Shown here piece by piece: positions 1-59,225 of a stretch of 59,225 nt of DNA. A program made the position numbers and the translations under genes. The notes under the pieces were generated by a model. It did no database searches. It had not been told where the DNA came from and was given only the letters and a program-made list of their open reading frames with translations. Each line of letters begins with the position of its first letter. The stretch's first letter is position 1. The DNA comes from an uncultured Bacteroidales bacterium (GTDB taxonomy: Bacteria > Bacteroidota > Bacteroidia > Bacteroidales > WCHB1-69), in assembly GCA_900315705.1 (NCBI GenBank), contig ONAB01000019.1:1-59225 (forward strand). The letters run 5' to 3'.

Positions 1-80
<80 letters not shown>

Positions 81-254
81 TTAATCTCTTTCTTTTTTTC
101 GTTTTGTCTGTCCCGACTTCATCGCTTGCGAATTCTCAAAAAAATCCTTGAGTATTTGCTACATCTTTCCATTCTTTCAATGAACATTCCCAATCGCTTC
201 CTCTTCTCTTTTTCTCCCGCGGGACTCGTCCCGTTTCCCTCTCAATTGGGACCG

Positions 255-284
255 CAAAAATACACTTTTTGAAATACACCGCAA
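255..284 (-). promoter_or_regulatory. rRNA operon promoter, Bacteroidetes -33/-7 type
   Basis: On the minus strand a -7 box TATTTTTG (255-262) is preceded by TTG (282-284) with a 19-base spacer, which matches the Bacteroidetes consensus (-33 TTTG, -7 TAnnTTTG, spacer 19-21). It lies about 175 bases upstream of the 16S start, leaving a leader of the length expected for rRNA operons. Confidence 0.7.
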
Positions 285-791
285 TGGCTCTAACGTACTT
301 TTTTTTCATTTTTTTATTAACTTATTGATACTCAGCGAGAAAAAATTTTATTTTTTTGTTTTTTCTTGCTTTTTGACCCCAAAAACAGGCCTTTTCGGGG
401 CCTTTTTGGGCACTTTTTTGGGGTGTCTTCAGGGGTCATTTCGGAACTTTTTCGGAAATCGTTGCAAAAACCCGCAAAATCGACACCCCGGAGAGGGGTG
501 ATTTTTGGCGATGTACGAGGTGTGATTTGCGAGGTTCGATGTGCGAGATTCCTCCTCACGGCATCACACTGCGCTCCTTCGTCGCTTGTGCGGGGTTACT
601 GGGATGGTGTCCTTTCAGGACACGGCCCCACATCTTTTCCCGTCTCCAGTCTCCAGTCTCTAGTCTAACGTCTAATTTAATATATATACAATAATATAAT
701 TTTAAATAACAGCCTATCCGCGACCCTTGTCCACTTCCTTAAAAAGCCAATCGCCAATCGCTAACAGCAAACCGCCATATCCGAAAATTAT
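285..791. other. Spacer without a convincing gene
   Basis: This stretch between the rrn promoter and the TraB/GumN gene has only short ORFs that read through repeats. It holds poly-T runs, short recurring words such as GAGGTTCGATGTGCGAG and GTCTCCAGTCTCCAGTCT, and one copy of the W hairpin repeat listed separately. Confidence 0.6.
552..624 (-). repeat. W-family hairpin repeat, copy 1
   Basis: Read on the minus strand, a short stem-loop (GTGTCC, loop tgaaa, GGACAC) is followed by ATCCCAGTAACCCCGCAC and a core that ends in GCGCAGTGTG. The same arrangement occurs in the 5678-6060 array and at 24930-24994. The leading stem differs between copies but stays paired. Confidence 0.75.
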
Positions 792-792
792 G

Positions 793-800
793 TACCTTTG
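793..800 (+). promoter_or_regulatory. -7 box TACCTTTG for the TraB/GumN gene
   Basis: TACCTTTG fits TAnnTTTG and lies 21 bases before the ATG at 822. No clear -33 TTTG is visible. Confidence 0.5.
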
Positions 801-821
801 CACCGTTAAACCTATCGTCTT

Positions 822-1682
822 ATGAAAAAAAACATCCTTTTCCTGACCATACTGTGCCTTGCCAGCGCGATTTCGGCCCAATCGGTGCTGTGGCGCGTGA
901 GCGGGCGCGACATCCAATCGCCCTCATACCTCTATGGCACCATCCATATCCAGGACAGCCGCGTGTTTGCCTTCGACAGCACCGTGTGGCACTGCTTCAA
1001 CAGCTGCGAGGCCCTCGCCGTGGAGGTACTGCTCGACCGACTCGACTATAGTGTCGTGCGGGAACAGATGATGATGCCCAAGGGACAGTCGATTGCCAAA
1101 ATGCTCTCCAAAGAGGATTTTGCCATACTCGACAGCCTGTGCAAGGCCAAGATGGGCGTGGGCGCCCTGTTTTTGAGCAATATGAAGCCCTTCTTCCTGT
1201 CAAGTGCCCTGCAGCAGGCCGACCTCCCCAAGGAGGAGCCGCTCGCCCTGGACCTCTTCTTCCTCCAACAGGCCCGCAACCGCGGAATGTACTGCTACGG
1301 GCTGGAAGAGTATATGGACCAGATCAAAGCTACCGACGCCATCTCTATTGACGACCAGCTGAAAATACTGCGCCAGACACTGCACGAGACCGCCGATGTG
1401 GCCGCCAGCTTCGACAGCTTGGTGCTCGCCTACCTGGCTTTCGATATGACAATGATTTCCAAAATGCTGACCGACACTACCCTACCCGACAACTTCGACA
1501 AGGTGCTGGTGGACAAGCGCAACAAAACGATGTACAAAGGGTTCCGCAAAATAGCCAAAAAGCAACACGTGTTCTGCGCCGTGGGCGCGGCCCATCTGCC
1601 CGGCGACAAAGGGCTGATCGGACTCCTGCGCAAGAAGGGCTACACCGTGGAGCCTGTGAAGTTCGAGTGGAAGACGAAGTGA
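822..1682 (+). CDS. TraB/GumN family protein, exported
   Basis: The 286-residue product begins with a signal peptide (about residues 1-19, ending ISAQ). It has the two hallmark motifs of the TraB/GumN (TIKI-like, erythromycin-esterase fold) family: YLYGTIH near residues 36-42 and VGAAHLPGDKGLI near 253-265, close to the C-terminus. These carry the conserved histidines and glycines proposed to form a metal site. Length fits the bacterial members. The substrate is unknown; metallopeptidase activity is proposed for the animal relatives (Tiki). The protein probably acts in the periplasm. The ATG follows a good -7 box. It stands alone, with a long repeat-bearing spacer downstream. Confidence 0.88.
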   Translation: MKKNILFLTILCLASAISAQSVLWRVSGRDIQSPSYLYGTIHIQDSRVFAFDSTVWHCFNSCEALAVEVLLDRLDYSVVREQMMMPKGQSIAKMLSKEDFAILDSLCKAKMGVGALFLSNMKPFFLSSALQQADLPKEEPLALDLFFLQQARNRGMYCYGLEEYMDQIKATDAISIDDQLKILRQTLHETADVAASFDSLVLAYLAFDMTMISKMLTDTTLPDNFDKVLVDKRNKTMYKGFRKIAKKQHVFCAVGAAHLPGDKGLIGLLRKKGYTVEPVKFEWKTK

Positions 1683-1769
1683 CCTTACTGTAAAAAAGGC
1701 AATGATATAGATGTTGACCTACAGTTGGTTTGCTATTCTTGTTGATGAACAGATGCAAATTTTTTCTTT

Positions 1770-2020
1770 GTCCGCACACCCGTGCGGACACCCCACAACT
1801 CCCCTTCTATTGTAGAAGGGGTGGCCGTAGGCCGGGGTAGTAATATAAAGAATATAAATACCTTGGCAGGAATAATATGACAATCATCCACAATTGGCAC
1901 CCCTTCTGAAAATCAGAAGGGGAGTTAGCGCCTCGCGGCACTACCGTGCCACAGGTAAAAATGCGATGGGGAGACAATCTCTTTTGCTTTTAAGGGTCAA
2001 CTGCTATATAATTGCCATAA
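1770..2020. repeat. R-family structured repeat, copy A
   Basis: This copy of about 250 bases matches 45386-45711 over most of its length. It contains three perfect stem-loops: TCCGCAC/GTGCGGA at the left, CCCCTTCTA-TTG-TAGAAGGGG, and CCCCTTCTGA-AAA-TCAGAAGGGG. The right end (GGGTCAACTGCTATATAATT) abuts the promoter of the next gene. No ORF is conserved between copies. It looks like a small non-autonomous element; the mobilising enzyme is not in the window. Confidence 0.8.
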
Positions 2021-2026
2021 TTATAG

Positions 2027-2034
2027 TATCTTTG
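2027..2034 (+). promoter_or_regulatory. -7 box TATCTTTG for the membrane protein gene
   Basis: TATCTTTG lies 17 bases before the ATG at 2052, just after the end of R repeat copy A. Confidence 0.55.
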
Positions 2035-2051
2035 CCGCAAATTCATAGACA

Positions 2052-2741
2052 ATGAACGAAAACACTGCCTCTCAAACAATCCATTGGCTGAACCGTTTTC
2101 GAATGGCTTTGGTGGTTCTGCTGCCGCTTTCCGCACAGCTGACACCCAAGGACCCTTCGGTGTATCTGTCAAAATGGGGAGTTGCCGCTGTGACATTATA
2201 TACATTGGGCTGTTTGAGCATCTTTTGCGGAGACTTTTTAAGAGCGAAGTGGAAAATACTTGACGATAACGCCATCAAGGAGAACAATATAGCCAATTGG
2301 TTGTTTGCTGCGGGGATTATCGGCTATCTTATTGTATGTAGTTTAGTGAAAGACCATTATTTGTCACAAATGGTGCTTGGTGAAACGTTTTTTGAGGGTG
2401 GGATAATAGCTTTCCCTTCCATATTACTCATTCGGTACATTACGCGAGCCATCTGCGAAGCACGTTGGGGAAAATTCACTGGAATACACACCGTGCTGAA
2501 CAAAATAGCCGGTTGCTCCTTACTGTTTTACATTCCTCTAAAAACATTAGCAATACAAGCATTCCGGATCAACAACTCCACCTCATTCGAGAATTGGTTT
2601 CAATATTCAATGGATATGGGCCTTATCGGCACCTATTGGCTCATCTACCTCATCGCGTCCGTTGAAGAGCTGATTATCGCTGTCATTATGAAAGATCGGT
2701 TCAATCCGTTCCGGAAAAGCATATTCCAGAAAAGGCAATAA
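2052..2741 (+). CDS. Hypothetical multi-pass membrane protein
   Basis: I do not recognise this 229-residue protein. Hydrophobic segments are visible near residues 17-30, 45-62, 83-100, 112-130, 152-172 and 190-213, separated by short basic and acidic loops, so about five or six membrane passes are likely. There is no signal peptide, lipobox or known motif. It has its own -7 box and is followed 33 bases later by a secreted YD-like protein on the same strand, so the two may be co-transcribed. The base composition is ordinary for the window. Confidence 0.75.
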   Translation: MNENTASQTIHWLNRFRMALVVLLPLSAQLTPKDPSVYLSKWGVAAVTLYTLGCLSIFCGDFLRAKWKILDDNAIKENNIANWLFAAGIIGYLIVCSLVKDHYLSQMVLGETFFEGGIIAFPSILLIRYITRAICEARWGKFTGIHTVLNKIAGCSLLFYIPLKTLAIQAFRINNSTSFENWFQYSMDMGLIGTYWLIYLIASVEELIIAVIMKDRFNPFRKSIFQKRQ

Positions 2742-2774
2742 ATTGTTGGGTATCGACATATTATTATTGGGTTT

Positions 2775-4061
2775 ATGAAAAAATTATTATTCCTGCTGCC
2801 ATTGTTCTGTATCCTGCAAGTGCCCTTGATGGCACAGCAGAAAACGGAGTATATCTGCCAAGAACCTTACCAAGAGTTCCAATTTTTCTATAGCGAATAC
2901 AAGCATTTGAACATTTCGCTGAACGGCGCTGTCAAGTCAGTGGTGCAAACCAGGGTGCTGAAACACGGCAATCATCCCAAGGACCTTTGGGCTAAACAGC
3001 AGACGTGGGATTTTTTGCCCAATGGACATTTGTTCCGGGGTCTGGTATGGCAGATTTTCCTTAAGGATTCCTTGGTTTATGATCTTAACGAAGCCCGTCC
3101 TTTGTCTGAGGAGGATTATGATTCCACTGCATTTGCGGACTATTACATCTTTGATGGTTCCGGGCGGCTAAGTCAAGTAATGAGAGAATCTGTCGGCAGA
3201 AATATTCATTTTGAATATGATCAATATGGGCATCTGATCAAGAAATCAACCTATTATCGAAAATTTGATGCCTTGAGTGAAAAGGTGATCACGTTAAACG
3301 AAAAGGGAAAACCTGTGCGAGTGGAGGATCTTATCTATAAGGATGAATTGAAAAGCAGAAAATGTCCATCCGACCTTGGACCCAGCGGAAAAAAGAGTGT
3401 CGGCATTATCGAATGCTTTTGCTATGATGAGCGGGGCAATCTGGTGGCACATCAGATGAACAATGGCAAAATCTCCAAGATGTACAAGTACGTTTATGAC
3501 AGCTTGGACAATATGATTCTCGAAGGCAGTTGTAATGGCTATAACGGCAATTACAAAACTTGTAAATGCAAGGATTTTAGCGCATACGAAGGATTTGAAT
3601 ATGACGACCGGCATAATTTGATCCGCGATTATTCCATCGGGGAGTGGCAGCCGGAAGGGAAGGACAATTATTACCAATATGACAATGCGGGCCGGGTGAT
3701 TGATTACCGGCATTACGCTGTCCGCGGCACACATCGGAGATTCACGGACCATATTCAAACCTCCTATGATTCCGCGGGCAGAATAGTGAGAAAGGAGGCT
3801 TGGTTAGGGGAGTTTAGTATTAACGAGTCCATTTTCGACTTCATTATGGCCAATTTGGAAGAATGGACGTACGATGAGCACGGCAATCTTGTGGAGCATA
3901 TCGGATATAAGACAAAAGTCAAACCATACAAAATTGTCCGCTACCAATACGAATACGACCAACAAGGGAATTGGGTGAAACGCGTGCGGTATGAGGGAAC
4001 TAGCGATGCCTCGATGACCGCAACGGAAGTTATAGAGCGGAAAATTGAGTATTACGAGTAG
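2775..4061 (+). CDS. Secreted YD/RHS-repeat-like protein
   Basis: The 428-residue product has a signal peptide (about residues 1-20, ending LMAQ). The mature part is a run of degenerate YD-like repeats of about 20-25 residues, such as FEYDQYGHLIKK, CYDERGNLVAHQ, YVYDSLDNMILE, FEYDDRHNLIRD, YQYDNAGRVIDY, SYDSAGRIVRK and YEYDQQGNWVKR. This is the pattern of RHS/YD beta-strand repeats. There is no RHS core PxxxxDPxGL motif and no toxin tip, so it is not a polymorphic toxin; it is more like the small exported WG/YD proteins of Bacteroidetes. Function is unknown. It stands 33 bases after the membrane protein gene. Confidence 0.8.
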   Translation: MKKLLFLLPLFCILQVPLMAQQKTEYICQEPYQEFQFFYSEYKHLNISLNGAVKSVVQTRVLKHGNHPKDLWAKQQTWDFLPNGHLFRGLVWQIFLKDSLVYDLNEARPLSEEDYDSTAFADYYIFDGSGRLSQVMRESVGRNIHFEYDQYGHLIKKSTYYRKFDALSEKVITLNEKGKPVRVEDLIYKDELKSRKCPSDLGPSGKKSVGIIECFCYDERGNLVAHQMNNGKISKMYKYVYDSLDNMILEGSCNGYNGNYKTCKCKDFSAYEGFEYDDRHNLIRDYSIGEWQPEGKDNYYQYDNAGRVIDYRHYAVRGTHRRFTDHIQTSYDSAGRIVRKEAWLGEFSINESIFDFIMANLEEWTYDEHGNLVEHIGYKTKVKPYKIVRYQYEYDQQGNWVKRVRYEGTSDASMTATEVIERKIEYYE

Positions 4062-4150
4062 CGTGTTTTCAACACGCTGCCACGCGCCGCACATCGCATA
4101 CCCCACACTGCGAGTGTGGGGTTAATAAGATATCGTGCCTCCGGCACGCC
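4062..4150. repeat. Cluster of three short perfect stem-loops
   Basis: Right after the preceding stop come AGCGTGTT-TTC-AACACGCT, CCCCACACT-GCG-AGTGTGGGG and CGTGCC-TC-CGGCACG. None has a T-run, so they are poor intrinsic terminators. They have the same style as the hairpin words in the repeat clusters elsewhere in the window. Confidence 0.6.
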
Positions 4151-4210
4151 GATTAGAGGTTAAAGCAAAAACTGCAATCCACGGGATTAAAGTCATAACA
4201 CGGAATTTCG

Positions 4211-4218
4211 TATTTTTG
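4211..4218 (+). promoter_or_regulatory. -7 box TATTTTTG for the MATE gene
   Basis: TATTTTTG lies 22 bases before the GTG start at 4241, which supports that start over downstream ATG codons. Confidence 0.55.
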
Positions 4219-4240
4219 CCGCCTCAATTTTTAAAGCTTT

Positions 4241-5650
4241 GTGGAAGTATTAGACAAGACAAAAGAACTGGAAACCAAAGATATAGGGAGTCTGTTATGG
4301 ATATATGCCCTACCCTCCGTCATCAGCCAGATCATCGCATCCGTCTATAATATCGTGGACCGGATCTTCATCGGGCACGGCGTGGGCGCTATGGCCATTG
4401 CCGGCCTCGCCATCACGATGCCCATTATGAACATCGTACACGCATTCGGCTCGCTCATTGGCGTGGGCTCGTCGGCCCGTATGTCGATCGTGCTGGGGCG
4501 CAAGGACGTGAACTGGGCCGAGAAGATCCTGGGCAACAGTATGATATTCACCATCGTGCTGGGCGCCCTGTTCGTGTCGTGCGGCTACCTGTTTATGGAC
4601 CGCATCCTCACCAGTTTCGGCGCCACAGAGCAGACCCTCTCCTACGCGCGCGAGTATTTGCTCATCGTGCTGCCGGGAATGTTCTTCACCACGATGACCT
4701 TCAACCTTACCGGCCTGATCCGCGCCTCGGGCTATCCGATGAAGTCGATGTTCATTATGGTGGGCGGCGCGGTGCTGAATATGATTCTGGACCCCATCTT
4801 CATTTTCGGGATGCACTTGGGCATCGCCGGCGCTGCCTGGGCCACCACCATCTCGATGACCACCACCGCCATCATAGCCGTGCTGCACTTTGTACAGCCC
4901 TCCTCGTTCATCCGCTTCAAAGCCCACGGATGGCAGCCTAAAGGATACATTTTCAAGAATATAACCCTCATCGGAATGAGTCCCTTCCTGATGAACGTGT
5001 GCGCCTCCTTCGTGGTGGCGATGCTCAACAACCAGCTGCTGCATTACGGCGGCGACTTCGCGGTGGGCACCTACGGCATCGTGAACACCTTCGGCAGTCT
5101 GATGGTGATGCTCATCCTCGGCATCTGCCAGGGTATGCAGCCCATTGCCGGCTACAACTACGGCGCCGGCCACGCCGACCGACTGAAGCACGTCTATATG
5201 CTGACAATGAAAGTCTGCGTCCTCGTCGGGCTAGTTGGGAGCGTTCTCTCCTGCCTCTTCCCGGTCACGATGGTCAAAATCTTCACCACCGACACCGAGC
5301 TCATCCGCATCGGCAAGCCGGCGATGCGCTTCCTGATGGTGATGTTCCCGCTCATCGGCTTCACCATCGTCAACTCCAACTTCTTCCAGTCCATCGACAA
5401 GCCCTGGATCGCCATCGTCACCAGCCTGTCGCGGCAGCTCATCTTCCTGCTGCCGTTAGCCTACATCGTGCCAGTGCTGTTCACCAATGCCGGACTGAAC
5501 GGGCTCACGGGCATCTGGGCCGCCTGCACCATCTCCGATGTGATGGGCGCAGTGCTCGCCGCCATCCTGCTCTTCTCGCAGCGGAAGATCTTCACCGATA
5601 TCACCCCGCACGAACGCAAAGTGCGGAAAGAGGCGGGGCCGGAAACTTAA
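4241..5650 (+). CDS. MATE family multidrug/sodium antiporter (MepA-like)
   Basis: The 469-residue protein has the length and twelve-helix pattern of MATE exporters. The N-terminal segment LPSVISQIIASVYNIVDRIFIG is typical, as are the pseudo-repeat GICQGMQPIAGYNYGAG in the second half and the YAREYLLIVLPGMFF segment. It probably sits in the inner membrane and exports cationic compounds in exchange for H+ or Na+; the substrate cannot be read from the sequence. The GTG start is chosen because it is in frame, precedes a natural N-terminus (MEVLDKTKELETKDIG) and lies just after a -7 box. It is monocistronic and is followed by a tandem repeat array. Confidence 0.92.
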   Translation: MEVLDKTKELETKDIGSLLWIYALPSVISQIIASVYNIVDRIFIGHGVGAMAIAGLAITMPIMNIVHAFGSLIGVGSSARMSIVLGRKDVNWAEKILGNSMIFTIVLGALFVSCGYLFMDRILTSFGATEQTLSYAREYLLIVLPGMFFTTMTFNLTGLIRASGYPMKSMFIMVGGAVLNMILDPIFIFGMHLGIAGAAWATTISMTTTAIIAVLHFVQPSSFIRFKAHGWQPKGYIFKNITLIGMSPFLMNVCASFVVAMLNNQLLHYGGDFAVGTYGIVNTFGSLMVMLILGICQGMQPIAGYNYGAGHADRLKHVYMLTMKVCVLVGLVGSVLSCLFPVTMVKIFTTDTELIRIGKPAMRFLMVMFPLIGFTIVNSNFFQSIDKPWIAIVTSLSRQLIFLLPLAYIVPVLFTNAGLNGLTGIWAACTISDVMGAVLAAILLFSQRKIFTDITPHERKVRKEAGPET

Positions 5651-5677
5651 GACTTTAGACATAAGACTTAAGACTTT

Positions 5678-6060
5678 CCTTGAGCAGCCCCGAAGGGGCA
5701 AAATTCTGGTAACCCCGCACAAGCGACGAAGGAGCGCAGTGTGGTGCCGTGATGAGGAGACATATACCTTGAGCAGCCCCGAAGGGGCAAGAGCTTGGTA
5801 GATCCCCACAAGGCGCAGCCGCCGTGGGGTGCCGTGAGGAGGAGCCTGTGGTGCCCTGAGAAGGAGACATATACCTCGAGCGGCCCCGAAGGGGCAAGAG
5901 CTTGGTAGATCCCCACAAGGCGCAGCCGCCGTGGGGTGCCGTGATGAGGAACCTATGGTGCCGTGAGGAGGAGACATATACCTTGAGCGGCCCCGAAGGG
6001 GCAAAATTCTGGTAACCCCGCACAAGCGACGAAGGAGCGCAGTGTGGTGCCGTGAGGAGG
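5678..6060. repeat. Four-unit tandem hairpin array, order A-B-B-A
   Basis: Four related units start at 5678, 5767, 5874 and 5981. Each begins CTTGAGC(A/G)GCCCCGAAGGGGC, a GCCCC-gaa-GGGGC stem-loop. Units A (first and last) continue with AACCCCGCAC and end in GCGCAGTGTGG, the W core. Units B (the middle two, both 107 bases) instead carry ATCCCCACAAGGCGCAGCCG followed by CCGTGGGG. The first three units end in GGAGACATATAC. No credible gene is encoded. It fills most of the spacer between the MATE gene and the lipoprotein gene. Confidence 0.88.
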
Positions 6061-6061
6061 A

Positions 6062-6071
6062 CCCCCCCCCC
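6062..6071. repeat. Homopolymer tract of ten C
   Basis: Ten consecutive C lie 32 bases before the ATG of the lipoprotein gene at 6104, directly after the last array unit. Tracts of this length can slip during replication. Confidence 0.7.
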
Positions 6072-6103
6072 GCAAATCGCAAAACCGTAAAACCGCAAAT
6101 AAT

Positions 6104-7186
6104 ATGAAAAAGAAAACAATCATCGCAATGTTGGTAATCGCTGGATTATCGCTCATTTCCTGTAACAAGAAAGACATCAAGCCCCTGAACGGGATTCTCG
6201 ATTCCGTTTTTCAGCTTAAAGCACCCGAAAAAGCACAAAAAATCACCGAAGAATTCGGGTTTGATGAAAATTACGAGAAACTTTTGGACGAAAAGGAGGA
6301 CGGTGTTGGGGTTTACAGCATTTATGGGTTCAAAGACGGCACCTCCTCGGAGGGCTTTGGGATTTTGGTGCACAAAGACGGCGTCTGGTCGGCTTTCCCG
6401 GAGATTTGTCACGGCAAGAACCCTTTGGCAAGATACGACAAGAAGCGCAACTCCCTTTGGCTGACGGGCGGAGTGATGGAAGGCACCGGAGTATTTGTGG
6501 AAAAACCCTATCTGATCAAGTTCGATAAGGACGGGAAAGCCCGCATTGCGGGTGACATCGACCCTTATCTTATGCAAAAGGCACTCGGTGAAAGATTCGG
6601 GTATTCCATTAAAGACGAGAACATTACCTTCTATGCAGGCGAGCGCGAACTCTGCACCCGTGAGAACAAAGTGAAGGATATGGGCGGCTTCGACGAGGAT
6701 GCGATTTGGATCGGCGAACAGCTGTTCTACGACATCAGCGGCGACGACCTCTACGTTTATTTTGTGCCGGGTGTGAAATTTGTGACCGGTCTGGTGCTTC
6801 ATTATGAGAATATGCCCACCTTGATGGCCAGAGTCACCATAGACAAGGACGGGAATTTCACCCTGTCGGATGAGAATTCCGTGCTTTGGCCCTTTGAAGG
6901 AAGCTTTGTGGATGAGGATTATGGGGAACCGAACCTGGAGATTTCCTATCGCAGAAATGACGGGAAATACAATGTCCTGATCGGCATCCCGCGGCTCACC
7001 CTGCTCGATGACGGCCTCGCGGTGATGGGTGACAACGGACTGGAATTCACCGCCACCGACGCTGCCGGCAACCCTATCGGCGGGGAGATAATCTTGAAAG
7101 GCGACACCGCAGTGGTGACGTTCACCTCCTCCACCTGGCCGCTGCTGGAACAGGGCACGTCGTTCCGCTATATCCGCAAATCGTAA
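6104..7186 (+). CDS. Hypothetical lipoprotein
   Basis: The 360-residue product starts with a lipoprotein signal (LISC, lipidated Cys at about residue 20), so it is probably anchored in the outer or inner membrane. The mature part is rich in short beta-strand-like stretches (FDKDGKARIAGD, ATDAAGNPIGG) and acidic loops, with no catalytic motif I recognise; an all-beta or propeller-like fold is plausible. No -7 box is visible before it. The stop codon lies inside a 28-base repeat (7175-7228), so the last residues (RKS) come from repeat sequence. I assign no function. Confidence 0.8.
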   Translation: MKKKTIIAMLVIAGLSLISCNKKDIKPLNGILDSVFQLKAPEKAQKITEEFGFDENYEKLLDEKEDGVGVYSIYGFKDGTSSEGFGILVHKDGVWSAFPEICHGKNPLARYDKKRNSLWLTGGVMEGTGVFVEKPYLIKFDKDGKARIAGDIDPYLMQKALGERFGYSIKDENITFYAGERELCTRENKVKDMGGFDEDAIWIGEQLFYDISGDDLYVYFVPGVKFVTGLVLHYENMPTLMARVTIDKDGNFTLSDENSVLWPFEGSFVDEDYGEPNLEISYRRNDGKYNVLIGIPRLTLLDDGLAVMGDNGLEFTATDAAGNPIGGEIILKGDTAVVTFTSSTWPLLEQGTSFRYIRKS

Positions 7187-7228
7187 ATCGCAAATCGCAC
7201 CTCGCAAATCGTAAATCGCAAATCGCAC
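7175..7228. repeat. Tandem 28-base repeat made of 8-9-base words
   Basis: The segment 7175-7202 (words CGCAAATCG, TAAATCG, CAAATCGCAC) is repeated at 7203-7228. The first copy supplies the stop codon of the lipoprotein gene. Similar words occur at 6071-6100 and around 25141-25175. Confidence 0.8.
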
Positions 7229-7237
7229 AAAAAAGTG

Positions 7238-7245
7238 TACTTTTG
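7238..7245 (+). promoter_or_regulatory. -7 box TACTTTTG for metG
   Basis: TACTTTTG lies 27 bases before the metG ATG at 7273 and directly after the 28-base tandem repeat, which therefore occupies the -33 region. Confidence 0.55.
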
Positions 7246-7272
7246 CAGCCTTAATTAAAAAACACGATAAAT

Positions 7273-9321
7273 ATGAATAATCCTAAACGATACACGATTA
7301 CATCTGCCCTTCCCTACGCCAACGGCCCCGTTCACATCGGCCACCTCGCCGGCGTCTATATCCCTGCCGACATCTACGCGCGCTACCTGCGCAACAACGG
7401 CAAAGAGGTGCTCTTCATCGGCGGCTCCGACGAGCACGGCGTGCCCATCACCATCAAGGCCCGCAAGGAGGGCGTGACCCCGCAAGATATCGTGGACCGT
7501 TACCATAACATCATCAAGCAATCGTTCGAGGACCTCGGCATCTCCTTCGACATCTACTCCCGCACCTCGAACCCCACCCATCACGAGACCGCCGCCGCCT
7601 ACTTCAAGAAACTGTACGACGAGGGCAAGCTCATCGAGAAGACCTCGATGCAGTACTACGACGAGGAGGCCAAGCAGTTCCTCGCCGACCGTTATATCAC
7701 CGGCACGTGCCCGCACTGCAAGAACGAGCACGCCTATGGTGACCAGTGCGAAGTGTGCGGCACCTCCCTCAACGCCACCGACCTCATCGACCCCAAGTCG
7801 GCACTCAGCGGCAACACCCCCGTACTGAAGGAGACCAAGCACTGGTACTTGCCTCTGGACCAGTACGATCCGTGGCTCCGCGAGTGGATCCTCAAGGGAC
7901 ACAAGGACGACTGGCGCCCCACGGTATATGGCCAGTGCAAGTCGTGGATTGACCAAGGCCTGCAGCCCCGCGCCGTCACCCGCGACCTCAACTGGGGCGT
8001 GAAGGTCCCCCTCGCTGACGCCGAGGGCAAGGTGCTCTACGTCTGGTTCGACGCCCCCATCGGCTACATCTCCGCCACCAAGGAGTGGGCCGAGGCGCAC
8101 CACACCGACTGGCAGCCCTGGTGGAAAGACCAGGAGACCCAGCTGGTGCACTTCATCGGCAAGGACAACATCGTGTTCCACTGCATCATATTCCCCTGTA
8201 TGCTCAAGGCCGACGGCTCTTACATACTGCCCGACAACGTGCCCGCCAACGAGTTCCTGAACCTCGAGGGCGACAAGATCTCCACCTCCCGCAACTGGGC
8301 CGTCTGGGCGCACGAGTATCTCCAGGACTTCCCCGGCAAGCAGGATGTGCTGCGCTACACACTCACCGCCATCGCGCCGGAGACCAAGGACGCCGACTTC
8401 ACGTGGGCCGACTACCAGGCGCGCAACAACAACGAGTTGTTAGCCATCTTCGGCAACTTCGTGAACCGCACCGTGGTGCTCACCCACAAATATTACGGAG
8501 GCATTGTGCCCGCCCCGGGCGAGTACTCCGACTACGAGAAGGAGATTGTGGCCAAGATGGCCGAGTTCCCCAAGACCATCGGCGACTCCATCGAGCACTA
8601 CCGTTTCCGCGAGGCGCTGCAAGAGTTTATGAACCTGGCGCGCATCGGCAACAAATACCTCACCGACACCGAGCCGTGGAAGAAGCAGAAGGAGGACCCC
8701 GAGGCCGTGAAGACCATCCTGCACCTGTCGCTGCAGATCTGCGCCTCGCTCTCTGTGTTGTGCGAGCCGTTTTTGCCCTTCACTGCCAAGAAGTTGCAGC
8801 ACATCCTCAACATCGACAACAAGAACTGGCAGGATGGTGGCCGTGCCGACCTGCTGCAGGTGGGCGCGCAGCTCAACCCTGCCGAATACCTCTTCGAGAA
8901 GATCGAGGACGCCGTCATCGCCCAGCAGATCCAGAAGTTGGAGGACACCAAGAAGGCCAACGAGATTGCCACCGCCGAGGCCGTGGCCGCCAAGGAGGAC
9001 ATCACCTTCGAGGAGTTCCAGAAGATGGACTTGCGGGTGGTCACCGTGTTGGAGGCCGAGAAGGTGGCCAAGACCAAAAAGCTGTTGAAGCTGAAGGTGA
9101 ACACGGGCGTGGACGTGCGCGAGATCGTGTCGGGCATTGCCGAGTACTACGAACCGCAGGACCTCGTGGGCAAGCAGGTGCTGATGCTCATCAACCTGGC
9201 CCCGAAGAACATCAAGGGTGTGGAGTCGCACGGAATGGTATTGATGGCCGAGCACGCCGACGGCACCCTGAGCCTGATGCAGCCGCAGAAGGCGGTGAAA
9301 GAGGGAAGCACGGTGAAATAA
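7273..9321 (+). CDS. metG: Methionyl-tRNA synthetase
   Basis: This 682-residue class I synthetase charges tRNA-Met in the cytoplasm. The HIGH motif is at residues 21-24 (PVHIGHLAG) and the KMSKS motif appears as KISTS near residue 337. A zinc knuckle has four cysteines (C146, C149, C159, C162). The anticodon-binding helical region follows. The C-terminal 110 residues form the EMAPII/Trbp111-like tRNA-binding OB domain ([16 protein letters not shown], then [15 protein letters not shown]), which is usual for the Bacteroidetes enzyme. Codon use is strongly GC3-biased, as in a highly expressed gene. It has its own promoter and no co-directional partner. Confidence 0.98.
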
Positions 9322-9355
9322 GTGGAGAGTTGAGAGTTAAGAGTGGAGAGTTATA

Positions 9356-9378
9356 GCGTCGTCACATTGTGGCGGCGC
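9356..9378. repeat. CACATTGTG palindromic repeat, variant with GCG/CGC outer stem
   Basis: The core CGTCACATTGTGGCG is flanked by GCG/CGC arms instead of the GAG/CTC arms found in other copies, yet pairing is kept. Confidence 0.65.
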
Positions 9379-9480
9379 ATTTGCTAGCTGCTCGGAGGTG
9401 CCTTGACCGGCAGATTAACGACCGCGAGATCCTTCTGAAGGGCCTCGACTATTCCTATTACCACGAACAAGAGGATTAAA
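9379..9480 (+). pseudogene. Possible 3' remnant of an unknown gene
   Basis: One frame runs about 33 codons to a TAA and ends in GLDYSYYHEQED, with codon use like a real gene and a C-rich third position. There is no start codon or ribosome-binding site. The upstream side is the palindromic repeat at 9356. It may be the tail of a gene truncated by repeat insertion or rearrangement. I do not recognise the family. Confidence 0.3.
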
Positions 9481-9690
9481 CAGGTGCGCAACCCACCGGG
9501 GCGCCGCCCGCCGCCCGCCGAACCCCACCATCCCCGCTAAAAGTGCTTGGTGAGGGCGAAGGGGATTGCTGTGTATCATAACTGTCACTTTCCAGCTGGA
9601 AAGTGGGAGAATTATTTATTCCTGCAACTTTCTTATTTTCATTTGAATATTATCACTCTTGTTTTGCAACTTTTTTATAGATAAAAAGCG
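9481..9690. other. Spacer without a gene
   Basis: This spacer holds a GC-rich run (about 9485-9535), a palindrome CTTTCCAGCTGGAAAG (9589-9604) with no T-run, and AT-rich sequence leading to the next promoter. No further gene is seen. Confidence 0.5.
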
Positions 9691-9698
9691 TATTTTTG
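9691..9698 (+). promoter_or_regulatory. -7 box TATTTTTG for the HEPN-like gene
   Basis: TATTTTTG lies 34 bases before the ATG at 9733. Confidence 0.55.
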
Positions 9699-9732
9699 TA
9701 GTTTCTTTCAAGCGGTAATTGCAAGAATAGAA

Positions 9733-10461
9733 ATGACAAACGAATTTGACAATATTCAATATGCTCCGATAAGGAACCACCCATATGAGCGGTGGTTTCG
9801 AGAGGTGCAATATAACGGCAAAGAGCTCAATGAGGATGAAAAGAAAGAGTTCTTACAGAGGGTTAATGACACGATTTCCATCCATTTGGAAGGTTTGCCA
9901 GTACTGAAAGAAGCTCTTGACGACATAAAAGATTTGCACGATGAGTTCCACGATGCTCAAAGGATAGTAATCTCTATTTTGCAGTTTACCTTAACAACCA
10001 TGATTGACAGTATGGTTATCAGCAAATACTTTATCTTGGCAGACAAGGACTATGATCGTCGTTTTATGCGAGGAAAAATGAAAGTTATTCTTAACGAGGG
10101 ATTCAAAAAACTCTATGGTTTTAAGGGCGGAAAAGATTCAAAATGGGATGAACTTAGCAGTATTCTAAAATACTTCCCGGATGGAATCAAAAAGCAATAC
10201 CAAGAGTTGTCGTCTTTACTTGAAGAACATTCCAAATCTTCTTCGTGGTGGAGAGATGAGCGAAATGTGGAGACTCATCTTGATATTGAAAAACTCTATA
10301 TGTCAAGATGCGAGGATGTGGTAGAAAGCAAGGTAATGATGGAATCTTTAAGACTATACGACACTCTTTATGCGGTAAATCTTTTCTTGACAAATATGCA
10401 CGCATGCTTTTATAATTATCTGCTGGATAAGTATCAGCGTGGGGAATTGAAAGAAAATTAG
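9733..10461 (+). CDS. HEPN-like all-alpha protein, putative RNase
   Basis: This 242-residue protein is predicted to be all-helical, with long amphipathic segments. Near the C-terminal third it has RNVETH (R177-H182), which fits the Rx4-6H motif of HEPN ribonucleases, including the polar residue after Arg, in the context WWRDERNVETHLDIEKLY. HEPN proteins act as RNases in toxin-antitoxin, abortive infection and R-M loci. No MNT nucleotidyltransferase partner is adjacent. It stands 31 bases before hsdM and is the first gene of the defence island, with its own promoter. The family call rests on the motif and context only; it could also be an AbiV-like or unrelated helical protein. Confidence 0.55.
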   Translation: MTNEFDNIQYAPIRNHPYERWFREVQYNGKELNEDEKKEFLQRVNDTISIHLEGLPVLKEALDDIKDLHDEFHDAQRIVISILQFTLTTMIDSMVISKYFILADKDYDRRFMRGKMKVILNEGFKKLYGFKGGKDSKWDELSSILKYFPDGIKKQYQELSSLLEEHSKSSSWWRDERNVETHLDIEKLYMSRCEDVVESKVMMESLRLYDTLYAVNLFLTNMHACFYNYLLDKYQRGELKEN

Positions 10462-10492
10462 AAAAATAACACTTGTTATGAAATAATCATTT

Positions 10493-12061
10493 ATGCCAAA
10501 AACAACTAAACCTAATAAGAAACAGGAAAAATCAATGGAGGCGGCCCTGTGGGAGTCGGCCAACAAACTGCGCGGCGCCGTGGAGCCAGCCGAATACAAG
10601 CACGTTGTGCTGTCGCTCATCTTCCTCAAGTATGCCGGCGACCGCTTCGAACAGCGTAAAAAGGAGCTGATGGACCAGGGACTGAAAGAGTATGTCGATA
10701 CGGTGGAGTTCTACACGGCGGAGAATGTGTTTTACCTGCCCGAGGACTGCCGCTGGTCCTACATTATGGAAAACGCCAAACAGTCCAACATCTTCCAGAT
10801 TATTGACGATGCTTTAAGCAATATTGAGAAGAAAAACAAGCAGTTGGCGGGCGCGTTGCCCAACAACTATTATTCCAACCTCGGGTTGGACAAGACCAAG
10901 TTCGCCTCGTTGTTAGACGAAATCAACAAGTTGGACACCATTGCGGATTCGGAGAACGACCTTATCGGGCGGGTGTATGAGTACTTCTTGGGCAAATTCG
11001 CCATTGCTGAAGGTAAAGGCAAGGGTGAATATTACACGCCGAAATCCATCGTGAATCTCATTGCCGAACTTATTGAGCCATACGATGGCAAGATTTATGA
11101 CCCCTGTTGCGGCTCAGGTGGTATGTTTGTGCAGTCGGTGAAGTTTGTGAAAGCGCACCACGGGAACCAGAAGAACGTGAGCGTGTATGGGCAGGAGAAC
11201 ACCAACACCACCTTCAAGCTGGCGCGCATGAACCTCGCCATCCGCGGCATCTCGGCGGACATCCGGCAGGGCGACACCTTCCACAACGACCAGCACAAGG
11301 ACCTCAAGGCCGACTATATCATGGCCAATCCGCCGTTCAATCAGAAGGCCTGGCGCGAGGAGAACGAGCTCACCGACGACGCCCGTTGGAGCGGTTACGA
11401 CACGCCGCCGACCTCCAACGCCAACTACGGCTGGATATTGAACATCCTCGCCAAGCTCTCCACCAACGGCGTGGCGGGCTTCCTGTTGGCCAACGGGGCT
11501 TTGAGCGCGGACGGTACGGAGCTTGCCATCCGGAAGAAACTCCTTGAGAACGACAAAGTGGAGGCCATTCTCATTCTGCCGAGAAACCTTTTCTACTCCA
11601 CCGACATCAGCGTGACGTTGTGGATTCTGAACAACAACAAGAAAGCGCGGGTGGTGACCAAGAACGGACAGGAAATCCACTACCGCGACCGCGAGAACGA
11701 AATCCTCTTTATGGATCTCCGCCAAAAAGGCATTCCTTTTGAGAAGAAATATGTGGAACTCGACCCGGACACGCGAGACGCGGTGACCCGCACCTACCAC
11801 GATTGGCAGCAGGAAGGTTTTGAGGAGAACTACCACAATGAGCCAGAGTATTGCTACTCTGCCACCCTGGACGAAATACGGCAGAAGGGCTGGAGCTTGG
11901 TGCCCAGCAAGTACATCGAATTCCGCAACCGCGACGAGCAAATCGATTACGACGCGAAGATGCGGGAGTTGCAAGGTGAGTTGCAGGAGTTGTTGAAGCA
12001 GGAAGAGGAGAACAAGAAGGAGCTGAAGGAGTTGTTTGAGAAGTTGGGGTATAAATTATAA
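10493..12061 (+). CDS. hsdM: Type I restriction-modification methyltransferase subunit HsdM
   Basis: The 522-residue protein has an N-terminal helical HsdM_N domain (about residues 15-150) and an N6-adenine methyltransferase domain. Motif I is DPCCGSGGMF near residues 203-212, which binds S-adenosylmethionine, and motif IV is NPPF near 279-282, the catalytic site. The C-terminus is a charged coiled coil (ELQGELQELLKQEEENKK). With HsdS it methylates the recognition sequence; with HsdR it cleaves unmodified DNA. It starts 31 bases after the HEPN-like gene and is GC-richer than the downstream cargo. A Fic gene separates it from hsdS. Confidence 0.96.
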   Translation: MPKTTKPNKKQEKSMEAALWESANKLRGAVEPAEYKHVVLSLIFLKYAGDRFEQRKKELMDQGLKEYVDTVEFYTAENVFYLPEDCRWSYIMENAKQSNIFQIIDDALSNIEKKNKQLAGALPNNYYSNLGLDKTKFASLLDEINKLDTIADSENDLIGRVYEYFLGKFAIAEGKGKGEYYTPKSIVNLIAELIEPYDGKIYDPCCGSGGMFVQSVKFVKAHHGNQKNVSVYGQENTNTTFKLARMNLAIRGISADIRQGDTFHNDQHKDLKADYIMANPPFNQKAWREENELTDDARWSGYDTPPTSNANYGWILNILAKLSTNGVAGFLLANGALSADGTELAIRKKLLENDKVEAILILPRNLFYSTDISVTLWILNNNKKARVVTKNGQEIHYRDRENEILFMDLRQKGIPFEKKYVELDPDTRDAVTRTYHDWQQEGFEENYHNEPEYCYSATLDEIRQKGWSLVPSKYIEFRNRDEQIDYDAKMRELQGELQELLKQEEENKKELKELFEKLGYKL

Positions 12062-12071
12062 CAACAAAAAT

Positions 12072-12104
12072 ATTCTTGCAAATTTTGCAAAAACTTGCAA
12101 GAAT
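12072..12104. promoter_or_regulatory. Perfect 10-base inverted repeat before the fic promoter
   Basis: ATTCTTGCAA (12072-12081) and TTGCAAGAAT (12095-12104) are perfect inverted repeats 13 bases apart, with another TTTTGCAA between. The right arm ends 23 bases before the -7 box at 12128, so it covers the -33 region. There is no T-run, which argues against a terminator for hsdM. It may be the operator for the Fic protein's winged-helix domain. Confidence 0.5.
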
Positions 12105-12127
12105 TATCAAGAATACAAAAACTTTTG

Positions 12128-12135
12128 TATCTTTG
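12128..12135 (+). promoter_or_regulatory. -7 box TATCTTTG for fic-hsdS
   Basis: TATCTTTG lies 26 bases before the fic ATG at 12161, giving fic and the coupled hsdS their own promoter. Confidence 0.6.
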
Positions 12136-12160
12136 CGCCCAGAATCTGAAATGACGAATT

Positions 12161-13447
12161 ATGATAGAACTTCCGCCTAAGATAGACAAGAAGACCCTTC
12201 TTGACGCTGTAATGATGGATGTTGATGCTGGCCTTGTTCCCATTATCAATAAAATAAACACTGATTATGAATACTGGGACAAAGTGAAGTATAAACCTCT
12301 GCCTAAAGGTTATACTCCCGAAATGCTATGGACATTTGTGAAAGTTTCGCGGTTGAGGGGGATGATTCCTGTGTGGGACAAGTATGGCATCAACTTGTGT
12401 GTTACAAGTCAGATGCAGCGTATATGTCATGATTTTGACATGAAGTTCGGCAGTTTCTGGGAAGCCGACAATGATTCGCAAAGTTCTGAAAAGAAATACT
12501 ATTTGTCGAGTTCCCTGATGGAAGAGGCCATCTATTCCAGCAAAATGGAGGGCGCTTCCACTACCCGCATTGTGGCCAAAGAGATGTTGAGGAAGAAAAA
12601 ATCGCCTCAAAACAAGGCGCAACAGATGATAGTCAACAACTATACGACGATCCAGTACATAGTAGAGCACAAAGATGAACCGTTGACAGAGAAGGGGCTG
12701 CTATATATCCATAGACTAATGACAGAAAAGACGTTGGACAATCCTGAAGATGCCGGTCGTTTCAGGACAAACAACAATGTGGTTGTGGCCAATATGTTGG
12801 AAGGAGATATTGTCCACACTCCGCCCACCTTTGAAGATATTCCCGAATTTGTAACAACTTTGTGCGACTTTTTCAACAATGATAATCAGGGTACCTTTAT
12901 CCACCCCATCATCAAAGGCATCATCATCCATTTTATGGTGGCTTATATGCATCCCTTTGTGGATGGCAATGGTCGGACGGCGCGTGCTTTGTTCTACTGG
13001 TATATGCTGAAAGAGAACTACAAGCTTACGGAATACATGTCCATCTCAAGGGTGATTGCGAAATCGAAAACAAGTTACGAGAAATCGTTCCGCTATACGG
13101 AAAATGACGGCAACGATATGGGGTATTTTGTGGCATACAATCTGAGAGCGTTGGAAATCTCTTTCCAGCAGCTTCGCGACTATATCCAGCGGAAGCAACA
13201 GGAGAAGAAGGCGGCCTCCGCCTTTATGAAAGCGGGGAACATCAACCAGCGGCAGGCTTTGGTTTTGCAACGGCTGACGGAAGAACCCGACACCATTTTT
13301 ACGGTAAAAGATTTGCAGGAGCAATTCTCCGTCTCCTCGATGACGGCCAGAAAAGACCTCTCCGACTTGGTGCGGCAGGGCTATCTGGAAGAGATCGCCA
13401 TCAACAAAGTGACTCGCGGGTATATTAAAAAACAGGAGGAGGAATAA
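12161..13447 (+). CDS. Fic domain protein with C-terminal winged helix
   Basis: The 428-residue protein has a Fic core with the motif HPFVDGNGRTAR (catalytic H264), which normally transfers AMP or another nucleotide part to a target hydroxyl. An inhibitory helix motif lies upstream in the same chain (S126-S127-K-M-E130-G131, [S/T]xxxE[G/N]), which makes it a class II, self-inhibited Fic. The last 60 residues form a winged helix (TVKDLQEQFSVSSMTARKDL) suited to autoregulation. Fic genes between hsdM and hsdS recur in type I loci, but the role is unknown. Its stop and the hsdS start overlap (TAATG), so they are translationally coupled. Confidence 0.93.
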   Translation: MIELPPKIDKKTLLDAVMMDVDAGLVPIINKINTDYEYWDKVKYKPLPKGYTPEMLWTFVKVSRLRGMIPVWDKYGINLCVTSQMQRICHDFDMKFGSFWEADNDSQSSEKKYYLSSSLMEEAIYSSKMEGASTTRIVAKEMLRKKKSPQNKAQQMIVNNYTTIQYIVEHKDEPLTEKGLLYIHRLMTEKTLDNPEDAGRFRTNNNVVVANMLEGDIVHTPPTFEDIPEFVTTLCDFFNNDNQGTFIHPIIKGIIIHFMVAYMHPFVDGNGRTARALFYWYMLKENYKLTEYMSISRVIAKSKTSYEKSFRYTENDGNDMGYFVAYNLRALEISFQQLRDYIQRKQQEKKAASAFMKAGNINQRQALVLQRLTEEPDTIFTVKDLQEQFSVSSMTARKDLSDLVRQGYLEEIAINKVTRGYIKKQEEE

Positions 13448-14592
13448 TGGAATATAAACGTTTAGGCGACTACATCCGCGAAGTGAACCTCCGCAACCGG
13501 GAATTGAGGGTGACGAACTTATTGGGTTTGAGCATTGAGAAGAAGTTTATTCCTTCAATTGCCAACACTATAGGCACGGACATGTCTGCATACAAGATTG
13601 TCCAGCCGTCACAGTTCGCATACGTTCCGGTTACCTCTCGTAATGGCGAGAAAATCACAGTTGCTTTGTATGATGGTGTAAGAGCTGCCATTATTTCCCA
13701 AGCGTACACGATTTTTGAGATTATTGACCAAGACGCTCTTTTGCCTGAATATCTGATGATGTGGTTTCGCCGTCCGGAGTTTGACCGCTATGCCCGTTTC
13801 CATTCTCACGGCAGTGCCCGCGAGGTGTTTGATTGGGATGAATTATGTAATGTGATGCTTCCCATTCCAGACATCGCCCGCCAGCGCGAGATTGTGTCGG
13901 AATACGAGACGCTAACGCGCCGCATCCGCCTCAACGAGCAGATGATTGCCAAGCTGGAAGAGACCGCACAGGCGCTCTATCGCAAGATGTTCGTGGACGG
14001 GATAGACAAGGAGAATCTGCCAGAGGGGTGGAAACTTGGAACGGTCAGAGAATTTTGTAAAAAAATGACCTCTGGCGGAACTCCGAATCGTTCTAACAAT
14101 AATTATTGGAATAAGAGAGATTACAGATGGCTTAAAACGGGTGAGGTCCACAATAATATAGTGGTTGATACAGAAGAATATATTAGTCAAGAGGGACTTG
14201 ATAATAGCTCTGCCAAAATCATACCACGAGGAAGTGTTACTCTAGCAATGTATTGTGCTAATGGAGTGACAGGTGGACAAGTTGCTTATTTAGATTGTGA
14301 CACAACCACCAATCAAGCATGTTGCAATATGATATGTAACAGCAAAGAAGATGCTGCATTTTTATTTTTCTATTTCTTGAACAGACAAGAAGAGATTAAA
14401 AGGCTTGCTAATGGAGCAGCTCAAGAAAATTTAAGTCAAGAATTGATAGCGCAGCAGCCCATCATTCTTTTTAATGATAAAGATAAAAAGGCTATGTTTG
14501 TGCCGATACTTGACAACCTAATTGTCAAATATAGAGAAAACGAGAAATTAACGGAATTACAGTCTTTGCTATTGGCGAAGATGGGGAAATAA
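13447..14592 (+). CDS. hsdS: Type I restriction-modification specificity subunit HsdS
   Basis: The 381-residue protein has two target recognition domains separated by a conserved helix (RQREIVSEYETLTRRIRLNEQMIAKLEETAQALYRKMF, about residues 144-180) and ends in the second conserved helix (LTELQSLLLAKMGK). The first half-site domain is about residues 1-140 and the second about 195-350. It sets the DNA sequence recognised by the HsdM/HsdR complex. The second recognition domain is visibly AT-richer than the central helix, as expected for domain exchange. The start overlaps the fic stop. Copies of its last 50 bases occur at 16337 and 17145. Confidence 0.95.
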   Translation: MEYKRLGDYIREVNLRNRELRVTNLLGLSIEKKFIPSIANTIGTDMSAYKIVQPSQFAYVPVTSRNGEKITVALYDGVRAAIISQAYTIFEIIDQDALLPEYLMMWFRRPEFDRYARFHSHGSAREVFDWDELCNVMLPIPDIARQREIVSEYETLTRRIRLNEQMIAKLEETAQALYRKMFVDGIDKENLPEGWKLGTVREFCKKMTSGGTPNRSNNNYWNKRDYRWLKTGEVHNNIVVDTEEYISQEGLDNSSAKIIPRGSVTLAMYCANGVTGGQVAYLDCDTTTNQACCNMICNSKEDAAFLFFYFLNRQEEIKRLANGAAQENLSQELIAQQPIILFNDKDKKAMFVPILDNLIVKYRENEKLTELQSLLLAKMGK

Positions 14593-14603
14593 AATAATTG
14601 AAT

Positions 14604-15152
14604 ATGGCAGACTTTTTATTATCCAAAGAACAATTGAGCGATGCACGAAAGCCCTCAGAGGCTGCTACTATTCTTAACGAGGCTAGAAATCATAGGAACA
14701 ATGGCCTCCCCACTTTTGGAGTATCCGTTTTTCTTTCGCACAAGCATGATGAATTGGCGGTGTTAGAAGACGTGATATGTCTTTTGAAAAAACTTGGAAT
14801 ATTTGTTTATGTTGATTGGTTAGACGAAGGGATGCCCAAAACCACATCTGGATATACCGCATATCGGATAAAACAAAAAATAAAGGATTGCAAAAAATTT
14901 ATATTGCTTGCAACAGAAGGTGCTATTGCATCAAAATGGTGTAATTGGGAACTTGGATACGGTGATGCTCATAAATATCCTAACAGTATTGCCATTATGC
15001 CAATCACAGAAAAGCGACGAGATGCTTTCACTGGTAATGAATATCTACAAATATATCCAGTTATTAAGACGGAGTACGAATATACAGTTAATTGGTGTTA
15101 CGTGGAATTTCAGGAAAAAAGAGTGCCCCTAGTAGATTGGTTAAAACAATAG
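14604..15152 (+). CDS. TIR domain protein (TIR1 of the triad)
   Basis: The 182-residue protein is almost entirely a TIR domain: VSVFLSHKHDE (about 40-50), a BB-loop-like VDWLDEGMP (70-78), KKFILLATEGAIAS (97-110) and KWCNWELGYGD with E116 in the position of the catalytic glutamate of NAD-cleaving TIRs. A short helical lead of about 35 residues precedes it. TIR proteins cleave NAD+ or make cyclic ADP-ribose signals in phage defence. An in-frame TTG lies 6 bases upstream; ATG is preferred. It begins 11 bases after hsdS and is followed 4 bases later by a small membrane protein. Confidence 0.88.
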   Translation: MADFLLSKEQLSDARKPSEAATILNEARNHRNNGLPTFGVSVFLSHKHDELAVLEDVICLLKKLGIFVYVDWLDEGMPKTTSGYTAYRIKQKIKDCKKFILLATEGAIASKWCNWELGYGDAHKYPNSIAIMPITEKRRDAFTGNEYLQIYPVIKTEYEYTVNWCYVEFQEKRVPLVDWLKQ

Positions 15153-15156
15153 TAAT

Positions 15157-15567
15157 ATGGAACAAGAAAAAATACAACATTTAGAGTTCATTCAAAACAT
15201 CATCAATAGGATGAACAAAAATTCCTTTCAAATAAAGGGATGGATGATAACAATTGTATCCGCTTTATTGGCTTTATACGCGAGTAGTAACAACTATTTT
15301 TACGTGTTTGTAGCCATAGCGCCTACACTTATCTTTTGGTTCATAGATTCATATTATTTGCAGCAAGAAAAGAGATTTAGAGGGCTGTACGAAGATGTGA
15401 TAGATCCAAAGAAAAATATTCCAGCGTTTTCTATGGATATTTCTGATTATAAGCTAGGACGGTACAAGTATTGTTCCAGCTTGTTTTCACTGACAACTGC
15501 CACGTTATATTTGACAGTTGCTTGTTGTTTACTGATGGGAGGGTTAATAATAGTAAAGATGATGTAA
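15157..15567 (+). CDS. Small membrane protein of the TIR triad
   Basis: The 136-residue protein has a charged N-terminal helix (residues 1-25), two hydrophobic segments close together (about 28-45 and 47-65), a cytoplasmic-like charged stretch (68-105) and a third hydrophobic segment (108-134). It resembles the two-to-three-helix effectors (SLATT or S-2TM type) found with nucleotide-signalling defence systems, which are thought to disrupt the membrane. No macro or SLOG sensing domain is present. It is 4 bases after TIR1 and 1 base before the TIR-like gene, so the three are almost certainly one operon. Family assignment is inference. Confidence 0.75.
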   Translation: MEQEKIQHLEFIQNIINRMNKNSFQIKGWMITIVSALLALYASSNNYFYVFVAIAPTLIFWFIDSYYLQQEKRFRGLYEDVIDPKKNIPAFSMDISDYKLGRYKYCSSLFSLTTATLYLTVACCLLMGGLIIVKMM

Positions 15568-15568
15568 T

Positions 15569-16276
15569 ATGGGTAGAAAAATATTCATTTCGTATAAATA
15601 CAAGGATGCCAATGTACGGCAATTAGAACAGGATAATCCGTATCATCAAACTATAGTTAGAGACTATGTGGATGTTCTTCAAATCTTATTAGAAAAATAT
15701 GGTAACAATATCAATAAAGGAGAAAAAGATGGGGAGGATATGAGTGTTTTGGAAGATGCCACAATCCAATCCCTGCTTGGAGATAAGATTTATGATAGTT
15801 CTATAACTTTGGTGTTAATTTCACCAAATATGAAAGATCCCTTGTTGCCAGAAACAGATCAGTGGATACCTTGGGCGGTTTCTTATTCTTTAAGGGAGCA
15901 ATCCAGAAACGGGCGAACGAGTAAAACAAATGCGGTGATGGCTATAGTTCTCCCCGACGCTAATAATAGTTATGAATATTATATAAAGGAACACACTTGT
16001 CCATATTGCAATAGTCGTACACTTTTTACTGGAAGATTATTCAAAGTCCTATCTGTAAATATGTTTAATCGATATTATCCTACATTCTCTACGTGTATTC
16101 ATCACGATGCAAACAATCGTCCTGAAACAGGAGAATGCTCCTATATCCCAAGTGTAAAGTGGATTGATTTTATATCTGATGTTGAAGGTAATCTGCAACG
16201 AGTTGAAAGAATTAAAGAGAATATTGAAGCATATAACATTAAAAAGAATTTAAAAACAATTGTTGAGAACTATTAG
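15569..16276 (+). CDS. ThsB-like TIR domain protein (TIR2 of the triad)
   Basis: The 235-residue protein begins with KIFISYKYKDANV (4-16), the first strand of a TIR-like (DUF1863/MTH538, ThsB-type) domain, followed by KIYDSSITLVLISPNM (73-88). The next conserved segment reads DQWIPWAVSYSLRE; family members usually have Glu after the second Trp, but here it is A103 (codon GCG at 15875). The C-terminal half has a CxxC (TCPYCNSR) and further Cys/His, perhaps a zinc site. It may be a sensor or adaptor that lost catalysis, paired with TIR1. The codon is one base away from a Glu codon. Confidence 0.82.
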   Translation: MGRKIFISYKYKDANVRQLEQDNPYHQTIVRDYVDVLQILLEKYGNNINKGEKDGEDMSVLEDATIQSLLGDKIYDSSITLVLISPNMKDPLLPETDQWIPWAVSYSLREQSRNGRTSKTNAVMAIVLPDANNSYEYYIKEHTCPYCNSRTLFTGRLFKVLSVNMFNRYYPTFSTCIHHDANNRPETGECSYIPSVKWIDFISDVEGNLQRVERIKENIEAYNIKKNLKTIVENY

Positions 16277-16336
16277 AATCATAGTGTAAGACCAACGGAA
16301 TTGGAGAATTTAATTATTGTATTGATATAGGACGCC

Positions 16337-16384
16337 AAATTAACGGAATTACAGTCTTTGCTTTTGGCAAAGATGGGGAAATAA
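16337..16384 (+). pseudogene. Detached copy of the hsdS 3' end (copy 2)
   Basis: This segment matches the last 48 bases of hsdS (14545-14592) with only two mismatches and keeps the frame for KLTELQSLLLAKMGK and the TAA stop. No other hsdS sequence precedes it. It sits between the TIR2 stop and the next cargo gene, whose ATG follows 13 bases after the TAA. Confidence 0.9.
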
Positions 16385-16397
16385 AAAAGGGAAGGAG

Positions 16398-17144
16398 ATG
16401 AAACTATATTATAATAACAGACATTGCGAAGTTCTTTCATTAAGTGAACTAAAGACAAAAACCAAGAATTGGAAAGATGGTTTTAGTGCGGCAAGTATAG
16501 GCAGATTTGTGTTAGAGCACGACGGAGTGGCAAGAATCGAGGAGATTGTCAATGGCATTCTTACAACAATCAAGAAAAATGACAATGAGGATTGGGCATC
16601 TGAAGAGGCAATATTTGAGTATGAATCGATATTCGACAATTATAGACATGGCCGTATGCATGATTTGGTTCTTCGCGACACGAAAAAACGGGTTTTCGTT
16701 GGGATTGAGGCCAAGGTTAACGAACCGTTTGATTCCAGAGATATTCAAACCGCATATTTGTCTGGATTGTTACGGCGGGCCAAAGGAGAAAGTTCAAATA
16801 TCACAAGCCGCATTGAGAGTTTAATAAGGAGGACTAATTTCAGGCAATTCAAAAAAGAAGATTTATTATTAAAATATCAATTGTTGTTTTCTATGATAGG
16901 CACAGCCTGCGAAGATGCCGAATATTGTATATTTTTGGTGCTTGTATTCAAGACGTCACTGTATGACGAAGTGGCTGGGACTGAAAACTATCACGATTAT
17001 CAGAAGTTTATGAATGCCATCACATCAAAGAGAATCAGTTTGGATATGGATTTGCGTGAGGTTGAAGTTTTTGCTGACGAAAAGTTGGAGAACAAAAAAA
17101 CGATATATGCTGCATACGAGTACATTGAAGCAGAAGATTGGTGA
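16398..17144 (+). CDS. PD-(D/E)XK nuclease-like protein
   Basis: The 248-residue protein has a nuclease-like core: E73/E75 in IFEYES, then GRMHDLVL with D89, then VFVGIEAKV with E104 and K106, which together fit the PD-(D/E)XK pattern. The remainder is helical with an RRTNFRQFKKEDLLLKYQL stretch and a second sheet region (YCIFLVLVFKT). It may be a small DNase acting in defence; it resembles DUF6946-type proteins as I recall them. It starts 13 bases after one hsdS-tail copy with a GAAGGAG ribosome-binding site, and its TGA is directly followed by another hsdS-tail copy. Confidence 0.72.
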   Translation: MKLYYNNRHCEVLSLSELKTKTKNWKDGFSAASIGRFVLEHDGVARIEEIVNGILTTIKKNDNEDWASEEAIFEYESIFDNYRHGRMHDLVLRDTKKRVFVGIEAKVNEPFDSRDIQTAYLSGLLRRAKGESSNITSRIESLIRRTNFRQFKKEDLLLKYQLLFSMIGTACEDAEYCIFLVLVFKTSLYDEVAGTENYHDYQKFMNAITSKRISLDMDLREVEVFADEKLENKKTIYAAYEYIEAEDW

Positions 17145-17190
17145 TTTTAACGGAATTATAGTCCTTGCTGTTGGCGAGGAAGGGAAAAGG
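17145..17190 (+). pseudogene. Degenerate copy of the hsdS 3' end (copy 3)
   Basis: TTAACGGAATTATAGTCCTT and following bases align with the hsdS tail. The frame reads LTEL, a stop (CAG changed to TAG), then SLLLARKGK. It is more diverged than copy 2. It begins directly after the TGA of the nuclease-like gene and ends just before the AbiH gene. Confidence 0.8.
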
Positions 17191-17204
17191 ATATTTACTG
17201 AGAA

Positions 17205-18227
17205 ATGGATATTATAGAAAATCTATTGGTGATTGGAAACGGATTTGACTTAGATTTGGGTCTTCCAACAAAATTTTCCGATTTTGCTAAATCAGAATAT
17301 TGGCCTAAAGCAAAAAAAATAGACGACCCAATAAAATTTCCAACACGTACCGCTCATGGAGGTTTTAATGCCATTACGCCGATATATCCAACTGTATTGT
17401 TAGAGCATTATCTTGAAGACAAACTGGATAAAGAGTTATGGTTCGATTTGGAAAAATGTTTGTTAGATTATGCGTCACCCAATGTCAGCAAAGAAATAGT
17501 GGACCCAAGTCAGGAAGATGAATCTGATATTAAAAAAAATATCGCATATTATGATATGGTTCGGGACGCATTAGGCCAATACATTGCAGATGTTCAAAAC
17601 AGCCATCCGATAAATTCCAATAGTGTGGCAGGTAAAACACTCCAAACGATTATAAAAAATGGTTTTTTCAGACACATTTGCTCTTTTAATTATACTAATC
17701 TAAATCGTATTGCCAAACAATTAGGTATTTCAAAAGAGATCAACTATTATCATATTCATGGTTCTGTAGCCGACAATAATAATTCAATCATATTAGGTGT
17801 CCATGAAGCAGAACTTCGAGAGGGATACGATCGTTTCCGTAAAACACAGAGCGAGTATTATACGTTCCACAATCTATACACTGAATTAGACAATGCCAAT
17901 GAAATTGTATTTTTTGGATTGTCTTTCGGAGAAATTGACTACAGTTATTTCAATCTTTTTTTTAAGAATCTTGTATCTTCTTCGCATTACGCAGAGGCAG
18001 AAAAAGATAAAAAACGTATTACAATATTTACAAAAGACAATGATTCACGTCATGCAGTGCTCTCCAGTTTGCGAAAAATGGGAATTGATGTGCAACGACT
18101 ATTTGCACAGTCGATTTTTCAAATTATATGTACGGCAGAAGGGCTTGACGGAAATGTTTTTTGTGATTTTTGCAAAAGATTAAACGAAAATGGTTTTAAA
18201 AGATTTGGTGGCAAAAAGGAACAATAG
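17205..18227 (+). CDS. AbiH family abortive infection protein
   Basis: The 340-residue protein opens with LLVIGNGFDLDLGLPTKFSDF (7-27), the signature of AbiH (bacteriophage abortive infection protein). The middle has SFNYTNLNRIA and YYHIHGSV, typical of the family and of SIR2-like folds, followed by VFFGLSFGEIDYSYF. AbiH of Lactococcus stops phage growth late in infection; the mechanism is not settled. The gene is visibly AT-rich and follows the third hsdS-tail copy. It has no clear promoter, so it may be read from upstream. Confidence 0.9.
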   Translation: MDIIENLLVIGNGFDLDLGLPTKFSDFAKSEYWPKAKKIDDPIKFPTRTAHGGFNAITPIYPTVLLEHYLEDKLDKELWFDLEKCLLDYASPNVSKEIVDPSQEDESDIKKNIAYYDMVRDALGQYIADVQNSHPINSNSVAGKTLQTIIKNGFFRHICSFNYTNLNRIAKQLGISKEINYYHIHGSVADNNNSIILGVHEAELREGYDRFRKTQSEYYTFHNLYTELDNANEIVFFGLSFGEIDYSYFNLFFKNLVSSSHYAEAEKDKKRITIFTKDNDSRHAVLSSLRKMGIDVQRLFAQSIFQIICTAEGLDGNVFCDFCKRLNENGFKRFGGKKEQ

Positions 18228-18328
18228 GAGATAATTTATCAAACGATATGAAAGCGTAATCTATTTTAGAAATCGGCACTATATAATCCATTTTTTTTAA
18301 TAGAATAAGATGTGTTTTGATTTTTTTG

Positions 18329-18336
18329 TATTTTTG
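18329..18336 (+). promoter_or_regulatory. -7 box TATTTTTG for the rloA-rloB-hsdR unit
   Basis: TATTTTTG lies 21 bases before the ATG at 18358, after a 130-base spacer downstream of AbiH. It gives the second half of the island a separate promoter. Confidence 0.6.
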
Positions 18337-18357
18337 CATCCCCAAAAATAGAGCGAT

Positions 18358-19599
18358 ATGATACAAGAGATAAAGATAAAAAACTTCCTGTCGTTCAAGG
18401 ACGAGGTGACCTTTAGTTTTGAAGCCACCAAAGACAAGTTTGCCGAGGAATATCAAGTGGTAGAAGTGGTGCCCGGTGTACGGCTGCTTCGCTTCGCCAT
18501 GGTGTATGGAGCAAATGCGTCGGGAAAAACGAATTTGTTGAAAGCATTTGAGTTCCTACGGGCTTTTTGGCGGAAACAAGCCAGTAATGTAGAAGAGCGT
18601 ACTGGGGTTATTCCCTTCCTTTTCGATCGGGCGACCCCAACCGAACCATCTCGATTTGAACTGGTTTTCTATGTGGGAGGTATTAAACATCACTATTTGC
18701 TGGAACTGGATGAGAATCAAGTGTCTTTGGAAAAACTATGTTATTACAAGAGTGTTCAACCCACTATGCTTTTTGTGAGGAAATTCAAAGACGGCAAGTC
18801 CGACATCACCTACAATCCGTCTGTTATTAAGTTGAGTATGACGGAAAAAGAGAAAATCTCCTTGGAGTGCTTGAAAAACATGTCCTTTTTTGCAGCTCTC
18901 GGAAAGGTGAATGTCAACTTGCCTGATTTGTATGCAGTTAGGCAATGGATGATATCGCATTTTGAAAAAATGATTGACCCCACACTGTCATTAACAGAGT
19001 CTGCAGAAGCTCAACTCTCAAAAGACGATGCTTTAAGGAATTATCTTGTGAATTACTTTAAGAACGCAGACTTTGATATTTCTGACATTAAAACACAAGC
19101 CTATGATATTCCAGCTGCTGATTTCCCATTTAAAATAATAACATCTGCTCAAGTTACTATAAAATCATATCAAACCTATTTCGAGCATTTGGTGAAAAAC
19201 GAGCAGGAAGACGAAAAATACGAGCTTCATATTTCTTTGGAGTCGTACGGAACCCGGCGTATTTTTGGCCTTGCAACCGCTATCTATAATATTCAAAAAA
19301 AGAACGGATTTCTCTTGGTGGATGAGATCGAAGCATCGCTACATCCAAAATTCTTGGAAAAGCTGCTGTTTGAGTACTTCAAAAACAAAAGCCGGTCGCA
19401 AATGTTGGTGACTATCCATGACGACAGTCTTTTGGATTTAGTCGACGATCTTGTAAGAAAAGACTCTATCTGGTTTACGGAAAAGAAAGCATCAGGGACT
19501 TCCGATTTGTATCGTTTGACTGATTTTAGAGGATTGAATAGACTGTCTTCGATTAGATCTGCATATAGATTAGGACGATTCGGTGCCACAATGAAATAA
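18358..19599 (+). CDS. AAA ATPase, RloA-like
   Basis: The 413-residue protein begins IKIKNFLSFKDEVTFSF, the usual start of SMC/OLD-like AAA_15/AAA_21 ATPases. Walker A is GANASGKTN (51-59) and Walker B with the following signature is LLVDEIEASLHP (about 317-328); MLVTIHDDSLLD provides the switch region. No TOPRIM domain is fused. A RloB-like gene follows 9 bases later. This ATPase/RloB pair matches the rloA-rloB genes described inside type I R-M loci of Campylobacter and resembles the ATPase half of PARIS-like defence pairs. Confidence 0.88.
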   Translation: MIQEIKIKNFLSFKDEVTFSFEATKDKFAEEYQVVEVVPGVRLLRFAMVYGANASGKTNLLKAFEFLRAFWRKQASNVEERTGVIPFLFDRATPTEPSRFELVFYVGGIKHHYLLELDENQVSLEKLCYYKSVQPTMLFVRKFKDGKSDITYNPSVIKLSMTEKEKISLECLKNMSFFAALGKVNVNLPDLYAVRQWMISHFEKMIDPTLSLTESAEAQLSKDDALRNYLVNYFKNADFDISDIKTQAYDIPAADFPFKIITSAQVTIKSYQTYFEHLVKNEQEDEKYELHISLESYGTRRIFGLATAIYNIQKKNGFLLVDEIEASLHPKFLEKLLFEYFKNKSRSQMLVTIHDDSLLDLVDDLVRKDSIWFTEKKASGTSDLYRLTDFRGLNRLSSIRSAYRLGRFGATMK

Positions 19600-19608
19600 T
19601 TGACAAGA

Positions 19609-20334
19609 ATGGCGGGCAAAAGGAATATTATAGAAAGCGCAGGTGATACTCGGCAGACCTACTTTTCGCACGAAACGACTTCTTTTGAAAACAAAGGGAG
19701 TCGCACTTTGCGGCCATTATTCCCGTTTGTCATCAGTGGGGGCAAGAATACCGAATGCTACTATTTCCGACATGTTTCTGACACCACCATTTATAAGTTC
19801 AATGTGGTACCTGAATATTTCGGGATGGAGTCGGGCTATACCGAAATCTTTCCTGATCGAATCAAGAAGATATTGAAAGACAATCCTGATGCTCAAATCT
19901 TTTGCGTTTTTGATTGGGATACTGTTCGTGGACATAAGAAAAATCTTGAGAAACACCAAGCTTTTGTCAACCAATTTAAAACCGAGATTGATTCCGGAAC
20001 TGTTGTCGTTTGTCCAAGTATGCCCAGTATCGAGTATTGGTTCTTGCTGCACTTTGAAAACAATACCGATTTAATTCCACGTTGCGGTCGGAAAATACAG
20101 ACACTTCTTTCGCCCTATATGATGCCGTACTTCCCAGACTCAAAGAAAAAACTGCTCAATCTGCTGAAAAGTGAAGAGTATATCAATAAATCCGAATGGG
20201 TTGAAAAACTATGTGCTGATGGAAAGTTGGATGATGCTATTGAAAGAGCCGAGACGAATATAGTTGCGGCGGAAGCTAATGGCAACTTGAACAACCACTC
20301 GTATTCATACGTGTATAAAGTGTTTAAAATGTGA
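19609..20334 (+). CDS. RloB-like protein
   Basis: The 241-residue protein has the RloB family order: FVISGGKNTECYYF (40-53) with E49, an acidic pair in IFCVFDWDTV (D102, D104), and PSIEYWFLLHFENN (about 142-155). The Glu plus Asp-x-Asp layout is TOPRIM-like and could coordinate metal for nuclease activity. It pairs with the upstream ATPase. A TTG start 9 bases upstream is in frame (it directly follows the ATPase stop); the ATG is preferred. The hsdR gene starts 8 bases after its stop. Confidence 0.85.
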   Translation: MAGKRNIIESAGDTRQTYFSHETTSFENKGSRTLRPLFPFVISGGKNTECYYFRHVSDTTIYKFNVVPEYFGMESGYTEIFPDRIKKILKDNPDAQIFCVFDWDTVRGHKKNLEKHQAFVNQFKTEIDSGTVVVCPSMPSIEYWFLLHFENNTDLIPRCGRKIQTLLSPYMMPYFPDSKKKLLNLLKSEEYINKSEWVEKLCADGKLDDAIERAETNIVAAEANGNLNNHSYSYVYKVFKM

Positions 20335-20342
20335 AATAGTCT

Positions 20343-23300
20343 ATGTTTCTATTCAACGAAAGCCTATTGGAACAATCCGTCATCTCCCTGCTGAAAGAGC
20401 AGGGTTATGATTATGTCAAAGGCGAGGACATCACCCGCGACCTCGACGAGGTGGTGCTGCGCGATGATCTGGCGGCATATCTGCACAACCGCTACAAGAA
20501 CGACGGCATCACCGATCAGGAGGTGGAGAATGCCATCCGCATCATCACGCAGAAACAGGGCGGCACACTCTACGCTGAGAACAAGCACACCCTCAACCTG
20601 CTGATGGACGGATTCTCGCTGAAACGCGAAGACCCCGCCAAGCAGAACCTGTACATCTATCCCATCGCTTTCGACGAAGCTAACCAGAAACACAACATCT
20701 TCAAGGAGGTGAACCAGTTCGACATCACCGAAATCGAGCACCGCATACCCGACATCATCATCTTTGTCAACGGTCTGCCCGTGGTGGTGTTCGAGTTGAA
20801 GAGTGCCACCAAGCAAGACACCACTATCGAGGATGCCTACAAACAGCTTACCATCCGCTATTGCAGAGACATACCTTCCTTGTTCAAATACACGGCTTTC
20901 ATTGTCGTCTCCGATGGTGTGAACAGCAAATTCGGCACCCTTTATACCCCGTACGAATTCTTCTATGCCTGGCGCAAAGTGAATGCCAAAGACAAAGCCT
21001 GCGACGGTATCAACTCGCTCAAGACGATGATTGCCGGAATGTTCCGCAAAGACCGGCTTATCGATGTGATTCACAACTTTGTCTATTTTCCCGACACATC
21101 CAAAGACGAAAAGAAGTTCATCTGCCGTTATCCGCAATACTTCGCTGCCCGCTCGCTCTTTCAGAATATATTGAACCACAGCAAACTCAACGCGGGAGGC
21201 GACGGCAAAGGCGGCACCTACTTTGGTGCTACGGGTTGCGGCAAGTCGCTGACGATGCTCTTCCTGTCGCGATTGCTGATGAAGAGCAAAGCCCTGTGCA
21301 GTCCCACCATCATTCTCATCACCGACCGCACCGACCTTGACGACCAGCTCTCGCGTCTGCTGCTCAACGCCAAGCAGTTTGTGGGCGACAGCGTGATAGA
21401 GCAGGTGGAGAGTCGCGAGGATTTGAAAGCCAAACTGCAAGGCCGCACCAGCGGAGGCGTGTTTCTTACCACCATACAGAAATTCTCGAAGGACATCAAT
21501 CTGCTGTCCAACCGCGCCAATATCATCTGCATCAGCGATGAAGCGCACCGTACGCAGACCAATTTGGAGGAAAAATTGGCCATTACGGAGGCAGGAGTGA
21601 AACGCTCATTTGGTTTTGCCAAGTATCTGCGCGATTCGTTGCCGAATGCCACCTACGTGGGGTTCACCGGCACGCCGATAGATTCTACGATGGGGGTCTT
21701 TGGTGCTGTCGTGGATGAATATTCAATGATAGAAGCCGTGGAGGACGGCATCACCAAATCCATCCTCTACGAAGGCCGTGCGTCGCGTGTTATTGCAGAC
21801 AGCGAGCTCATCAAGCAAATCGAGGCCTACTACGACCAATGCGCGGAAGAGGGCTCGTCGGAATACCAGATTGAGGAGAGCAAGCGGGCGATGACGCAAA
21901 TGAGCATTTTGCTCAACAGTCCTGACCTTATTCACCGTCTGGCGGTGGATTTTGTGCAGCACTACGAACGGCGCGTGGAAGAAGGCAGTACGGTCAAGGG
22001 CAAGGCCATGATTGTCTGCGCCACCCGTGAGATCGGTTTCGCCATCTACAAAGAGATTGTCGCCATGCGGCCTGAGTGGGCAGAGGTGAGAATCTGTGGC
22101 GATGGCGAAGAGCTGACCAAGGAAGAAGCGGAAAAGATCAAGCCCATCGAGAAAATCAAGTTAGTCTGCATCCGTCAGAAAGATGACGATCCTGAACTGT
22201 ACAAGCTGTTGGGCACCGACGAAGAGCGCAAGAAACTCGATTTGCAATTCAAGGAGGAGAAGTCGAACTTCAAGATTGCCATCGTGGTGGATATGTGGAT
22301 TACGGGCTTCGATGTGCCTTGTTTGGATACTATGTACTGCTTCAAGCCGTTGCAAATGCATACGCTGATACAGACCATCAGTCGGGTGAACAGAAACTAT
22401 CCGGGCAAGGATAAAGGTTTGATTGTTGATTATTTAGGCATTAAGAAAAAGTTCAACCAGGCGATGAAAAAATATGCCAACGGCGGACAGAACGAGACAC
22501 CGGTGGAAACCATCGACAATGCCGTGAAGCTGTTCAAAGACGAACTGGATCTGCTTAGACGTATGTTTACGGGTTTTGAGTACAGCAGGTTCTTCATGGG
22601 TACGCCGTTGGAACAATTGAATGCCCTGCAGATGTCTGCCGAACACATCCAGCAAACCGAAGAGACCGAGAAACGCTTCATGAAGCACACCCTTATCATG
22701 AAGTCGGCCTACAATATGTGCAATAATGACGAACGAATCACAAAGGAGGAGATTGACGATGTGCATTTCTTCACGGCCGTTCGTTCCATCATATTCAAGA
22801 CCACCACGGGTGTTTCGCCCGATGCCACGCAAATGAACCGCCATGTTCTGAAGCTGGTCAACGAGGCATTGATTTCGGAAGAGGTGGTGGCCATCAACAA
22901 CCTGCAGCTCAACGATGCCAAGCAGATAGACTTGCTGGCATCACAGTATATGGACAAGTTGAAAAACCTGCCGTACAAGAACACGAAAGTCAAGCTGATG
23001 GAACAGCTACTCAAGCGTGTGATTGACAGCGTGAAGAAGGTAAACAAGGTGAAGGCAATCAGCTTCACTGAGCGTCTGAATGAAATCATCGACATCTACA
23101 ACGACCGCTCCGACGACATCGTGTTGGCCGACGAGATCGTGACCGAAGTCGCCAAACAGCTGGCCGATTTGTTCGAAGAAATCAAGAAAGACAGCGTTTT
23201 GCCGGACGGCATTCCGGATATTGAGGTGAAGGCTTTCTACGACATTCTTAAGTCTGTGGCCGAAAAGTATGGATTTCTGGACCAATACACCGAAGAGCAG

Positions 23301-23642
23301 TATGTTGAGATAGCGCAAGCCGTCAAAGAAAAGGTAGATGACAGCTCCCAGTTTATCGACTGGGACAAGCGTGCCGATATCAAGGCGCAGTTGAAGGTAC
23401 AGATTATCCTTACGCTCTCCAATCACGGCTATCCGCCTGCCACCCGCGACGAGGTTTTCAAGGCCATCTTCGAACAGGCGGAGAATTTCAAGAAGAATAG
23501 GGTTGTTGAGAATGAGGTGAAACCATCCTCTCCAGTTATCCATTTATATTCGACACACGAAAAGACATTGCCTATGGCGGCGGAAGATGAGATTCCGTAT
23601 GGGGCTGAAAATGAGAATACTTCTACAGATGTTTCATTATAA
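20343..23642 (+). CDS. hsdR: Type I restriction enzyme subunit HsdR
   Basis: The 1099-residue protein has an N-terminal PD-(D/E)XK nuclease (D137, E151, K153 in RIPDIIIF...VVVFELKS, then a QLTIRY motif), a superfamily 2 translocase with Walker A GATGCGKS near residue 297 and DEAH (SDEAHRT) near 399, the conserved GFTGTP and QTISRVNR motifs, and a C-terminal helical domain that binds HsdM/HsdS. It pumps and cuts unmethylated DNA. Length is usual for the family. It is the last R-M gene, separated from hsdS by 5.7 kb of cargo. Its TAA overlaps the ATG of the NERD gene. Confidence 0.97.
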
Positions 23643-24394
23643 TGATGGGCATCGCTCTTTTCATATCAATTGCCGTTCTTACTCTGATTCTACTCATTGT
23701 CAGAAGGCCCATAATTGCATTCTTTAGAGGAAAAAAAGGGGAGTTGAGTGTGAGGATGTGGCTCAAATTGTTATCCTCTGACCAGTACAAGATCATCAAC
23801 GACCTTCTTATCAGCAGTCACGGGCACACCTCTCAAATCGACCACGTGGTAGTGTCCGAATACGGCATTTTTGTAATCGAAACCAAAAATTATTCGGGCT
23901 GGATCTACGGCAGTGCCGACAGCGACCAGTGGACCCAAAACATCTATGGCGACAAATACCAACTGTACAATCCCATCCTCCAGAACCAAGGCCATATCAA
24001 GGCTCTTAGAAGTCTGCTCAAAGACATTCCCTCTGGTTTTTTCATCTCTATTGTAGCCTTTTCCAGAAATGCCACACTCAAAAACCAATACCTGAACAAT
24101 GTGGTTTATTGGAACCAGATCAACGACTTGATACGCTCATACGAGCAAAAACGACTCTCTTCAGAACAGGTGCAACGTGTTTACAACACCTTGCTAAGTG
24201 CCAATATCGACTCTAAAGACGCCCGAAAGCAGCATATCCAGAATGTCCGCGGACAGATTTACAGGAATGATGTGTCCGTGGCCCACAACCGCTGTCCCCG
24301 TTGCGGAGGAAGATTGGTGCTTCGGGATGGGAAATACGGGGATTTCTACGGCTGCAGCAATTACCCGCGCTGCAGGTTCACCAGACAACCCTGA
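23642..24394 (+). CDS. NERD nuclease with topoisomerase-type zinc finger, membrane-anchored
   Basis: The 250-residue protein has an N-terminal membrane helix (about 4-21), a NERD (nuclease-related) domain with E34, D67 (QIDHVVV) and E80/K82 ([12 protein letters not shown]), and a C-terminal four-cysteine finger of topoisomerase I type (CPRCGGRLV...YGCSNYPRC). It is probably a membrane-bound nuclease facing the cytoplasm. The ATG overlaps the hsdR stop (TAATG), indicating translational coupling; a second ATG lies 3 bases on. The coupling suggests it is part of the restriction unit or acts on its products. Confidence 0.9.
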
Positions 24395-24410
24395 CGTCCA
24401 AGTCTCACCA

Positions 24411-24554
24411 TCCCCTTCCGCGGCGAGCCATCCACAACCTCTTGGCAGGCTATCCCCACGCCGCGGCGGATGCCCCTGGGCACCACATATCTACCGGGCT
24501 TCAACCCCTCCTGGGGTTCCGCCGGGCGACGTTCACCCGCACACGCCCTACCGA
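24411..24554. repeat. X module, copy 1
   Basis: It starts CCCCTTCCGCGGCGAGCCAT and contains the stem-loop AACCCC-tcct-GGGGTT and a CCGGGC...GCCGGG surround. It matches 24712-24858 and 26066-26214. The loop and a few stem positions differ. It starts 17 bases after the NERD gene stop. Confidence 0.85.
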
Positions 24555-24668
24555 GTAGAGACGTCACATTGTGGCGTCTCTACCGCAAAGGCAGGCCTTT
24601 AGGTCTGCCGGGCTCGGTAGGAACGTGCCGCCCGGAAAAAACCATCGCAGGCCGTAGGTCTGCGGGCA
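24555..24668. repeat. Z module, copy 1, with the CACATTGTG palindrome
   Basis: The palindrome GTAGAGACGTCACATTGTGG (first 20 bases; ends CGTCTCTAC at 24583) is followed by hairpins GGCAGGCCTTTAGGTCTGCC and a CGCAGGCC...GGTCTGCG pair. The whole matches 26309-26423. Confidence 0.85.
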
Positions 24669-24711
24669 ACGAAACAGCCAACATCATCGCAATCCCCGCC
24701 CTGGGCCCGCC

Positions 24712-24943
24712 CCTCCCCTTCCGCGGCGAACCCATCCACACCCTCTTGGCGGGCCATCCCCGCGCCGCGGCGGATGCCCCCGGTCATTGCATATCTACCG
24801 GGCTTCAACCCCTGCCGGGGTTCCGCCGGACAACGTTCACCTGCATATCCCCTACCGAGCCCCGCAGCCCGATGGGCTGCGACGGCGGCGCACTCAATCG
24901 CGAATATGTTGATTTCCCACACAGGCTGTGTCCCAAAGGGACA
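24712..24943. repeat. X module copy 2 followed by Y module copy 1
   Basis: X (24712-24858) has the stem-loop AACCCC-tgcc-GGGGTT. Y (24858-24943) has CGCAGCCC-gat-GGGCTGCG and ACACA-ggc-TGTGT. The same X-Y order recurs at 26066-26298, so direct repeats flank the AlbA_2 remnant. Confidence 0.85.
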
Positions 24944-24994
24944 TAATCCCAGTAACCCCGCACAAGCGACCGAAGGGAGCGCAGTGTGGGGAGG
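24930..24994 (+). repeat. W-family hairpin repeat, copy in the mosaic
   Basis: A GTCCC-aaa-GGGAC stem-loop is followed by AATCCCAGTAACCCCGCAC, the spacer and GCGCAGTGTGGGG. It is the + strand counterpart of the copy at 552-624 and of the A units at 5678 and 5981. Confidence 0.8.
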
Positions 24995-25176
24995 GAGGCG
25001 CGCGCCCGACAACCCTCGCGGCGCGGGTGTCGCGTGCCACGAAGCCACGCCCGTTCTCGCCGCGAAACGGTGGCGCTGTATGTCATCACCGGCACACCAT
25101 CGCCGCCGGCGTGCGATATGCGATTTCCAAAAAAAGCTAAGGTCGCAAGTCGTAAATCGTACGTCGCACATCGCGA

Positions 25177-25366
25177 GGAGATTCCGCTCAACGCTGCCGC
25201 GTTTCGCGGAATGGTGCGCCGCAAATGGGGAGAAGAAAGGGGAGATGGGCGGCGGGGAGGAGCGTGCCGTTGCCGGAACCTTTTCCCTCGCCGCCCATCT
25301 CCCCCCCTGTTCCCTCCGGCAGGCCCCACCATTCCGCGGTGAACGCAGTGAGCAAGCGGAATCTCC
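25177..25366 (+). mobile_element. 190-base MITE-like element, copy 1
   Basis: The ends are perfect 12-base inverted repeats (GGAGATTCCGCT at 25177-25188 and AGCGGAATCTCC at 25355-25366). Inside are AATGGTGCGCCGC, a GGAGATGGGCGGC/GCCGCCCATCTCC pair and CCACCATTCCGCGG. An inverted copy of 185 bases lies at 54223-54407. There is no ORF. The right end is 7 bases from the first ATG of the AlbA_2 remnant. Confidence 0.8.
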
Positions 25367-25373
25367 TGCCAGC

Positions 25374-25901
25374 ATGCCAGATTATGACATTGACAACGAG
25401 AACCGATTGATTGGGGTTACTGTATACGGAAAAATGCTTGATGAGAAATATTCCACATTGCTAAAAAACAATAACACATTGACATTAAAGGAGTGCATCT
25501 GGCTTGATGCCGTCCAAAAAAAACGCCCGCTCACAAAACAGGCGATAGACCATCTGAGATCACGAAACCTGGTGGAGGGACGCGGGAAGGACCTCACCAT
25601 TTCATTAGGCGTGGCAAGACTCACGCATCAAGTGGGCCAATATACGAGAAACAAAGGGCTCGCTTACGACGCGTTGAAGAAACTCATCCTACAGTTGGCC
25701 TATAATGCCGGGAAGGATGGATTTAAGTTGTCAGATGCATTTGAAGGCGTGGAACATGCTTTACCATATGGCAAGACTCCAAAAGCGAAAAAAGATTACC
25801 TTGGAAGAATTTTGGCGAAAATAGCTCGTGAAGATTTGATTTTCCCAAATAAGCGCACTTGGTATATAACCTCAAAAGGTGAATCTGAAATTCGTATGTA
25901 A
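25374..25901 (+). pseudogene. 3' remnant of an AlbA_2/ATP-binding (schlafen-like) gene
   Basis: The 175 codons from ATG 25374 (MPDYDIDNENRLIGVTVYGK, then LDEKYSTLL, LDAVQKKRPLT and LRSRNLVEGRGKDL) match my recollection of the C-terminal third of AlbA_2 (Schlafen AlbA-like) putative transcriptional regulators/ATP-binding proteins, which are normally about 450-500 residues. The N-terminal AlbA_2 and ATPase parts are missing. The frame stays open upstream through repeat sequence, but that translation is Arg/Pro/Ala-rich and not family-like. The MITE-like element ends 7 bases upstream, so insertion or deletion by the element probably removed the 5' part. A short helix-turn-helix product may still be made. 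Confidence 0.7.
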
Positions 25902-26050
25902 TTTCGTGTATAATTCGTGTATAATTTTACACATAATTCAGATTCTGTATTTTAATATCACATTGATAATCAATTGTTTAATTGACTTTATGGAGTAAAA
26001 TTCGTGTATAATTCGCACGTGATTCGTGTATAATTCGCATATAATTTCAT
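25891..26050 (+). repeat. Array of TTCGTGTATA repeats
   Basis: Exact TTCGTGTATA occurs at 25903, 25914, 26001 and 26023, with variants TTCGTATGTA (25891), TTCGCACGTG (26012) and TTCGCATATA (26034). The first variant holds the stop codon of the AlbA_2 remnant, and the following copies repeat that ATTCGT...TAA unit every 11-12 bases. The space between (25925-26000) is AT-rich and has no gene. Confidence 0.75.
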
Positions 26051-26065
26051 ACGTATCCTATTAAT

Positions 26066-26298
26066 CGCCCCTCCCCTTCCGCGGCGAGCCATCCACACCC
26101 TCTTGGCGGGCCATCCCCGCGCCGAGGCGGATGCCCCCGGTCATTGCATATCTACCGGGCTTTAACCCCTGACGGGGTTCCGTTGGGCGACGTTCTCCCG
26201 CACATCCCCTGCCGAGCCCCGCAGCCCGATGGGCTGCGACGGCGGCGCACACAATTGCAAACACGTTGATTTCCCACACAGGCTGTGTCCCAAAGGGT
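26066..26298. repeat. X module copy 3 followed by Y module copy 2
   Basis: X has AACCCC-tgac-GGGGTT; Y has CGCAGCCC-gat-GGGCTGCG. It is a direct repeat of 24712-24943 with scattered changes. Confidence 0.85.
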
Positions 26299-26308
26299 CA
26301 CCATCCTT

Positions 26309-26423
26309 GTAGAGACGTCACATTGTGGCGTCTCTACTGCAAAGGCAGGCCTTTAGGTCTGCCGGGCTCGGTAGGAACGTGCCGCCTGGAAGAACCCATC
26401 GCAGGCCGGTAGGTCTGCGGGCA
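26309..26423. repeat. Z module, copy 2
   Basis: It starts with the same CACATTGTG palindrome as Z copy 1 (26309-26337) and continues with the same two hairpins. Confidence 0.85.
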
Positions 26424-26426
26424 AAA

Positions 26427-26497
26427 AAAATAGAGACACCGGACAAAATAGAGACACCGGACAAAAAAATAGAGACGCCACAATGTGACGTCTCTAC
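26427..26497. repeat. Short tandem AATAGAGACACCGGACAAA units ending in a palindrome copy
   Basis: Two 19-base units are followed by the palindrome TAGAGACGCCACAATGTGAC... (26470-26497), in the opposite orientation to the one at 26309. The palindrome ends 20 bases past the stop side of the GlsB gene and could act as its terminator on the minus strand, although a T-run follows only weakly. Confidence 0.65.
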
Positions 26498-26517
26498 GTG
26501 TGTTGCGCGTATGAATG

Positions 26518-26766
26518 CTATTTTTTCTTGATCAGCGAGATGACCCACAAAAGCAGGCAAGCGCCGATGACGCCGACGATGATCTGCCAGACAATGCCAC
26601 CACCCGTGTTGATGTGAAGCAGATTCATCACAAAGCTGCCGATGAAACTGCCGATGATACCGATGATGATGTTCCAAATCAGTCCGAGACCACCACCGCG
26701 CATAATGTTGCCGGCCAACCAGCCGATCACTGCACCTAACAATAAGGAAACAATAATACCAATCAT
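26518..26766 (-). CDS. GlsB/YeaQ/YmgE family membrane protein
   Basis: The 82-residue protein has three closely packed hydrophobic helices with the family pattern: GAVIGWLAGNIMRGGGLGLIWNIIIGIIGSFIG, then a short loop and a third helix ending in LIKKK. Length and glycine spacing fit the transglycosylase-associated protein family (YeaQ/YmgE/GlsB), linked to general stress in enterics and to glucan-related stress in Gram-positives. The biochemical role is unknown. It has a -7 box at 26804-26811 and is monocistronic. Confidence 0.9.
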   Translation of the reverse strand: MIGIIVSLLLGAVIGWLAGNIMRGGGLGLIWNIIIGIIGSFIGSFVMNLLHINTGGGIVWQIIVGVIGACLLLWVISLIKKK

Positions 26767-26803
26767 AATTTTAAAGTTTAGGTTAATAATTTATTTGAAC
26801 GTG

Positions 26804-26811
26804 CAAACGTA
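26804..26811 (-). promoter_or_regulatory. -7 box TACGTTTG for the GlsB-type gene
   Basis: On the minus strand TACGTTTG precedes the ATG (26766) by 37 bases. Confidence 0.5.
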
Positions 26812-26851
26812 AGAAAAATATCGCCACAAAAGGTCGTTCGGCAAAAAAATT

Positions 26852-29800
26852 CTACTTCTTCACAAAAGGTTTCGTCACCAGACCACCGTCCGTCACAATC
26901 CGCACATAATACACCCCGCTCGCGAGACCGGAAATATCAATGCGCTGTTGAGACGCAAGGCTTTGCGCCTCAACGTTAATCATTTGGCCGTACACATTGT
27001 ATATTTCCACACCGGTGATGCGGATGCTGGCGTCGCTCACGGACACATTGAGGGTGTTGGTCGCCGGGTTGGGATAGAGCGTCACACTCTTGGCAAGATA
27101 ATCCTCAATACCAGCACCTTGCGCCACCGCCACCAGCACGTTGGACCAGTCGCTGACTATCCCGTCACCGCAGACCGCCTGCACCCGCAACTCGTACGTC
27201 GCATAGGCTTCCAAATCTTCCATAATGTCCACTTCCGTGGTGTTCACCACTATGGTGCTCCAATCTTCCGTACCCTGGATTCTGTATTGCAAATTCCACT
27301 GGCTGGCACCGGCATTGTCGGTCCACCGCACAAAGAGGTAACCGGGTGCCTTGTCGATAATAACACCCGTTTCCTCCAAATTGGTCGGGGCGGGACACAC
27401 CGCGTTGTCCGTGGTAAAGGTAAGTTCCTGACCATAGATAACCTCTCCGTCTGCCTCAACAAAGGCCCTGTAGGTATAACCCGTGGCGGGAGCGAGACCA
27501 GATAGCGTGTGCGTGAACGTATCGCTTTGCGCAGTCACGTTCACCACTGCATAAGTGCCGCCAATGGTCTCTTTCCACGCAAAGCCTCTTGCTGTGATGG
27601 CCATTTCGTCAGGGTTGATAACAACACCCTCCAGCGTGGCAGCGGTGTCACTGATCTGGCTCGCCGGCTGTGTCTGCACAGTGGGCGGAGTGAGAATCAC
27701 CGCACTATCGGTAGTGAAGGTTTTGGTGATCCAAACGCTGGTGTCGGTAAGGCAGTCAGAAGCCACCCGCACTTTGTAGGTGGTGACGGGGTTGAGGTTC
27801 TGCAGAGTAAGCGAGGTGGTACCCTCGTAGAGGGAAATCACCGAAGGATGGCTCCAAGGCAGGTTGGCCTCCACATACTCCACCAGATAACTGGCCACAT
27901 TGGCCGTGTCGGTCCACGCCAGATCAACCGTGTTCGCCTGGATGTTGGAGACGGTCAGGGTGGTGGGCGCGGCGCAGGTGTAGGACTTGACCATCAGGTT
28001 GGTGATGACCGCGCCGGGCTGGGTGCCGCCGCTGACATCATTGCGCCAGCCAAACACTAACTTGGCCACCGAAGAGGCATCCGGATTCTGCACCGGATTA
28101 TCCATTATCAGATCCAGATGCAAAGTTCCGTTCACGAGATTGATGATGTATGGATAGGAGGATGATGTGCCCGTCTGGGTGATATATGGTGCCAGATTGG
28201 CCGCGTAATTGGCGTTGGCTTTGTCGGCCCACCCGGTGACGGTGCTGGCCGTGGAGGGCGCATACTCCTCCGACATTGGCGCCAAGAAGATCTTCAGATA
28301 GTCATAACTGCTCTCGCCGCCGCACTTCAGGTCAAACGAAACCATCAACCTGGGCGCGTCACCGACCTGGAAATACTTCTCGGCGGCCACGGAAGAGACA
28401 CCCGTCACATTGTAGTATGCGGTGTGGCCGTCGGCCGTCACAAACAGGGCTTGCTCGCCGTTGTGCATCCCTTTCACCCAATAGTTGGAGCAGGTCCCCC
28501 GATTTACCAGCCAACCGTCAGCGGCCCCGAAGTCGGCCACGTATGGCAGGGTGTGGGCAGACAGCAGGGTGGTGAAATGCGCCACGGCAGCGTGGCTGGT
28601 GTCATTGGCACACAATGTGTTCACTGTCAGGGTGTATTCGGCACCTTGATAAAGATTGGTGAAGGTATAGAACGTGTCCGTGGTCGTGAAGGTCTGGCCA
28701 TTGAGATTCAGCAGATACTGGATGCCCTGGGCAACTCCATTCCAAGAGACCGTGGCGGACTCATACTGGACATCCTCCACCGTGACATTGCCCACGGCAG
28801 GGCATTGGTCGTAGCCCACCTCCACATTGTCCACGAACCAGTACCACAAGATGGATTCGGAGCGGTGACGGAAGGCGATGCGGGCGTTGGCCGGGGCCGT
28901 CGTGAAGTTCACATATTTCAGCTGGTAGGCATCATTGAAATCGCGATAGGAGTAGGTCTCCACCGGCACAAAGGAGGCCGTGTCGCCCAAGTCGGTCACA
29001 TACCCCACGTCAAACGCTCCCGCCGAAGCGGAAGTACCTTCGGGACGGGTCATAAACTGGAGGTAGAGGTTCTGGATGGGGGCAGGGAAATTGGGCAATA
29101 CCGCGATGTTGTTGGTGGCAGAACCTGTGAACCGCAAGCTGGCGACATCGTACACATACGAGCCGCTGGTAACATAGAGCAGAGAACCGGCGCCCATCTT
29201 ATTCCAACCCGGCGGTATCGTGCCGGAGGAGGCAATCGTGTTGAAATTCTGGTAATAGGGCAGCGTGTCACAAGGGGTAGTGAAGTGTGCCGACGCATAG
29301 CCGCTGTTGATGCTGCCGCAAAGCGAGCGCACTCTTGCCGTATAGTCCGTAAACTCCGGCAATCCCTGTACCGTATAGGTATTGGCTGTTACCGCCAGCG
29401 TGTCCACACCTTCCAGCATAAACTCATAGCCAGCGACGCCCGGCACAGAGTCCCAGGAAAAAGTAATGGCGCCGTGCCCTATCGATGTGACCATCAGGGT
29501 GGAGGGTCTGGAGCAGTTGTCCTCGCGCACCACAATGTCGTCCACGCAGATAAAGGCGGTGTTGCCTGTGGCGCGAGCACGGAGGGCGATGTAGGTACCC
29601 TGGCCCGTGTAGGACGCGAACGACACCTCAAACTCCTCCCACGTGGAGAGAAGCGGCGGCACGCACGTCTGTATCAGCTCAAAGGTGGTGGTGTCGGACG
29701 GGTTGGTCATCACGCCCACGTCAATGAGCGGGGAGTTGTTTTGGCGATACACCCAAAAGTCGATCATCAGGTCGTGGATGTCCTGCATCTGCGGAAGGAT

Positions 29801-32482
29801 GGCATACTGCGTCTGCCCGCCCGGGCCCGGATAATAGCAGAAGGTGTTGCCCACCCCGGGAATACGGGTGTAATTGTTTCTGGGATAGGGCCCCACCGGA
29901 TATTGCGGGTTATAGCTGAGACGGTGCCAACAGGGGTTGATGGCAGCGTTGGCATTATAGGCATAGAGGTCGAAGGTCTCCTCAAACGGCAGGTCATTGT
30001 GCGTCAGCATCGCGCAAGAGGTGCTGAACGTGGTGGTAGCCGACGAGGTAATCGTCCCGTTGCAAATGGAACTCACCGACACATCATACACCGTGCCGAC
30101 CCGCAGTCCTGTGAGGGTGGCGGTGTTGCCTTGCACCACCACGGTGTCTTGGGAATAGACCGAGGTATAAATCACCTGATAGGTGCCCGAGTTGGCTGGG
30201 TCATAGATGTGGAGCTGCGCCGAGTTGGTGGTCACATTCTCCACCACCACGCTGTCGGGGCGGTCGCAGCCGGCGCTGACGCTGACGGTGATATCATCCA
30301 ACTGGATGTAGAAACTGCCGTGGCTTTGGGTGCGGAAGGCGATATAGTTGCCGATGCCGGGGTAATTGCTGAGCGGCACCTCGAAGTTGGACCAGTCGGT
30401 GGTGCCCAGCACCGAGCCATACGTGCCGATAAGGTAGAAGGAGGCCGTGTCGTAGGGGTTGTCCATCACCCCCAAATCCAGCGTCACGTTGCTGTTGCCG
30501 CGCTTGGTGTAGAAATTCACCGTGAGCGCGCTCACATTCTGTATGCCCGGCAGCACGAGGTATTGCTGCTCGTCAGCAGAACCGGGCAGGAAGAAGATTG
30601 TCTTGGCCGTGACACCGTTCCAGTTTGTGCCCGAATAGACTTTCGGGTAATCCGGGTCCAGGGAGAGGCGGGTGAAACAAGTATTCAGGTCCGCAGTGGT
30701 GGCACAGGAGTCGAAGGTCTCCACAAACGGAAGGTCCTGATGGGGAATCAATTCGCACAGCGTATGGAATGTGGACACCGAGCTTTCCTTCAGCGTGTCG
30801 CCGCAGCGCGCCGCCACATACCACATATAGTCGGTGTTCTCCGTGAGGTTGGTGAGCTGATAGGTGTTCTGCACATTTTGAACCACCGTATAGCCGGGCG
30901 CCGACGAAGTTTTGTAGTAGAGATTGAAGTTGGTGGCCGTGGAAAACCACTCGAGTGTGGCCTCGTATATTTCCGGGTGGGCCACCAATCGGGTAGGCTT
31001 GGAGCACGCCGACAGCGGTCCCAACGTCAGATTGTCCAGTCTTATGATATCCATATTCACATTCCTGATGGCGACGTAGGTGCCCGAGCCCAAATAATCG
31101 GCCAACGGAACCTCGTACAGCTGGTACTGGTTGGTCAGCACAAGAGTGGAGACCAATTCAAAGGTGGCGGCGTCCTCGGGGTCAGACATCACGCCCACCT
31201 GCAGCACGGCCCCAGTGCTGTTGCCTTTAGCGTAAAAGGAGAGCTCGCTGTTCTGCAAGTTGATGTAATTAGGGTCTATGGGCGGCATCGCCACATAATT
31301 GGGCTGGAAGAAGTAGAGCACCTTGCTTCCGGCGTAGGCCTCGCTGGAACTACTGTTCACATAGGGAGTGGTTTCAGCGGATCCTCTTATCCAGCCCGCC
31401 GGGAGGGGGTTGTTGCCCGACGGCACCGTCTCGAAATCACAAAAGAAGGGCAATTGCGTCAAGGCGGTGTGGAAGGCAAGTTTCGTCCAGAAGCTCTTGA
31501 CCCCGCCGCATACCGACCGCACATAGGCGTTGGTCAGGGTGGCCGGCGTCAAATTCGACATCTGCTGGAAAGTATCGGTGGTGGTGTATGTGGGCGTGGT
31601 AGAGGCGGTGGGAGCAGTGGAGGAGGTGGTGACATAGACCTCCCAGGCATTCGCCTCAAAGGAGGACGACCACGTCAGCAGCGCTGTGGTGGCAGTAACA
31701 TCCCTGACGTGCATATCCGTGACGTTCGGGCAACCGTTCCCCGGCGCGGTGAACAGGTAATAACGGTTGGCGCTAGGCCAGTTTCCGGAAGCAATGGTGG
31801 TGTTGGTTCCGGCGGTATAATGCGTCGCCGTGTTGTTGACCTTCACCAGCCAGATGTCGGAACTGTTCACACACATTCCCGGCTGGCGGGTAGTGGAGGG
31901 ACCTGTCGCCGGCACCGTGGAAGGATAGACAATCTGGATGTTATTGCTCTCCTCGAACAACTGCACCTGCCAACGATACAACGTGCCATAAGTGGACGTG
32001 GCGGAAGAGGAGTATGAGGTCGATGTGGCAAACTCAATCACACAGATACGGTTCGGTTCCACACCTACAATCTCTTTGCGGACATAACCGCTGTCCGTGG
32101 CATCGCCGTTCGCTCCGAAGAAATTGATTTTCGGATTGTTGGCATTGGAATTGGTCGAGCTGAACGGTGTGGAATTGTTCGCAAAACCCGTGGCCGTGGT
32201 ACCAAAACGGAGGTTACCGTCCGAGTTCACCGAAAATTTCGTGTACTGTTCTCCTGCAAAGGTAAAAGCAAAACCAATGTCCAACACGGCAGAACGCCTG
32301 CTGTCGTATGGGTGGGTGCTACTGCCACTACCTATCGTCAACAAATTCGTGGTGGTGGTCAACGGTATCCATTTTGTGGCGTCAATACCCGTTGAGAAGG
32401 TGTAATTGCCCAGCGTCTGCGCCGAAAGCATCTGAACACCAGTCCATAAGATCAGAAAGAAAAGGGTAAGTTTTATTCTCAT
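26852..32482 (-). CDS. Very large T9SS-secreted FN3/adhesin-module protein
   Basis: The 1876-residue protein has a signal peptide (1-21) and an N-terminal jelly-roll-like region (22-245; FAFTFAGEQYTKFSVNSDGN). It then alternates fibronectin type III domains (VTATTALLTWSSS, ITFSWDSVPGVAGY, VDLAWTDTANVASYLVEY) with MAM-like cleaved-adhesin modules (LPFFCDFET, LPFVETFDSC, LPFEETFDLY, LPYYQNFNTI, LPYVADFGA). It ends with a T9SS type A sorting domain (LYPNPATNTLNVSVSD ... GLASGVYYVRIVTDGG ... KPFVKK). It is probably exported through the PorSS and attached to the surface, like gingipain adhesin regions. No protease domain is present. It is monocistronic on the minus strand. Confidence 0.93.
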   Translation of the reverse strand: MRIKLTLFFLILWTGVQMLSAQTLGNYTFSTGIDATKWIPLTTTTNLLTIGSGSSTHPYDSRRSAVLDIGFAFTFAGEQYTKFSVNSDGNLRFGTTATGFANNSTPFSSTNSNANNPKINFFGANGDATDSGYVRKEIVGVEPNRICVIEFATSTSYSSSATSTYGTLYRWQVQLFEESNNIQIVYPSTVPATGPSTTRQPGMCVNSSDIWLVKVNNTATHYTAGTNTTIASGNWPSANRYYLFTAPGNGCPNVTDMHVRDVTATTALLTWSSSFEANAWEVYVTTSSTAPTASTTPTYTTTDTFQQMSNLTPATLTNAYVRSVCGGVKSFWTKLAFHTALTQLPFFCDFETVPSGNNPLPAGWIRGSAETTPYVNSSSSEAYAGSKVLYFFQPNYVAMPPIDPNYINLQNSELSFYAKGNSTGAVLQVGVMSDPEDAATFELVSTLVLTNQYQLYEVPLADYLGSGTYVAIRNVNMDIIRLDNLTLGPLSACSKPTRLVAHPEIYEATLEWFSTATNFNLYYKTSSAPGYTVVQNVQNTYQLTNLTENTDYMWYVAARCGDTLKESSVSTFHTLCELIPHQDLPFVETFDSCATTADLNTCFTRLSLDPDYPKVYSGTNWNGVTAKTIFFLPGSADEQQYLVLPGIQNVSALTVNFYTKRGNSNVTLDLGVMDNPYDTASFYLIGTYGSVLGTTDWSNFEVPLSNYPGIGNYIAFRTQSHGSFYIQLDDITVSVSAGCDRPDSVVVENVTTNSAQLHIYDPANSGTYQVIYTSVYSQDTVVVQGNTATLTGLRVGTVYDVSVSSICNGTITSSATTTFSTSCAMLTHNDLPFEETFDLYAYNANAAINPCWHRLSYNPQYPVGPYPRNNYTRIPGVGNTFCYYPGPGGQTQYAILPQMQDIHDLMIDFWVYRQNNSPLIDVGVMTNPSDTTTFELIQTCVPPLLSTWEEFEVSFASYTGQGTYIALRARATGNTAFICVDDIVVREDNCSRPSTLMVTSIGHGAITFSWDSVPGVAGYEFMLEGVDTLAVTANTYTVQGLPEFTDYTARVRSLCGSINSGYASAHFTTPCDTLPYYQNFNTIASSGTIPPGWNKMGAGSLLYVTSGSYVYDVASLRFTGSATNNIAVLPNFPAPIQNLYLQFMTRPEGTSASAGAFDVGYVTDLGDTASFVPVETYSYRDFNDAYQLKYVNFTTAPANARIAFRHRSESILWYWFVDNVEVGYDQCPAVGNVTVEDVQYESATVSWNGVAQGIQYLLNLNGQTFTTTDTFYTFTNLYQGAEYTLTVNTLCANDTSHAAVAHFTTLLSAHTLPYVADFGAADGWLVNRGTCSNYWVKGMHNGEQALFVTADGHTAYYNVTGVSSVAAEKYFQVGDAPRLMVSFDLKCGGESSYDYLKIFLAPMSEEYAPSTASTVTGWADKANANYAANLAPYITQTGTSSSYPYIINLVNGTLHLDLIMDNPVQNPDASSVAKLVFGWRNDVSGGTQPGAVITNLMVKSYTCAAPTTLTVSNIQANTVDLAWTDTANVASYLVEYVEANLPWSHPSVISLYEGTTSLTLQNLNPVTTYKVRVASDCLTDTSVWITKTFTTDSAVILTPPTVQTQPASQISDTAATLEGVVINPDEMAITARGFAWKETIGGTYAVVNVTAQSDTFTHTLSGLAPATGYTYRAFVEADGEVIYGQELTFTTDNAVCPAPTNLEETGVIIDKAPGYLFVRWTDNAGASQWNLQYRIQGTEDWSTIVVNTTEVDIMEDLEAYATYELRVQAVCGDGIVSDWSNVLVAVAQGAGIEDYLAKSVTLYPNPATNTLNVSVSDASIRITGVEIYNVYGQMINVEAQSLASQQRIDISGLASGVYYVRIVTDGGLVTKPFVKK

Positions 32483-32516
32483 AACAGCGGTATTTTTTGC
32501 AAGAAAAACATCGCTG

Positions 32517-32524
32517 CAAATCTA
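32517..32524 (-). promoter_or_regulatory. -7 box TAGATTTG for the large adhesin gene
   Basis: On the minus strand TAGATTTG lies 34 bases before the ATG at 32482. Confidence 0.5.
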
Positions 32525-32572
32525 CATATATTTTCAATACCCCACTCTACCCTTCTGCCAAATCAGCACTTT

Positions 32573-32635
32573 AAAAAAAGACCTTCCGCATACCCGGTTT
32601 TGTTACTGGCTATGATGGCCGGGGTCCGCGGAAGG
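32573..32635 (-). terminator. Rho-independent terminator after the tolC-type gene
   Basis: On the minus strand, CCTTCCGC and GCGGAAGG pair around an inner CCCCGG/CCGGGT stem, followed directly by TCTTTTTTT. It starts 4 bases after the TolC-type stop codon and closes the twelve-gene minus-strand run. Confidence 0.85.
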
Positions 32636-32638
32636 CGC

Positions 32639-33943
32639 TTAGTTTGCTCTGTATAATTCTATCAATTTCAGGTAAAAAAGAAACTCGTACTGTGCTTGCG
32701 CGCAGTTGGAGGAGGCCTGCATATAGTTCTGTTTGGCCTCGTTGAACTCTGTAATATTGGCCTTGCCGTTCTCATACCGGGCAGTGACCACATTGAAGGC
32801 TTCACGGGCGCTCTCTTCTGCGGCACGGCTGCTCACATATTTGTCACGCGCGGCCACTGCACCGTAGTAGGCTTGTTGTACCTCTTTGTAAAGCGTTTTC
32901 TTAACAGTCTCAAGCTGCAGTTCCTGCGAACTCTGCTGCAGGCGGGCAATGCGCACGTTGTCGCGCGTGGCCAGCCGGTCGAAGATGGGCACATTGAGTG
33001 ACAAGCCCACGTATGGACTGAAGTTATTCTTAAGTTGCTCGCCAAAACCGCGGCCCGTGCGCCCCAGGAGGGCATAGTAGTCGGTGGAGAGGCCGCCGCT
33101 CAGCGAAAGGGAAGGATACCAGCCACTCTGGGCCAGGGTGATGTTCTTTTGGGCGACATCCACGCGCAATGACTCCGCCTGCACCGAGGGCATAGTGCGC
33201 AATGCGTCGGCATAGACCGCCTCGGCGGCAGGGATGGCGGCACCCTCTATGGAAGAGGTCTCCGGCATCACCACGGCAAATCCCTCCGGAGTGGACAACT
33301 CCAAGAGCTGGCTCAACTCCAAGAGCGAGATTTTCAGATTGTTGGCAGCTTGCGTGCAGGCCAGACGGCTCTGGGCCAGCGCGGAACGCTGGGCATAAAC
33401 CTCAGCGGAACTCGCCCGCCCCGCCTGAGCCAGGGCCTCCATACGCGCCACTTGCACCGAGTCGATCGCAATTTGCGCCAACGCCACTTCGTGAATGCGC
33501 ATATTGTAGAGCACCTGCACGTAAGCCTGCGTCACCGCAACGCGCACGTCGTGGCGCGCCCGCTCCAAATCGGCGGTGGCCACTTCCAAGTTGAGCTTGC
33601 CCATATCAATGCGGCTCTTCGTCCGCAAACCCGTGAACAAATCGACACTGGCACCCAAGCCAAAAGAGGTGTTCGCCGTGTTGGAACTCACATACGTGTT
33701 GTCTTCGGAGATGCCGCGCCCAAACGACAGACTTTGTGTGGCACTCGCGCTGACAGCCGGCCATACGGCATTGCGCGCCGTACTCAAGTTCACCTGCTGC
33801 TGCTGCACATTCAGGTCGCCCTGTTTTACACTAAGATTGTGGTCCAAAGCATATTGTATGCACCGGTCCAGCGTCCACGCCCCCTCCTGAGCCATAGCAA
33901 AGAGAGGGAAACATATCATTAGGGACAGTATTATCTTGCGCAT
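32639..33943 (-). CDS. TolC family outer membrane efflux protein
   Basis: The 434-residue protein has a signal peptide (1-18, ending AMAQ) and two outer-membrane efflux repeats. The first opens LDRCIQYALDHNLSVKQGDLNVQQQQVNLSTARN, typical of TolC-like coiled coils; the second has ADALRTMPSVQAESLRVDVAQKNITLAQSGWYPSLSLSG. Trimers form the outer-membrane channel of a tripartite exporter. The genes upstream encode its adaptor, two MacB-like permeases and an ATPase, so it is the exit duct of that pump. A strong terminator follows. Confidence 0.95.
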   Translation of the reverse strand: MRKIILSLMICFPLFAMAQEGAWTLDRCIQYALDHNLSVKQGDLNVQQQQVNLSTARNAVWPAVSASATQSLSFGRGISEDNTYVSSNTANTSFGLGASVDLFTGLRTKSRIDMGKLNLEVATADLERARHDVRVAVTQAYVQVLYNMRIHEVALAQIAIDSVQVARMEALAQAGRASSAEVYAQRSALAQSRLACTQAANNLKISLLELSQLLELSTPEGFAVVMPETSSIEGAAIPAAEAVYADALRTMPSVQAESLRVDVAQKNITLAQSGWYPSLSLSGGLSTDYYALLGRTGRGFGEQLKNNFSPYVGLSLNVPIFDRLATRDNVRIARLQQSSQELQLETVKKTLYKEVQQAYYGAVAARDKYVSSRAAEESAREAFNVVTARYENGKANITEFNEAKQNYMQASSNCAQAQYEFLFYLKLIELYRAN

Positions 33944-33972
33944 AACCTTTTTATTATTAAGTTATTAAGATT

Positions 33973-35061
33973 TTAAATAATCTTGTTTCCTCTCACCTTC
34001 TCGCCTTTTTTGAGGCCCTCTTTGATTTCGATGTTGAGGCCGTCGCTGAGGCCGGTGGTCACCTTACGGCGTTCATAGTTGCCCTCTTCGCCAGTCTTGA
34101 CATAGACAAACGTGTCGTCGCCCTCGTACTCCAAAGCGCTTTCGGGAACGGAGAGCACATCCTCGACGCGTTGCAGCACGATGCGGGCGTTGGCGCTGTA
34201 GCCAGAGCGGATAGTCTTATCGCTGGAGGCCTTCACTGCCGCACGAATCTCGAACTGGTTGGCACCATTGCTCTCCACGGCTTTGGGCGCAACATATTCG
34301 AGGGTTGCATCAAAAGTGTAGTCCTGCAACGCCCCTATGGTGATGGTCACAGGCATACCCTCCTTCAAGTTCCCCACGGAGGTTTCGTCCACCTTGCCCG
34401 TGAAGATGAGGTCGTTCATATTGGCGATGGTGGCCACGGTGGTGCCGTCGTTGAAGGTGTTGGCCTGAATGACGGAGTTGCCCACCTTAACGGGCACGTC
34501 GAGGATAAGACCGGAGATGGTGGCGCGCACCAGCGTGGAGGAGGATTTGGAGTTGGAGGAGGAGACACCGTCACGCACCACTTCCAATGCCTCTTGGGCG
34601 GCACTGCGCTCCTCGCGCGCCTGGTTGTAAAGCTGCAACGCATTCTCATACTCTTCATCGCTGATGAGATGCTGGTCGTGCAGCCCCTTCTCGCGCTCGT
34701 AGTTGGTCTTGACCTGCTTGAGGTTGATCTCGGCCAGGCGCAGGCGGCTCTGCGCCGCACTGAGCTGCCCCATATCGGGAATGACTTTCAGCTTCGCGAT
34801 GACATCGTTCGCCTTCACCTCCTGCCCCGCCTCCTTGTAGAGTTCGGAGATGATACCGTTGATCTGCGGCTTGACAGCCACTTCGTCCCGCGGCCCGATT
34901 TTGCCCGTAATCAACGACGTGCGCTCAATATCCCGGGTAACCACCTCGATTTCCTCGAACTTCTCCTTTTCAGGCTTCGATTTTTTGAAAAGGAACATAA
35001 ACGTGCCGATAAACACAATGGCAATCAAGGCGAAAACGATGTATTTCAAAATCTTTTTCAT
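33973..35061 (-). CDS. HlyD/MacA-type periplasmic adaptor
   Basis: The 362-residue protein has an N-terminal membrane anchor (about 6-26), a lipoyl/barrel-sandwich hybrid domain (AVKPQINGIISELYKEAGQEVKANDVIAKLK), a helical hairpin (80-160; AQSRLRLAEINLKQVKTNYEREKGLHDQHLISDEEYENA) and beta-barrel and membrane-proximal domains (IRSGYSANARIVLQRVEDVLSVPESAL). This is the MacA layout. It links the inner-membrane permeases to the TolC-like channel. It lies 29 bases upstream of tolC and 45 bases after the second permease. Confidence 0.95.
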   Translation of the reverse strand: MKKILKYIVFALIAIVFIGTFMFLFKKSKPEKEKFEEIEVVTRDIERTSLITGKIGPRDEVAVKPQINGIISELYKEAGQEVKANDVIAKLKVIPDMGQLSAAQSRLRLAEINLKQVKTNYEREKGLHDQHLISDEEYENALQLYNQAREERSAAQEALEVVRDGVSSSNSKSSSTLVRATISGLILDVPVKVGNSVIQANTFNDGTTVATIANMNDLIFTGKVDETSVGNLKEGMPVTITIGALQDYTFDATLEYVAPKAVESNGANQFEIRAAVKASSDKTIRSGYSANARIVLQRVEDVLSVPESALEYEGDDTFVYVKTGEEGNYERRKVTTGLSDGLNIEIKEGLKKGEKVRGNKII

Positions 35062-35106
35062 ATTATGATGTTTTATTTCATTTCTAACAAACTCAAAATT
35101 AAAAAA

Positions 35107-36345
35107 TCACTCATCCCTCATAGCATCCACGGGCTTGATGCGCATAGCGCGCAGGGCCGGGGGCAGTCCGGCGAGCACGCCGAGCAGCACCAGAAGCAGC
35201 TCTACAAGGATGGCGGTGGTGAAACTGATTTGGAACGAAGGATGCATATCCTGCATATTGATCTTTTCAAAGAGGTTCAGCACAAAGACGGAAAAGACGA
35301 TACCGAAAGTGCCGGCGGTCAGTGTCAGAGCACTGCTTTCCATCATAATTTGAACGAGAATGTCGCGAGGCGTGGCCCCGATGGCCCGTCGGATGCCAAT
35401 TTCCGTGGTGCGTTCACGCACAGTGACCATCATAATGTTGCTCACGCCAATGGAGCCGGCCAGCAACGTGCCGATGCCGATGAGCCAAATGAAGAAGTTC
35501 AGTCCGCGGAACAGGGTGTCCACGATGTTGAAAATCTGCTCGCTGTTGAAGATTTCCAAGGCATCGTCGTCGGTGGGGTCGAAGATGTGCTCGCGTGCCA
35601 GAATACTGCGAAGGCGCTTTTCCAAAGTGACCATTTTAACCCCTTCTTTTCCAACCATATATATCAACTCAACCTCATCTCCGAAATTGTAGAGCCGTTG
35701 GGACACCGTGATGGGCACGCAAATGTTATCTTGCGCATTGCCCGAGATGTTGACGTTGGAGACACAGTAGTCCACACCCACAATCTGGAAGAAGATGTCA
35801 CCGATCTGGATGAATTGCCCGCAGGGATTGCCTCCGCCGGGGAAGAGTTGCTGATAGATGCGCTTGCCGATGACGCAGACTTTGCGTTCCTGCCGCACAT
35901 CCTCCTCGGTGATGTAACGGCCATACCGTATGTCGGGGGTTTGTATCTGCGCATATACGGCTTCGCGCCCGCTAACCTGACAGTTTGCCGTTCGGGAGCC
36001 CACCGTGGCGGTCTGACCCCACCTGGACACTTCCGGCGTGACCGTTGCCAGCTCCGGTATCATCGACTTGAGCCGTTGCACGTCCTTGGTTGTCAACACG
36101 ATGTCGCGACCCTCCTGAAAACCCTTGTAGGGCTTGGTTGTGCGGTCGGCATAGACAATCATAGAGTTGGTGGCAAAGCCCTCGAAGTTTTGTTCCAGCA
36201 TCCCCTTCACGCCTTTGCCGCCGCCCACCAGGAAGAGCAGCATAAAGAGGCCCCAGAAGATGCCGAAGCCCGTGAGGAGACTGCGCCGCTTGTTGCGCGT
36301 CAGCGAGTCTGTAATCTCTTGGAAAAAGTCAATATCCAGTCTCAT
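35107..36345 (-). CDS. MacB-like ABC transporter permease (second)
   Basis: The 412-residue protein has one N-terminal membrane helix (about 22-42), a large periplasmic MacB_PCD domain (VTPEVSRWGQTATVGSRTANCQVSG, ... GQFIQIGDIFFQIVGVD) and three C-terminal helices including the FtsX motif region (NIMMVTVRERTTEIGIRRAIGATPRDI). No ATPase is fused; the separate ATPase is encoded upstream. Its start overlaps the stop of the first permease by 4 bases, so the two probably form a heterodimer that pushes a substrate (peptide, toxin or drug) to the adaptor and TolC. Confidence 0.95.
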   Translation of the reverse strand: MRLDIDFFQEITDSLTRNKRRSLLTGFGIFWGLFMLLFLVGGGKGVKGMLEQNFEGFATNSMIVYADRTTKPYKGFQEGRDIVLTTKDVQRLKSMIPELATVTPEVSRWGQTATVGSRTANCQVSGREAVYAQIQTPDIRYGRYITEEDVRQERKVCVIGKRIYQQLFPGGGNPCGQFIQIGDIFFQIVGVDYCVSNVNISGNAQDNICVPITVSQRLYNFGDEVELIYMVGKEGVKMVTLEKRLRSILAREHIFDPTDDDALEIFNSEQIFNIVDTLFRGLNFFIWLIGIGTLLAGSIGVSNIMMVTVRERTTEIGIRRAIGATPRDILVQIMMESSALTLTAGTFGIVFSVFVLNLFEKINMQDMHPSFQISFTTAILVELLLVLLGVLAGLPPALRAMRIKPVDAMRDE

Positions 36346-37616
36346 CCCTTGCCCTCCCGCAATGCTTCAATAGGTCTGACTTTGGCGGCCTTCGTGGCAG
36401 GTGAGAGGCCCGCGATGGTACCGGCGACGATCAGGACAATGGTGGCTTCAATGGCCACGCCCCACCCCACGCGGGGGTTGTCAAGCAGCTTGACAGACTC
36501 GCCGAAGATGTCCATAGAGGTGCTGCCGATGGTGGCGTTCATCACCTCGCAAGCCCCCAGGCCGAGCAACATACCGAAAATGCCGAACAGCGCCGTTATG
36601 GTGATACTTTCCGCCAAGATCAGCTTGGTGATGTCCTTGGGCTTGGCCCCGATGGCCTTGCGGATGCCGAACTCGTGGGTGCGCTCCTTGACGGTGATGA
36701 GCATAATGTTGGAAACGCCGACAATGCCGCCCAGGAGCGTGAAGATGCCGACCACCCAAAGCGCTTTGGTCAGAATGTCGGTGCCCCGGTTCATCTGCAT
36801 ATTCTGCGTGAATCGGTTCCAGACATAGAGTGCGCCCTCGTCGTCAGGGGCGGCACGGTGCGCCCGGTTCAAGACCGCCCGCACACGCTTTTCAAAGGCC
36901 TCGTTCTCCTTCTGGGTGCGAAGGCCGTGGAAGGTAAACGTGATCTTGTTCACGAGGTCATCGTAGGCGAATATCAGTTTGTAGGTTGAAAAGGGCACGT
37001 GGATGCGCGTGTCACGCCACTGCCGGTCGCTGCGGCGCACGCCCACCACCGTGAACACTTGGTCATCCACGGTGATGGCCCGCCCCAATATGGCTTTATA
37101 GTTGTCGCGCCCGCCCATCAAGTCCTCGGCCTGCACATCAGAGATGACGGCCACCTTGCGACGTTCGTTGAGGTCGTTCTCGTTGATGTAGCGTCCCGCC
37201 AAAATCTTCTCCCCATTCATATCCTTGTTGGCAGGATAAACACCATACAATGTCACTGTGTAAGTTCGTGTGCCTTCTATCAATTTATTGTTGCCATCGG
37301 CAACGGAAGCGGAGACCTCGTCGATATGATCAGAGAAGAGCGGGCCCTGAAGGATTTTGACATCCTGCTCGGTCAGCGGCACCCAGCGGCCCTGTTGCAA
37401 CCCGTCGTAGGGTTTGGTCGTCAAACCGCCGTACAGTTCCATAGTGTTGGTGGCGAAATCGTGCGATTGCTTCATAAAGGCGTTCATCAGGCCGTTGCCC
37501 GCCCCCAACAACAGGATAATGATGAAAATACCCCACGACACGGCCAATCCCGTCAGGATGGTGCGCAGCTTGTTACGGCGTACGGAAGACCATATTTCGG
37601 TGAAAAGATCGTGCAT
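36342..37616 (-). CDS. MacB-like ABC transporter permease (first)
   Basis: The 424-residue protein has the same layout as its neighbour: N-terminal helix (LRTILTGLAVSWGIFIIILLLG), a MacB_PCD domain and three C-terminal helices with the FtsX motif ITVKERTHEFGIRKAIGAKPKDI. It overlaps the second permease by 4 bases and follows the ATPase by 27 bases. Sequence similarity between the two permeases suggests an old duplication. Confidence 0.95.
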   Translation of the reverse strand: MHDLFTEIWSSVRRNKLRTILTGLAVSWGIFIIILLLGAGNGLMNAFMKQSHDFATNTMELYGGLTTKPYDGLQQGRWVPLTEQDVKILQGPLFSDHIDEVSASVADGNNKLIEGTRTYTVTLYGVYPANKDMNGEKILAGRYINENDLNERRKVAVISDVQAEDLMGGRDNYKAILGRAITVDDQVFTVVGVRRSDRQWRDTRIHVPFSTYKLIFAYDDLVNKITFTFHGLRTQKENEAFEKRVRAVLNRAHRAAPDDEGALYVWNRFTQNMQMNRGTDILTKALWVVGIFTLLGGIVGVSNIMLITVKERTHEFGIRKAIGAKPKDITKLILAESITITALFGIFGMLLGLGACEVMNATIGSTSMDIFGESVKLLDNPRVGWGVAIEATIVLIVAGTIAGLSPATKAAKVRPIEALREGKG

Positions 37617-37643
37617 AGAGAGTATTTGTCGTCGAATAGTATG

Positions 37644-38363
37644 TTATTTGATGTTGTTTTTATCGAATGTTGAGGCGTGGTGTTGGCTGTTGAGTTCGAT
37701 TTCGCCGATGAGGCCGTCCTTGATATGGACGATCTTGTTGGCGCAGTTGGCCACGCCGCTCTCATGGGTGACTACGATGATGGTGACTTTCTCTTCGCGG
37801 TTGAGTTGGCCGAGAAGGTCCATCACCTCAACGGAGGTCTTGGAGTCGAGGGCGCCGGTGGGCTCGTCGGCGAGGATGATGCGCGGGTGGGTGATGAGCG
37901 CCCGCGCGATGGCGACACGCTGCTTCTGGCCACCCGACATCTCGTTGGGGTAATGCTTCGCCCAGTTGGCCAGCCCGAGCTTGTCGAGCAACTGCATAGC
38001 CGCCTCGCGACGCTTTGTGCGCGACACACCCTGATAGAACAGCGGCAGTTCCACGTTCTCCACCGCCGTCTTGAAGGGTATCAGGTTAAATGACTGAAAG
38101 ACAAACCCAATAGTCCGGTTGCGGTAGTCCGCCGCCTCACGCTCCTTCAGTCCCTTGATGAGGTGACCGTCAAGATGGTACTCACCCTCATCATAGTTGT
38201 CGAGAATGCCCAAAATGTTGAGCAACGTGGACTTCCCCGACCCGGAAGAGCCCATAATCGACACAAACTCGCCATTGTCAATGCTGAGGTCAATGCCCTT
38301 CAGCACGTGCAACGGCTGCCCGTTGTCGTATGTTTTGTGAATGCCTTTCAGTTCGATTAACAT
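37644..38363 (-). CDS. LolD/MacB-type ABC ATPase
   Basis: The 239-residue protein has Walker A GSSGSGKST (38-46), Q-loop FVFQSFNL, signature MSGGQKQR (about 144-151), Walker B ILADEPTGALD and an H-loop (VVTHESG). It belongs to the MacB/LolD/FtsE group and energises the two permeases encoded directly downstream. It starts 1 base after the stop of a small secreted protein gene. Confidence 0.96.
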   Translation of the reverse strand: MLIELKGIHKTYDNGQPLHVLKGIDLSIDNGEFVSIMGSSGSGKSTLLNILGILDNYDEGEYHLDGHLIKGLKEREAADYRNRTIGFVFQSFNLIPFKTAVENVELPLFYQGVSRTKRREAAMQLLDKLGLANWAKHYPNEMSGGQKQRVAIARALITHPRIILADEPTGALDSKTSVEVMDLLGQLNREEKVTIIVVTHESGVANCANKIVHIKDGLIGEIELNSQHHASTFDKNNIK

Positions 38364-38364
38364 A

Positions 38365-38817
38365 TTATCTCAGCATCTTAACTTTGTTCAACACTCTGTA
38401 AACGTAATCCATCAAGCTGACGTCGTCGTTGTGCTGCATCACAACCGTGGGGGGAAGATATACCGTGGTGACCACTTTGCAGTTATGCTCGTTGTAGCGG
38501 CCCTGGCTCATAAACACCCGCAGCCTCGGGGTGGAGTTCGCCTCGTTGACGGCTTCCGCCAGCACATACCCGGCCCGCGCCTTGGCATCCTCCACCGTCT
38601 TCCCGTAACCAGTCACCTTGACCTCACAACGAATCTGCTGGTCGGAACTCCCCTTTATCACCACCTTGCCCACGCCGTTCAACTGGAACTCGTTGTTCAC
38701 ATTACGGAAGTTATAGCTTAAAGTCTTCTCATACTTCACGCGGGAATCCTGCTGGGCACTCGCCCCCGACACCGCCAGTATGAGCACCAGAATGATGATA
38801 GCTGTGATTTTTTTCAT
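38365..38817 (-). CDS. Small secreted protein of unknown function
   Basis: The 150-residue product has a signal peptide (1-21, ending ASAQ) and a beta-rich body (NFRNVNNEFQLNGVGKVVIKG, EVKVTGYGKTVEDAKARAG, CKVVTTVYLP). It resembles the beginning of DUF4097/GIN-type adhesin-like proteins in pattern but is too short for a full beta-helix. It is placed one base before the ABC ATPase gene and 17 bases after the subtilase gene. It may be a periplasmic partner or substrate of the exporter; I assign no function. Confidence 0.72.
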   Translation of the reverse strand: MKKITAIIILVLILAVSGASAQQDSRVKYEKTLSYNFRNVNNEFQLNGVGKVVIKGSSDQQIRCEVKVTGYGKTVEDAKARAGYVLAEAVNEANSTPRLRVFMSQGRYNEHNCKVVTTVYLPPTVVMQHNDDVSLMDYVYRVLNKVKMLR

Positions 38818-38834
38818 CTTTTCATCATTTTAGG

Positions 38835-41135
38835 TTAGAAAATCTGAATACCCACCTCCCATTTGGGCAGGTCCACGCCGTTTTTGAGAATCGGGGTGAT
38901 ACGATACTGACCGTAAAGAGCACAGTACTTGGTGAATCCGATGCGCAAACGCACGCCGCAATCCAGCTTGTTCAATCCTTCGCGGAAATAGTGCCGCTCC
39001 ACAAAGGTGTGTCTCTGATCGCCCACCACAGTCTTGTTCTTCAGACGGCTGCCCGTGATCCAGTCGCCAAACACACCCGTTTCCAAATAGAGCTTGCTGG
39101 ATGAGACATTGGCCAAAATGAAACGTTGATATATCTCCAGGTCGAACTGCGAAGTCTTGAGGTTGTGCTTTTTGATGTACACATCCATATCCGAATTGGT
39201 GGGACTGGGACCCAACGGGAGAGCCGGGGTTCCGTACTTGGGGTCGGTGTTGTCCTGCAACGCATACCAGGAGGAGCCGAAACCGATTCTGAATCCCAAC
39301 CCATATACTTTGGCCAGCTGCCAGTTGTTGACATAGCTGAACGAGAACGAGCGCGACACCCTTTGTGCCTGGTGGATGTTGCCCGTAGGCGTCCACATAG
39401 AGGGAACCATAAAGGAGGCGTTGAGCACCAAGTTGCCGGAATATTTCTTTTTCTTTTGGGTGTAAATGGTGTTGGAGGGTTTCTTGTTCGCAGAGCCGCA
39501 GCCGAAATCGTACTTCACATCCGGCACGTTGGCCATCACAACGGAATCGGCAGCCGCAACCTTGTCCTTGCCCACCACATATTTCGCATACTGGTCGTTA
39601 TACCAGATGTTTACCGTCTGGCCATTCTCCAAATCGCTTTTGTTGATGCGGAACGAGGATTTGGAGGTGACAATCTTATCCGTGAGGAACTTCTTGACAA
39701 AATAATCGTTTATGCTACCGTCACCGTTCTGGTAATTGTAGAAGACCTTCAGATTCTCGTAAGGGTTCACGGGCACAATGTAGAGATAATTCTCGTCCTC
39801 CATCAGGTCGAAGGAGTGCTTGGCCGCCTTGGGGCCGTCGGTGAAATAGCCGGCTTGGGGCACGCCATAGCCGAAGGCATAGTCATAGTAGGGGTAGTGG
39901 TTGGCCGACTTCTCGATCTCCTCCAGCAGCTGCGTGGCGGTCCACTCGGGGTGCATCTGCTTCACGCAGGCGGCGAAGCCCGACGTCATCGGGGTGGCGA
40001 AGGAGGTGCCCTGCGCGTAGGTGAAGTTGCCCTTGCCGGAGGCCACCATATCGTTGCCGCAAGCCACCACATTGGGTTTGCGACGGCCGTCGGCGGTGGG
40101 GCCGAACGAGCTGTAGGACTCCATCGTCTCCAAGGAGCGCACCGCACCCACAGAGAGCACGCCATCCACATCTGCCGGCGTGACCATCATCTTCCAATCG
40201 CCGTCGCTGCCCTCGTTGCCCATTGCGGTGCAGACGAGGATGCCCTTGGAGGCAGCCATACTGGCGCCCTTGGCCACGATGGAGGTCTTGCCGTCCATAT
40301 CCTTGAGGCTGTGCAGGTCGATGCCATAGCCGAGCGAGCTGCTCACGATGTGGGCGCCGTTCTGGTCGGCCCACTCCAGGGCCTGCACCCACCAGACTTC
40401 CTCTTTTTTCTTCTCGGCCTCCACTTCAGTGCGGGCCAGCAGGAACTCCGCACCCGGGGCCAGACCCAGCATCGTGGTGTCGTTCATAATGCCGGCAATG
40501 CAGCTCAGCACCATACGGCCGTGCGAGTTGAATCCATACACATTCTCTTTTTTGTTGGCGAAGTTCCAGGTTTTCACAATCTGGTGGTTGTCGCGCAGAT
40601 GCTTGAAGGCGGGATGCGTGTCCACCTCGGGGAAGCCGCCGTCAAAGACCGCAATGCGCACACCCTTGCCGTTGATGTTGCGAGCCTGGAACTTCTCGCC
40701 CTGCATCAAAGAGACCTGGTTGAGGGTGGCGTCCATAGCGGCAACGCTGTACTCGTCATCCTGCTGCGGGACCTCCGCCAGGGCGGCCTCCGTGGCGATG
40801 AGTTGCACACCCGCCACAAAAGGCAATTGCTTCACCGCATCGATCTGGGCCTCGGAAGCCATCACCGCCTGGGCGTTCAGCCATCGCGACTCGCCCACAT
40901 TCTCCTGCGTCAGGGCGTTCACAGCGTCCATATACTGCCCATTGACCGGATAGTTGCTGATATCGTAAAGGTTTGCATTGTTCAGCTGGTAACGCTCAAT
41001 GGCCTTGGCGTCAAAATATTGGTAGGGATCAAACGTGGTGTTGTTCTTGTCAGTGAAAAACACCCAATAGCAATTCTGGGCGAAAAGGGTCGTCCCAAAA
41101 GCTATACAAAAAATGATTGTTATCAGTTTTTTCAT
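38835..41135 (-). CDS. Subtilase (S8) with C-terminal outer-membrane beta-barrel
   Basis: The 766-residue protein has a signal peptide (1-20), a propeptide-like region (about 21-150) and an S8 protease domain with D165 (VRIAVFDGG), H205 (GFNSHGRM), N307 (AMGNEGS) and S378 (QGTSFATP). A spacer (440-560) is followed by a region of about 200 residues with alternating hydrophobic strands (GNLVLNASFMVP, VSRSFSFSYVNN, GLGFRIGFGSSWYAL, FDLEIYQRF) ending in Phe (KWEVGIQIF), which looks like an eight-stranded outer-membrane barrel. No T9SS sorting domain is present. It follows SppA by 21 bases. Confidence 0.87.
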   Translation of the reverse strand: MKKLITIIFCIAFGTTLFAQNCYWVFFTDKNNTTFDPYQYFDAKAIERYQLNNANLYDISNYPVNGQYMDAVNALTQENVGESRWLNAQAVMASEAQIDAVKQLPFVAGVQLIATEAALAEVPQQDDEYSVAAMDATLNQVSLMQGEKFQARNINGKGVRIAVFDGGFPEVDTHPAFKHLRDNHQIVKTWNFANKKENVYGFNSHGRMVLSCIAGIMNDTTMLGLAPGAEFLLARTEVEAEKKKEEVWWVQALEWADQNGAHIVSSSLGYGIDLHSLKDMDGKTSIVAKGASMAASKGILVCTAMGNEGSDGDWKMMVTPADVDGVLSVGAVRSLETMESYSSFGPTADGRRKPNVVACGNDMVASGKGNFTYAQGTSFATPMTSGFAACVKQMHPEWTATQLLEEIEKSANHYPYYDYAFGYGVPQAGYFTDGPKAAKHSFDLMEDENYLYIVPVNPYENLKVFYNYQNGDGSINDYFVKKFLTDKIVTSKSSFRINKSDLENGQTVNIWYNDQYAKYVVGKDKVAAADSVVMANVPDVKYDFGCGSANKKPSNTIYTQKKKKYSGNLVLNASFMVPSMWTPTGNIHQAQRVSRSFSFSYVNNWQLAKVYGLGFRIGFGSSWYALQDNTDPKYGTPALPLGPSPTNSDMDVYIKKHNLKTSQFDLEIYQRFILANVSSSKLYLETGVFGDWITGSRLKNKTVVGDQRHTFVERHYFREGLNKLDCGVRLRIGFTKYCALYGQYRITPILKNGVDLPKWEVGIQIF

Positions 41136-41156
41136 AACCTTCTCTTTTTAAAACTA

Positions 41157-42968
41157 TTATTGAATGCTGATATCCATAGGCATACGGGCCTGAACGCCGT
41201 TGCATTCCATCACATTCTGGAAGCCTTCGTACATATAATACAGGTCTCCGAACTTGGCACGCAGCATCATCTCGGTCTCCTCTTCCTTGTTGAAGAGTTT
41301 CTCGAAGAAGGACTTCTGTTGCGGGTAATAGATAACATTTTCCTGCGGTACCGGCACCTTGGCCAACTCACCGGCCTTGTTGATGGCATCCGACAGGGAG
41401 CCGAGCTCGTCCACCAGACCGATGGCGAGGGCGTCCTTGCCAGCCCACACACGGCCCTGGCCGATGCTGTCCACAGAGGCCACCGTCATCTTGCGACCGT
41501 CGGCCACGCGCTTGGTGAAGAGGGCGTAGGTCTGCTCCACATTCTGCTGCATTACCTCAATCTCGGTGGCATCCATTGCACCGTAACCCGAGAGGAAAGT
41601 GGAGTGTTCGTTGGACTTCACACCGTCGATGGTGATACCCAGCTTGTTCTTCAGGGCCTTCTGGATGGAGGGAATCATCCCGAACACGCCGATGGAACCC
41701 GTGAGGGTATTGGGCTGCGCGAAGATGTAATCGGAATTGCAGGAGATGTAGTAACCACCCGAGGCGGCGTAGTCGCCCATAGAGGTGACCACCTTCTTGC
41801 CAGCCTTCTTGGCCAGTTCAATCTCGCGCCAAATCACTTCGGATGCCAAAGCACTGCCACCAGGCGAGTTGACTCTCAGCACGATGGCCTTCACATCCTT
41901 GTTCTGGTAAGCCTTGCGGAACTCCTTGACGAAACTGTCGGAGAAGATGCCCTGGTCGTTGTCGCCCTTGCCGTCGCGAATCTCACCCACGGCATACACC
42001 ACAGCGATTTTATCGCCAGTTTTGGCGATCTTGTGGATGGACTTGGCGTAGCTCCTGAGGGAAACCACATTCATCTTGGCGTCTTCGCCCACACCCATCT
42101 TCGATTTCAGCATCTTTTCCATATCGCTGGCGTAGGCCAGTTTGTCCACGAGTTTCATCTGCAGGGCGGAGTCAGGATTGAAGCAGGAGAGGTTATCTAC
42201 AATCTGGTTGAGACGGTCCACGGAGATGCCGCGGGCGGCTGCGATGTCATTGGCCGTGCACTCCCACAGCGTGTTGACCAGGACGGTCATCTGCTTGGTG
42301 TTGGCCTCGCTCATCTTGTCGAGGATATAGGGCTCCACGGCGCTCTTGAACTGGCCGTGGCGGATCACTTGCACATCTACATCCAGCTTGTCCAGCAATC
42401 CCTTATAGAACATAATCTGGAAGGCATAGCCCTTGAGCATCAGGTTGCCAGTAGGGTTCATCACCACCTTGTCGGCGACGGAGGCCAGATAGTAGCCGCT
42501 CTGGGAATAGGCGTCGCTGTAAGCGTAGATGAACTTTTTGTACTCCTTGAACTGGAGCAGGGCGTCGTGAATCTCCTTCAGGGTGGCGGGCGATGCGGCC
42601 ACGTTGGAGAGGTTCAGGTAGATGCCCTTGATCTTCGGATCGCCGCCGGCCTCCTTGATGGCAGCCAGAATATCGTTCAACCCCATCGGGGTTTCATAGC
42701 CGGCAAAATCGTCGAACGGTGTGGACACGGAGCGCTCGCTGACGGCCTGCGCCAAGTCGATTTTCAGCAAACTGTTGTCCTTCACCTGAACCGTGTCGGT
42801 CGAGGACTTGGAGAGGGTGGCAATCATCCCTATCATCATAAAGAGATAGAGAAACGACACCAGTATGGTGGAGAGGAAGAATCCCAGCATTGAGCCGAAG
42901 ACGACACGCCAGAATTTGCGGGCCCGGGTTTCGGGCTTTTTGTTTTTTTGTTCGTTTAATTCATTCAT
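41157..42968 (-). CDS. sppA: Signal peptide peptidase SppA, long form
   Basis: The 603-residue S49 peptidase has an N-terminal membrane helix (about 23-45) and two protease repeats, as in the E. coli 67 kDa enzyme. The first repeat carries YSQSGYYLASVADKVVMNP with the general-base Lys near 166. The second carries GDYAASGGYYISC with the nucleophile Ser near 403. It degrades signal peptides left in the membrane. It starts 4 bases after the GntR stop, so it is likely co-transcribed with the ABC/GntR unit. Confidence 0.96.
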   Translation of the reverse strand: MNELNEQKNKKPETRARKFWRVVFGSMLGFFLSTILVSFLYLFMMIGMIATLSKSSTDTVQVKDNSLLKIDLAQAVSERSVSTPFDDFAGYETPMGLNDILAAIKEAGGDPKIKGIYLNLSNVAASPATLKEIHDALLQFKEYKKFIYAYSDAYSQSGYYLASVADKVVMNPTGNLMLKGYAFQIMFYKGLLDKLDVDVQVIRHGQFKSAVEPYILDKMSEANTKQMTVLVNTLWECTANDIAAARGISVDRLNQIVDNLSCFNPDSALQMKLVDKLAYASDMEKMLKSKMGVGEDAKMNVVSLRSYAKSIHKIAKTGDKIAVVYAVGEIRDGKGDNDQGIFSDSFVKEFRKAYQNKDVKAIVLRVNSPGGSALASEVIWREIELAKKAGKKVVTSMGDYAASGGYYISCNSDYIFAQPNTLTGSIGVFGMIPSIQKALKNKLGITIDGVKSNEHSTFLSGYGAMDATEIEVMQQNVEQTYALFTKRVADGRKMTVASVDSIGQGRVWAGKDALAIGLVDELGSLSDAINKAGELAKVPVPQENVIYYPQQKSFFEKLFNKEEETEMMLRAKFGDLYYMYEGFQNVMECNGVQARMPMDISIQ

Positions 42969-42972
42969 TGTT

Positions 42973-43329
42973 TTATGCTTTTAAAAGATTAATAATTTCA
43001 TTCACGTCGATGTCCAGCAATTTCACATTCTTGATGAAAACCGGCACCTCCTCCTCCATAAACTCACGCTTGCGGAGGAACTTGATTTTCTCCACGGCAT
43101 CATCGGTCACGAAAAAGCCGATGCCGCGCTTGTTGAGAAAGATCCCGTTGTTCTGCAGATAGTCGTAGGAACGCATCACCGTGTTGGGGTTCACCTCGAA
43201 CATCACGGCCAGCTCGCGCACCGACTTCGCCTTGTCGCCGGGCTTCCAAGCAGAGGTGAGAATCTGCTCAAAAACCCAATCGACAATCTGCATATAGATG
43301 GTCTGGGTGTTGTTGAAATCTATAGCCAT
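42973..43329 (-). CDS. GntR family regulator, YtrA type
   Basis: The 118-residue protein is a short GntR regulator: a winged helix (about 10-75; QTIYMQIVDWVFEQILTSAWKPGDKAKSVRELAVMFEVNPNTVMRSYDYL) plus a small tail, without a large effector domain. That is the YtrA layout, typically encoded with and repressing an ABC exporter. The neighbours here are exactly such an ABC ATPase, small protein and permease. A palindromic site overlapping the promoter of that unit (45177-45212) is its likely operator. Confidence 0.93.
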   Translation of the reverse strand: MAIDFNNTQTIYMQIVDWVFEQILTSAWKPGDKAKSVRELAVMFEVNPNTVMRSYDYLQNNGIFLNKRGIGFFVTDDAVEKIKFLRKREFMEEEVPVFIKNVKLLDIDVNEIINLLKA

Positions 43330-43330
43330 C

Positions 43331-44059
43331 TTAAGCCTCCGTTTCTCTTAAGCGAAGAAAACTCAACGCATAGAAATAGACAATCATCACACCCATCAAC
43401 ACATATAACAGAGTCTCCTCCACTTTTTCCGAAATATCTACCGAGTAGTCTAAACTCCACACATAGTCGTGGAATGCTGCGCCCTTCGGCACCAACATCA
43501 TCCCGTTCACCCAAAGGATCAAGGAAAACAACACGCTGAAAATCACACCTATCAGCAAACCGACACCAAAGGTGGAAAGCGTTGTCCGCTTGCGGAAATA
43601 GATGCTGCCGAAGAAAAAGACAGACAACAACATATAGATGAAAAGCACTCCGCTGGGATAGATATGGGGACCGTGATGAAAAGCCACATCAAAACCGCGC
43701 ATTATCCAATACAAATGGGCCAGACCATATCCCACGACACACGCAAGCACCACCACCGCCACCATATAGATGTTGGCCAACAACATATTGACCAGCAGCT
43801 TCTCGCCCGTGGAGGCGGGAATGGAGAGATAGTGAATCTTGGAAGAGGCACCGTGCAGGTTGCGGAACAGGCGCTCCGGATATATCATCAGCATAATGCT
43901 CGATATCGCCACCGGGATATTTGAATAGGTTCCGCCGGAGTTGGAAGTAAGCGTGCCAAACAAGACAATGGCGGCCAAAATGCCGAACTGGAACAAATCG
44001 GTTTTCCAGTTTTCAATAAAATAGGCATTAAAGAGATTTTTTATATTCTTGATATTCAT
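43331..44059 (-). CDS. ABC-2-like membrane permease
   Basis: The 242-residue protein has about six hydrophobic segments (near 26-44, 49-64, 92-115, 133-152, 160-182 and 215-236) and no known motif. The position between an ABC ATPase and a YtrA-type regulator indicates a permease of the ATPase. It starts 17 bases after the small membrane protein and ends 1 base before the regulator start. The substrate is unknown; related YtrA-controlled exporters respond to cell-envelope stress. Confidence 0.78.
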   Translation of the reverse strand: MNIKNIKNLFNAYFIENWKTDLFQFGILAAIVLFGTLTSNSGGTYSNIPVAISSIMLMIYPERLFRNLHGASSKIHYLSIPASTGEKLLVNMLLANIYMVAVVVLACVVGYGLAHLYWIMRGFDVAFHHGPHIYPSGVLFIYMLLSVFFFGSIYFRKRTTLSTFGVGLLIGVIFSVLFSLILWVNGMMLVPKGAAFHDYVWSLDYSVDISEKVEETLLYVLMGVMIVYFYALSFLRLRETEA

Positions 44060-44076
44060 AATAGCAGATTTTGAGG

Positions 44077-44298
44077 TTATTGTTCATTTTCATTTTCCGT
44101 TTCCTTATCCATCACCACCACACTGTCGGAATAAATAATGATTTTCTCCGCATTTTTATGCGTCTCTATTATCTCTTTCTTGGTCTTGATTTCACCGTTG
44201 TGGTAAGCTTTTCTGATTTCCACCGAACCGACAACCATTATAATGAGTGCTATCAGGATCAGGGTGGCGACTAAAATCTTATTCGTATATTTTTTCAT
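44077..44298 (-). CDS. Small single-pass membrane protein
   Basis: The 73-residue protein has one membrane helix (about 8-25) and a charged periplasmic-like tail (IRKAYHNGEIKTKKEIIETHKNAEKIIIYSDSVVVMDKE). It sits between the ABC ATPase and the permease with gaps of 8 and 17 bases, which supports translation. Function is unknown; it may be a subunit of the exporter. Confidence 0.72.
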   Translation of the reverse strand: MKKYTNKILVATLILIALIIMVVGSVEIRKAYHNGEIKTKKEIIETHKNAEKIIIYSDSVVVMDKETENENEQ

Positions 44299-44306
44299 AA
44301 TGTCTA

Positions 44307-45143
44307 TTATTTAAAAAGGTTAGCAATCTCGTTCTTTTTCATCATCGCGGCGTTGAAGAGCAACTCCAGGTCTAAGTTGGAATCCAAGCCGTTCACATTC
44401 TCCTTCACCTGGTAGTTGCCGCGCGGAGTCTCCTCGGTGTAGAAAACCGTGCCTTCCGTGGTTCTGCTGTCATCCACATCGAAAAGCAGCTTTTGGGTGA
44501 TCTCGTAGGTGGAGGCGTTGAGCAGCATATGGCCGTTGTCGAGGATGGCCACCATATCGATGAGGCTGTGCAGGTCGCGCACCTGGTGTGTGGAGATGAG
44601 CACCAGACGGGAGTCATCGGCAGCGGAGGCCATCAGCTTGCGGAAGGTGCTCTTGGAGGGGATGTCAAGGCCGTTGGTGGGCTCGTCCATAATGAGGATC
44701 TGCGTGTTGGTGGCCAATGCGAAGGCAATCAGCGCTTTCTTCTTCTGGCCGTGCGAAAGCTTGTCCAGATAGTTGGGCGCCCCCGCAAGCTCGAATTCCG
44801 ACAGATAGTACTCGAACTGCTCGTGGCTGAAGTTGGGATAGAAGGGAGCGTAGGCCGCTTCGAACTGCGCTATTTTGAGGTGCGGCACGTACATCTCCTC
44901 CTGGAGGAAATAGAGGTTCTGGAGCGCGTCGGCCTTGCGCAGGGAGGCGTTCTCGCTCAAGATGGTGGCATTGCCCGCATTGGGGAAGAGCAACCCCGTC
45001 ATAATCTTCAATAAAGTGGTCTTGCCGGCACCGTTCTTGCCCAAAAGGCCGTAGATGTGCCCCGGCTCCATCGTGAGGGTCACGTCATCGAAAAGGCGCT
45101 TGCTCTTGACGTAGCCGAACTGGATATTTTCCAAACGTATCAT
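44307..45143 (-). CDS. ABC transporter ATPase (YtrB-like)
   Basis: The 278-residue protein has Walker A GKNGAGKTT (near 35-43), signature LSHGQKKK, Walker B ILIMDEPTNGLD and an H-loop STHQVRDL. The C-terminal 60 residues extend past the nucleotide-binding domain. It belongs to the group of ATPases for ABC-2 type exporters. It is the first gene of the run; its ATG is 55 bases downstream of the -7 box at 45199 and the operator lies between them. Confidence 0.94.
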   Translation of the reverse strand: MIRLENIQFGYVKSKRLFDDVTLTMEPGHIYGLLGKNGAGKTTLLKIMTGLLFPNAGNATILSENASLRKADALQNLYFLQEEMYVPHLKIAQFEAAYAPFYPNFSHEQFEYYLSEFELAGAPNYLDKLSHGQKKKALIAFALATNTQILIMDEPTNGLDIPSKSTFRKLMASAADDSRLVLISTHQVRDLHSLIDMVAILDNGHMLLNASTYEITQKLLFDVDDSRTTEGTVFYTEETPRGNYQVKENVNGLDSNLDLELLFNAAMMKKNEIANLFK

Positions 45144-45176
45144 AACAATAATATTTAGGTGTTTTACTTTGCTGGT

Positions 45177-45212
45177 GTATTAGTGAACTAATACGCTGCA
45201 AAACTAATACAC
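45177..45212. promoter_or_regulatory. GntR-type operator with three ACTAATAC half-sites
   Basis: GTATTAGT and ACTAATAC form a perfect palindrome with a 2-base centre (45177-45194). A third half-site (ACTAATACAC at 45203-45212) pairs with GTGTATTAGT (45175-45184). The array overlaps and follows the -7 box of the ABC/GntR unit, where a repressor would block transcription. Confidence 0.75.
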
Positions 45213-45228
45213 TTTTTTCATTTGTCAA
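45199..45228 (-). promoter_or_regulatory. Promoter of the ABC/GntR/SppA run
   Basis: On the minus strand TTG (45226-45228) and TAGTTTTG (45199-45206) are separated by 19 bases, the Bacteroidetes -33/-7 arrangement. Confidence 0.75.
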
Positions 45229-45229
45229 T

Positions 45230-45385
45230 AGGAAAATGAAAATTTTTTCTTATTGTATATCAACACATTACAGTAATTATAATTTTTTTCCAGAAAAAAA
45301 GTGGGTGATTTTTGGAGGAAAATTAGGGGGGAGGGGGAAAAAATCTAATATAAGAAATGAATTTCTAACACTCTCAACTTCAACT
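45230..45385. other. AT-rich spacer without a gene
   Basis: This spacer has poly-A and poly-T runs and a GGGGGGAGGGGG stretch (about 45328-45339). No gene is seen. Confidence 0.5.
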
Positions 45386-45711
45386 GTCCGCACAGAAGTG
45401 CGGACGTTCTAAAACTTCCCTTCTATTGTAGAAGGGGTGGCCGTAGGCCGGGGTAGTAATATAAAGAATATAAACACCTTGGCAAGAATAATATGACAAT
45501 CAACCACAATTCTTGAAACAAGGATATCCTGTCCGCAACCTTTCTATAAATAAGGAATTATAATCCATATTAACTACCCCGCCCTTCGGGCACCCCTTCT
45601 GAAAATCAGAAGGGGAACTGGCGCCTCGCGGCACTACCGTGCCACGGGTAAAAAGATATGGGGAAAAACAGTCTCTTTTGCTTTTACGGGTCAACGGCTA
45701 TATCATTGCCA
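45386..45711. repeat. R-family structured repeat, copy B
   Basis: It matches copy A (1770-2020) in GTCCGCAC-agaa-GTGCGGAC, CCCTTCTA-TTG-TAGAAGGG, the AGTAATATAAAGAATATAAA stretch, CCCCTTCTGA-AAA-TCAGAAGGGG and the right end GGGTCAACGGCTATATCATT. It carries about 80 extra bases (45508-45589) absent from copy A, ending in a GCCC-tt-CGGGC-like hairpin. The right end lies 4 bases from the GNAT stop codon. Confidence 0.82.
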
Positions 45712-45715
45712 TATT

Positions 45716-46294
45716 TTAACCATTTTTTACCATCTTCCAATAGAGATGGTCGAACGCTATCACGTTGCGGTCGGTGACCACAAAGCCCAGGCGGGTGTAG
45801 ATACGTTGTCCTTTTTCGTTGTCGGGGTCCACGAGGAGGGAGATTTTCAGGTCGGGGCACTGCTGCTCCGCCCAGGCGATGCGCGTGCGCATAAGGGCGG
45901 TGCCCACCCCAAGACAGCGGTACTGCGGCAGCACGGCCAAGGTGTCAATATAGTACTCGCCGGCGCCGGCCTCATCGGGCATTGCATCCAGGTCGAGCTC
46001 GCGGAAATGGGGCAACTCGCGGAAGGTGGTGCGGCGCAACGAGTGGTATTGCTCGCCAGGATAGGAGATGAGCGCTCCGGCTACATTGCCCTCCACCTCG
46101 GCCACCAGGGCGTGACGGTAGCTGTAGAGCGTGTCTTCCCGCGCCGCCAGGGGCTCCAAACCGGCCGCCACCTGCGTGTTAAACTCGGTTTCCTGCTCAA
46201 AAATCTCAAAACCGATGCCCTCGCACACACACCGCGCCAGGAAGGCGGCGTCGGCGGGAGTGGCCGGGCGGATATGAAACGTGTTTTCTTCCAC
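45716..46294 (-). CDS. GNAT family N-acetyltransferase
   Basis: The 192-residue protein has the GNAT acetyl-CoA binding motif A (YYIDTLAVLPQYRCLGVGTALMRTRI, with Q/RxxGxG/A as QYRCLGVG) and the C-terminal strand KGQRIYTRLGFVVTDR. It probably acetylates an amine; the substrate is unknown. It starts 14 bases after der, so it is the last gene of the yicC-der unit. Confidence 0.9.
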   Translation of the reverse strand: MEENTFHIRPATPADAAFLARCVCEGIGFEIFEQETEFNTQVAAGLEPLAAREDTLYSYRHALVAEVEGNVAGALISYPGEQYHSLRRTTFRELPHFRELDLDAMPDEAGAGEYYIDTLAVLPQYRCLGVGTALMRTRIAWAEQQCPDLKISLLVDPDNEKGQRIYTRLGFVVTDRNVIAFDHLYWKMVKNG

Positions 46295-46308
46295 AAGAAT
46301 GAATCAGA

Positions 46309-47613
46309 CTATTTCTTCCTGAAATAGATCTCCATCGGCACGCCGCTGAAATCCCAGTTTTTGCGGATCTGGTTCTCCAAGAAGCGCTTGTAGGGGTCCA
46401 CCACATATTGCGGGAGGTTGCAGAAGAAGGCGAAAGTGGGGTACGCCACCGGCAACTGCGTCACATACTTGATGCGGATGACTTTGTCCTTGTTCATCGG
46501 CGGGGGCGTCTGCTGGATAATCGGCAGCATCACGTCGTTCAGCTCCGAAGTGGGGACCTTGCGCGTGCGGTTCTTGCACACCTCGATGGCCGTTTCCAGC
46601 ACCTTGTAGATGCGCTGCTTCTCCAACACGGAGGTGAAGATGATGGGCACATCGTTGAACGGGGCGATGCGGCTCTTGATGAGGTCTTCGTACTGCTTGT
46701 GCGTATGGTTGTCCTTCTCGATGAGATCCCACTTGTTCATCACCACCACCACACCTTTGTGGTTGCGGGCGGCAAGACCGAAGATGTTGAGGTCCTGCTG
46801 GTCGAAGCCCTGCGAGGCGTCGGCCATCACGATGCAGACGTCCGAGTTCTCGATGGAGCGCACAGCGCGCATCACAGAATAGAACTCAAGGTCCTCCTCC
46901 ACCTTTTTCTTCTTGCGCAGACCGGCGGTGTCAATGAGATAGAAGTCGAAGCCGAAGCTGCGGTAGCGGGTGAAGATGGTGTCACGGGTGGTGCCGGCCA
47001 GCGGGGTGACGATATGGCGGTCCTCACCCAGGAAAGCGTTGATGATGGAGGACTTGCCCACGTTGGGCTTGCCCACGATGGCGATGCGGGGCAGGTCGTC
47101 GGGGGCGTGCTCCACCTCCTTGGAGAAGTGCTTCACCACCTCGTCGAGCAGCTCGCCCGTGCCACTGCCGGTGGCTGCCGAAATGGGAAACACCTGCTCC
47201 ACGCCCAAGGCGTAGAACTCCGCGTAGTCCAGATAGTTGCTCGGACTGTCAATTTTGTTCACCGCCAGATAATAGGGCTTCTTGCAACGGCGCAAAATCT
47301 GCGCCACCTCCTCATCAAGCGGGGTGAGGCCCTCGCGACCATCGACCATAAAGACAATCACATCGGACTCCTCAATGGCGAGTTGCGCCTGCTTGCGGAT
47401 CTCCGACTCGAAAATATCGTCGGAGCCCACCACATAGCCTCCTGTGTCGATGACGGAAAACTCGTAGCCGTTCCAGTCGGATTTGCCGTAATGGCGGTCG
47501 CGGGTCACGCCAGCCACGGAATCTACAATGGCCTCGCGCGCCTTGATCAAACGGTTAAACAAGGTTGATTTGCCCACATTGGGCCGACCGATAAGGGAGA
47601 GTATGTTGGTCAT
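46309..47613 (-). CDS. der: Ribosome biogenesis GTPase Der (EngA)
   Basis: The 434-residue protein has two tandem G domains: GRPNVGKST (residues 9-17) with DTGGY, and GKPNVGKSS (about 182-190) with DTAGLRKK and NKWD. A C-terminal KH-like domain follows ([19 protein letters not shown] ... [17 protein letters not shown]). It is required for 50S subunit maturation. It lies 29 bases after yicC in the same direction. Confidence 0.98.
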
Positions 47614-47642
47614 CTTAATTTCTTAACTTCTTAATTTCTTAA

Positions 47643-48515
47643 CTATAAAATATTGGCCAGTTGCTCTTTGAGTTTTTCCAGTTCGTCTTTCATCCGGACG
47701 ACTATCTGCTGGATATCAAAATCGTTGCTTTTGGAGCCGAGGGTGTTGATTTCGCGGCCGCACTCCTGCACGATGAATCCGAGTTTCTTGCCGTTGGCCT
47801 GCGGTTCCTCCATCGTCTCAAGAAAGTAGTTGCAGTGCTTGCGCAGGCGCACCTTCTCCTCGGTAATGTCGAGTTTTTCGATGTAGTAGAAAATCTCCTG
47901 CTCAAGGCGGCTGGGATCGTACTGGGTCTTGGTGGCCAGCTCGGCGAGCGATTTCTCGAACTTGGCGCGTAGGTTGACGATACGGTTCTCCTCAAAGGGC
48001 GTCACCTCATCGATGGTGTCGCGGATGAGGCAGATGCGCTTTTCAAAATCCTTGGCCAGCACCGCGCCCTCGGTCGTGCGGAACTCGTTGACCTTGTCGC
48101 AGGTGTCAAGGATGGCCTGGCGCACATTTGCCCACAGCTCGTCGGAGAGCTCCTCCTGCGGGGTGGAGATGACGTCGGGCATCCGCAAAGCCTGCAGGAA
48201 AATGTCGCTGTTGACAGGATTGCCCAGCGACTGGGAGAGTTGCGTCAGCGTGTCGTAATACGACTTGGCCAGGGCCTCGTTGATGGAGACGGTGGCGGTG
48301 GCGTTGCGGTCGAGGGTAAGGCTGAAGTCAATTTTACCGCGCTCAAGCTCGCGGGCGAGGATGGTGCGGATCTCGTTCTCGTTGTTGCGGAACAGGGGTG
48401 CAATACGCGTGTTCACATCGAGTTGCTTGCTGTTCAGCGTGCGCACTTCGATGGTAATCGACTTGCCTTCAGTCTCTATGGTGGTGCGACCGAAACCGGT
48501 CATTGATTTAATCAT
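47643..48515 (-). CDS. YicC/YloC family endoribonuclease
   Basis: The 290-residue protein starts MIKSMTGFGRTTIETEGKS, the family N-terminus (YicC_N), and ends with the DUF1732 domain (IVQECGREINTLGSKSNDFDIQQIVVRMKDELEKLKEQLANIL). YicC proteins are stress-linked RNases that act on small RNAs. An in-frame start 57 bases upstream exists but lies beyond the -7 box at 48539-48546, so the MIKSMTG start is chosen. Confidence 0.93.
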   Translation of the reverse strand: MIKSMTGFGRTTIETEGKSITIEVRTLNSKQLDVNTRIAPLFRNNENEIRTILARELERGKIDFSLTLDRNATATVSINEALAKSYYDTLTQLSQSLGNPVNSDIFLQALRMPDVISTPQEELSDELWANVRQAILDTCDKVNEFRTTEGAVLAKDFEKRICLIRDTIDEVTPFEENRIVNLRAKFEKSLAELATKTQYDPSRLEQEIFYYIEKLDITEEKVRLRKHCNYFLETMEEPQANGKKLGFIVQECGREINTLGSKSNDFDIQQIVVRMKDELEKLKEQLANIL

Positions 48516-48538
48516 AGTACAGGATTTTAAAAAGCGTG

Positions 48539-48546
48539 CAAATGTA
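48539..48546 (-). promoter_or_regulatory. -7 box TACATTTG for yicC-der-GNAT
   Basis: On the minus strand TACATTTG lies 23 bases before the yicC ATG at 48515. Confidence 0.55.
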
Positions 48547-48588
48547 CATAAATTTTGAATATACACTGACACAATGTTATTGTCGTAC

Positions 48589-48613
48589 GTAGAGACGGGG
48601 CGTGCCCCGTCTT
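48589..48613. repeat. GTAGAGAC palindromic repeat, GGGGC/GCCCC variant
   Basis: GTAGAGACGGGGC and GCCCCGTCT form the stem; the CACATTGTG core of other copies is replaced by GGGGCGTGCCCC. Confidence 0.65.
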
Positions 48614-48636
48614 AGCGAATAACAGAGGAAGGATCC

Positions 48637-48670
48637 AAAAAAAAGAGGATGGTTTCCGCAACCATCCTCT
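48637..48670 (-). terminator. Rho-independent terminator of the trx-POT unit
   Basis: On the minus strand GAGGATGGTT and AACCATCCTC form a perfect 10-base stem with a GCGG-type loop, followed by TTTTTTTT. It starts 27 bases after the POT stop codon. Confidence 0.92.
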
Positions 48671-48696
48671 AATATAGTAATGTATATGAAAGTCTG

Positions 48697-50361
48697 TTAT
48701 TTCGTCACTCTTTCAAGCCACTTCACCATACCGAACATAATGGCCATTGAGAGGAAGCAGACGATGGCGAACACGAGCCAGCAGTACTTGATGGGCCAAG
48801 CGTTGTACATCACCGGTCCGAGCCAAATGAGCAGGTTGCCGAGGGCGGTAGCGCCGAGCCAGAGGCCTTGGCACAAGCCCACCATATGGCGCGGGGCCAC
48901 CTTGGAAACGAAGGAGAGTCCCAGCGGGGAGATGAACAGCTCAGCCACGGTCAGGAAGAAATAGGTGACGAGCAGCACCCACGGGGCAGCCTTGGAAAGA
49001 CCGGCAGCAGCCATTTGGGCGGCATCCAGCAGACGGAATTCCGTACCGGAAGGATAATTATTGACGATGGAGATAATCATCAGGAAGAGGTATGCACAAC
49101 CGGCGATAGCCATACCGATGGCAATCTTGCGAGGCGTGGAGATGGGTTTGCCTCTGCGGGCCAAAGCGCCGAAGATGACCATAATGATCGGGGTGAGCAC
49201 AATCACGAAGAAGGGGTTCAGGGCCTGCCAGATTTCGGGGGCAATCTTCTCGGTCTGCACGAAGTCGCGGGCAAACACGGAGAGCGACTGGCCATTCTGG
49301 TGGAAGGAGAACCAGAAGAAGACGGCGATGCCGAGCACGGCAAACAGCGCATAGAGACGTTGTTTGATCTCCTTTGCCATAGCCTGCTTCTCTTCGGCAG
49401 TGTATTCCACCACTTCGGTCTGCTGTTTCTTGGCCGGCTGCGGGAGTTTGTACTTGTTGGTCAGGAAAATGACCAGAGAGATGGCCATTGCCAGCACAGA
49501 AGCGATGAAGGAGAAGTGCACACCCTGGTTGAACACGGTGATGTAGTCGGAGCAGAAAGCGGCCGTGTCGGTGAAGTTGTAACCGCTTTGAAGCACGCTC
49601 TGCATCGTCTCCGTGAACTTTTGAGTTTGCTCACCGTTGGCGAGGAACTGGTGGCAGAGGCCGGACATATCGGCATTATAGACCAGGTGGTGGGCTTTGA
49701 GCCACCATTCGCGGAGGAACGGAGCGATGAACGGGGCGAAGAAGCCGCCGATGTTGATGAAGACGTAGAAGATCTGGAAACCGGAGTCGCGGCGATCCTT
49801 GGCCTCAGCGAGAGCCTCGGGGCCCTTCTTGGCGGCCTCAGCCTCAAACTCGTCGTACAGTTTGCCGACGATAGCCTGGAGGTTGCCCTTGAACAGACCG
49901 TTACCGAAAGCAATGAACAACAGGGCCATACAGGTGATGATGAGGATGGTCGTCCAGCCAGCGCCACTGTCAAGGATAGCACCTTCGGCCGTCTTGCTGA
50001 ACAAGGGGATAGCCATCACCACATAGCCGATAGCCATAATGATGAGACCCCACTGGATGGTCTTGTTGTAGTTTTGGGTTCTGTCGGCGATGATACCACC
50101 CACCAAACTCAGCACATAGATGCCGAAGTAGAAGACGGAGTAGATGACGCCGGCGGTGCCGTCGGGCAGACCGAACTTGGAGACGAGGAAGAGCAGCAGC
50201 ACGGCGTTCATAATATAGTAGCCGAAGCGCTCGCCCATATTGCTCAAAGCGGCGGCAATCAGCCCTTTCGGGTGATGCAGTCTGGCCTCACGCACATAAT
50301 AAATCAAAAACGGTATGATGACAATCGTACCGATAATGCAAATTAGTAAAGCAGTACTCAT
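48697..50361 (-). CDS. POT (PTR2) family proton-coupled peptide transporter
   Basis: The 554-residue protein has about 14 membrane helices. The POT signature ExxER-F/Y appears as NMGERFGYYIMNAVLLLF (about 41-58), and a PTR2 segment (SGFQIFYVFINIGGFFAPFIAPF) follows. It imports di- and tripeptides with protons across the inner membrane. The central helical insert (KKQQTEVVEYTAEEKQAMAKEIKQRL) joins the two halves. It starts 24 bases after the thioredoxin stop and ends before a perfect terminator. Confidence 0.96.
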   Translation of the reverse strand: MSTALLICIIGTIVIIPFLIYYVREARLHHPKGLIAAALSNMGERFGYYIMNAVLLLFLVSKFGLPDGTAGVIYSVFYFGIYVLSLVGGIIADRTQNYNKTIQWGLIIMAIGYVVMAIPLFSKTAEGAILDSGAGWTTILIITCMALLFIAFGNGLFKGNLQAIVGKLYDEFEAEAAKKGPEALAEAKDRRDSGFQIFYVFINIGGFFAPFIAPFLREWWLKAHHLVYNADMSGLCHQFLANGEQTQKFTETMQSVLQSGYNFTDTAAFCSDYITVFNQGVHFSFIASVLAMAISLVIFLTNKYKLPQPAKKQQTEVVEYTAEEKQAMAKEIKQRLYALFAVLGIAVFFWFSFHQNGQSLSVFARDFVQTEKIAPEIWQALNPFFVIVLTPIIMVIFGALARRGKPISTPRKIAIGMAIAGCAYLFLMIISIVNNYPSGTEFRLLDAAQMAAAGLSKAAPWVLLVTYFFLTVAELFISPLGLSFVSKVAPRHMVGLCQGLWLGATALGNLLIWLGPVMYNAWPIKYCWLVFAIVCFLSMAIMFGMVKWLERVTK

Positions 50362-50385
50362 ATTTTAAGAATTAAAGATTAGATT

Positions 50386-50700
50386 TTACAGATACTGGTT
50401 GATCTTTTCGACGATGAGGTCCTTGGGAACGAGGCCCACGAGGCTGTCCACCACCTCTTTGTTCTTGATGAAGACGAGCATCGGGATGTTCATCACGCCG
50501 AACTGCATCGCGATGTCGTTGTTCTCGTCGGTGTCGCACTTGCCGATGATGGCTTTGCCCTCATACTCGGCGGCGATTTCTTCGACGACGGGAGCCAAGT
50601 GGCGGCAGGGACCGCACCACGGAGCCCAGAAATCAATCACGACCAGCTTGTCACCATTGACAAGGGTCTCGAAATTGGAAGAGTCAATTGCTAATGCCAT
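50386..50700 (-). CDS. trxA: Thioredoxin
   Basis: The 104-residue protein has the classical fold with WCGPC (C29 and C32 in FWAPWCGPCRHLAP) and the cis-Pro loop NIPMLV. It reduces protein disulfides in the cytoplasm. No signal peptide is present. It is the first gene of a two-gene unit with the peptide transporter and has a 100-base structured leader. Confidence 0.97.
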   Translation of the reverse strand: MALAIDSSNFETLVNGDKLVVIDFWAPWCGPCRHLAPVVEEIAAEYEGKAIIGKCDTDENNDIAMQFGVMNIPMLVFIKNKEVVDSLVGLVPKDLIVEKINQYL

Positions 50701-50725
50701 AGTGTATTTCTTTGTATAATAAATA

Positions 50726-50782
50726 AATGGGCTTCATTTGTCTTTATTTGTCTCGCAACTTCCAAGCCGTGCGAAGCCCATT
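50726..50782 (-). promoter_or_regulatory. Inverted repeat in the trx leader
   Basis: AATGGGCTTC (50726-50735) and GAAGCCCATT (50773-50782) are perfect inverted repeats 37 bases apart within the untranslated leader of trx. The loop carries two ATTTGTCT-like words. It could regulate translation or be a repeat remnant; the sequence alone does not decide. Confidence 0.5.
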
Positions 50783-50807
50783 GTACACGGTTTGAAAATT
50801 ACGGCTG

Positions 50808-50815
50808 CAAAAATA
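50808..50815 (-). promoter_or_regulatory. -7 box TATTTTTG for trx-POT
   Basis: On the minus strand TATTTTTG gives a leader of about 100 bases before the trx ATG at 50700. Confidence 0.5.
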
Positions 50816-50894
50816 GTTATAATTTCAATATGAAGGTTTTCCGCCTTGCAACTTTTCAACTAATTCATTAAAAAAAACACTCATTATTTCATTT

Positions 50895-50968
50895 GTCCGC
50901 TCCGCCGCGCGGACATCCCAAAACTCCCCTTCCCTGGGGAAGGGGTGGCCGATAGGCCGGGGTAGGGG
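50895..50968. repeat. R-family repeat, left part only (copy C)
   Basis: GTCCGC...GCGGAC is followed by CCCCTTCC-ctgg-GGAAGGGG and GGTGGCCGATAGGCCGGGGTAG. It matches the left third of copies A and B, but the hairpin stems differ at paired positions and still pair. Confidence 0.75.
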
Positions 50969-50972
50969 TATA

Positions 50973-51000
50973 GTAGAGACGCGGCGCGCCGCGTCTCTAC
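50973..51000. repeat. GTAGAGACGCGGC perfect palindrome
   Basis: The arms GTAGAGACGCGGCG and CGCCGCGTCTCTAC are perfectly self-complementary over 28 bases. The element belongs to the GTAGAG palindrome family and directly follows R copy C. Confidence 0.75.
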
Positions 51001-51041
51001 ATTCGGCAATTTCATATGCCTGCGTATATTTGAAATTTATG

Positions 51042-51049
51042 TATCTTTG
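51042..51049 (+). promoter_or_regulatory. -7 box TATCTTTG for the first aminotransferase
   Basis: TATCTTTG lies 46 bases before the ATG at 51096. The longer in-frame start at 51030 lies upstream of this box and is therefore rejected. Confidence 0.6.
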
Positions 51050-51095
51050 CACCCCATTTTCAGGAATATTATTATTAACAAATAACTTAAAAAAT

Positions 51096-52295
51096 ATGCC
51101 GCAAATATCCAAAAAGGGGCAAACGATGCCCTCCTCCCCCATCCGTAAACTGGTCCCTTTCTCTGACGCTGCCAAGCTGCGCGGGATCCACGTATATCAT
51201 TTGAACATCGGCCAGCCCGACATCGAGACACCGAAGGGTGCCCGCGATGCCGTCAAGAACGCCGACATTCCCGTCATTGCCTACACCCACTCGGCCGGCA
51301 ACCTCAGCTACCGCAAGAAACTGGTGGAATACTACCACAGCGTGGGCATTGACATCACCCCCGACGAGATCCTCATCACCACTGGCGGCAGCGAAGGCCT
51401 CCTTTTCGCCTTCAACAGCTGTATGGACCCGGGCGACGAGATCATCATCCCCGAACCGTTCTACGCCAACTACAACGGCTTCGCCGTCACCTGCGGCGTC
51501 GTGGTGAAACCCATCGTCTCCACCATCGACAACGGCTTCGCACTGCCCTCCATCGAGGAGTTCGAGAAGCTCATCACCCCGAAGACCAAGGCCATTATGG
51601 TGTGCAACCCCAACAACCCGACGGGCTACCTCTACACCGAAGAGGAGATTCGCCAACTGGGCGAAATCGCCAAGAAACACGACCTCTTCCTCTTTGCCGA
51701 CGAGGTCTATCGCGAGTTCTGCTACGACGGTGTCAAGCACTTCTCCGTGATGCAACTTGAAGGTTTGGAGCAGAATGTGGTGCTCTTGGACTCCGTTTCC
51801 AAGCGCTACAGCGCCTGCGGCGTGCGTACCGGTGCCCTCATCACCCACAACAAGGATGTCTATAACACCGCAATGAAGTTCGCCCAGGCCCGTCTGAGCC
51901 CCCCGACCTACGGCCAGATCCTCGGCGAGGCTGCCGTCGATACCCCGAAGGAGTACTTCGATGCCGTCATCACCGACTATGTGGCCCGCCGCAACACCGT
52001 GGTGAATGGCGTCAACGCCATCCCCGGCTGCTTCGTGCCGATGCCCAAGGGCGCCTTCTACTGTGTGGCCCGCCTGCCCATCGACGACTCCGACCGCTTC
52101 TGCCGCTGGATGCTCGAAGAGTTCAACTACAATGGCGAGACCACGATGATGGCCCCCGCCACCGGCTTCTACTCCACCCCCGGCAAGGGCAAAAACGAAG
52201 TGCGCATCAGCTACTGCCTCAAGGTCGAAGACCTCCAGAAGGCCGTCAAATGCCTCGAAGAAGCCCTCAAGGTTTATCCCGGAAAAACGAACTAG
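51096..52295 (+). CDS. Class I/II PLP aminotransferase
   Basis: The 399-residue protein has the fold-type I aminotransferase motifs: NIGQPDIETP near the N-terminus, the CNPNNPTG motif (about 169-176), FADEVYREF with the PLP-ring Asp, the Schiff-base lysine K236 (DSVSKRYSACGVRTG) and a C-terminal VRISYCL with the substrate-binding Arg. It is probably an aspartate- or aromatic-type transaminase. A second paralogue follows 124 bases downstream. Confidence 0.93.
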   Translation: MPQISKKGQTMPSSPIRKLVPFSDAAKLRGIHVYHLNIGQPDIETPKGARDAVKNADIPVIAYTHSAGNLSYRKKLVEYYHSVGIDITPDEILITTGGSEGLLFAFNSCMDPGDEIIIPEPFYANYNGFAVTCGVVVKPIVSTIDNGFALPSIEEFEKLITPKTKAIMVCNPNNPTGYLYTEEEIRQLGEIAKKHDLFLFADEVYREFCYDGVKHFSVMQLEGLEQNVVLLDSVSKRYSACGVRTGALITHNKDVYNTAMKFAQARLSPPTYGQILGEAAVDTPKEYFDAVITDYVARRNTVVNGVNAIPGCFVPMPKGAFYCVARLPIDDSDRFCRWMLEEFNYNGETTMMAPATGFYSTPGKGKNEVRISYCLKVEDLQKAVKCLEEALKVYPGKTN

Positions 52296-52315
52296 TTTAG
52301 AATTAAGAATTGAGA

Positions 52316-52380
52316 ATTATTAGTTGAAGATCCTTAATTCCTTAGTTTCTTAGTTTCTTAGTTTCTTAATTCCCTTGTTT
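52316..52380. repeat. TTAGTTTC word array between the aminotransferases
   Basis: Words CTTAATTCC, TTAGTTTCTTAG and TTAATTCCC recur several times. Similar words occur at 47616-47640 and, inverted, at 53790-53823. Confidence 0.55.
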
Positions 52381-52419
52381 TCCGGTTATTAATATCAAAT
52401 AAAAAAAGAAAAAAGATAT

Positions 52420-53652
52420 ATGGAACGTTTATCAAAAAGAGTCACCTCTATGGCCGCGTCGGAGACGCTGGCTATGACCGCTTTGGCACGCGAGCTCAAG
52501 GAAAAGGGCAAGGATGTCATCAGCTTGAGCATCGGCGAGCCCGATTTCAACACCCCTGAAACGGTCAAGGAGTATGCCAAAAAGGCTATTGATGATAATT
52601 TCACGCACTATCCTCCCGTGCCCGGTTATGCCGATCTGTTGAAGGCTATCAGCAATAAGTTTAAGAGAGACAACAACTTGGACTATGCACCCAACCAAAT
52701 CGTGGTCTCCACGGGCGGCAAGCAGTCCATCTACCAAGTGGTGATGGCGTTGGTGAACCCCGGCGACGAGGTCATCATCCCCACCCCTTATTGGGTCTCC
52801 TACCGCGCCATCGCGGAGATGGCCGAGGGCAAATGCGTCTATGTGCCTGCCAAGTTGGAGAACGACTTCAAGATCACGCCCGAGCAGCTCGAGGCTGCCA
52901 TCACGCCGAAGACCAAGCTGATGATGTTCAGCAGTCCCTCCAACCCGACGGGTATGGTGTATAGCAAGGAGGAGTTGCGCGCCCTCGCCGAGGTGATTGC
53001 CAAGCATCCGCAGATGATGGTGATGGCCGACGAGATTTACGAGCACATCAACTTCGTGGGCCGTCACGAGAGCATCGCCCAGTTCGACTTCATCAAGGAC
53101 CAGGTGGTCACGGTGAACGGTGTGGCGAAGGGCTTCGCGATGACGGGCTGGCGTATCGGTTTCATCGGCGCTCCTGTCGATGTGGCCAAGGCCTGCGGCA
53201 AGATGCAGGGCCAGATCACGTCGGCTACCGGCTCTATTTCCCAACGCGCCGCCCTGCGCGCAATGGAGATGGACCCTGCCACTTCCGAGGACATCCTCCA
53301 GATGCGCGCCACCTTCCAGAAGCGCCGCGACCTCGTCTATGACCTGCTCCAGCAGATTCCCGGCTTCGAAGTGCGCCTGCCCCAGGGTGCCTTCTACTTC
53401 TTCCCGAAGGTGAAATCCCTTTACGGCAAAAATGTGCCCGCCGACTCCGAGTTCGCCAAGGAGTACGGCAAAACCGTCATTGAGAACTCCAAGGACCTCG
53501 CCTTCTACATCCTGTTGGACGCCAACGTCTCCACCGTGCAGGGCAGCGCCTTCGGCGATGACGACTGCATCCGCCTCTCCTACGCCACCTCCGAAGACAA
53601 GCTCAAGGAGGCCTGCCGCCGTATCAAGGCCGCCGTGGAAGCGATGAAATAA
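52420..53652 (+). CDS. Class I aminotransferase, AspC-like
   Basis: The 410-residue protein carries SLSIGEPDFNTPE, SSPSNPTGMVYS, MADEIYEHI, the PLP lysine K237 (VNGVAKGFAMTGWRIG) and CIRLSYATSEDKL near the C-terminus. These are the subgroup I-gamma/AspC motifs, so aspartate transaminase or a related activity such as prephenate transamination is likely. It follows the first aminotransferase with no visible promoter. A GTAGAG-family palindrome with a short T-run follows the stop and may terminate transcription. Confidence 0.95.
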   Translation: MERLSKRVTSMAASETLAMTALARELKEKGKDVISLSIGEPDFNTPETVKEYAKKAIDDNFTHYPPVPGYADLLKAISNKFKRDNNLDYAPNQIVVSTGGKQSIYQVVMALVNPGDEVIIPTPYWVSYRAIAEMAEGKCVYVPAKLENDFKITPEQLEAAITPKTKLMMFSSPSNPTGMVYSKEELRALAEVIAKHPQMMVMADEIYEHINFVGRHESIAQFDFIKDQVVTVNGVAKGFAMTGWRIGFIGAPVDVAKACGKMQGQITSATGSISQRAALRAMEMDPATSEDILQMRATFQKRRDLVYDLLQQIPGFEVRLPQGAFYFFPKVKSLYGKNVPADSEFAKEYGKTVIENSKDLAFYILLDANVSTVQGSAFGDDDCIRLSYATSEDKLKEACRRIKAAVEAMK

Positions 53653-53689
53653 TACGACCTATTTCCAATGCCATACGAAATGGCACTAT

Positions 53690-53716
53690 GTAGAGCCGTC
53701 ACATTGTGGCGGCTCT
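53690..53716 (+). terminator. CACATTGTG palindrome acting as a possible terminator
   Basis: GTAGAGCCG and CGGCTC arms surround TCACATTGTGG, followed by TTTTT. Compared with the copies at 24555 and 26309, the A-T pair next to GAG has become C-G and pairing is kept. The T-run makes it a plausible terminator for the aminotransferase gene. Confidence 0.6.
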
Positions 53717-54128
53717 TTTTGATTTGCGGGGTGCGATGTACGGGGTGCGATTTGCGACTTACGACTTACGAAAAAGGTCTATGGTCTATAGTAATTAAGA
53801 AATTAAGAAACTAAGAAATTAAGTCTTCAGTCTCAAGTCTTACGTCTAGGATACGACGTGCGAGGTATTATCGTAGACAAATACAGCCTCGGAGAGGCGG
53901 CACGCACGGAGTGCAATTAACACCATACGCAGTGTGGTGATGGGGATGCCTGCGCCCGCTACCGGCATCTCGGAGAGATATCCGTGTTCCATCAGGGATA
54001 ACAAAAAATGTGTCGTCCCTGCGGGACGTTTCGGTGCGTGGTATGCCGCATCGTTCTACCGGGCTTCCGTCCCTGCCGGGACGTGGGCGATGTGCGGGGT
54101 GCGAGGTGTGTGATGATATCCGCCGAGG
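53717..54128. other. Repeat-rich spacer without a gene
   Basis: It contains the words GGGGTGCGAT, ACTTACGACTTACGA and GTCTTCAGTCTCAAGTCT, then a string of short stem-loops (GCCTC-ggaga-GGC, CCATACGCAGTGTGG, GTCCC-tgc-GGGAC, GTCCC-tgcc-GGGAC). No coding sequence is convincing. Confidence 0.6.
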
Positions 54129-54187
54129 TAGAGCCGCCACAATGTGGGGTCATCGTCGTGGAGCCGCCACAATGTGACGGCTCTACT
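54129..54187. repeat. Two tandem CACAATGTG palindrome copies
   Basis: A partial copy GTAGAGCCGCCACAATGTGG (54129-54148) is followed by a fuller one GGAGCCGCCACAATGTGACG (54161-54180) that ends in GCTCTAC. The orientation is opposite to 53690, and the copies use C-G at the variable pair. Confidence 0.75.
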
Positions 54188-54222
54188 GCGTTCGCGGCGG
54201 CGAGGTCCTGCCGTGAATGCAG

Positions 54223-54407
54223 GGGGTTCCGCTGCTCACTGCGTCCGCAGCGGAATGGCGGGGGCCGCCGGAGGGAACAGGGGGAGATGGGCGGCGAGGG
54301 AAAAGGCTCCTGCAACGGCACGCCCCAGCCCGCCGCCCATCTCCCCTTCTTCTCCCCGCTTGCGGCGCACCATTCCGCGCAACGCGCCAGCGGTGAGCGG
54401 AATCTCC
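54223..54407 (-). mobile_element. MITE-like element, copy 2 (inverted)
   Basis: Read on the minus strand it aligns with 25177-25366 over its whole length, including GGAGATTCCGCT at one end (54396-54407 complement), AATGGTGCGCCGCAA, GGGGAGATGGGCGGCG, the GTGCCGTTGC stretch and CCTTTTCCCTCGCCGCCCAT. The far end is less perfect (AGCGGAACCCCC). No ORF is present. Confidence 0.8.
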
Positions 54408-54455
54408 CGATTTACGATCTAAAGTCTAAAGTCTTACGTCTCAAGTCTAACGTCT

Positions 54456-55523
54456 TCATTCTTCATTCTCAATTGCCTTATATCCTCCCCACTTCTTGCT
54501 GCCGGTGTGTTCGATGAGGCCCTGCTTCTTGAGTTCTGAGATGCAGCGCTCGACGGTTCTTGACGAGAGTTTGGTTTTGGCAGAGATTTCTGCGGATTTG
54601 CATCCGGGGTGCTTGCATATATATTGGAGAACGGTATCCTGTTTCTCTTCAGACGGAACATAAATGCTTTTTCTCCCATTTTCTTGTTCAACATCCAATG
54701 GCCGATCCTCTTTGTCATATTGATTTGTATGGAGATGCGCTCCTATGACAACGGCTGCCCAATGATTGTGTTGTGTGTCCAAATCAAAAGCAAGGGGTGT
54801 CTCCATCCAGGGCATCTTCCTCATAACCATAGTCGTTCCATCACACGATTCAACATACTGGATGGAAACGATAACGGAGGGGGAAATACGGATAAACTCC
54901 TTGTCACCAAGATATTGCTCCATATATTTGATGGAACAATAGCGGGTGAACACACCACCGTCCGCTGTATAGACATACGTGTAATTGCCCTTTTTCTTGC
55001 AATAAAAGATATCGTCAACGGAAATATGCCGACAATTGTTGTATTTATCACAAACATCAATCAACCGGGCATACTGGTAAACGGTTCTGGTTTCAATTTC
55101 TAAAGAGTGTTGCAGCTGTTTCATTTCCCGTATAACATAAGGGGCGGTATTGAAAGCTAGATTACGGCAAAAAACAAGGAACAGGTGAGGAAAGAAAAAA
55201 TGAAACAATCCTTCTTCACTTATCCATTGTGCATTGCTCTTTGCAATAAAGGAGCAGCCCATAGCCAATTCGGCACATCCTGCTGCCAGAGAGGTGGCAG
55301 CGACCGCAACCCAATACAGGACTATGTATCTTTGTCGCAGTTTGGGATAGAAGACATAATAGTTGGAGTACAGAACAGCCAGCAGCAATAATCCGGAGAG
55401 GAACTCTTTGGCAGTGCTGCCTAAATACGGCCTGAGGAACGCATTCCTTGAGAAAAACCAAAGCAGGGCGGCGCAAAACAGGACATTCAGCAAGATGGAA
55501 ACAACGGCGTTTTTGTGTTTCAT
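54456..55523 (-). CDS. Membrane-anchored LytTR regulator with C-terminal winged helix
   Basis: The 355-residue protein has four hydrophobic segments in the first 130 residues (about 8-25, 42-60, 68-90, 106-125), a LytTR DNA-binding domain (about 165-245; VDDIFYCKKKGNYTYVYTADG, ... FIRISPSVIVSIQYVE) and a C-terminal winged helix (about 290-345; VLQYICKHPGCKSAEISAKTKLSSRTVERCISELKKQGLIEHTG). No receiver domain is present, so membrane input probably controls it directly. The start is chosen at MKHKNAVV because a -7 box lies at 55550-55557, inside the longer possible ORF. Confidence 0.87.
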   Translation of the reverse strand: MKHKNAVVSILLNVLFCAALLWFFSRNAFLRPYLGSTAKEFLSGLLLLAVLYSNYYVFYPKLRQRYIVLYWVAVAATSLAAGCAELAMGCSFIAKSNAQWISEEGLFHFFFPHLFLVFCRNLAFNTAPYVIREMKQLQHSLEIETRTVYQYARLIDVCDKYNNCRHISVDDIFYCKKKGNYTYVYTADGGVFTRYCSIKYMEQYLGDKEFIRISPSVIVSIQYVESCDGTTMVMRKMPWMETPLAFDLDTQHNHWAAVVIGAHLHTNQYDKEDRPLDVEQENGRKSIYVPSEEKQDTVLQYICKHPGCKSAEISAKTKLSSRTVERCISELKKQGLIEHTGSKKWGGYKAIENEE

Positions 55524-55549
55524 AACACGTTTATTTATAAAGACAGCGG

Positions 55550-55557
55550 CAAAGATA
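55550..55557 (-). promoter_or_regulatory. -7 box TATCTTTG for the LytTR gene
   Basis: On the minus strand TATCTTTG lies 26 bases before the ATG at 55523. Confidence 0.6.
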
Positions 55558-55765
55558 GACATTTTTTTGCCAGAAATCTCTTCTGCTATTGTTTAATCCG
55601 CCAAAACACTGTCTCGACGTATTAAACAGGTGTCTTCACACAAAACACTGACCACTAGATTCTTATAATATCATTTCAATAGTTTCCAGACAATGCAACA
55701 TCATATTTTTGGTGTGACGGAACATATTCTTGCTTCGGCGGATAAAAAAATGGAAAAATTGATTG
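55558..55765. other. Divergent spacer without a gene
   Basis: AT-rich sequence with AAAACACTGTC and CAAAACACTGACC words about 55 bases apart (near 55603 and 55642). They could be regulator sites; nothing else is evident. Confidence 0.4.
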
Positions 55766-55773
55766 TATTTTTG
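55766..55773 (+). promoter_or_regulatory. -7 box TATTTTTG for the cysteine-rich lipoprotein gene
   Basis: TATTTTTG lies 43 bases before the ATG at 55817. Confidence 0.55.
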
Positions 55774-55816
55774 CCGGTACAACAAACACAAATTATTATA
55801 AACAAATAAAAAAGCG

Positions 55817-56314
55817 ATGAAAAAAGTATGGACAATGGCGCTGCTCGCAGTTCTTATTCTGGGTGCGTGTGAGAAAGAAAACACTAAAAACGCGGTACAT
55901 CAACAGTCTCGCAACCGCGTAATCCTGTCTTCTGAATATGGCAAGACTGGAAATTCGATAATCCTTATGATGGACATTGGGCACGATGGAAAGACTTGTA
56001 CCGGTTGTGTTCTGCAAGGAGGTCAGTTGATTCATAAAAACTGTATGGGCCACGGCAACTATTGTGCGACCTCTGCAGCCGTGCAGCTTCAGCAGGCGGG
56101 TTACACCATCAATGCCGTCACGACCGACACGTTCGACCTCACCTCGGAGGACTTCTTCCTTATGCCCGACCGTTCGCTGGACTACACGGACGACAAGAAC
56201 AACCACTACTATCTGAACATTCCCGGCCAGATGGTCTATCGCGACTCCACCACCCTCCAGTTCACCTTCACCGGACTGTTCTTCAGTAACTCGCCGGCGT
56301 ACGAGAATGATTGA
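55817..56314 (+). CDS. Small cysteine-rich lipoprotein
   Basis: The 165-residue product has a lipoprotein signal (LILGAC, lipidated Cys at residue 18). The mature part has a cluster CTGCVLQGGQLIHKNCMGHG followed by NYC, that is C-x2-C-x12-C-x6-C with two His nearby, then a beta-rich tail (YYLNIPGQMVYRD, LQFTFTGLFFSN). The cluster could bind metal or form disulfides. I do not recognise the family. It stands divergent from the LytTR gene and is followed by a small T9SS protein. Confidence 0.75.
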   Translation: MKKVWTMALLAVLILGACEKENTKNAVHQQSRNRVILSSEYGKTGNSIILMMDIGHDGKTCTGCVLQGGQLIHKNCMGHGNYCATSAAVQLQQAGYTINAVTTDTFDLTSEDFFLMPDRSLDYTDDKNNHYYLNIPGQMVYRDSTTLQFTFTGLFFSNSPAYEND

Positions 56315-56403
56315 TTTCTAACTGTGTGTCGTAGGAAAGCAGATTTTTATCACTTTATTAAGGTTCAAAGACAAATTCATAAACCATAAAAAATCCAAGA
56401 ATT

Positions 56404-57315
56404 ATGAAAAGAAGAATTTTACCCTTAACAGTTTTAATGCTGCTGCTTTTTTTCAGTTGTGAAGCGGTGTGGGGGCAGAATGATTCTGACACCCTTTATG
56501 ATGTCTATATTGGAGACACCGGTTTTAATGAGTCGAACGACAACATTACCGGGGATTTTATTACCGGACACGTTTCGTACAACTCCGACACGCATACTTT
56601 GACGTTGCAAGATGCGACTCTCTCGGGGAATATTGATTTCTGGAGACACTTCGTCAAATTGAAACTCATAGGAGATAATTACATTGATGGATTGTTTATT
56701 GGTCCCGACTCCTGTGCGATAATTGGCCCCGGATATTTAAGAGTGGGGAATGATACGGTTGGAACGGCCATAAATGCAGAAAGAACCACCTTCCTGTTGC
56801 TGGAAGGAAGGGCAACACTCGACATTGTGTCCAATCATTTGGGAATCAACACCTATTACGATTATGTGTTTGATGATTATTTTCATATACCCTGTTTTCT
56901 TATAGACAGCAGTTCTTTGACAATCACGGCCCCCACCTGTTACAATCTCATCGATTGCTGGTGGCTGCTCGGATGTCATATTGTGTCTCCTGCTGATGTG
57001 GATTATAATCCATACAATTATTCTTTTGAACAAGACGGGAATGCGATAACCCACTTGAATAATTATCTTGAGATTCAAGCAAATGTGACAGGCCTGTCCA
57101 TCGTCAGCAGGCCAGAAGTGCGCGTTTATGGAGTTTCTGGAGGCATACGGGTATGTTCCGACAAACAACCGTACCAAAATGTAGAGGTGATGAATATGTT
57201 AGGGCAAACCCTGTATTGCAGGCCTTTACAAAGCGATGAGGACTTTATCCCCATTCGTTCGGGGATTTATATTGTTCGGGTAGGGAAAACGACCGAGAAG
57301 GTGATAGTAAGATAA
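56404..57315 (+). CDS. Small T9SS-type secreted protein
   Basis: The 303-residue product has a signal peptide (about 1-24, ending VWGQ), a beta-helix-like region (about 35-220; SYNSDTHTLTLQDATLSGNI is typical of Bacteroidales secreted repeats with a VSYxxxTxTLTLxxA pattern) and a C-terminal sorting-domain-like end (VRVYGVSGGIRV, VEVMNMLGQTLYC, SGIYIVRVGKTTEKVIVR). It is probably exported by T9SS. Function is unknown. A subtilase gene follows 29 bases downstream. Confidence 0.8.
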   Translation: MKRRILPLTVLMLLLFFSCEAVWGQNDSDTLYDVYIGDTGFNESNDNITGDFITGHVSYNSDTHTLTLQDATLSGNIDFWRHFVKLKLIGDNYIDGLFIGPDSCAIIGPGYLRVGNDTVGTAINAERTTFLLLEGRATLDIVSNHLGINTYYDYVFDDYFHIPCFLIDSSSLTITAPTCYNLIDCWWLLGCHIVSPADVDYNPYNYSFEQDGNAITHLNNYLEIQANVTGLSIVSRPEVRVYGVSGGIRVCSDKQPYQNVEVMNMLGQTLYCRPLQSDEDFIPIRSGIYIVRVGKTTEKVIVR

Positions 57316-57344
57316 TGGTTTATCTATCGAAAAATAATAATGAT

Positions 57345-59225
57345 ATGAAAAAAATAATTGTATTATTTGGTTTTATTGTTGTCTTTTTTAGTTCAAAGGC
57401 TCAATCGACATTCTATTACTATCGAGGCAACAAAGTGTTTCTTAATGAAAACAAATCCATCAGGTACATATCGTATAATCGTAACACTCCTGAAGAACTT
57501 CTCATTTATGTGGATAGTTTGTTGTCGGGATGTTGTAGCAAAATAGACACCTGTACGGCATTTTTTAACAAATACTACGTCAAAAACAACAAAAACAGTA
57601 CGTTTGAGACTATCGTTGATCAATATGACACACTTTTTATCCTTAACACACCTGACTATGCACAAGCTGACTCACTAATATTGTATCCTACAAGAGAAAT
57701 ATTGTTGAAAATCAGGGAAACATACTCTATTCAAACAATATTGACTGATCAGAATGTGCCGTATTCTCATTATATAGAAGACGATTATAACAATCGCTGC
57801 TATACTGTTTTTTTAACAACAGATTCCGCAATAAAATATGCTTCAATACTTTATGAAACAGGTTTTTTTGAATACGCGGAGCCAAATCTTGTAGGCTCTG
57901 TTGCTAATTTCGGATATTATGACAACACATATTTTTCCCAACAATGGGCAGTACTGAACGAAAATGTTAACATCAATGTGTTGCCGGCTTGGGAGATAAC
58001 GACAGGGGATGCCGACTTAAAAGTGGCTGTGCTTGATTGTGGAATCGAACTAGACCATCCTGACTTGGTGGACAATTTGGTGGATGGATATGATGCTGTT
58101 GATGACGACAACCATCCGTCTTCAGTCTGTTGTGGTTGGAATGAGAACGATTATGATTTTCATGGAACCTGTTGTGCAGGTGTTATTGGGGCATCTGATA
58201 ATGAGGAAGGTATAGTTGGTATTTCCCACACGTCAAAAATTGTCCCAATACGTATCGGACACACTGTGGTCTATGGGACTAAGGGACTTCCTCCTGGGCC
58301 ACCACCACCACATCCTCATACCAGATTCATAAGCAGTTATTCGTGGATAGTGGATGCTCTTAATCACGCCTGTTATTTAGACGGTGCAAGTGTGATTAGT
58401 TGCTCTTTTGGTATTATGACACCGTCTTCTGCTATTGAAAACAAAATCAATGAAATAACGGAAAACGGAAGAGAAGGAAAGGGTTGTGTCGTTGTTACAA
58501 GTGCGGGAAACACCTATATTGATAATAGCATATCTGTTTGGGATACACTGAATTATTTGTCCAGGCATCCAAATGTGATATCAGTTGGCTCTGTCAACCC
58601 TTGTGGTGAAAGGGTTGTTTTTGGTAATCACTGCAATTTGACATCTTCTTACAACAGTTGCTATGGTGACAGTTTGGATGTAGTTGCTCCAGGTATCCAT
58701 ATTCCAACCACTCAAATCAATGGAGAATATGTGAATGTTTTTTCGGGAACTTCTTCCGCAACGCCTCATGTGTCGGGACTTGCAGCCCTCATACTCACTG
58801 TTAATCCTTGTTTGACTTGGAATGAGGTCAAATATGTAATAGAATCAACTTGCACGAAGGTAAGCCCTAGTATTTATGCCTACGAGGATAGCCCTAACCA
58901 TCCTAATGGAACTTGGAACAATGAAGTCGGATATGGTCTTGTGAATGCTTATCAATCTTTATTAAAGGCGCAACTACTCGGAAGATACTCTTTTGTGAAC
59001 GATACAACAATAACTTCAGATATTACTTGGATAGCAAATCAGTTTGTAAATCATAATATTACAATTGATTCACTTGCAACTCTAACTATTACGGACACTT
59101 TGTTTATAGCAAAAGGAGCCCGAATCATCGTGCGCCCCGGCGGTAAGCTCATTGTGGATGGTGGCACGCTGACCAACTCCTGCACGGGCGAGATGTGGCA
59201 GGGCATTTACGTGGAGGGGCACAGC
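57345..59225 (+). CDS. Subtilase (S8) of T9SS type, 3' end outside the window
   Basis: An open frame of 627 codons runs from ATG 57345 to the window edge without a stop. It has a signal peptide (1-21, ending SKAQ), a propeptide-like region (22-190) and an S8 domain with D231 (VAVLDCGIELDHPDL), H273 (DFHGTCCAGVIGA) and S470 (FSGTSSATPHVSG). After about residue 545 a strand-rich region begins (ITIDSLATLTITDTLFIAKGARIIVRPGGKLIVDGG), as in large T9SS proteins, so a sorting domain beyond the edge is expected. Cysteines are unusually frequent. Composition changes from AT-rich to GC-rich near 59119. Confidence 0.88.
   Translation, partial: MKKIIVLFGFIVVFFSSKAQSTFYYYRGNKVFLNENKSIRYISYNRNTPEELLIYVDSLLSGCCSKIDTCTAFFNKYYVKNNKNSTFETIVDQYDTLFILNTPDYAQADSLILYPTREILLKIRETYSIQTILTDQNVPYSHYIEDDYNNRCYTVFLTTDSAIKYASILYETGFFEYAEPNLVGSVANFGYYDNTYFSQQWAVLNENVNINVLPAWEITTGDADLKVAVLDCGIELDHPDLVDNLVDGYDAVDDDNHPSSVCCGWNENDYDFHGTCCAGVIGASDNEEGIVGISHTSKIVPIRIGHTVVYGTKGLPPGPPPPHPHTRFISSYSWIVDALNHACYLDGASVISCSFGIMTPSSAIENKINEITENGREGKGCVVVTSAGNTYIDNSISVWDTLNYLSRHPNVISVGSVNPCGERVVFGNHCNLTSSYNSCYGDSLDVVAPGIHIPTTQINGEYVNVFSGTSSATPHVSGLAALILTVNPCLTWNEVKYVIESTCTKVSPSIYAYEDSPNHPNGTWNNEVGYGLVNAYQSLLKAQLLGRYSFVNDTTITSDITWIANQFVNHNITIDSLATLTITDTLFIAKGARIIVRPGGKLIVDGGTLTNSCTGEMWQGIYVEGHS

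Follow-up and report, generated by a model that had tools for sequence, protein, structure and literature searches.

Displacement arrays have been described in the T6SS effector-immunity loci of V. cholerae, where an incoming module is anchored by conserved sequence upstream, the array grows as older genes shift downstream, and homology-facilitated illegitimate recombination was proposed (Kirchberger 2017, PMC5361080). Defence genes inside type I restriction-modification (R-M) loci are also known already, such as TgvAB (PMC11411939), DarTG2 with RptR (PMC12255303), and the Campylobacter rlo genes (PMC5183652); these papers give several cases of variable genes between hsdS and hsdR, and PMC12255303 terms the hsd site a potential recombination hotspot. 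The available portions of these three papers describe no entry route.

Here, we analysed a 59,225-nucleotide stretch of DNA from an uncultured Bacteroidales bacterium (the window), in which the 3' end of hsdS, hereafter the tail, recurs in front of further defence genes, hereafter cargo. These tail relics are not local to the window, as related gut Bacteroidales loci have tail-plus-gene units in differing orders. Our comparison of sequences suggests that bacteria may add defence genes by recombination at the hsdS tail.

Gene order and tail copies in the window

All features lie on the forward strand. The methyltransferase gene hsdM (10493..12061; N6_Mtase 5.7e-97, HsdM_N 1.7e-23) is followed, in the hsdM/hsdS interval, by a Fic-family gene (12161..13447; Fic 7.2e-19; PADLOC SoFic, 2.6e-47) and then by one intact specificity gene, hsdS (13447..14592; Methylase_S 1.8e-24), the sole hsdS match in the window. 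Its functional 3' end, copy 1 of the tail (14545..14592), reads KLTELQSLLLAKMGK followed by the stop. The earlier note placed a TIR triad behind it: a PDC-M50A protein (15157..15567; PDC-M50A 1.1e-45), which by eye looks like a small membrane protein, stands between two ThsB-like TIR proteins (14604..15152, TIR_2 5.5e-8, ThsB 2.5e-56; 15569..16276, ThsB 1.5e-71). The first of these genes begins with the ATG at 14604, and an in-frame TTG at 14598 is also listed.

The second cargo unit, behind tail copy 2 (16304..16386, core 16337-16384), encodes a DUF6946 protein (16398..17144; Pfam 1.1e-14); it had been labelled PD-(D/E)XK, which no search returned. The third, behind copy 3 (17145..17190), is AbiH, as proposed (17205..18227; AbiH profile 1.1e-30). 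Further downstream, an AbiLi-type ATPase gene without a tail upstream (18358..19599; AAA_21 9.9e-35; AbiLi 2.2e-71) and its AbiLii-type partner (19600..20334; AbiLii 1.9e-16), which we take to be RloA-like and RloB-like, precede an open frame that closes the variable region on its distal side (20343..23642). This frame is presumably hsdR; it recurs as family F0, again at the distal end of related loci. With this frame taken as hsdR, the unrelated defence genes between hsdM, hsdS, and hsdR place the locus among the type I R-M loci that harbour such genes.

The recurrence of the tail in the window was confirmed. Copy 2 differs from copy 1 at 2 of 48 bases, with frame and stop intact (tblastn, 70% to the last 27 hsdS codons), and its likeness further upstream is weaker (80% over the 83 nt of 16304-16386). 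Copy 3 is degenerate, with 6 of 39 bases changed in its core (17147-17185) and an in-frame TAG, and the stop codon of the DUF6946 gene (17142-17144) directly adjoins it. The 29-base tail core matches these three sites and no others in the window, and has no match in any of 100 dinucleotide shuffles. In the whole genome, the 29-mer matches only the three copies, and the 48-mer with up to 3 mismatches only copies 1 and 2. A second genome of the genus, G032, whose contig stops within the TIR cargo, has copies 2 and 3 with identical spacing, within 5 kb of sequence at 99.6% identity. By comparison, none of 810 39-mers drawn at random from hsdS bodies (54 loci) had an extra copy in its own locus.

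Tail relics in related loci

We fetched 80 related loci, 19 of them without an hsdS frame of 300 aa. The tail was absent from the end of the hsdS frame in 7 of 62 loci (L091 carries it in a split second part). L011, a near-copy of the window, and L012-L014, from the same genomes as L018, L017, and L015, were left out, and L079 and L080 were omitted from the tail profile because their tails are different. The main set comprised 51 loci, the window included, in which hsdS carries the tail and is followed by at least 1.5 kb of sequence. A position-blind scan of the two strands found extra tails in 13 of the 51, a search at the expected spacing found decayed tails in 2 more, and two loci were added through pattern scans, giving 22 relics in 17 loci. 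Four of the 22 score below 14, namely one in L099 and the three (L018, L041, L027) that came from the search by spacing. A weak L041 site (score -9.5) was used in the alignment and adjacency analyses and is not counted among the 22.

With the own or centre genome counted, the pattern scans matched 5 of 41 genomes of the genus, 15 of 393 of the order, 4 of 31 of one family, and 21 of 397 of the G430 genus. Eight of the 14 other matching genomes of the order were read, four being the known L025, L038, L041, and L057; among the 21, G430, G440, and G443 were read (L072, L048, L085). G632 has tail-like matches on two contigs. The G351 region (L100) matched the pattern yet has no hsdS tail. In 14 genomes searched for tails elsewhere, none lay outside this locus, one weak match aside.

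All relics lie between genes, downstream of hsdS and on its strand, and mark cargo borders in 17 loci; no minus-strand tail was found in the window or in L015-L094. For 16 of the 19 relics found regardless of spacing, the next ATG comes 51-63 bp after the tail start, the same as for 43 of 49 real hsdS tails. Of 214 sites 54-64 bp upstream of gene starts other than the first, 15 have a score above 0 against an expected 0.006, which is based on 402,764 control positions with one above 0 and the surroundings of known tails masked. No gene starts close downstream of the L028 relic and the L095 relic at 9507.

The relics are no longer under protein constraint. Their changes fall on the three codon positions at 38:35:49, compared with 14:12:50 in real tails, and stops occur in 7 of 22 relics, compared with 1 of 52 real tails. 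Across 51 loci, some codons of the real tail are conserved beyond the protein level, those for E-L-Q-S-L more strongly than HsdM codons. Of the 6 loci with two relics, 5 have scores that drop with distance from hsdS (the window, L063, L041, L095, L099), and in L018 the scores rise. The derivation of relics from their own locus's present tail found no support: over 18 relics, they were not significantly nearer to that tail than to those of other loci (238 of 2000 permutations as low). The three tested relics of L095 and L099 contradict it, since they resemble nearly all other loci's tails more than their own.

Tail-plus-cargo units and how they may have assembled

Judged by sequence, the hsdS tail and the cargo behind it are one unit. 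For AbiH, F9, F12, F14, and F38, one genome has the cargo after the real hsdS tail and another has it after a relic, and alignments between the two arrangements run through the tail with matching offsets (L061/L085, L063/L061, L063/L085, L070/L085, L081/L049, L081/L020, L020/L032, L041/L032, and L099/L032). Both L041 and L099 have tail-AbiH-tail, alike over 1073 bp at 84% with both ends at tails; F9 lies behind this block in one locus and in front of it in the other, and the F9 alignment begins immediately downstream of the tail. L063 and L070 have 2.2 kb in common from the relic onward (92%), and the first cargo of L070 resembles the last cargo of L063 (74% over 337 bp). These units recur and are permuted between loci, and the earlier note's proposal of tail-plus-cargo cassettes in tandem is supported. 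F12 has no Pfam or PADLOC match and F14 weak matches only; the 736-aa slot gene of L072 has no Pfam match, and the 358-aa slot gene of L095 no PADLOC match.

The best reading, which we consider fairly probable, is tail-anchored module displacement in a restriction locus, as in Rhs or T6SS arrays. A modular slot would have the hsdS tail as its conserved left edge, and DNA arriving from other type I loci would bring an hsdS tail together with a defence gene, the common tail of about 40-90 bp serving as the homologous anchor. A new unit would be inserted before the resident tail, so that older cargo with a truncated tail is displaced downstream, where that tail decays. Tail recombination may be combined with end-joining on the far side, that is, homology-facilitated illegitimate recombination; where two tails are present, units may be swapped or permuted through tail-by-tail homologous recombination. 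The newest units would be those nearest hsdS, and hsdS and cargo are probably cotranscribed.

The recognition domain and the first cargo assort independently: of 1128 pairs of loci, 3 had both in common, 48 the domain only, and 38 the cargo only (permuted mean for both, 1.9). The linkage that a joint arrival of the two would produce was not found. In the breakpoint analysis, which excludes L079 and L080, alignment ends were not enriched near tails overall (120 of 2403 vs 125 expected; 141 of 2997 vs 162 expected) and peak at tails in the local distribution only. The prediction of fewer tails with a single cargo is right in direction and weak alone: none of the 7 loci with at most one cargo gene has a relic, vs 15 of 44 with at least 2 (one-sided hypergeometric, ~0.07). 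The view of the tail as a docking site for defence genes is too general, since no relic is detectable in 29 of the 44 multi-cargo loci, which shows that tail recombination is not the only route; in L024, for example, the TIR trio is joined to AbiH with no detectable tail between. The first interpretation of the locus is thus partly supported.

The earlier note also offered that the copies are scars of lost extra hsdS genes. In that case, there would once have been several hsdS genes, each with cargo behind, of which all but one were deleted down to the tail. Duplicated hsdS genes are common in other systems, according to the available part of PMC7394358, and the relics align in frame with the 3' end of hsdS, in some cases across 25-30 codons. 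Longer weak matches in the window (56 aa, 36%, E 3.5e-4), L072 (49 aa, 37%, 0.04), and L081 (102 aa, 31%, 0.01) point the same way, but these overlap neighbouring genes. The L095 and L099 relics differ from the present hsdS tail and may therefore predate the present hsdS. On the other hand, when 15 loci (L095 and L099 excluded) were compared with 54 HsdS proteins, the clear matches covered the terminal 15-30 residues only and 6 loci had none, 15 of the 22 relics begin within 25 bp past the preceding stop and all within 195 bp, and a profile search of frames of at least 60 aa found no full second hsdS in tailed loci. Since the relics are without protein constraint and only the hsdS end is seen, scars of whole genes are unlikely. 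Split hsdS genes occur in L062 and L091, and additional hsdS-like frames in the untailed L087 and L094.

Islands integrated in gene 3' ends show a restored end, then cargo, then a displaced end. This layout is also that of the window locus, and the tail could be the attachment site of a site-specific recombinase, at which a cassette integrates, restores the hsdS 3' end, and leaves the displaced end as the far site. The partial conservation of the tail at the DNA level would fit, as would an inverted repeat, TCTTTGC-N5-GCRAAGA, whose arms are kept in relics (0.10 changes per site, compared with 0.27 in the 5' half, 0.28 in the loop, and 0.16 at the 3' end). However, covariation in the repeat falls short of significance (its score is reached in 55 of 500 shuffles), tail folding is unremarkable (z -0.7 to -2.0), the cargo-side join differs between relics, which themselves also mutate, the 60-base tail matched no plasmid or phage, and PF00589 tyrosine recombinases gave no match on the window contig and 4 elsewhere in the genome. 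We regard this account as rather doubtful. Just as doubtful is its wider form, in which the tail would be the recombination site of an unrecognised cassette system, hidden in a coding gene end with an inverted-repeat core that even non-coding relics retain, where a recombinase acting in trans captures, stacks, and reorders defence cassettes; if true, this would be an immune integron without a resident integrase.

It is quite improbable that the tail persists because it serves the next gene as a translation or RNA-processing leader, in which case its presence at borders would be due to selection on expression and not to recombination. The near-constant spacing to the ATG speaks for it, as does the gene-proximal 3' half, where changes are 2.6 times rarer than in the 5' half (0.087 vs 0.230). 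Most internal gene pairs have no tail, though (one is present in 16 of the 64 single adjacencies and in 2 of the 52 recurrent ones, hsdR omitted), and a leader explains neither the origin of the tail nor the permutation of the units. Chance or assembly artefact has a negligible probability even though the genomes are mostly metagenome assemblies, because the same relics in the window and G032 assemblies count against it, a relic is also present in Prevotella sp. tf2-5 (L072), which is not labelled a metagenome assembly, and shuffles, random probes, and reversed sequence gave no chance match.

With tail-anchored displacement, an immune locus would join the toxin arrays from which module displacement is known. 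Some borders are readable here, one relic delimiting one acquisition, which makes the entry of defence genes testable. Genes directly behind an hsdS tail provide a search handle for new defence genes, and the slot genes without a clear family (F12, F14, and those of L072 and L095) are candidates.

Comparison with known arrays

In Rhs/CDI loci, displaced modules are preceded by part of the anchor sequence, and the same is found here with the 22 relics, as is the conserved anchor followed by a variable module array. Integron gene-cassette arrays line up small units next to a fixed anchor, and every unit has its own short repeated site. The hsdS locus resembles them as an array of units with short repeated sites next to a fixed anchor, whereas its site precedes each unit and forms the end of a coding gene, and the window contig has no PF00589 integrase. 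Set against the folded attC site of integrons with its conserved core, the tail shows the short inverted repeat kept in relics, with covariation that is not significant. Displacement arrays were themselves compared with integrons in PMC5361080.

The TgvAB, DarTG2/RptR, and rlo loci likewise have variable, often defence-related genes inside the hsd locus; the available portions of those papers describe no border sequence, whereas here a copy of the hsdS tail, in decay, forms the border. Phase-variable type I loci with multiple hsdS genes, as far as described in the portions at hand (PMC7394358, PMC4948785), also recombine in conserved hsdS parts, but here there is one hsdS with direct repeats only and no inverted tails in the scanned loci, and it is the cargo that varies. 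There is also a likeness in layout with T6SS arrays and Rhs loci (the latter as cited in the available part of PMC5361080), which combine an anchor with downstream displacement. Unlike in those systems, a restriction specificity gene provides the anchor with its 3' end, and whole defence genes would be displaced, with a copy of the anchor staying at the border.

Tail copies in the window and related loci

The hsdS gene of the window ends at 14592, and behind it lies a trio (14604-16276) in which a PDC-M50A gene is flanked by two ThsB-like TIR genes. The trio is followed by a copy of the conserved hsdS 3' end (the tail) at 16337-16384, with two mismatches relative to the last 48 bases of hsdS, then by a DUF6946 gene (16398-17144), a third, decayed copy with an in-frame TAG (17145-17190), and an AbiH gene (17205-18227). 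No tail match arose by chance in 100 shuffles of the window, and a whole-genome search returned no further copies in its own genome at the mismatch limits used. Such extra copies are called relics here; the same two are present in a second genome of the genus. Among related type I loci, the trio was found again in L024, and its first gene alone in L043. A 242-aa gene without a Pfam match (9733-10461), upstream of the window hsdM, is also present in L013 and L014.

An HsdM query gave 260 relatives. The best 80 of these were taken as loci; they come mostly from Bacteroidales, many from the rumen, with a few Firmicutes, and most of the genomes used are metagenome assemblies. Counting the window, 62 loci had an hsdS frame of at least 300 aa, and in 55 of the 62 this frame ended in a recognisable tail; 51 tailed loci had at least 1.5 kb downstream. 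When each locus was probed with its own tail, an extra copy was found in 12 of 54 loci, always downstream and on the hsdS strand, while none was found with 810 control probes taken from hsdS bodies. A profile of 52 tails, run on both strands with a threshold of 14 bits (maximum in a reversed-sequence control, -8.8), detected 15 relics in 13 loci. Scanning at the expected spacing before gene starts gave scores above 0 bits at 15 of the 214 starts, compared with 0.006 expected; 12 were already known relics, and decayed relics were gained in L018, L027, and L041. These two scans together gave 15 relic-bearing loci out of 51. Pattern scans added two relics in L095 and another two in L099, bringing the total to 22 relics in 17 loci, which are not independent events because the loci share kinship. 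Of the 44 multi-cargo loci, 29 have no relic. Pattern matching across 14 whole genomes gave 22 matches, of which 21 were tails or relics of known loci and one was a weak stray; plasmid and phage collections contained no match to a 60-base tail.

Relics and cargo units

Relics are intergenic, except that three overlap the preceding stop by at most 14 nt; the relic starts within 25 bp of that stop in 15 of 22 cases, and the widest gap is 195 bp. The distance from tail start to the next ATG is 51-63 bp in 16 of the 19 relics whose detection did not depend on spacing and 54-63 bp for 43 of 49 real hsdS tails. The L028 relic and the second L095 relic are exceptions in spacing, and the relic of L019, at a contig end, is similarly placed by eye. 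Relics tend to part genes whose adjacency is confined to a single locus: they occur in 16 of 64 pairs of this kind, versus 2 of 52 occurrences of recurrent pairs (hsdR pairs left out; Fisher p 0.0017).

Sequence comparison indicates that the tail and the cargo behind it are a unit. AbiH (F3) stands behind the real tail in L032 and behind relics in the window, L020, L030, L041, and L099. Other cargo families are distributed likewise: F12 (real tail in L085; relics in L061, L063, and L070), F14 (real tail in L020 and L049; relic in L081), F38 (real tail in L061; relic in L063), and F9 (real tail in L018 and L099; weak relic in L041). Nine real-tail/relic cargo pairs align through the tail with matching offsets. 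L041 and L099 share a tail-AbiH-tail segment (1073 bp, 84%) with tails at both ends, and F9 is placed after AbiH in one and ahead of it in the other. L063 and L070 are 92% identical across 2.2 kb from the relic on, with unlike first cargo, and the first cargo of L070 is similar to the last cargo of L063. Across 1128 pairs of 48 loci, 3 were alike in both the upstream domain and the first cargo (permuted mean 1.9), 48 in the domain only, and 38 in the cargo only, so the two are unlinked. With all alignment ends counted, neither of two tallies showed enrichment near tails (120 of 2403 versus 125 expected; 141 of 2997 versus 162). The earlier note had read the layout as cassettes of hsdS tail plus cargo; support for such units comes from specific locus pairs and a local peak of alignment ends, not from aggregate enrichment.

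Known or candidate defence genes in the slots include ThsB-type TIR, AbiH, and PD-T7-4 (F5), as well as PDC-S15 with an FRG domain, PDC-S47, and a CBASS-type cyclase; some slot genes, such as F12, belong to no clear family. In L095 (6485-13552, genome G414), hsdS heads a three-tail array that carries PDC-S47, a gene of 358 aa, and a set of CBASS-type cyclase genes; by eye, this hsdS has neither an hsdM immediately before it nor an hsdR immediately after it. Genes that we take to be REP-associated tyrosine transposase-like (L095 5886-6488; L099 10320-10919) adjoin or sit inside these two multi-tail loci. A DUF262/GmrS-like start, recognised by eye and short or interrupted in both cases, occupies the same site before an AbiLi-type ATPase in L012 (13696-13910) and L013 (13226-13441).

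Sequence constraint

Pairwise codon identity in the tails of 51 loci reaches 0.96 (E), 0.92 (L), 0.85 (Q), 0.85 (S), and 0.89 (L), whereas 327 conserved columns of HsdM average 0.48 (0.31 for leucine); the rest of the tail stands out less (0.39 to 0.68, with the lysine at 1.0). Some codons at the hsdS 5' end (RLGDYI; window 13447-13480 and homologues) are likewise conserved at synonymous sites, and this end is perhaps a second exchange anchor. Protein constraint is relaxed in relics: changes by codon position are 38:35:49, versus 14:12:50 in real tails, and in-frame stops occur in 7 of 22 relics versus 1 of 52 real tails, that one being the gene's own stop. The change rate in relics is 0.087 in the 3' half versus 0.230 in the 5' half. 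A short inverted repeat has the lowest rate of all in its arms, but its covariation was not significant.

Origin of the layout

The locus layout fits, by analogy, anchored module displacement, in which a conserved gene part would serve as the anchor and an illegitimate join would form on the other side. That relics are scars of deleted whole extra hsdS genes is improbable: such deletions should leave fragments of many lengths, but clear matches in 15 loci reach no farther back than some 15-30 codons from the hsdS end, longer matches are weak and overlap neighbour genes, 6 of the 15 loci lack any match, and none of the tailed loci yielded a second complete hsdS. A fixed-point integrase site at the tail is slightly less probable still, as it should give constant joins whereas the joins vary (though relics mutate too), and no tyrosine recombinase was found on the window contig. 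The L095 and L099 relics are closer to tails of other loci than to their own, so hsdS or units would have been exchanged since.

Type I loci are known to carry embedded genes, in several cases located between hsdS and hsdR (PMC11411939, PMC12255303, and PMC5183652). Among the matches listed in the open-access literature, titles and abstract openings mentioned no hsdS-tail repeats as cargo borders. The same scheme of anchored displacement with an illegitimate join has been proposed for T6SS effector arrays (PMC5361080).
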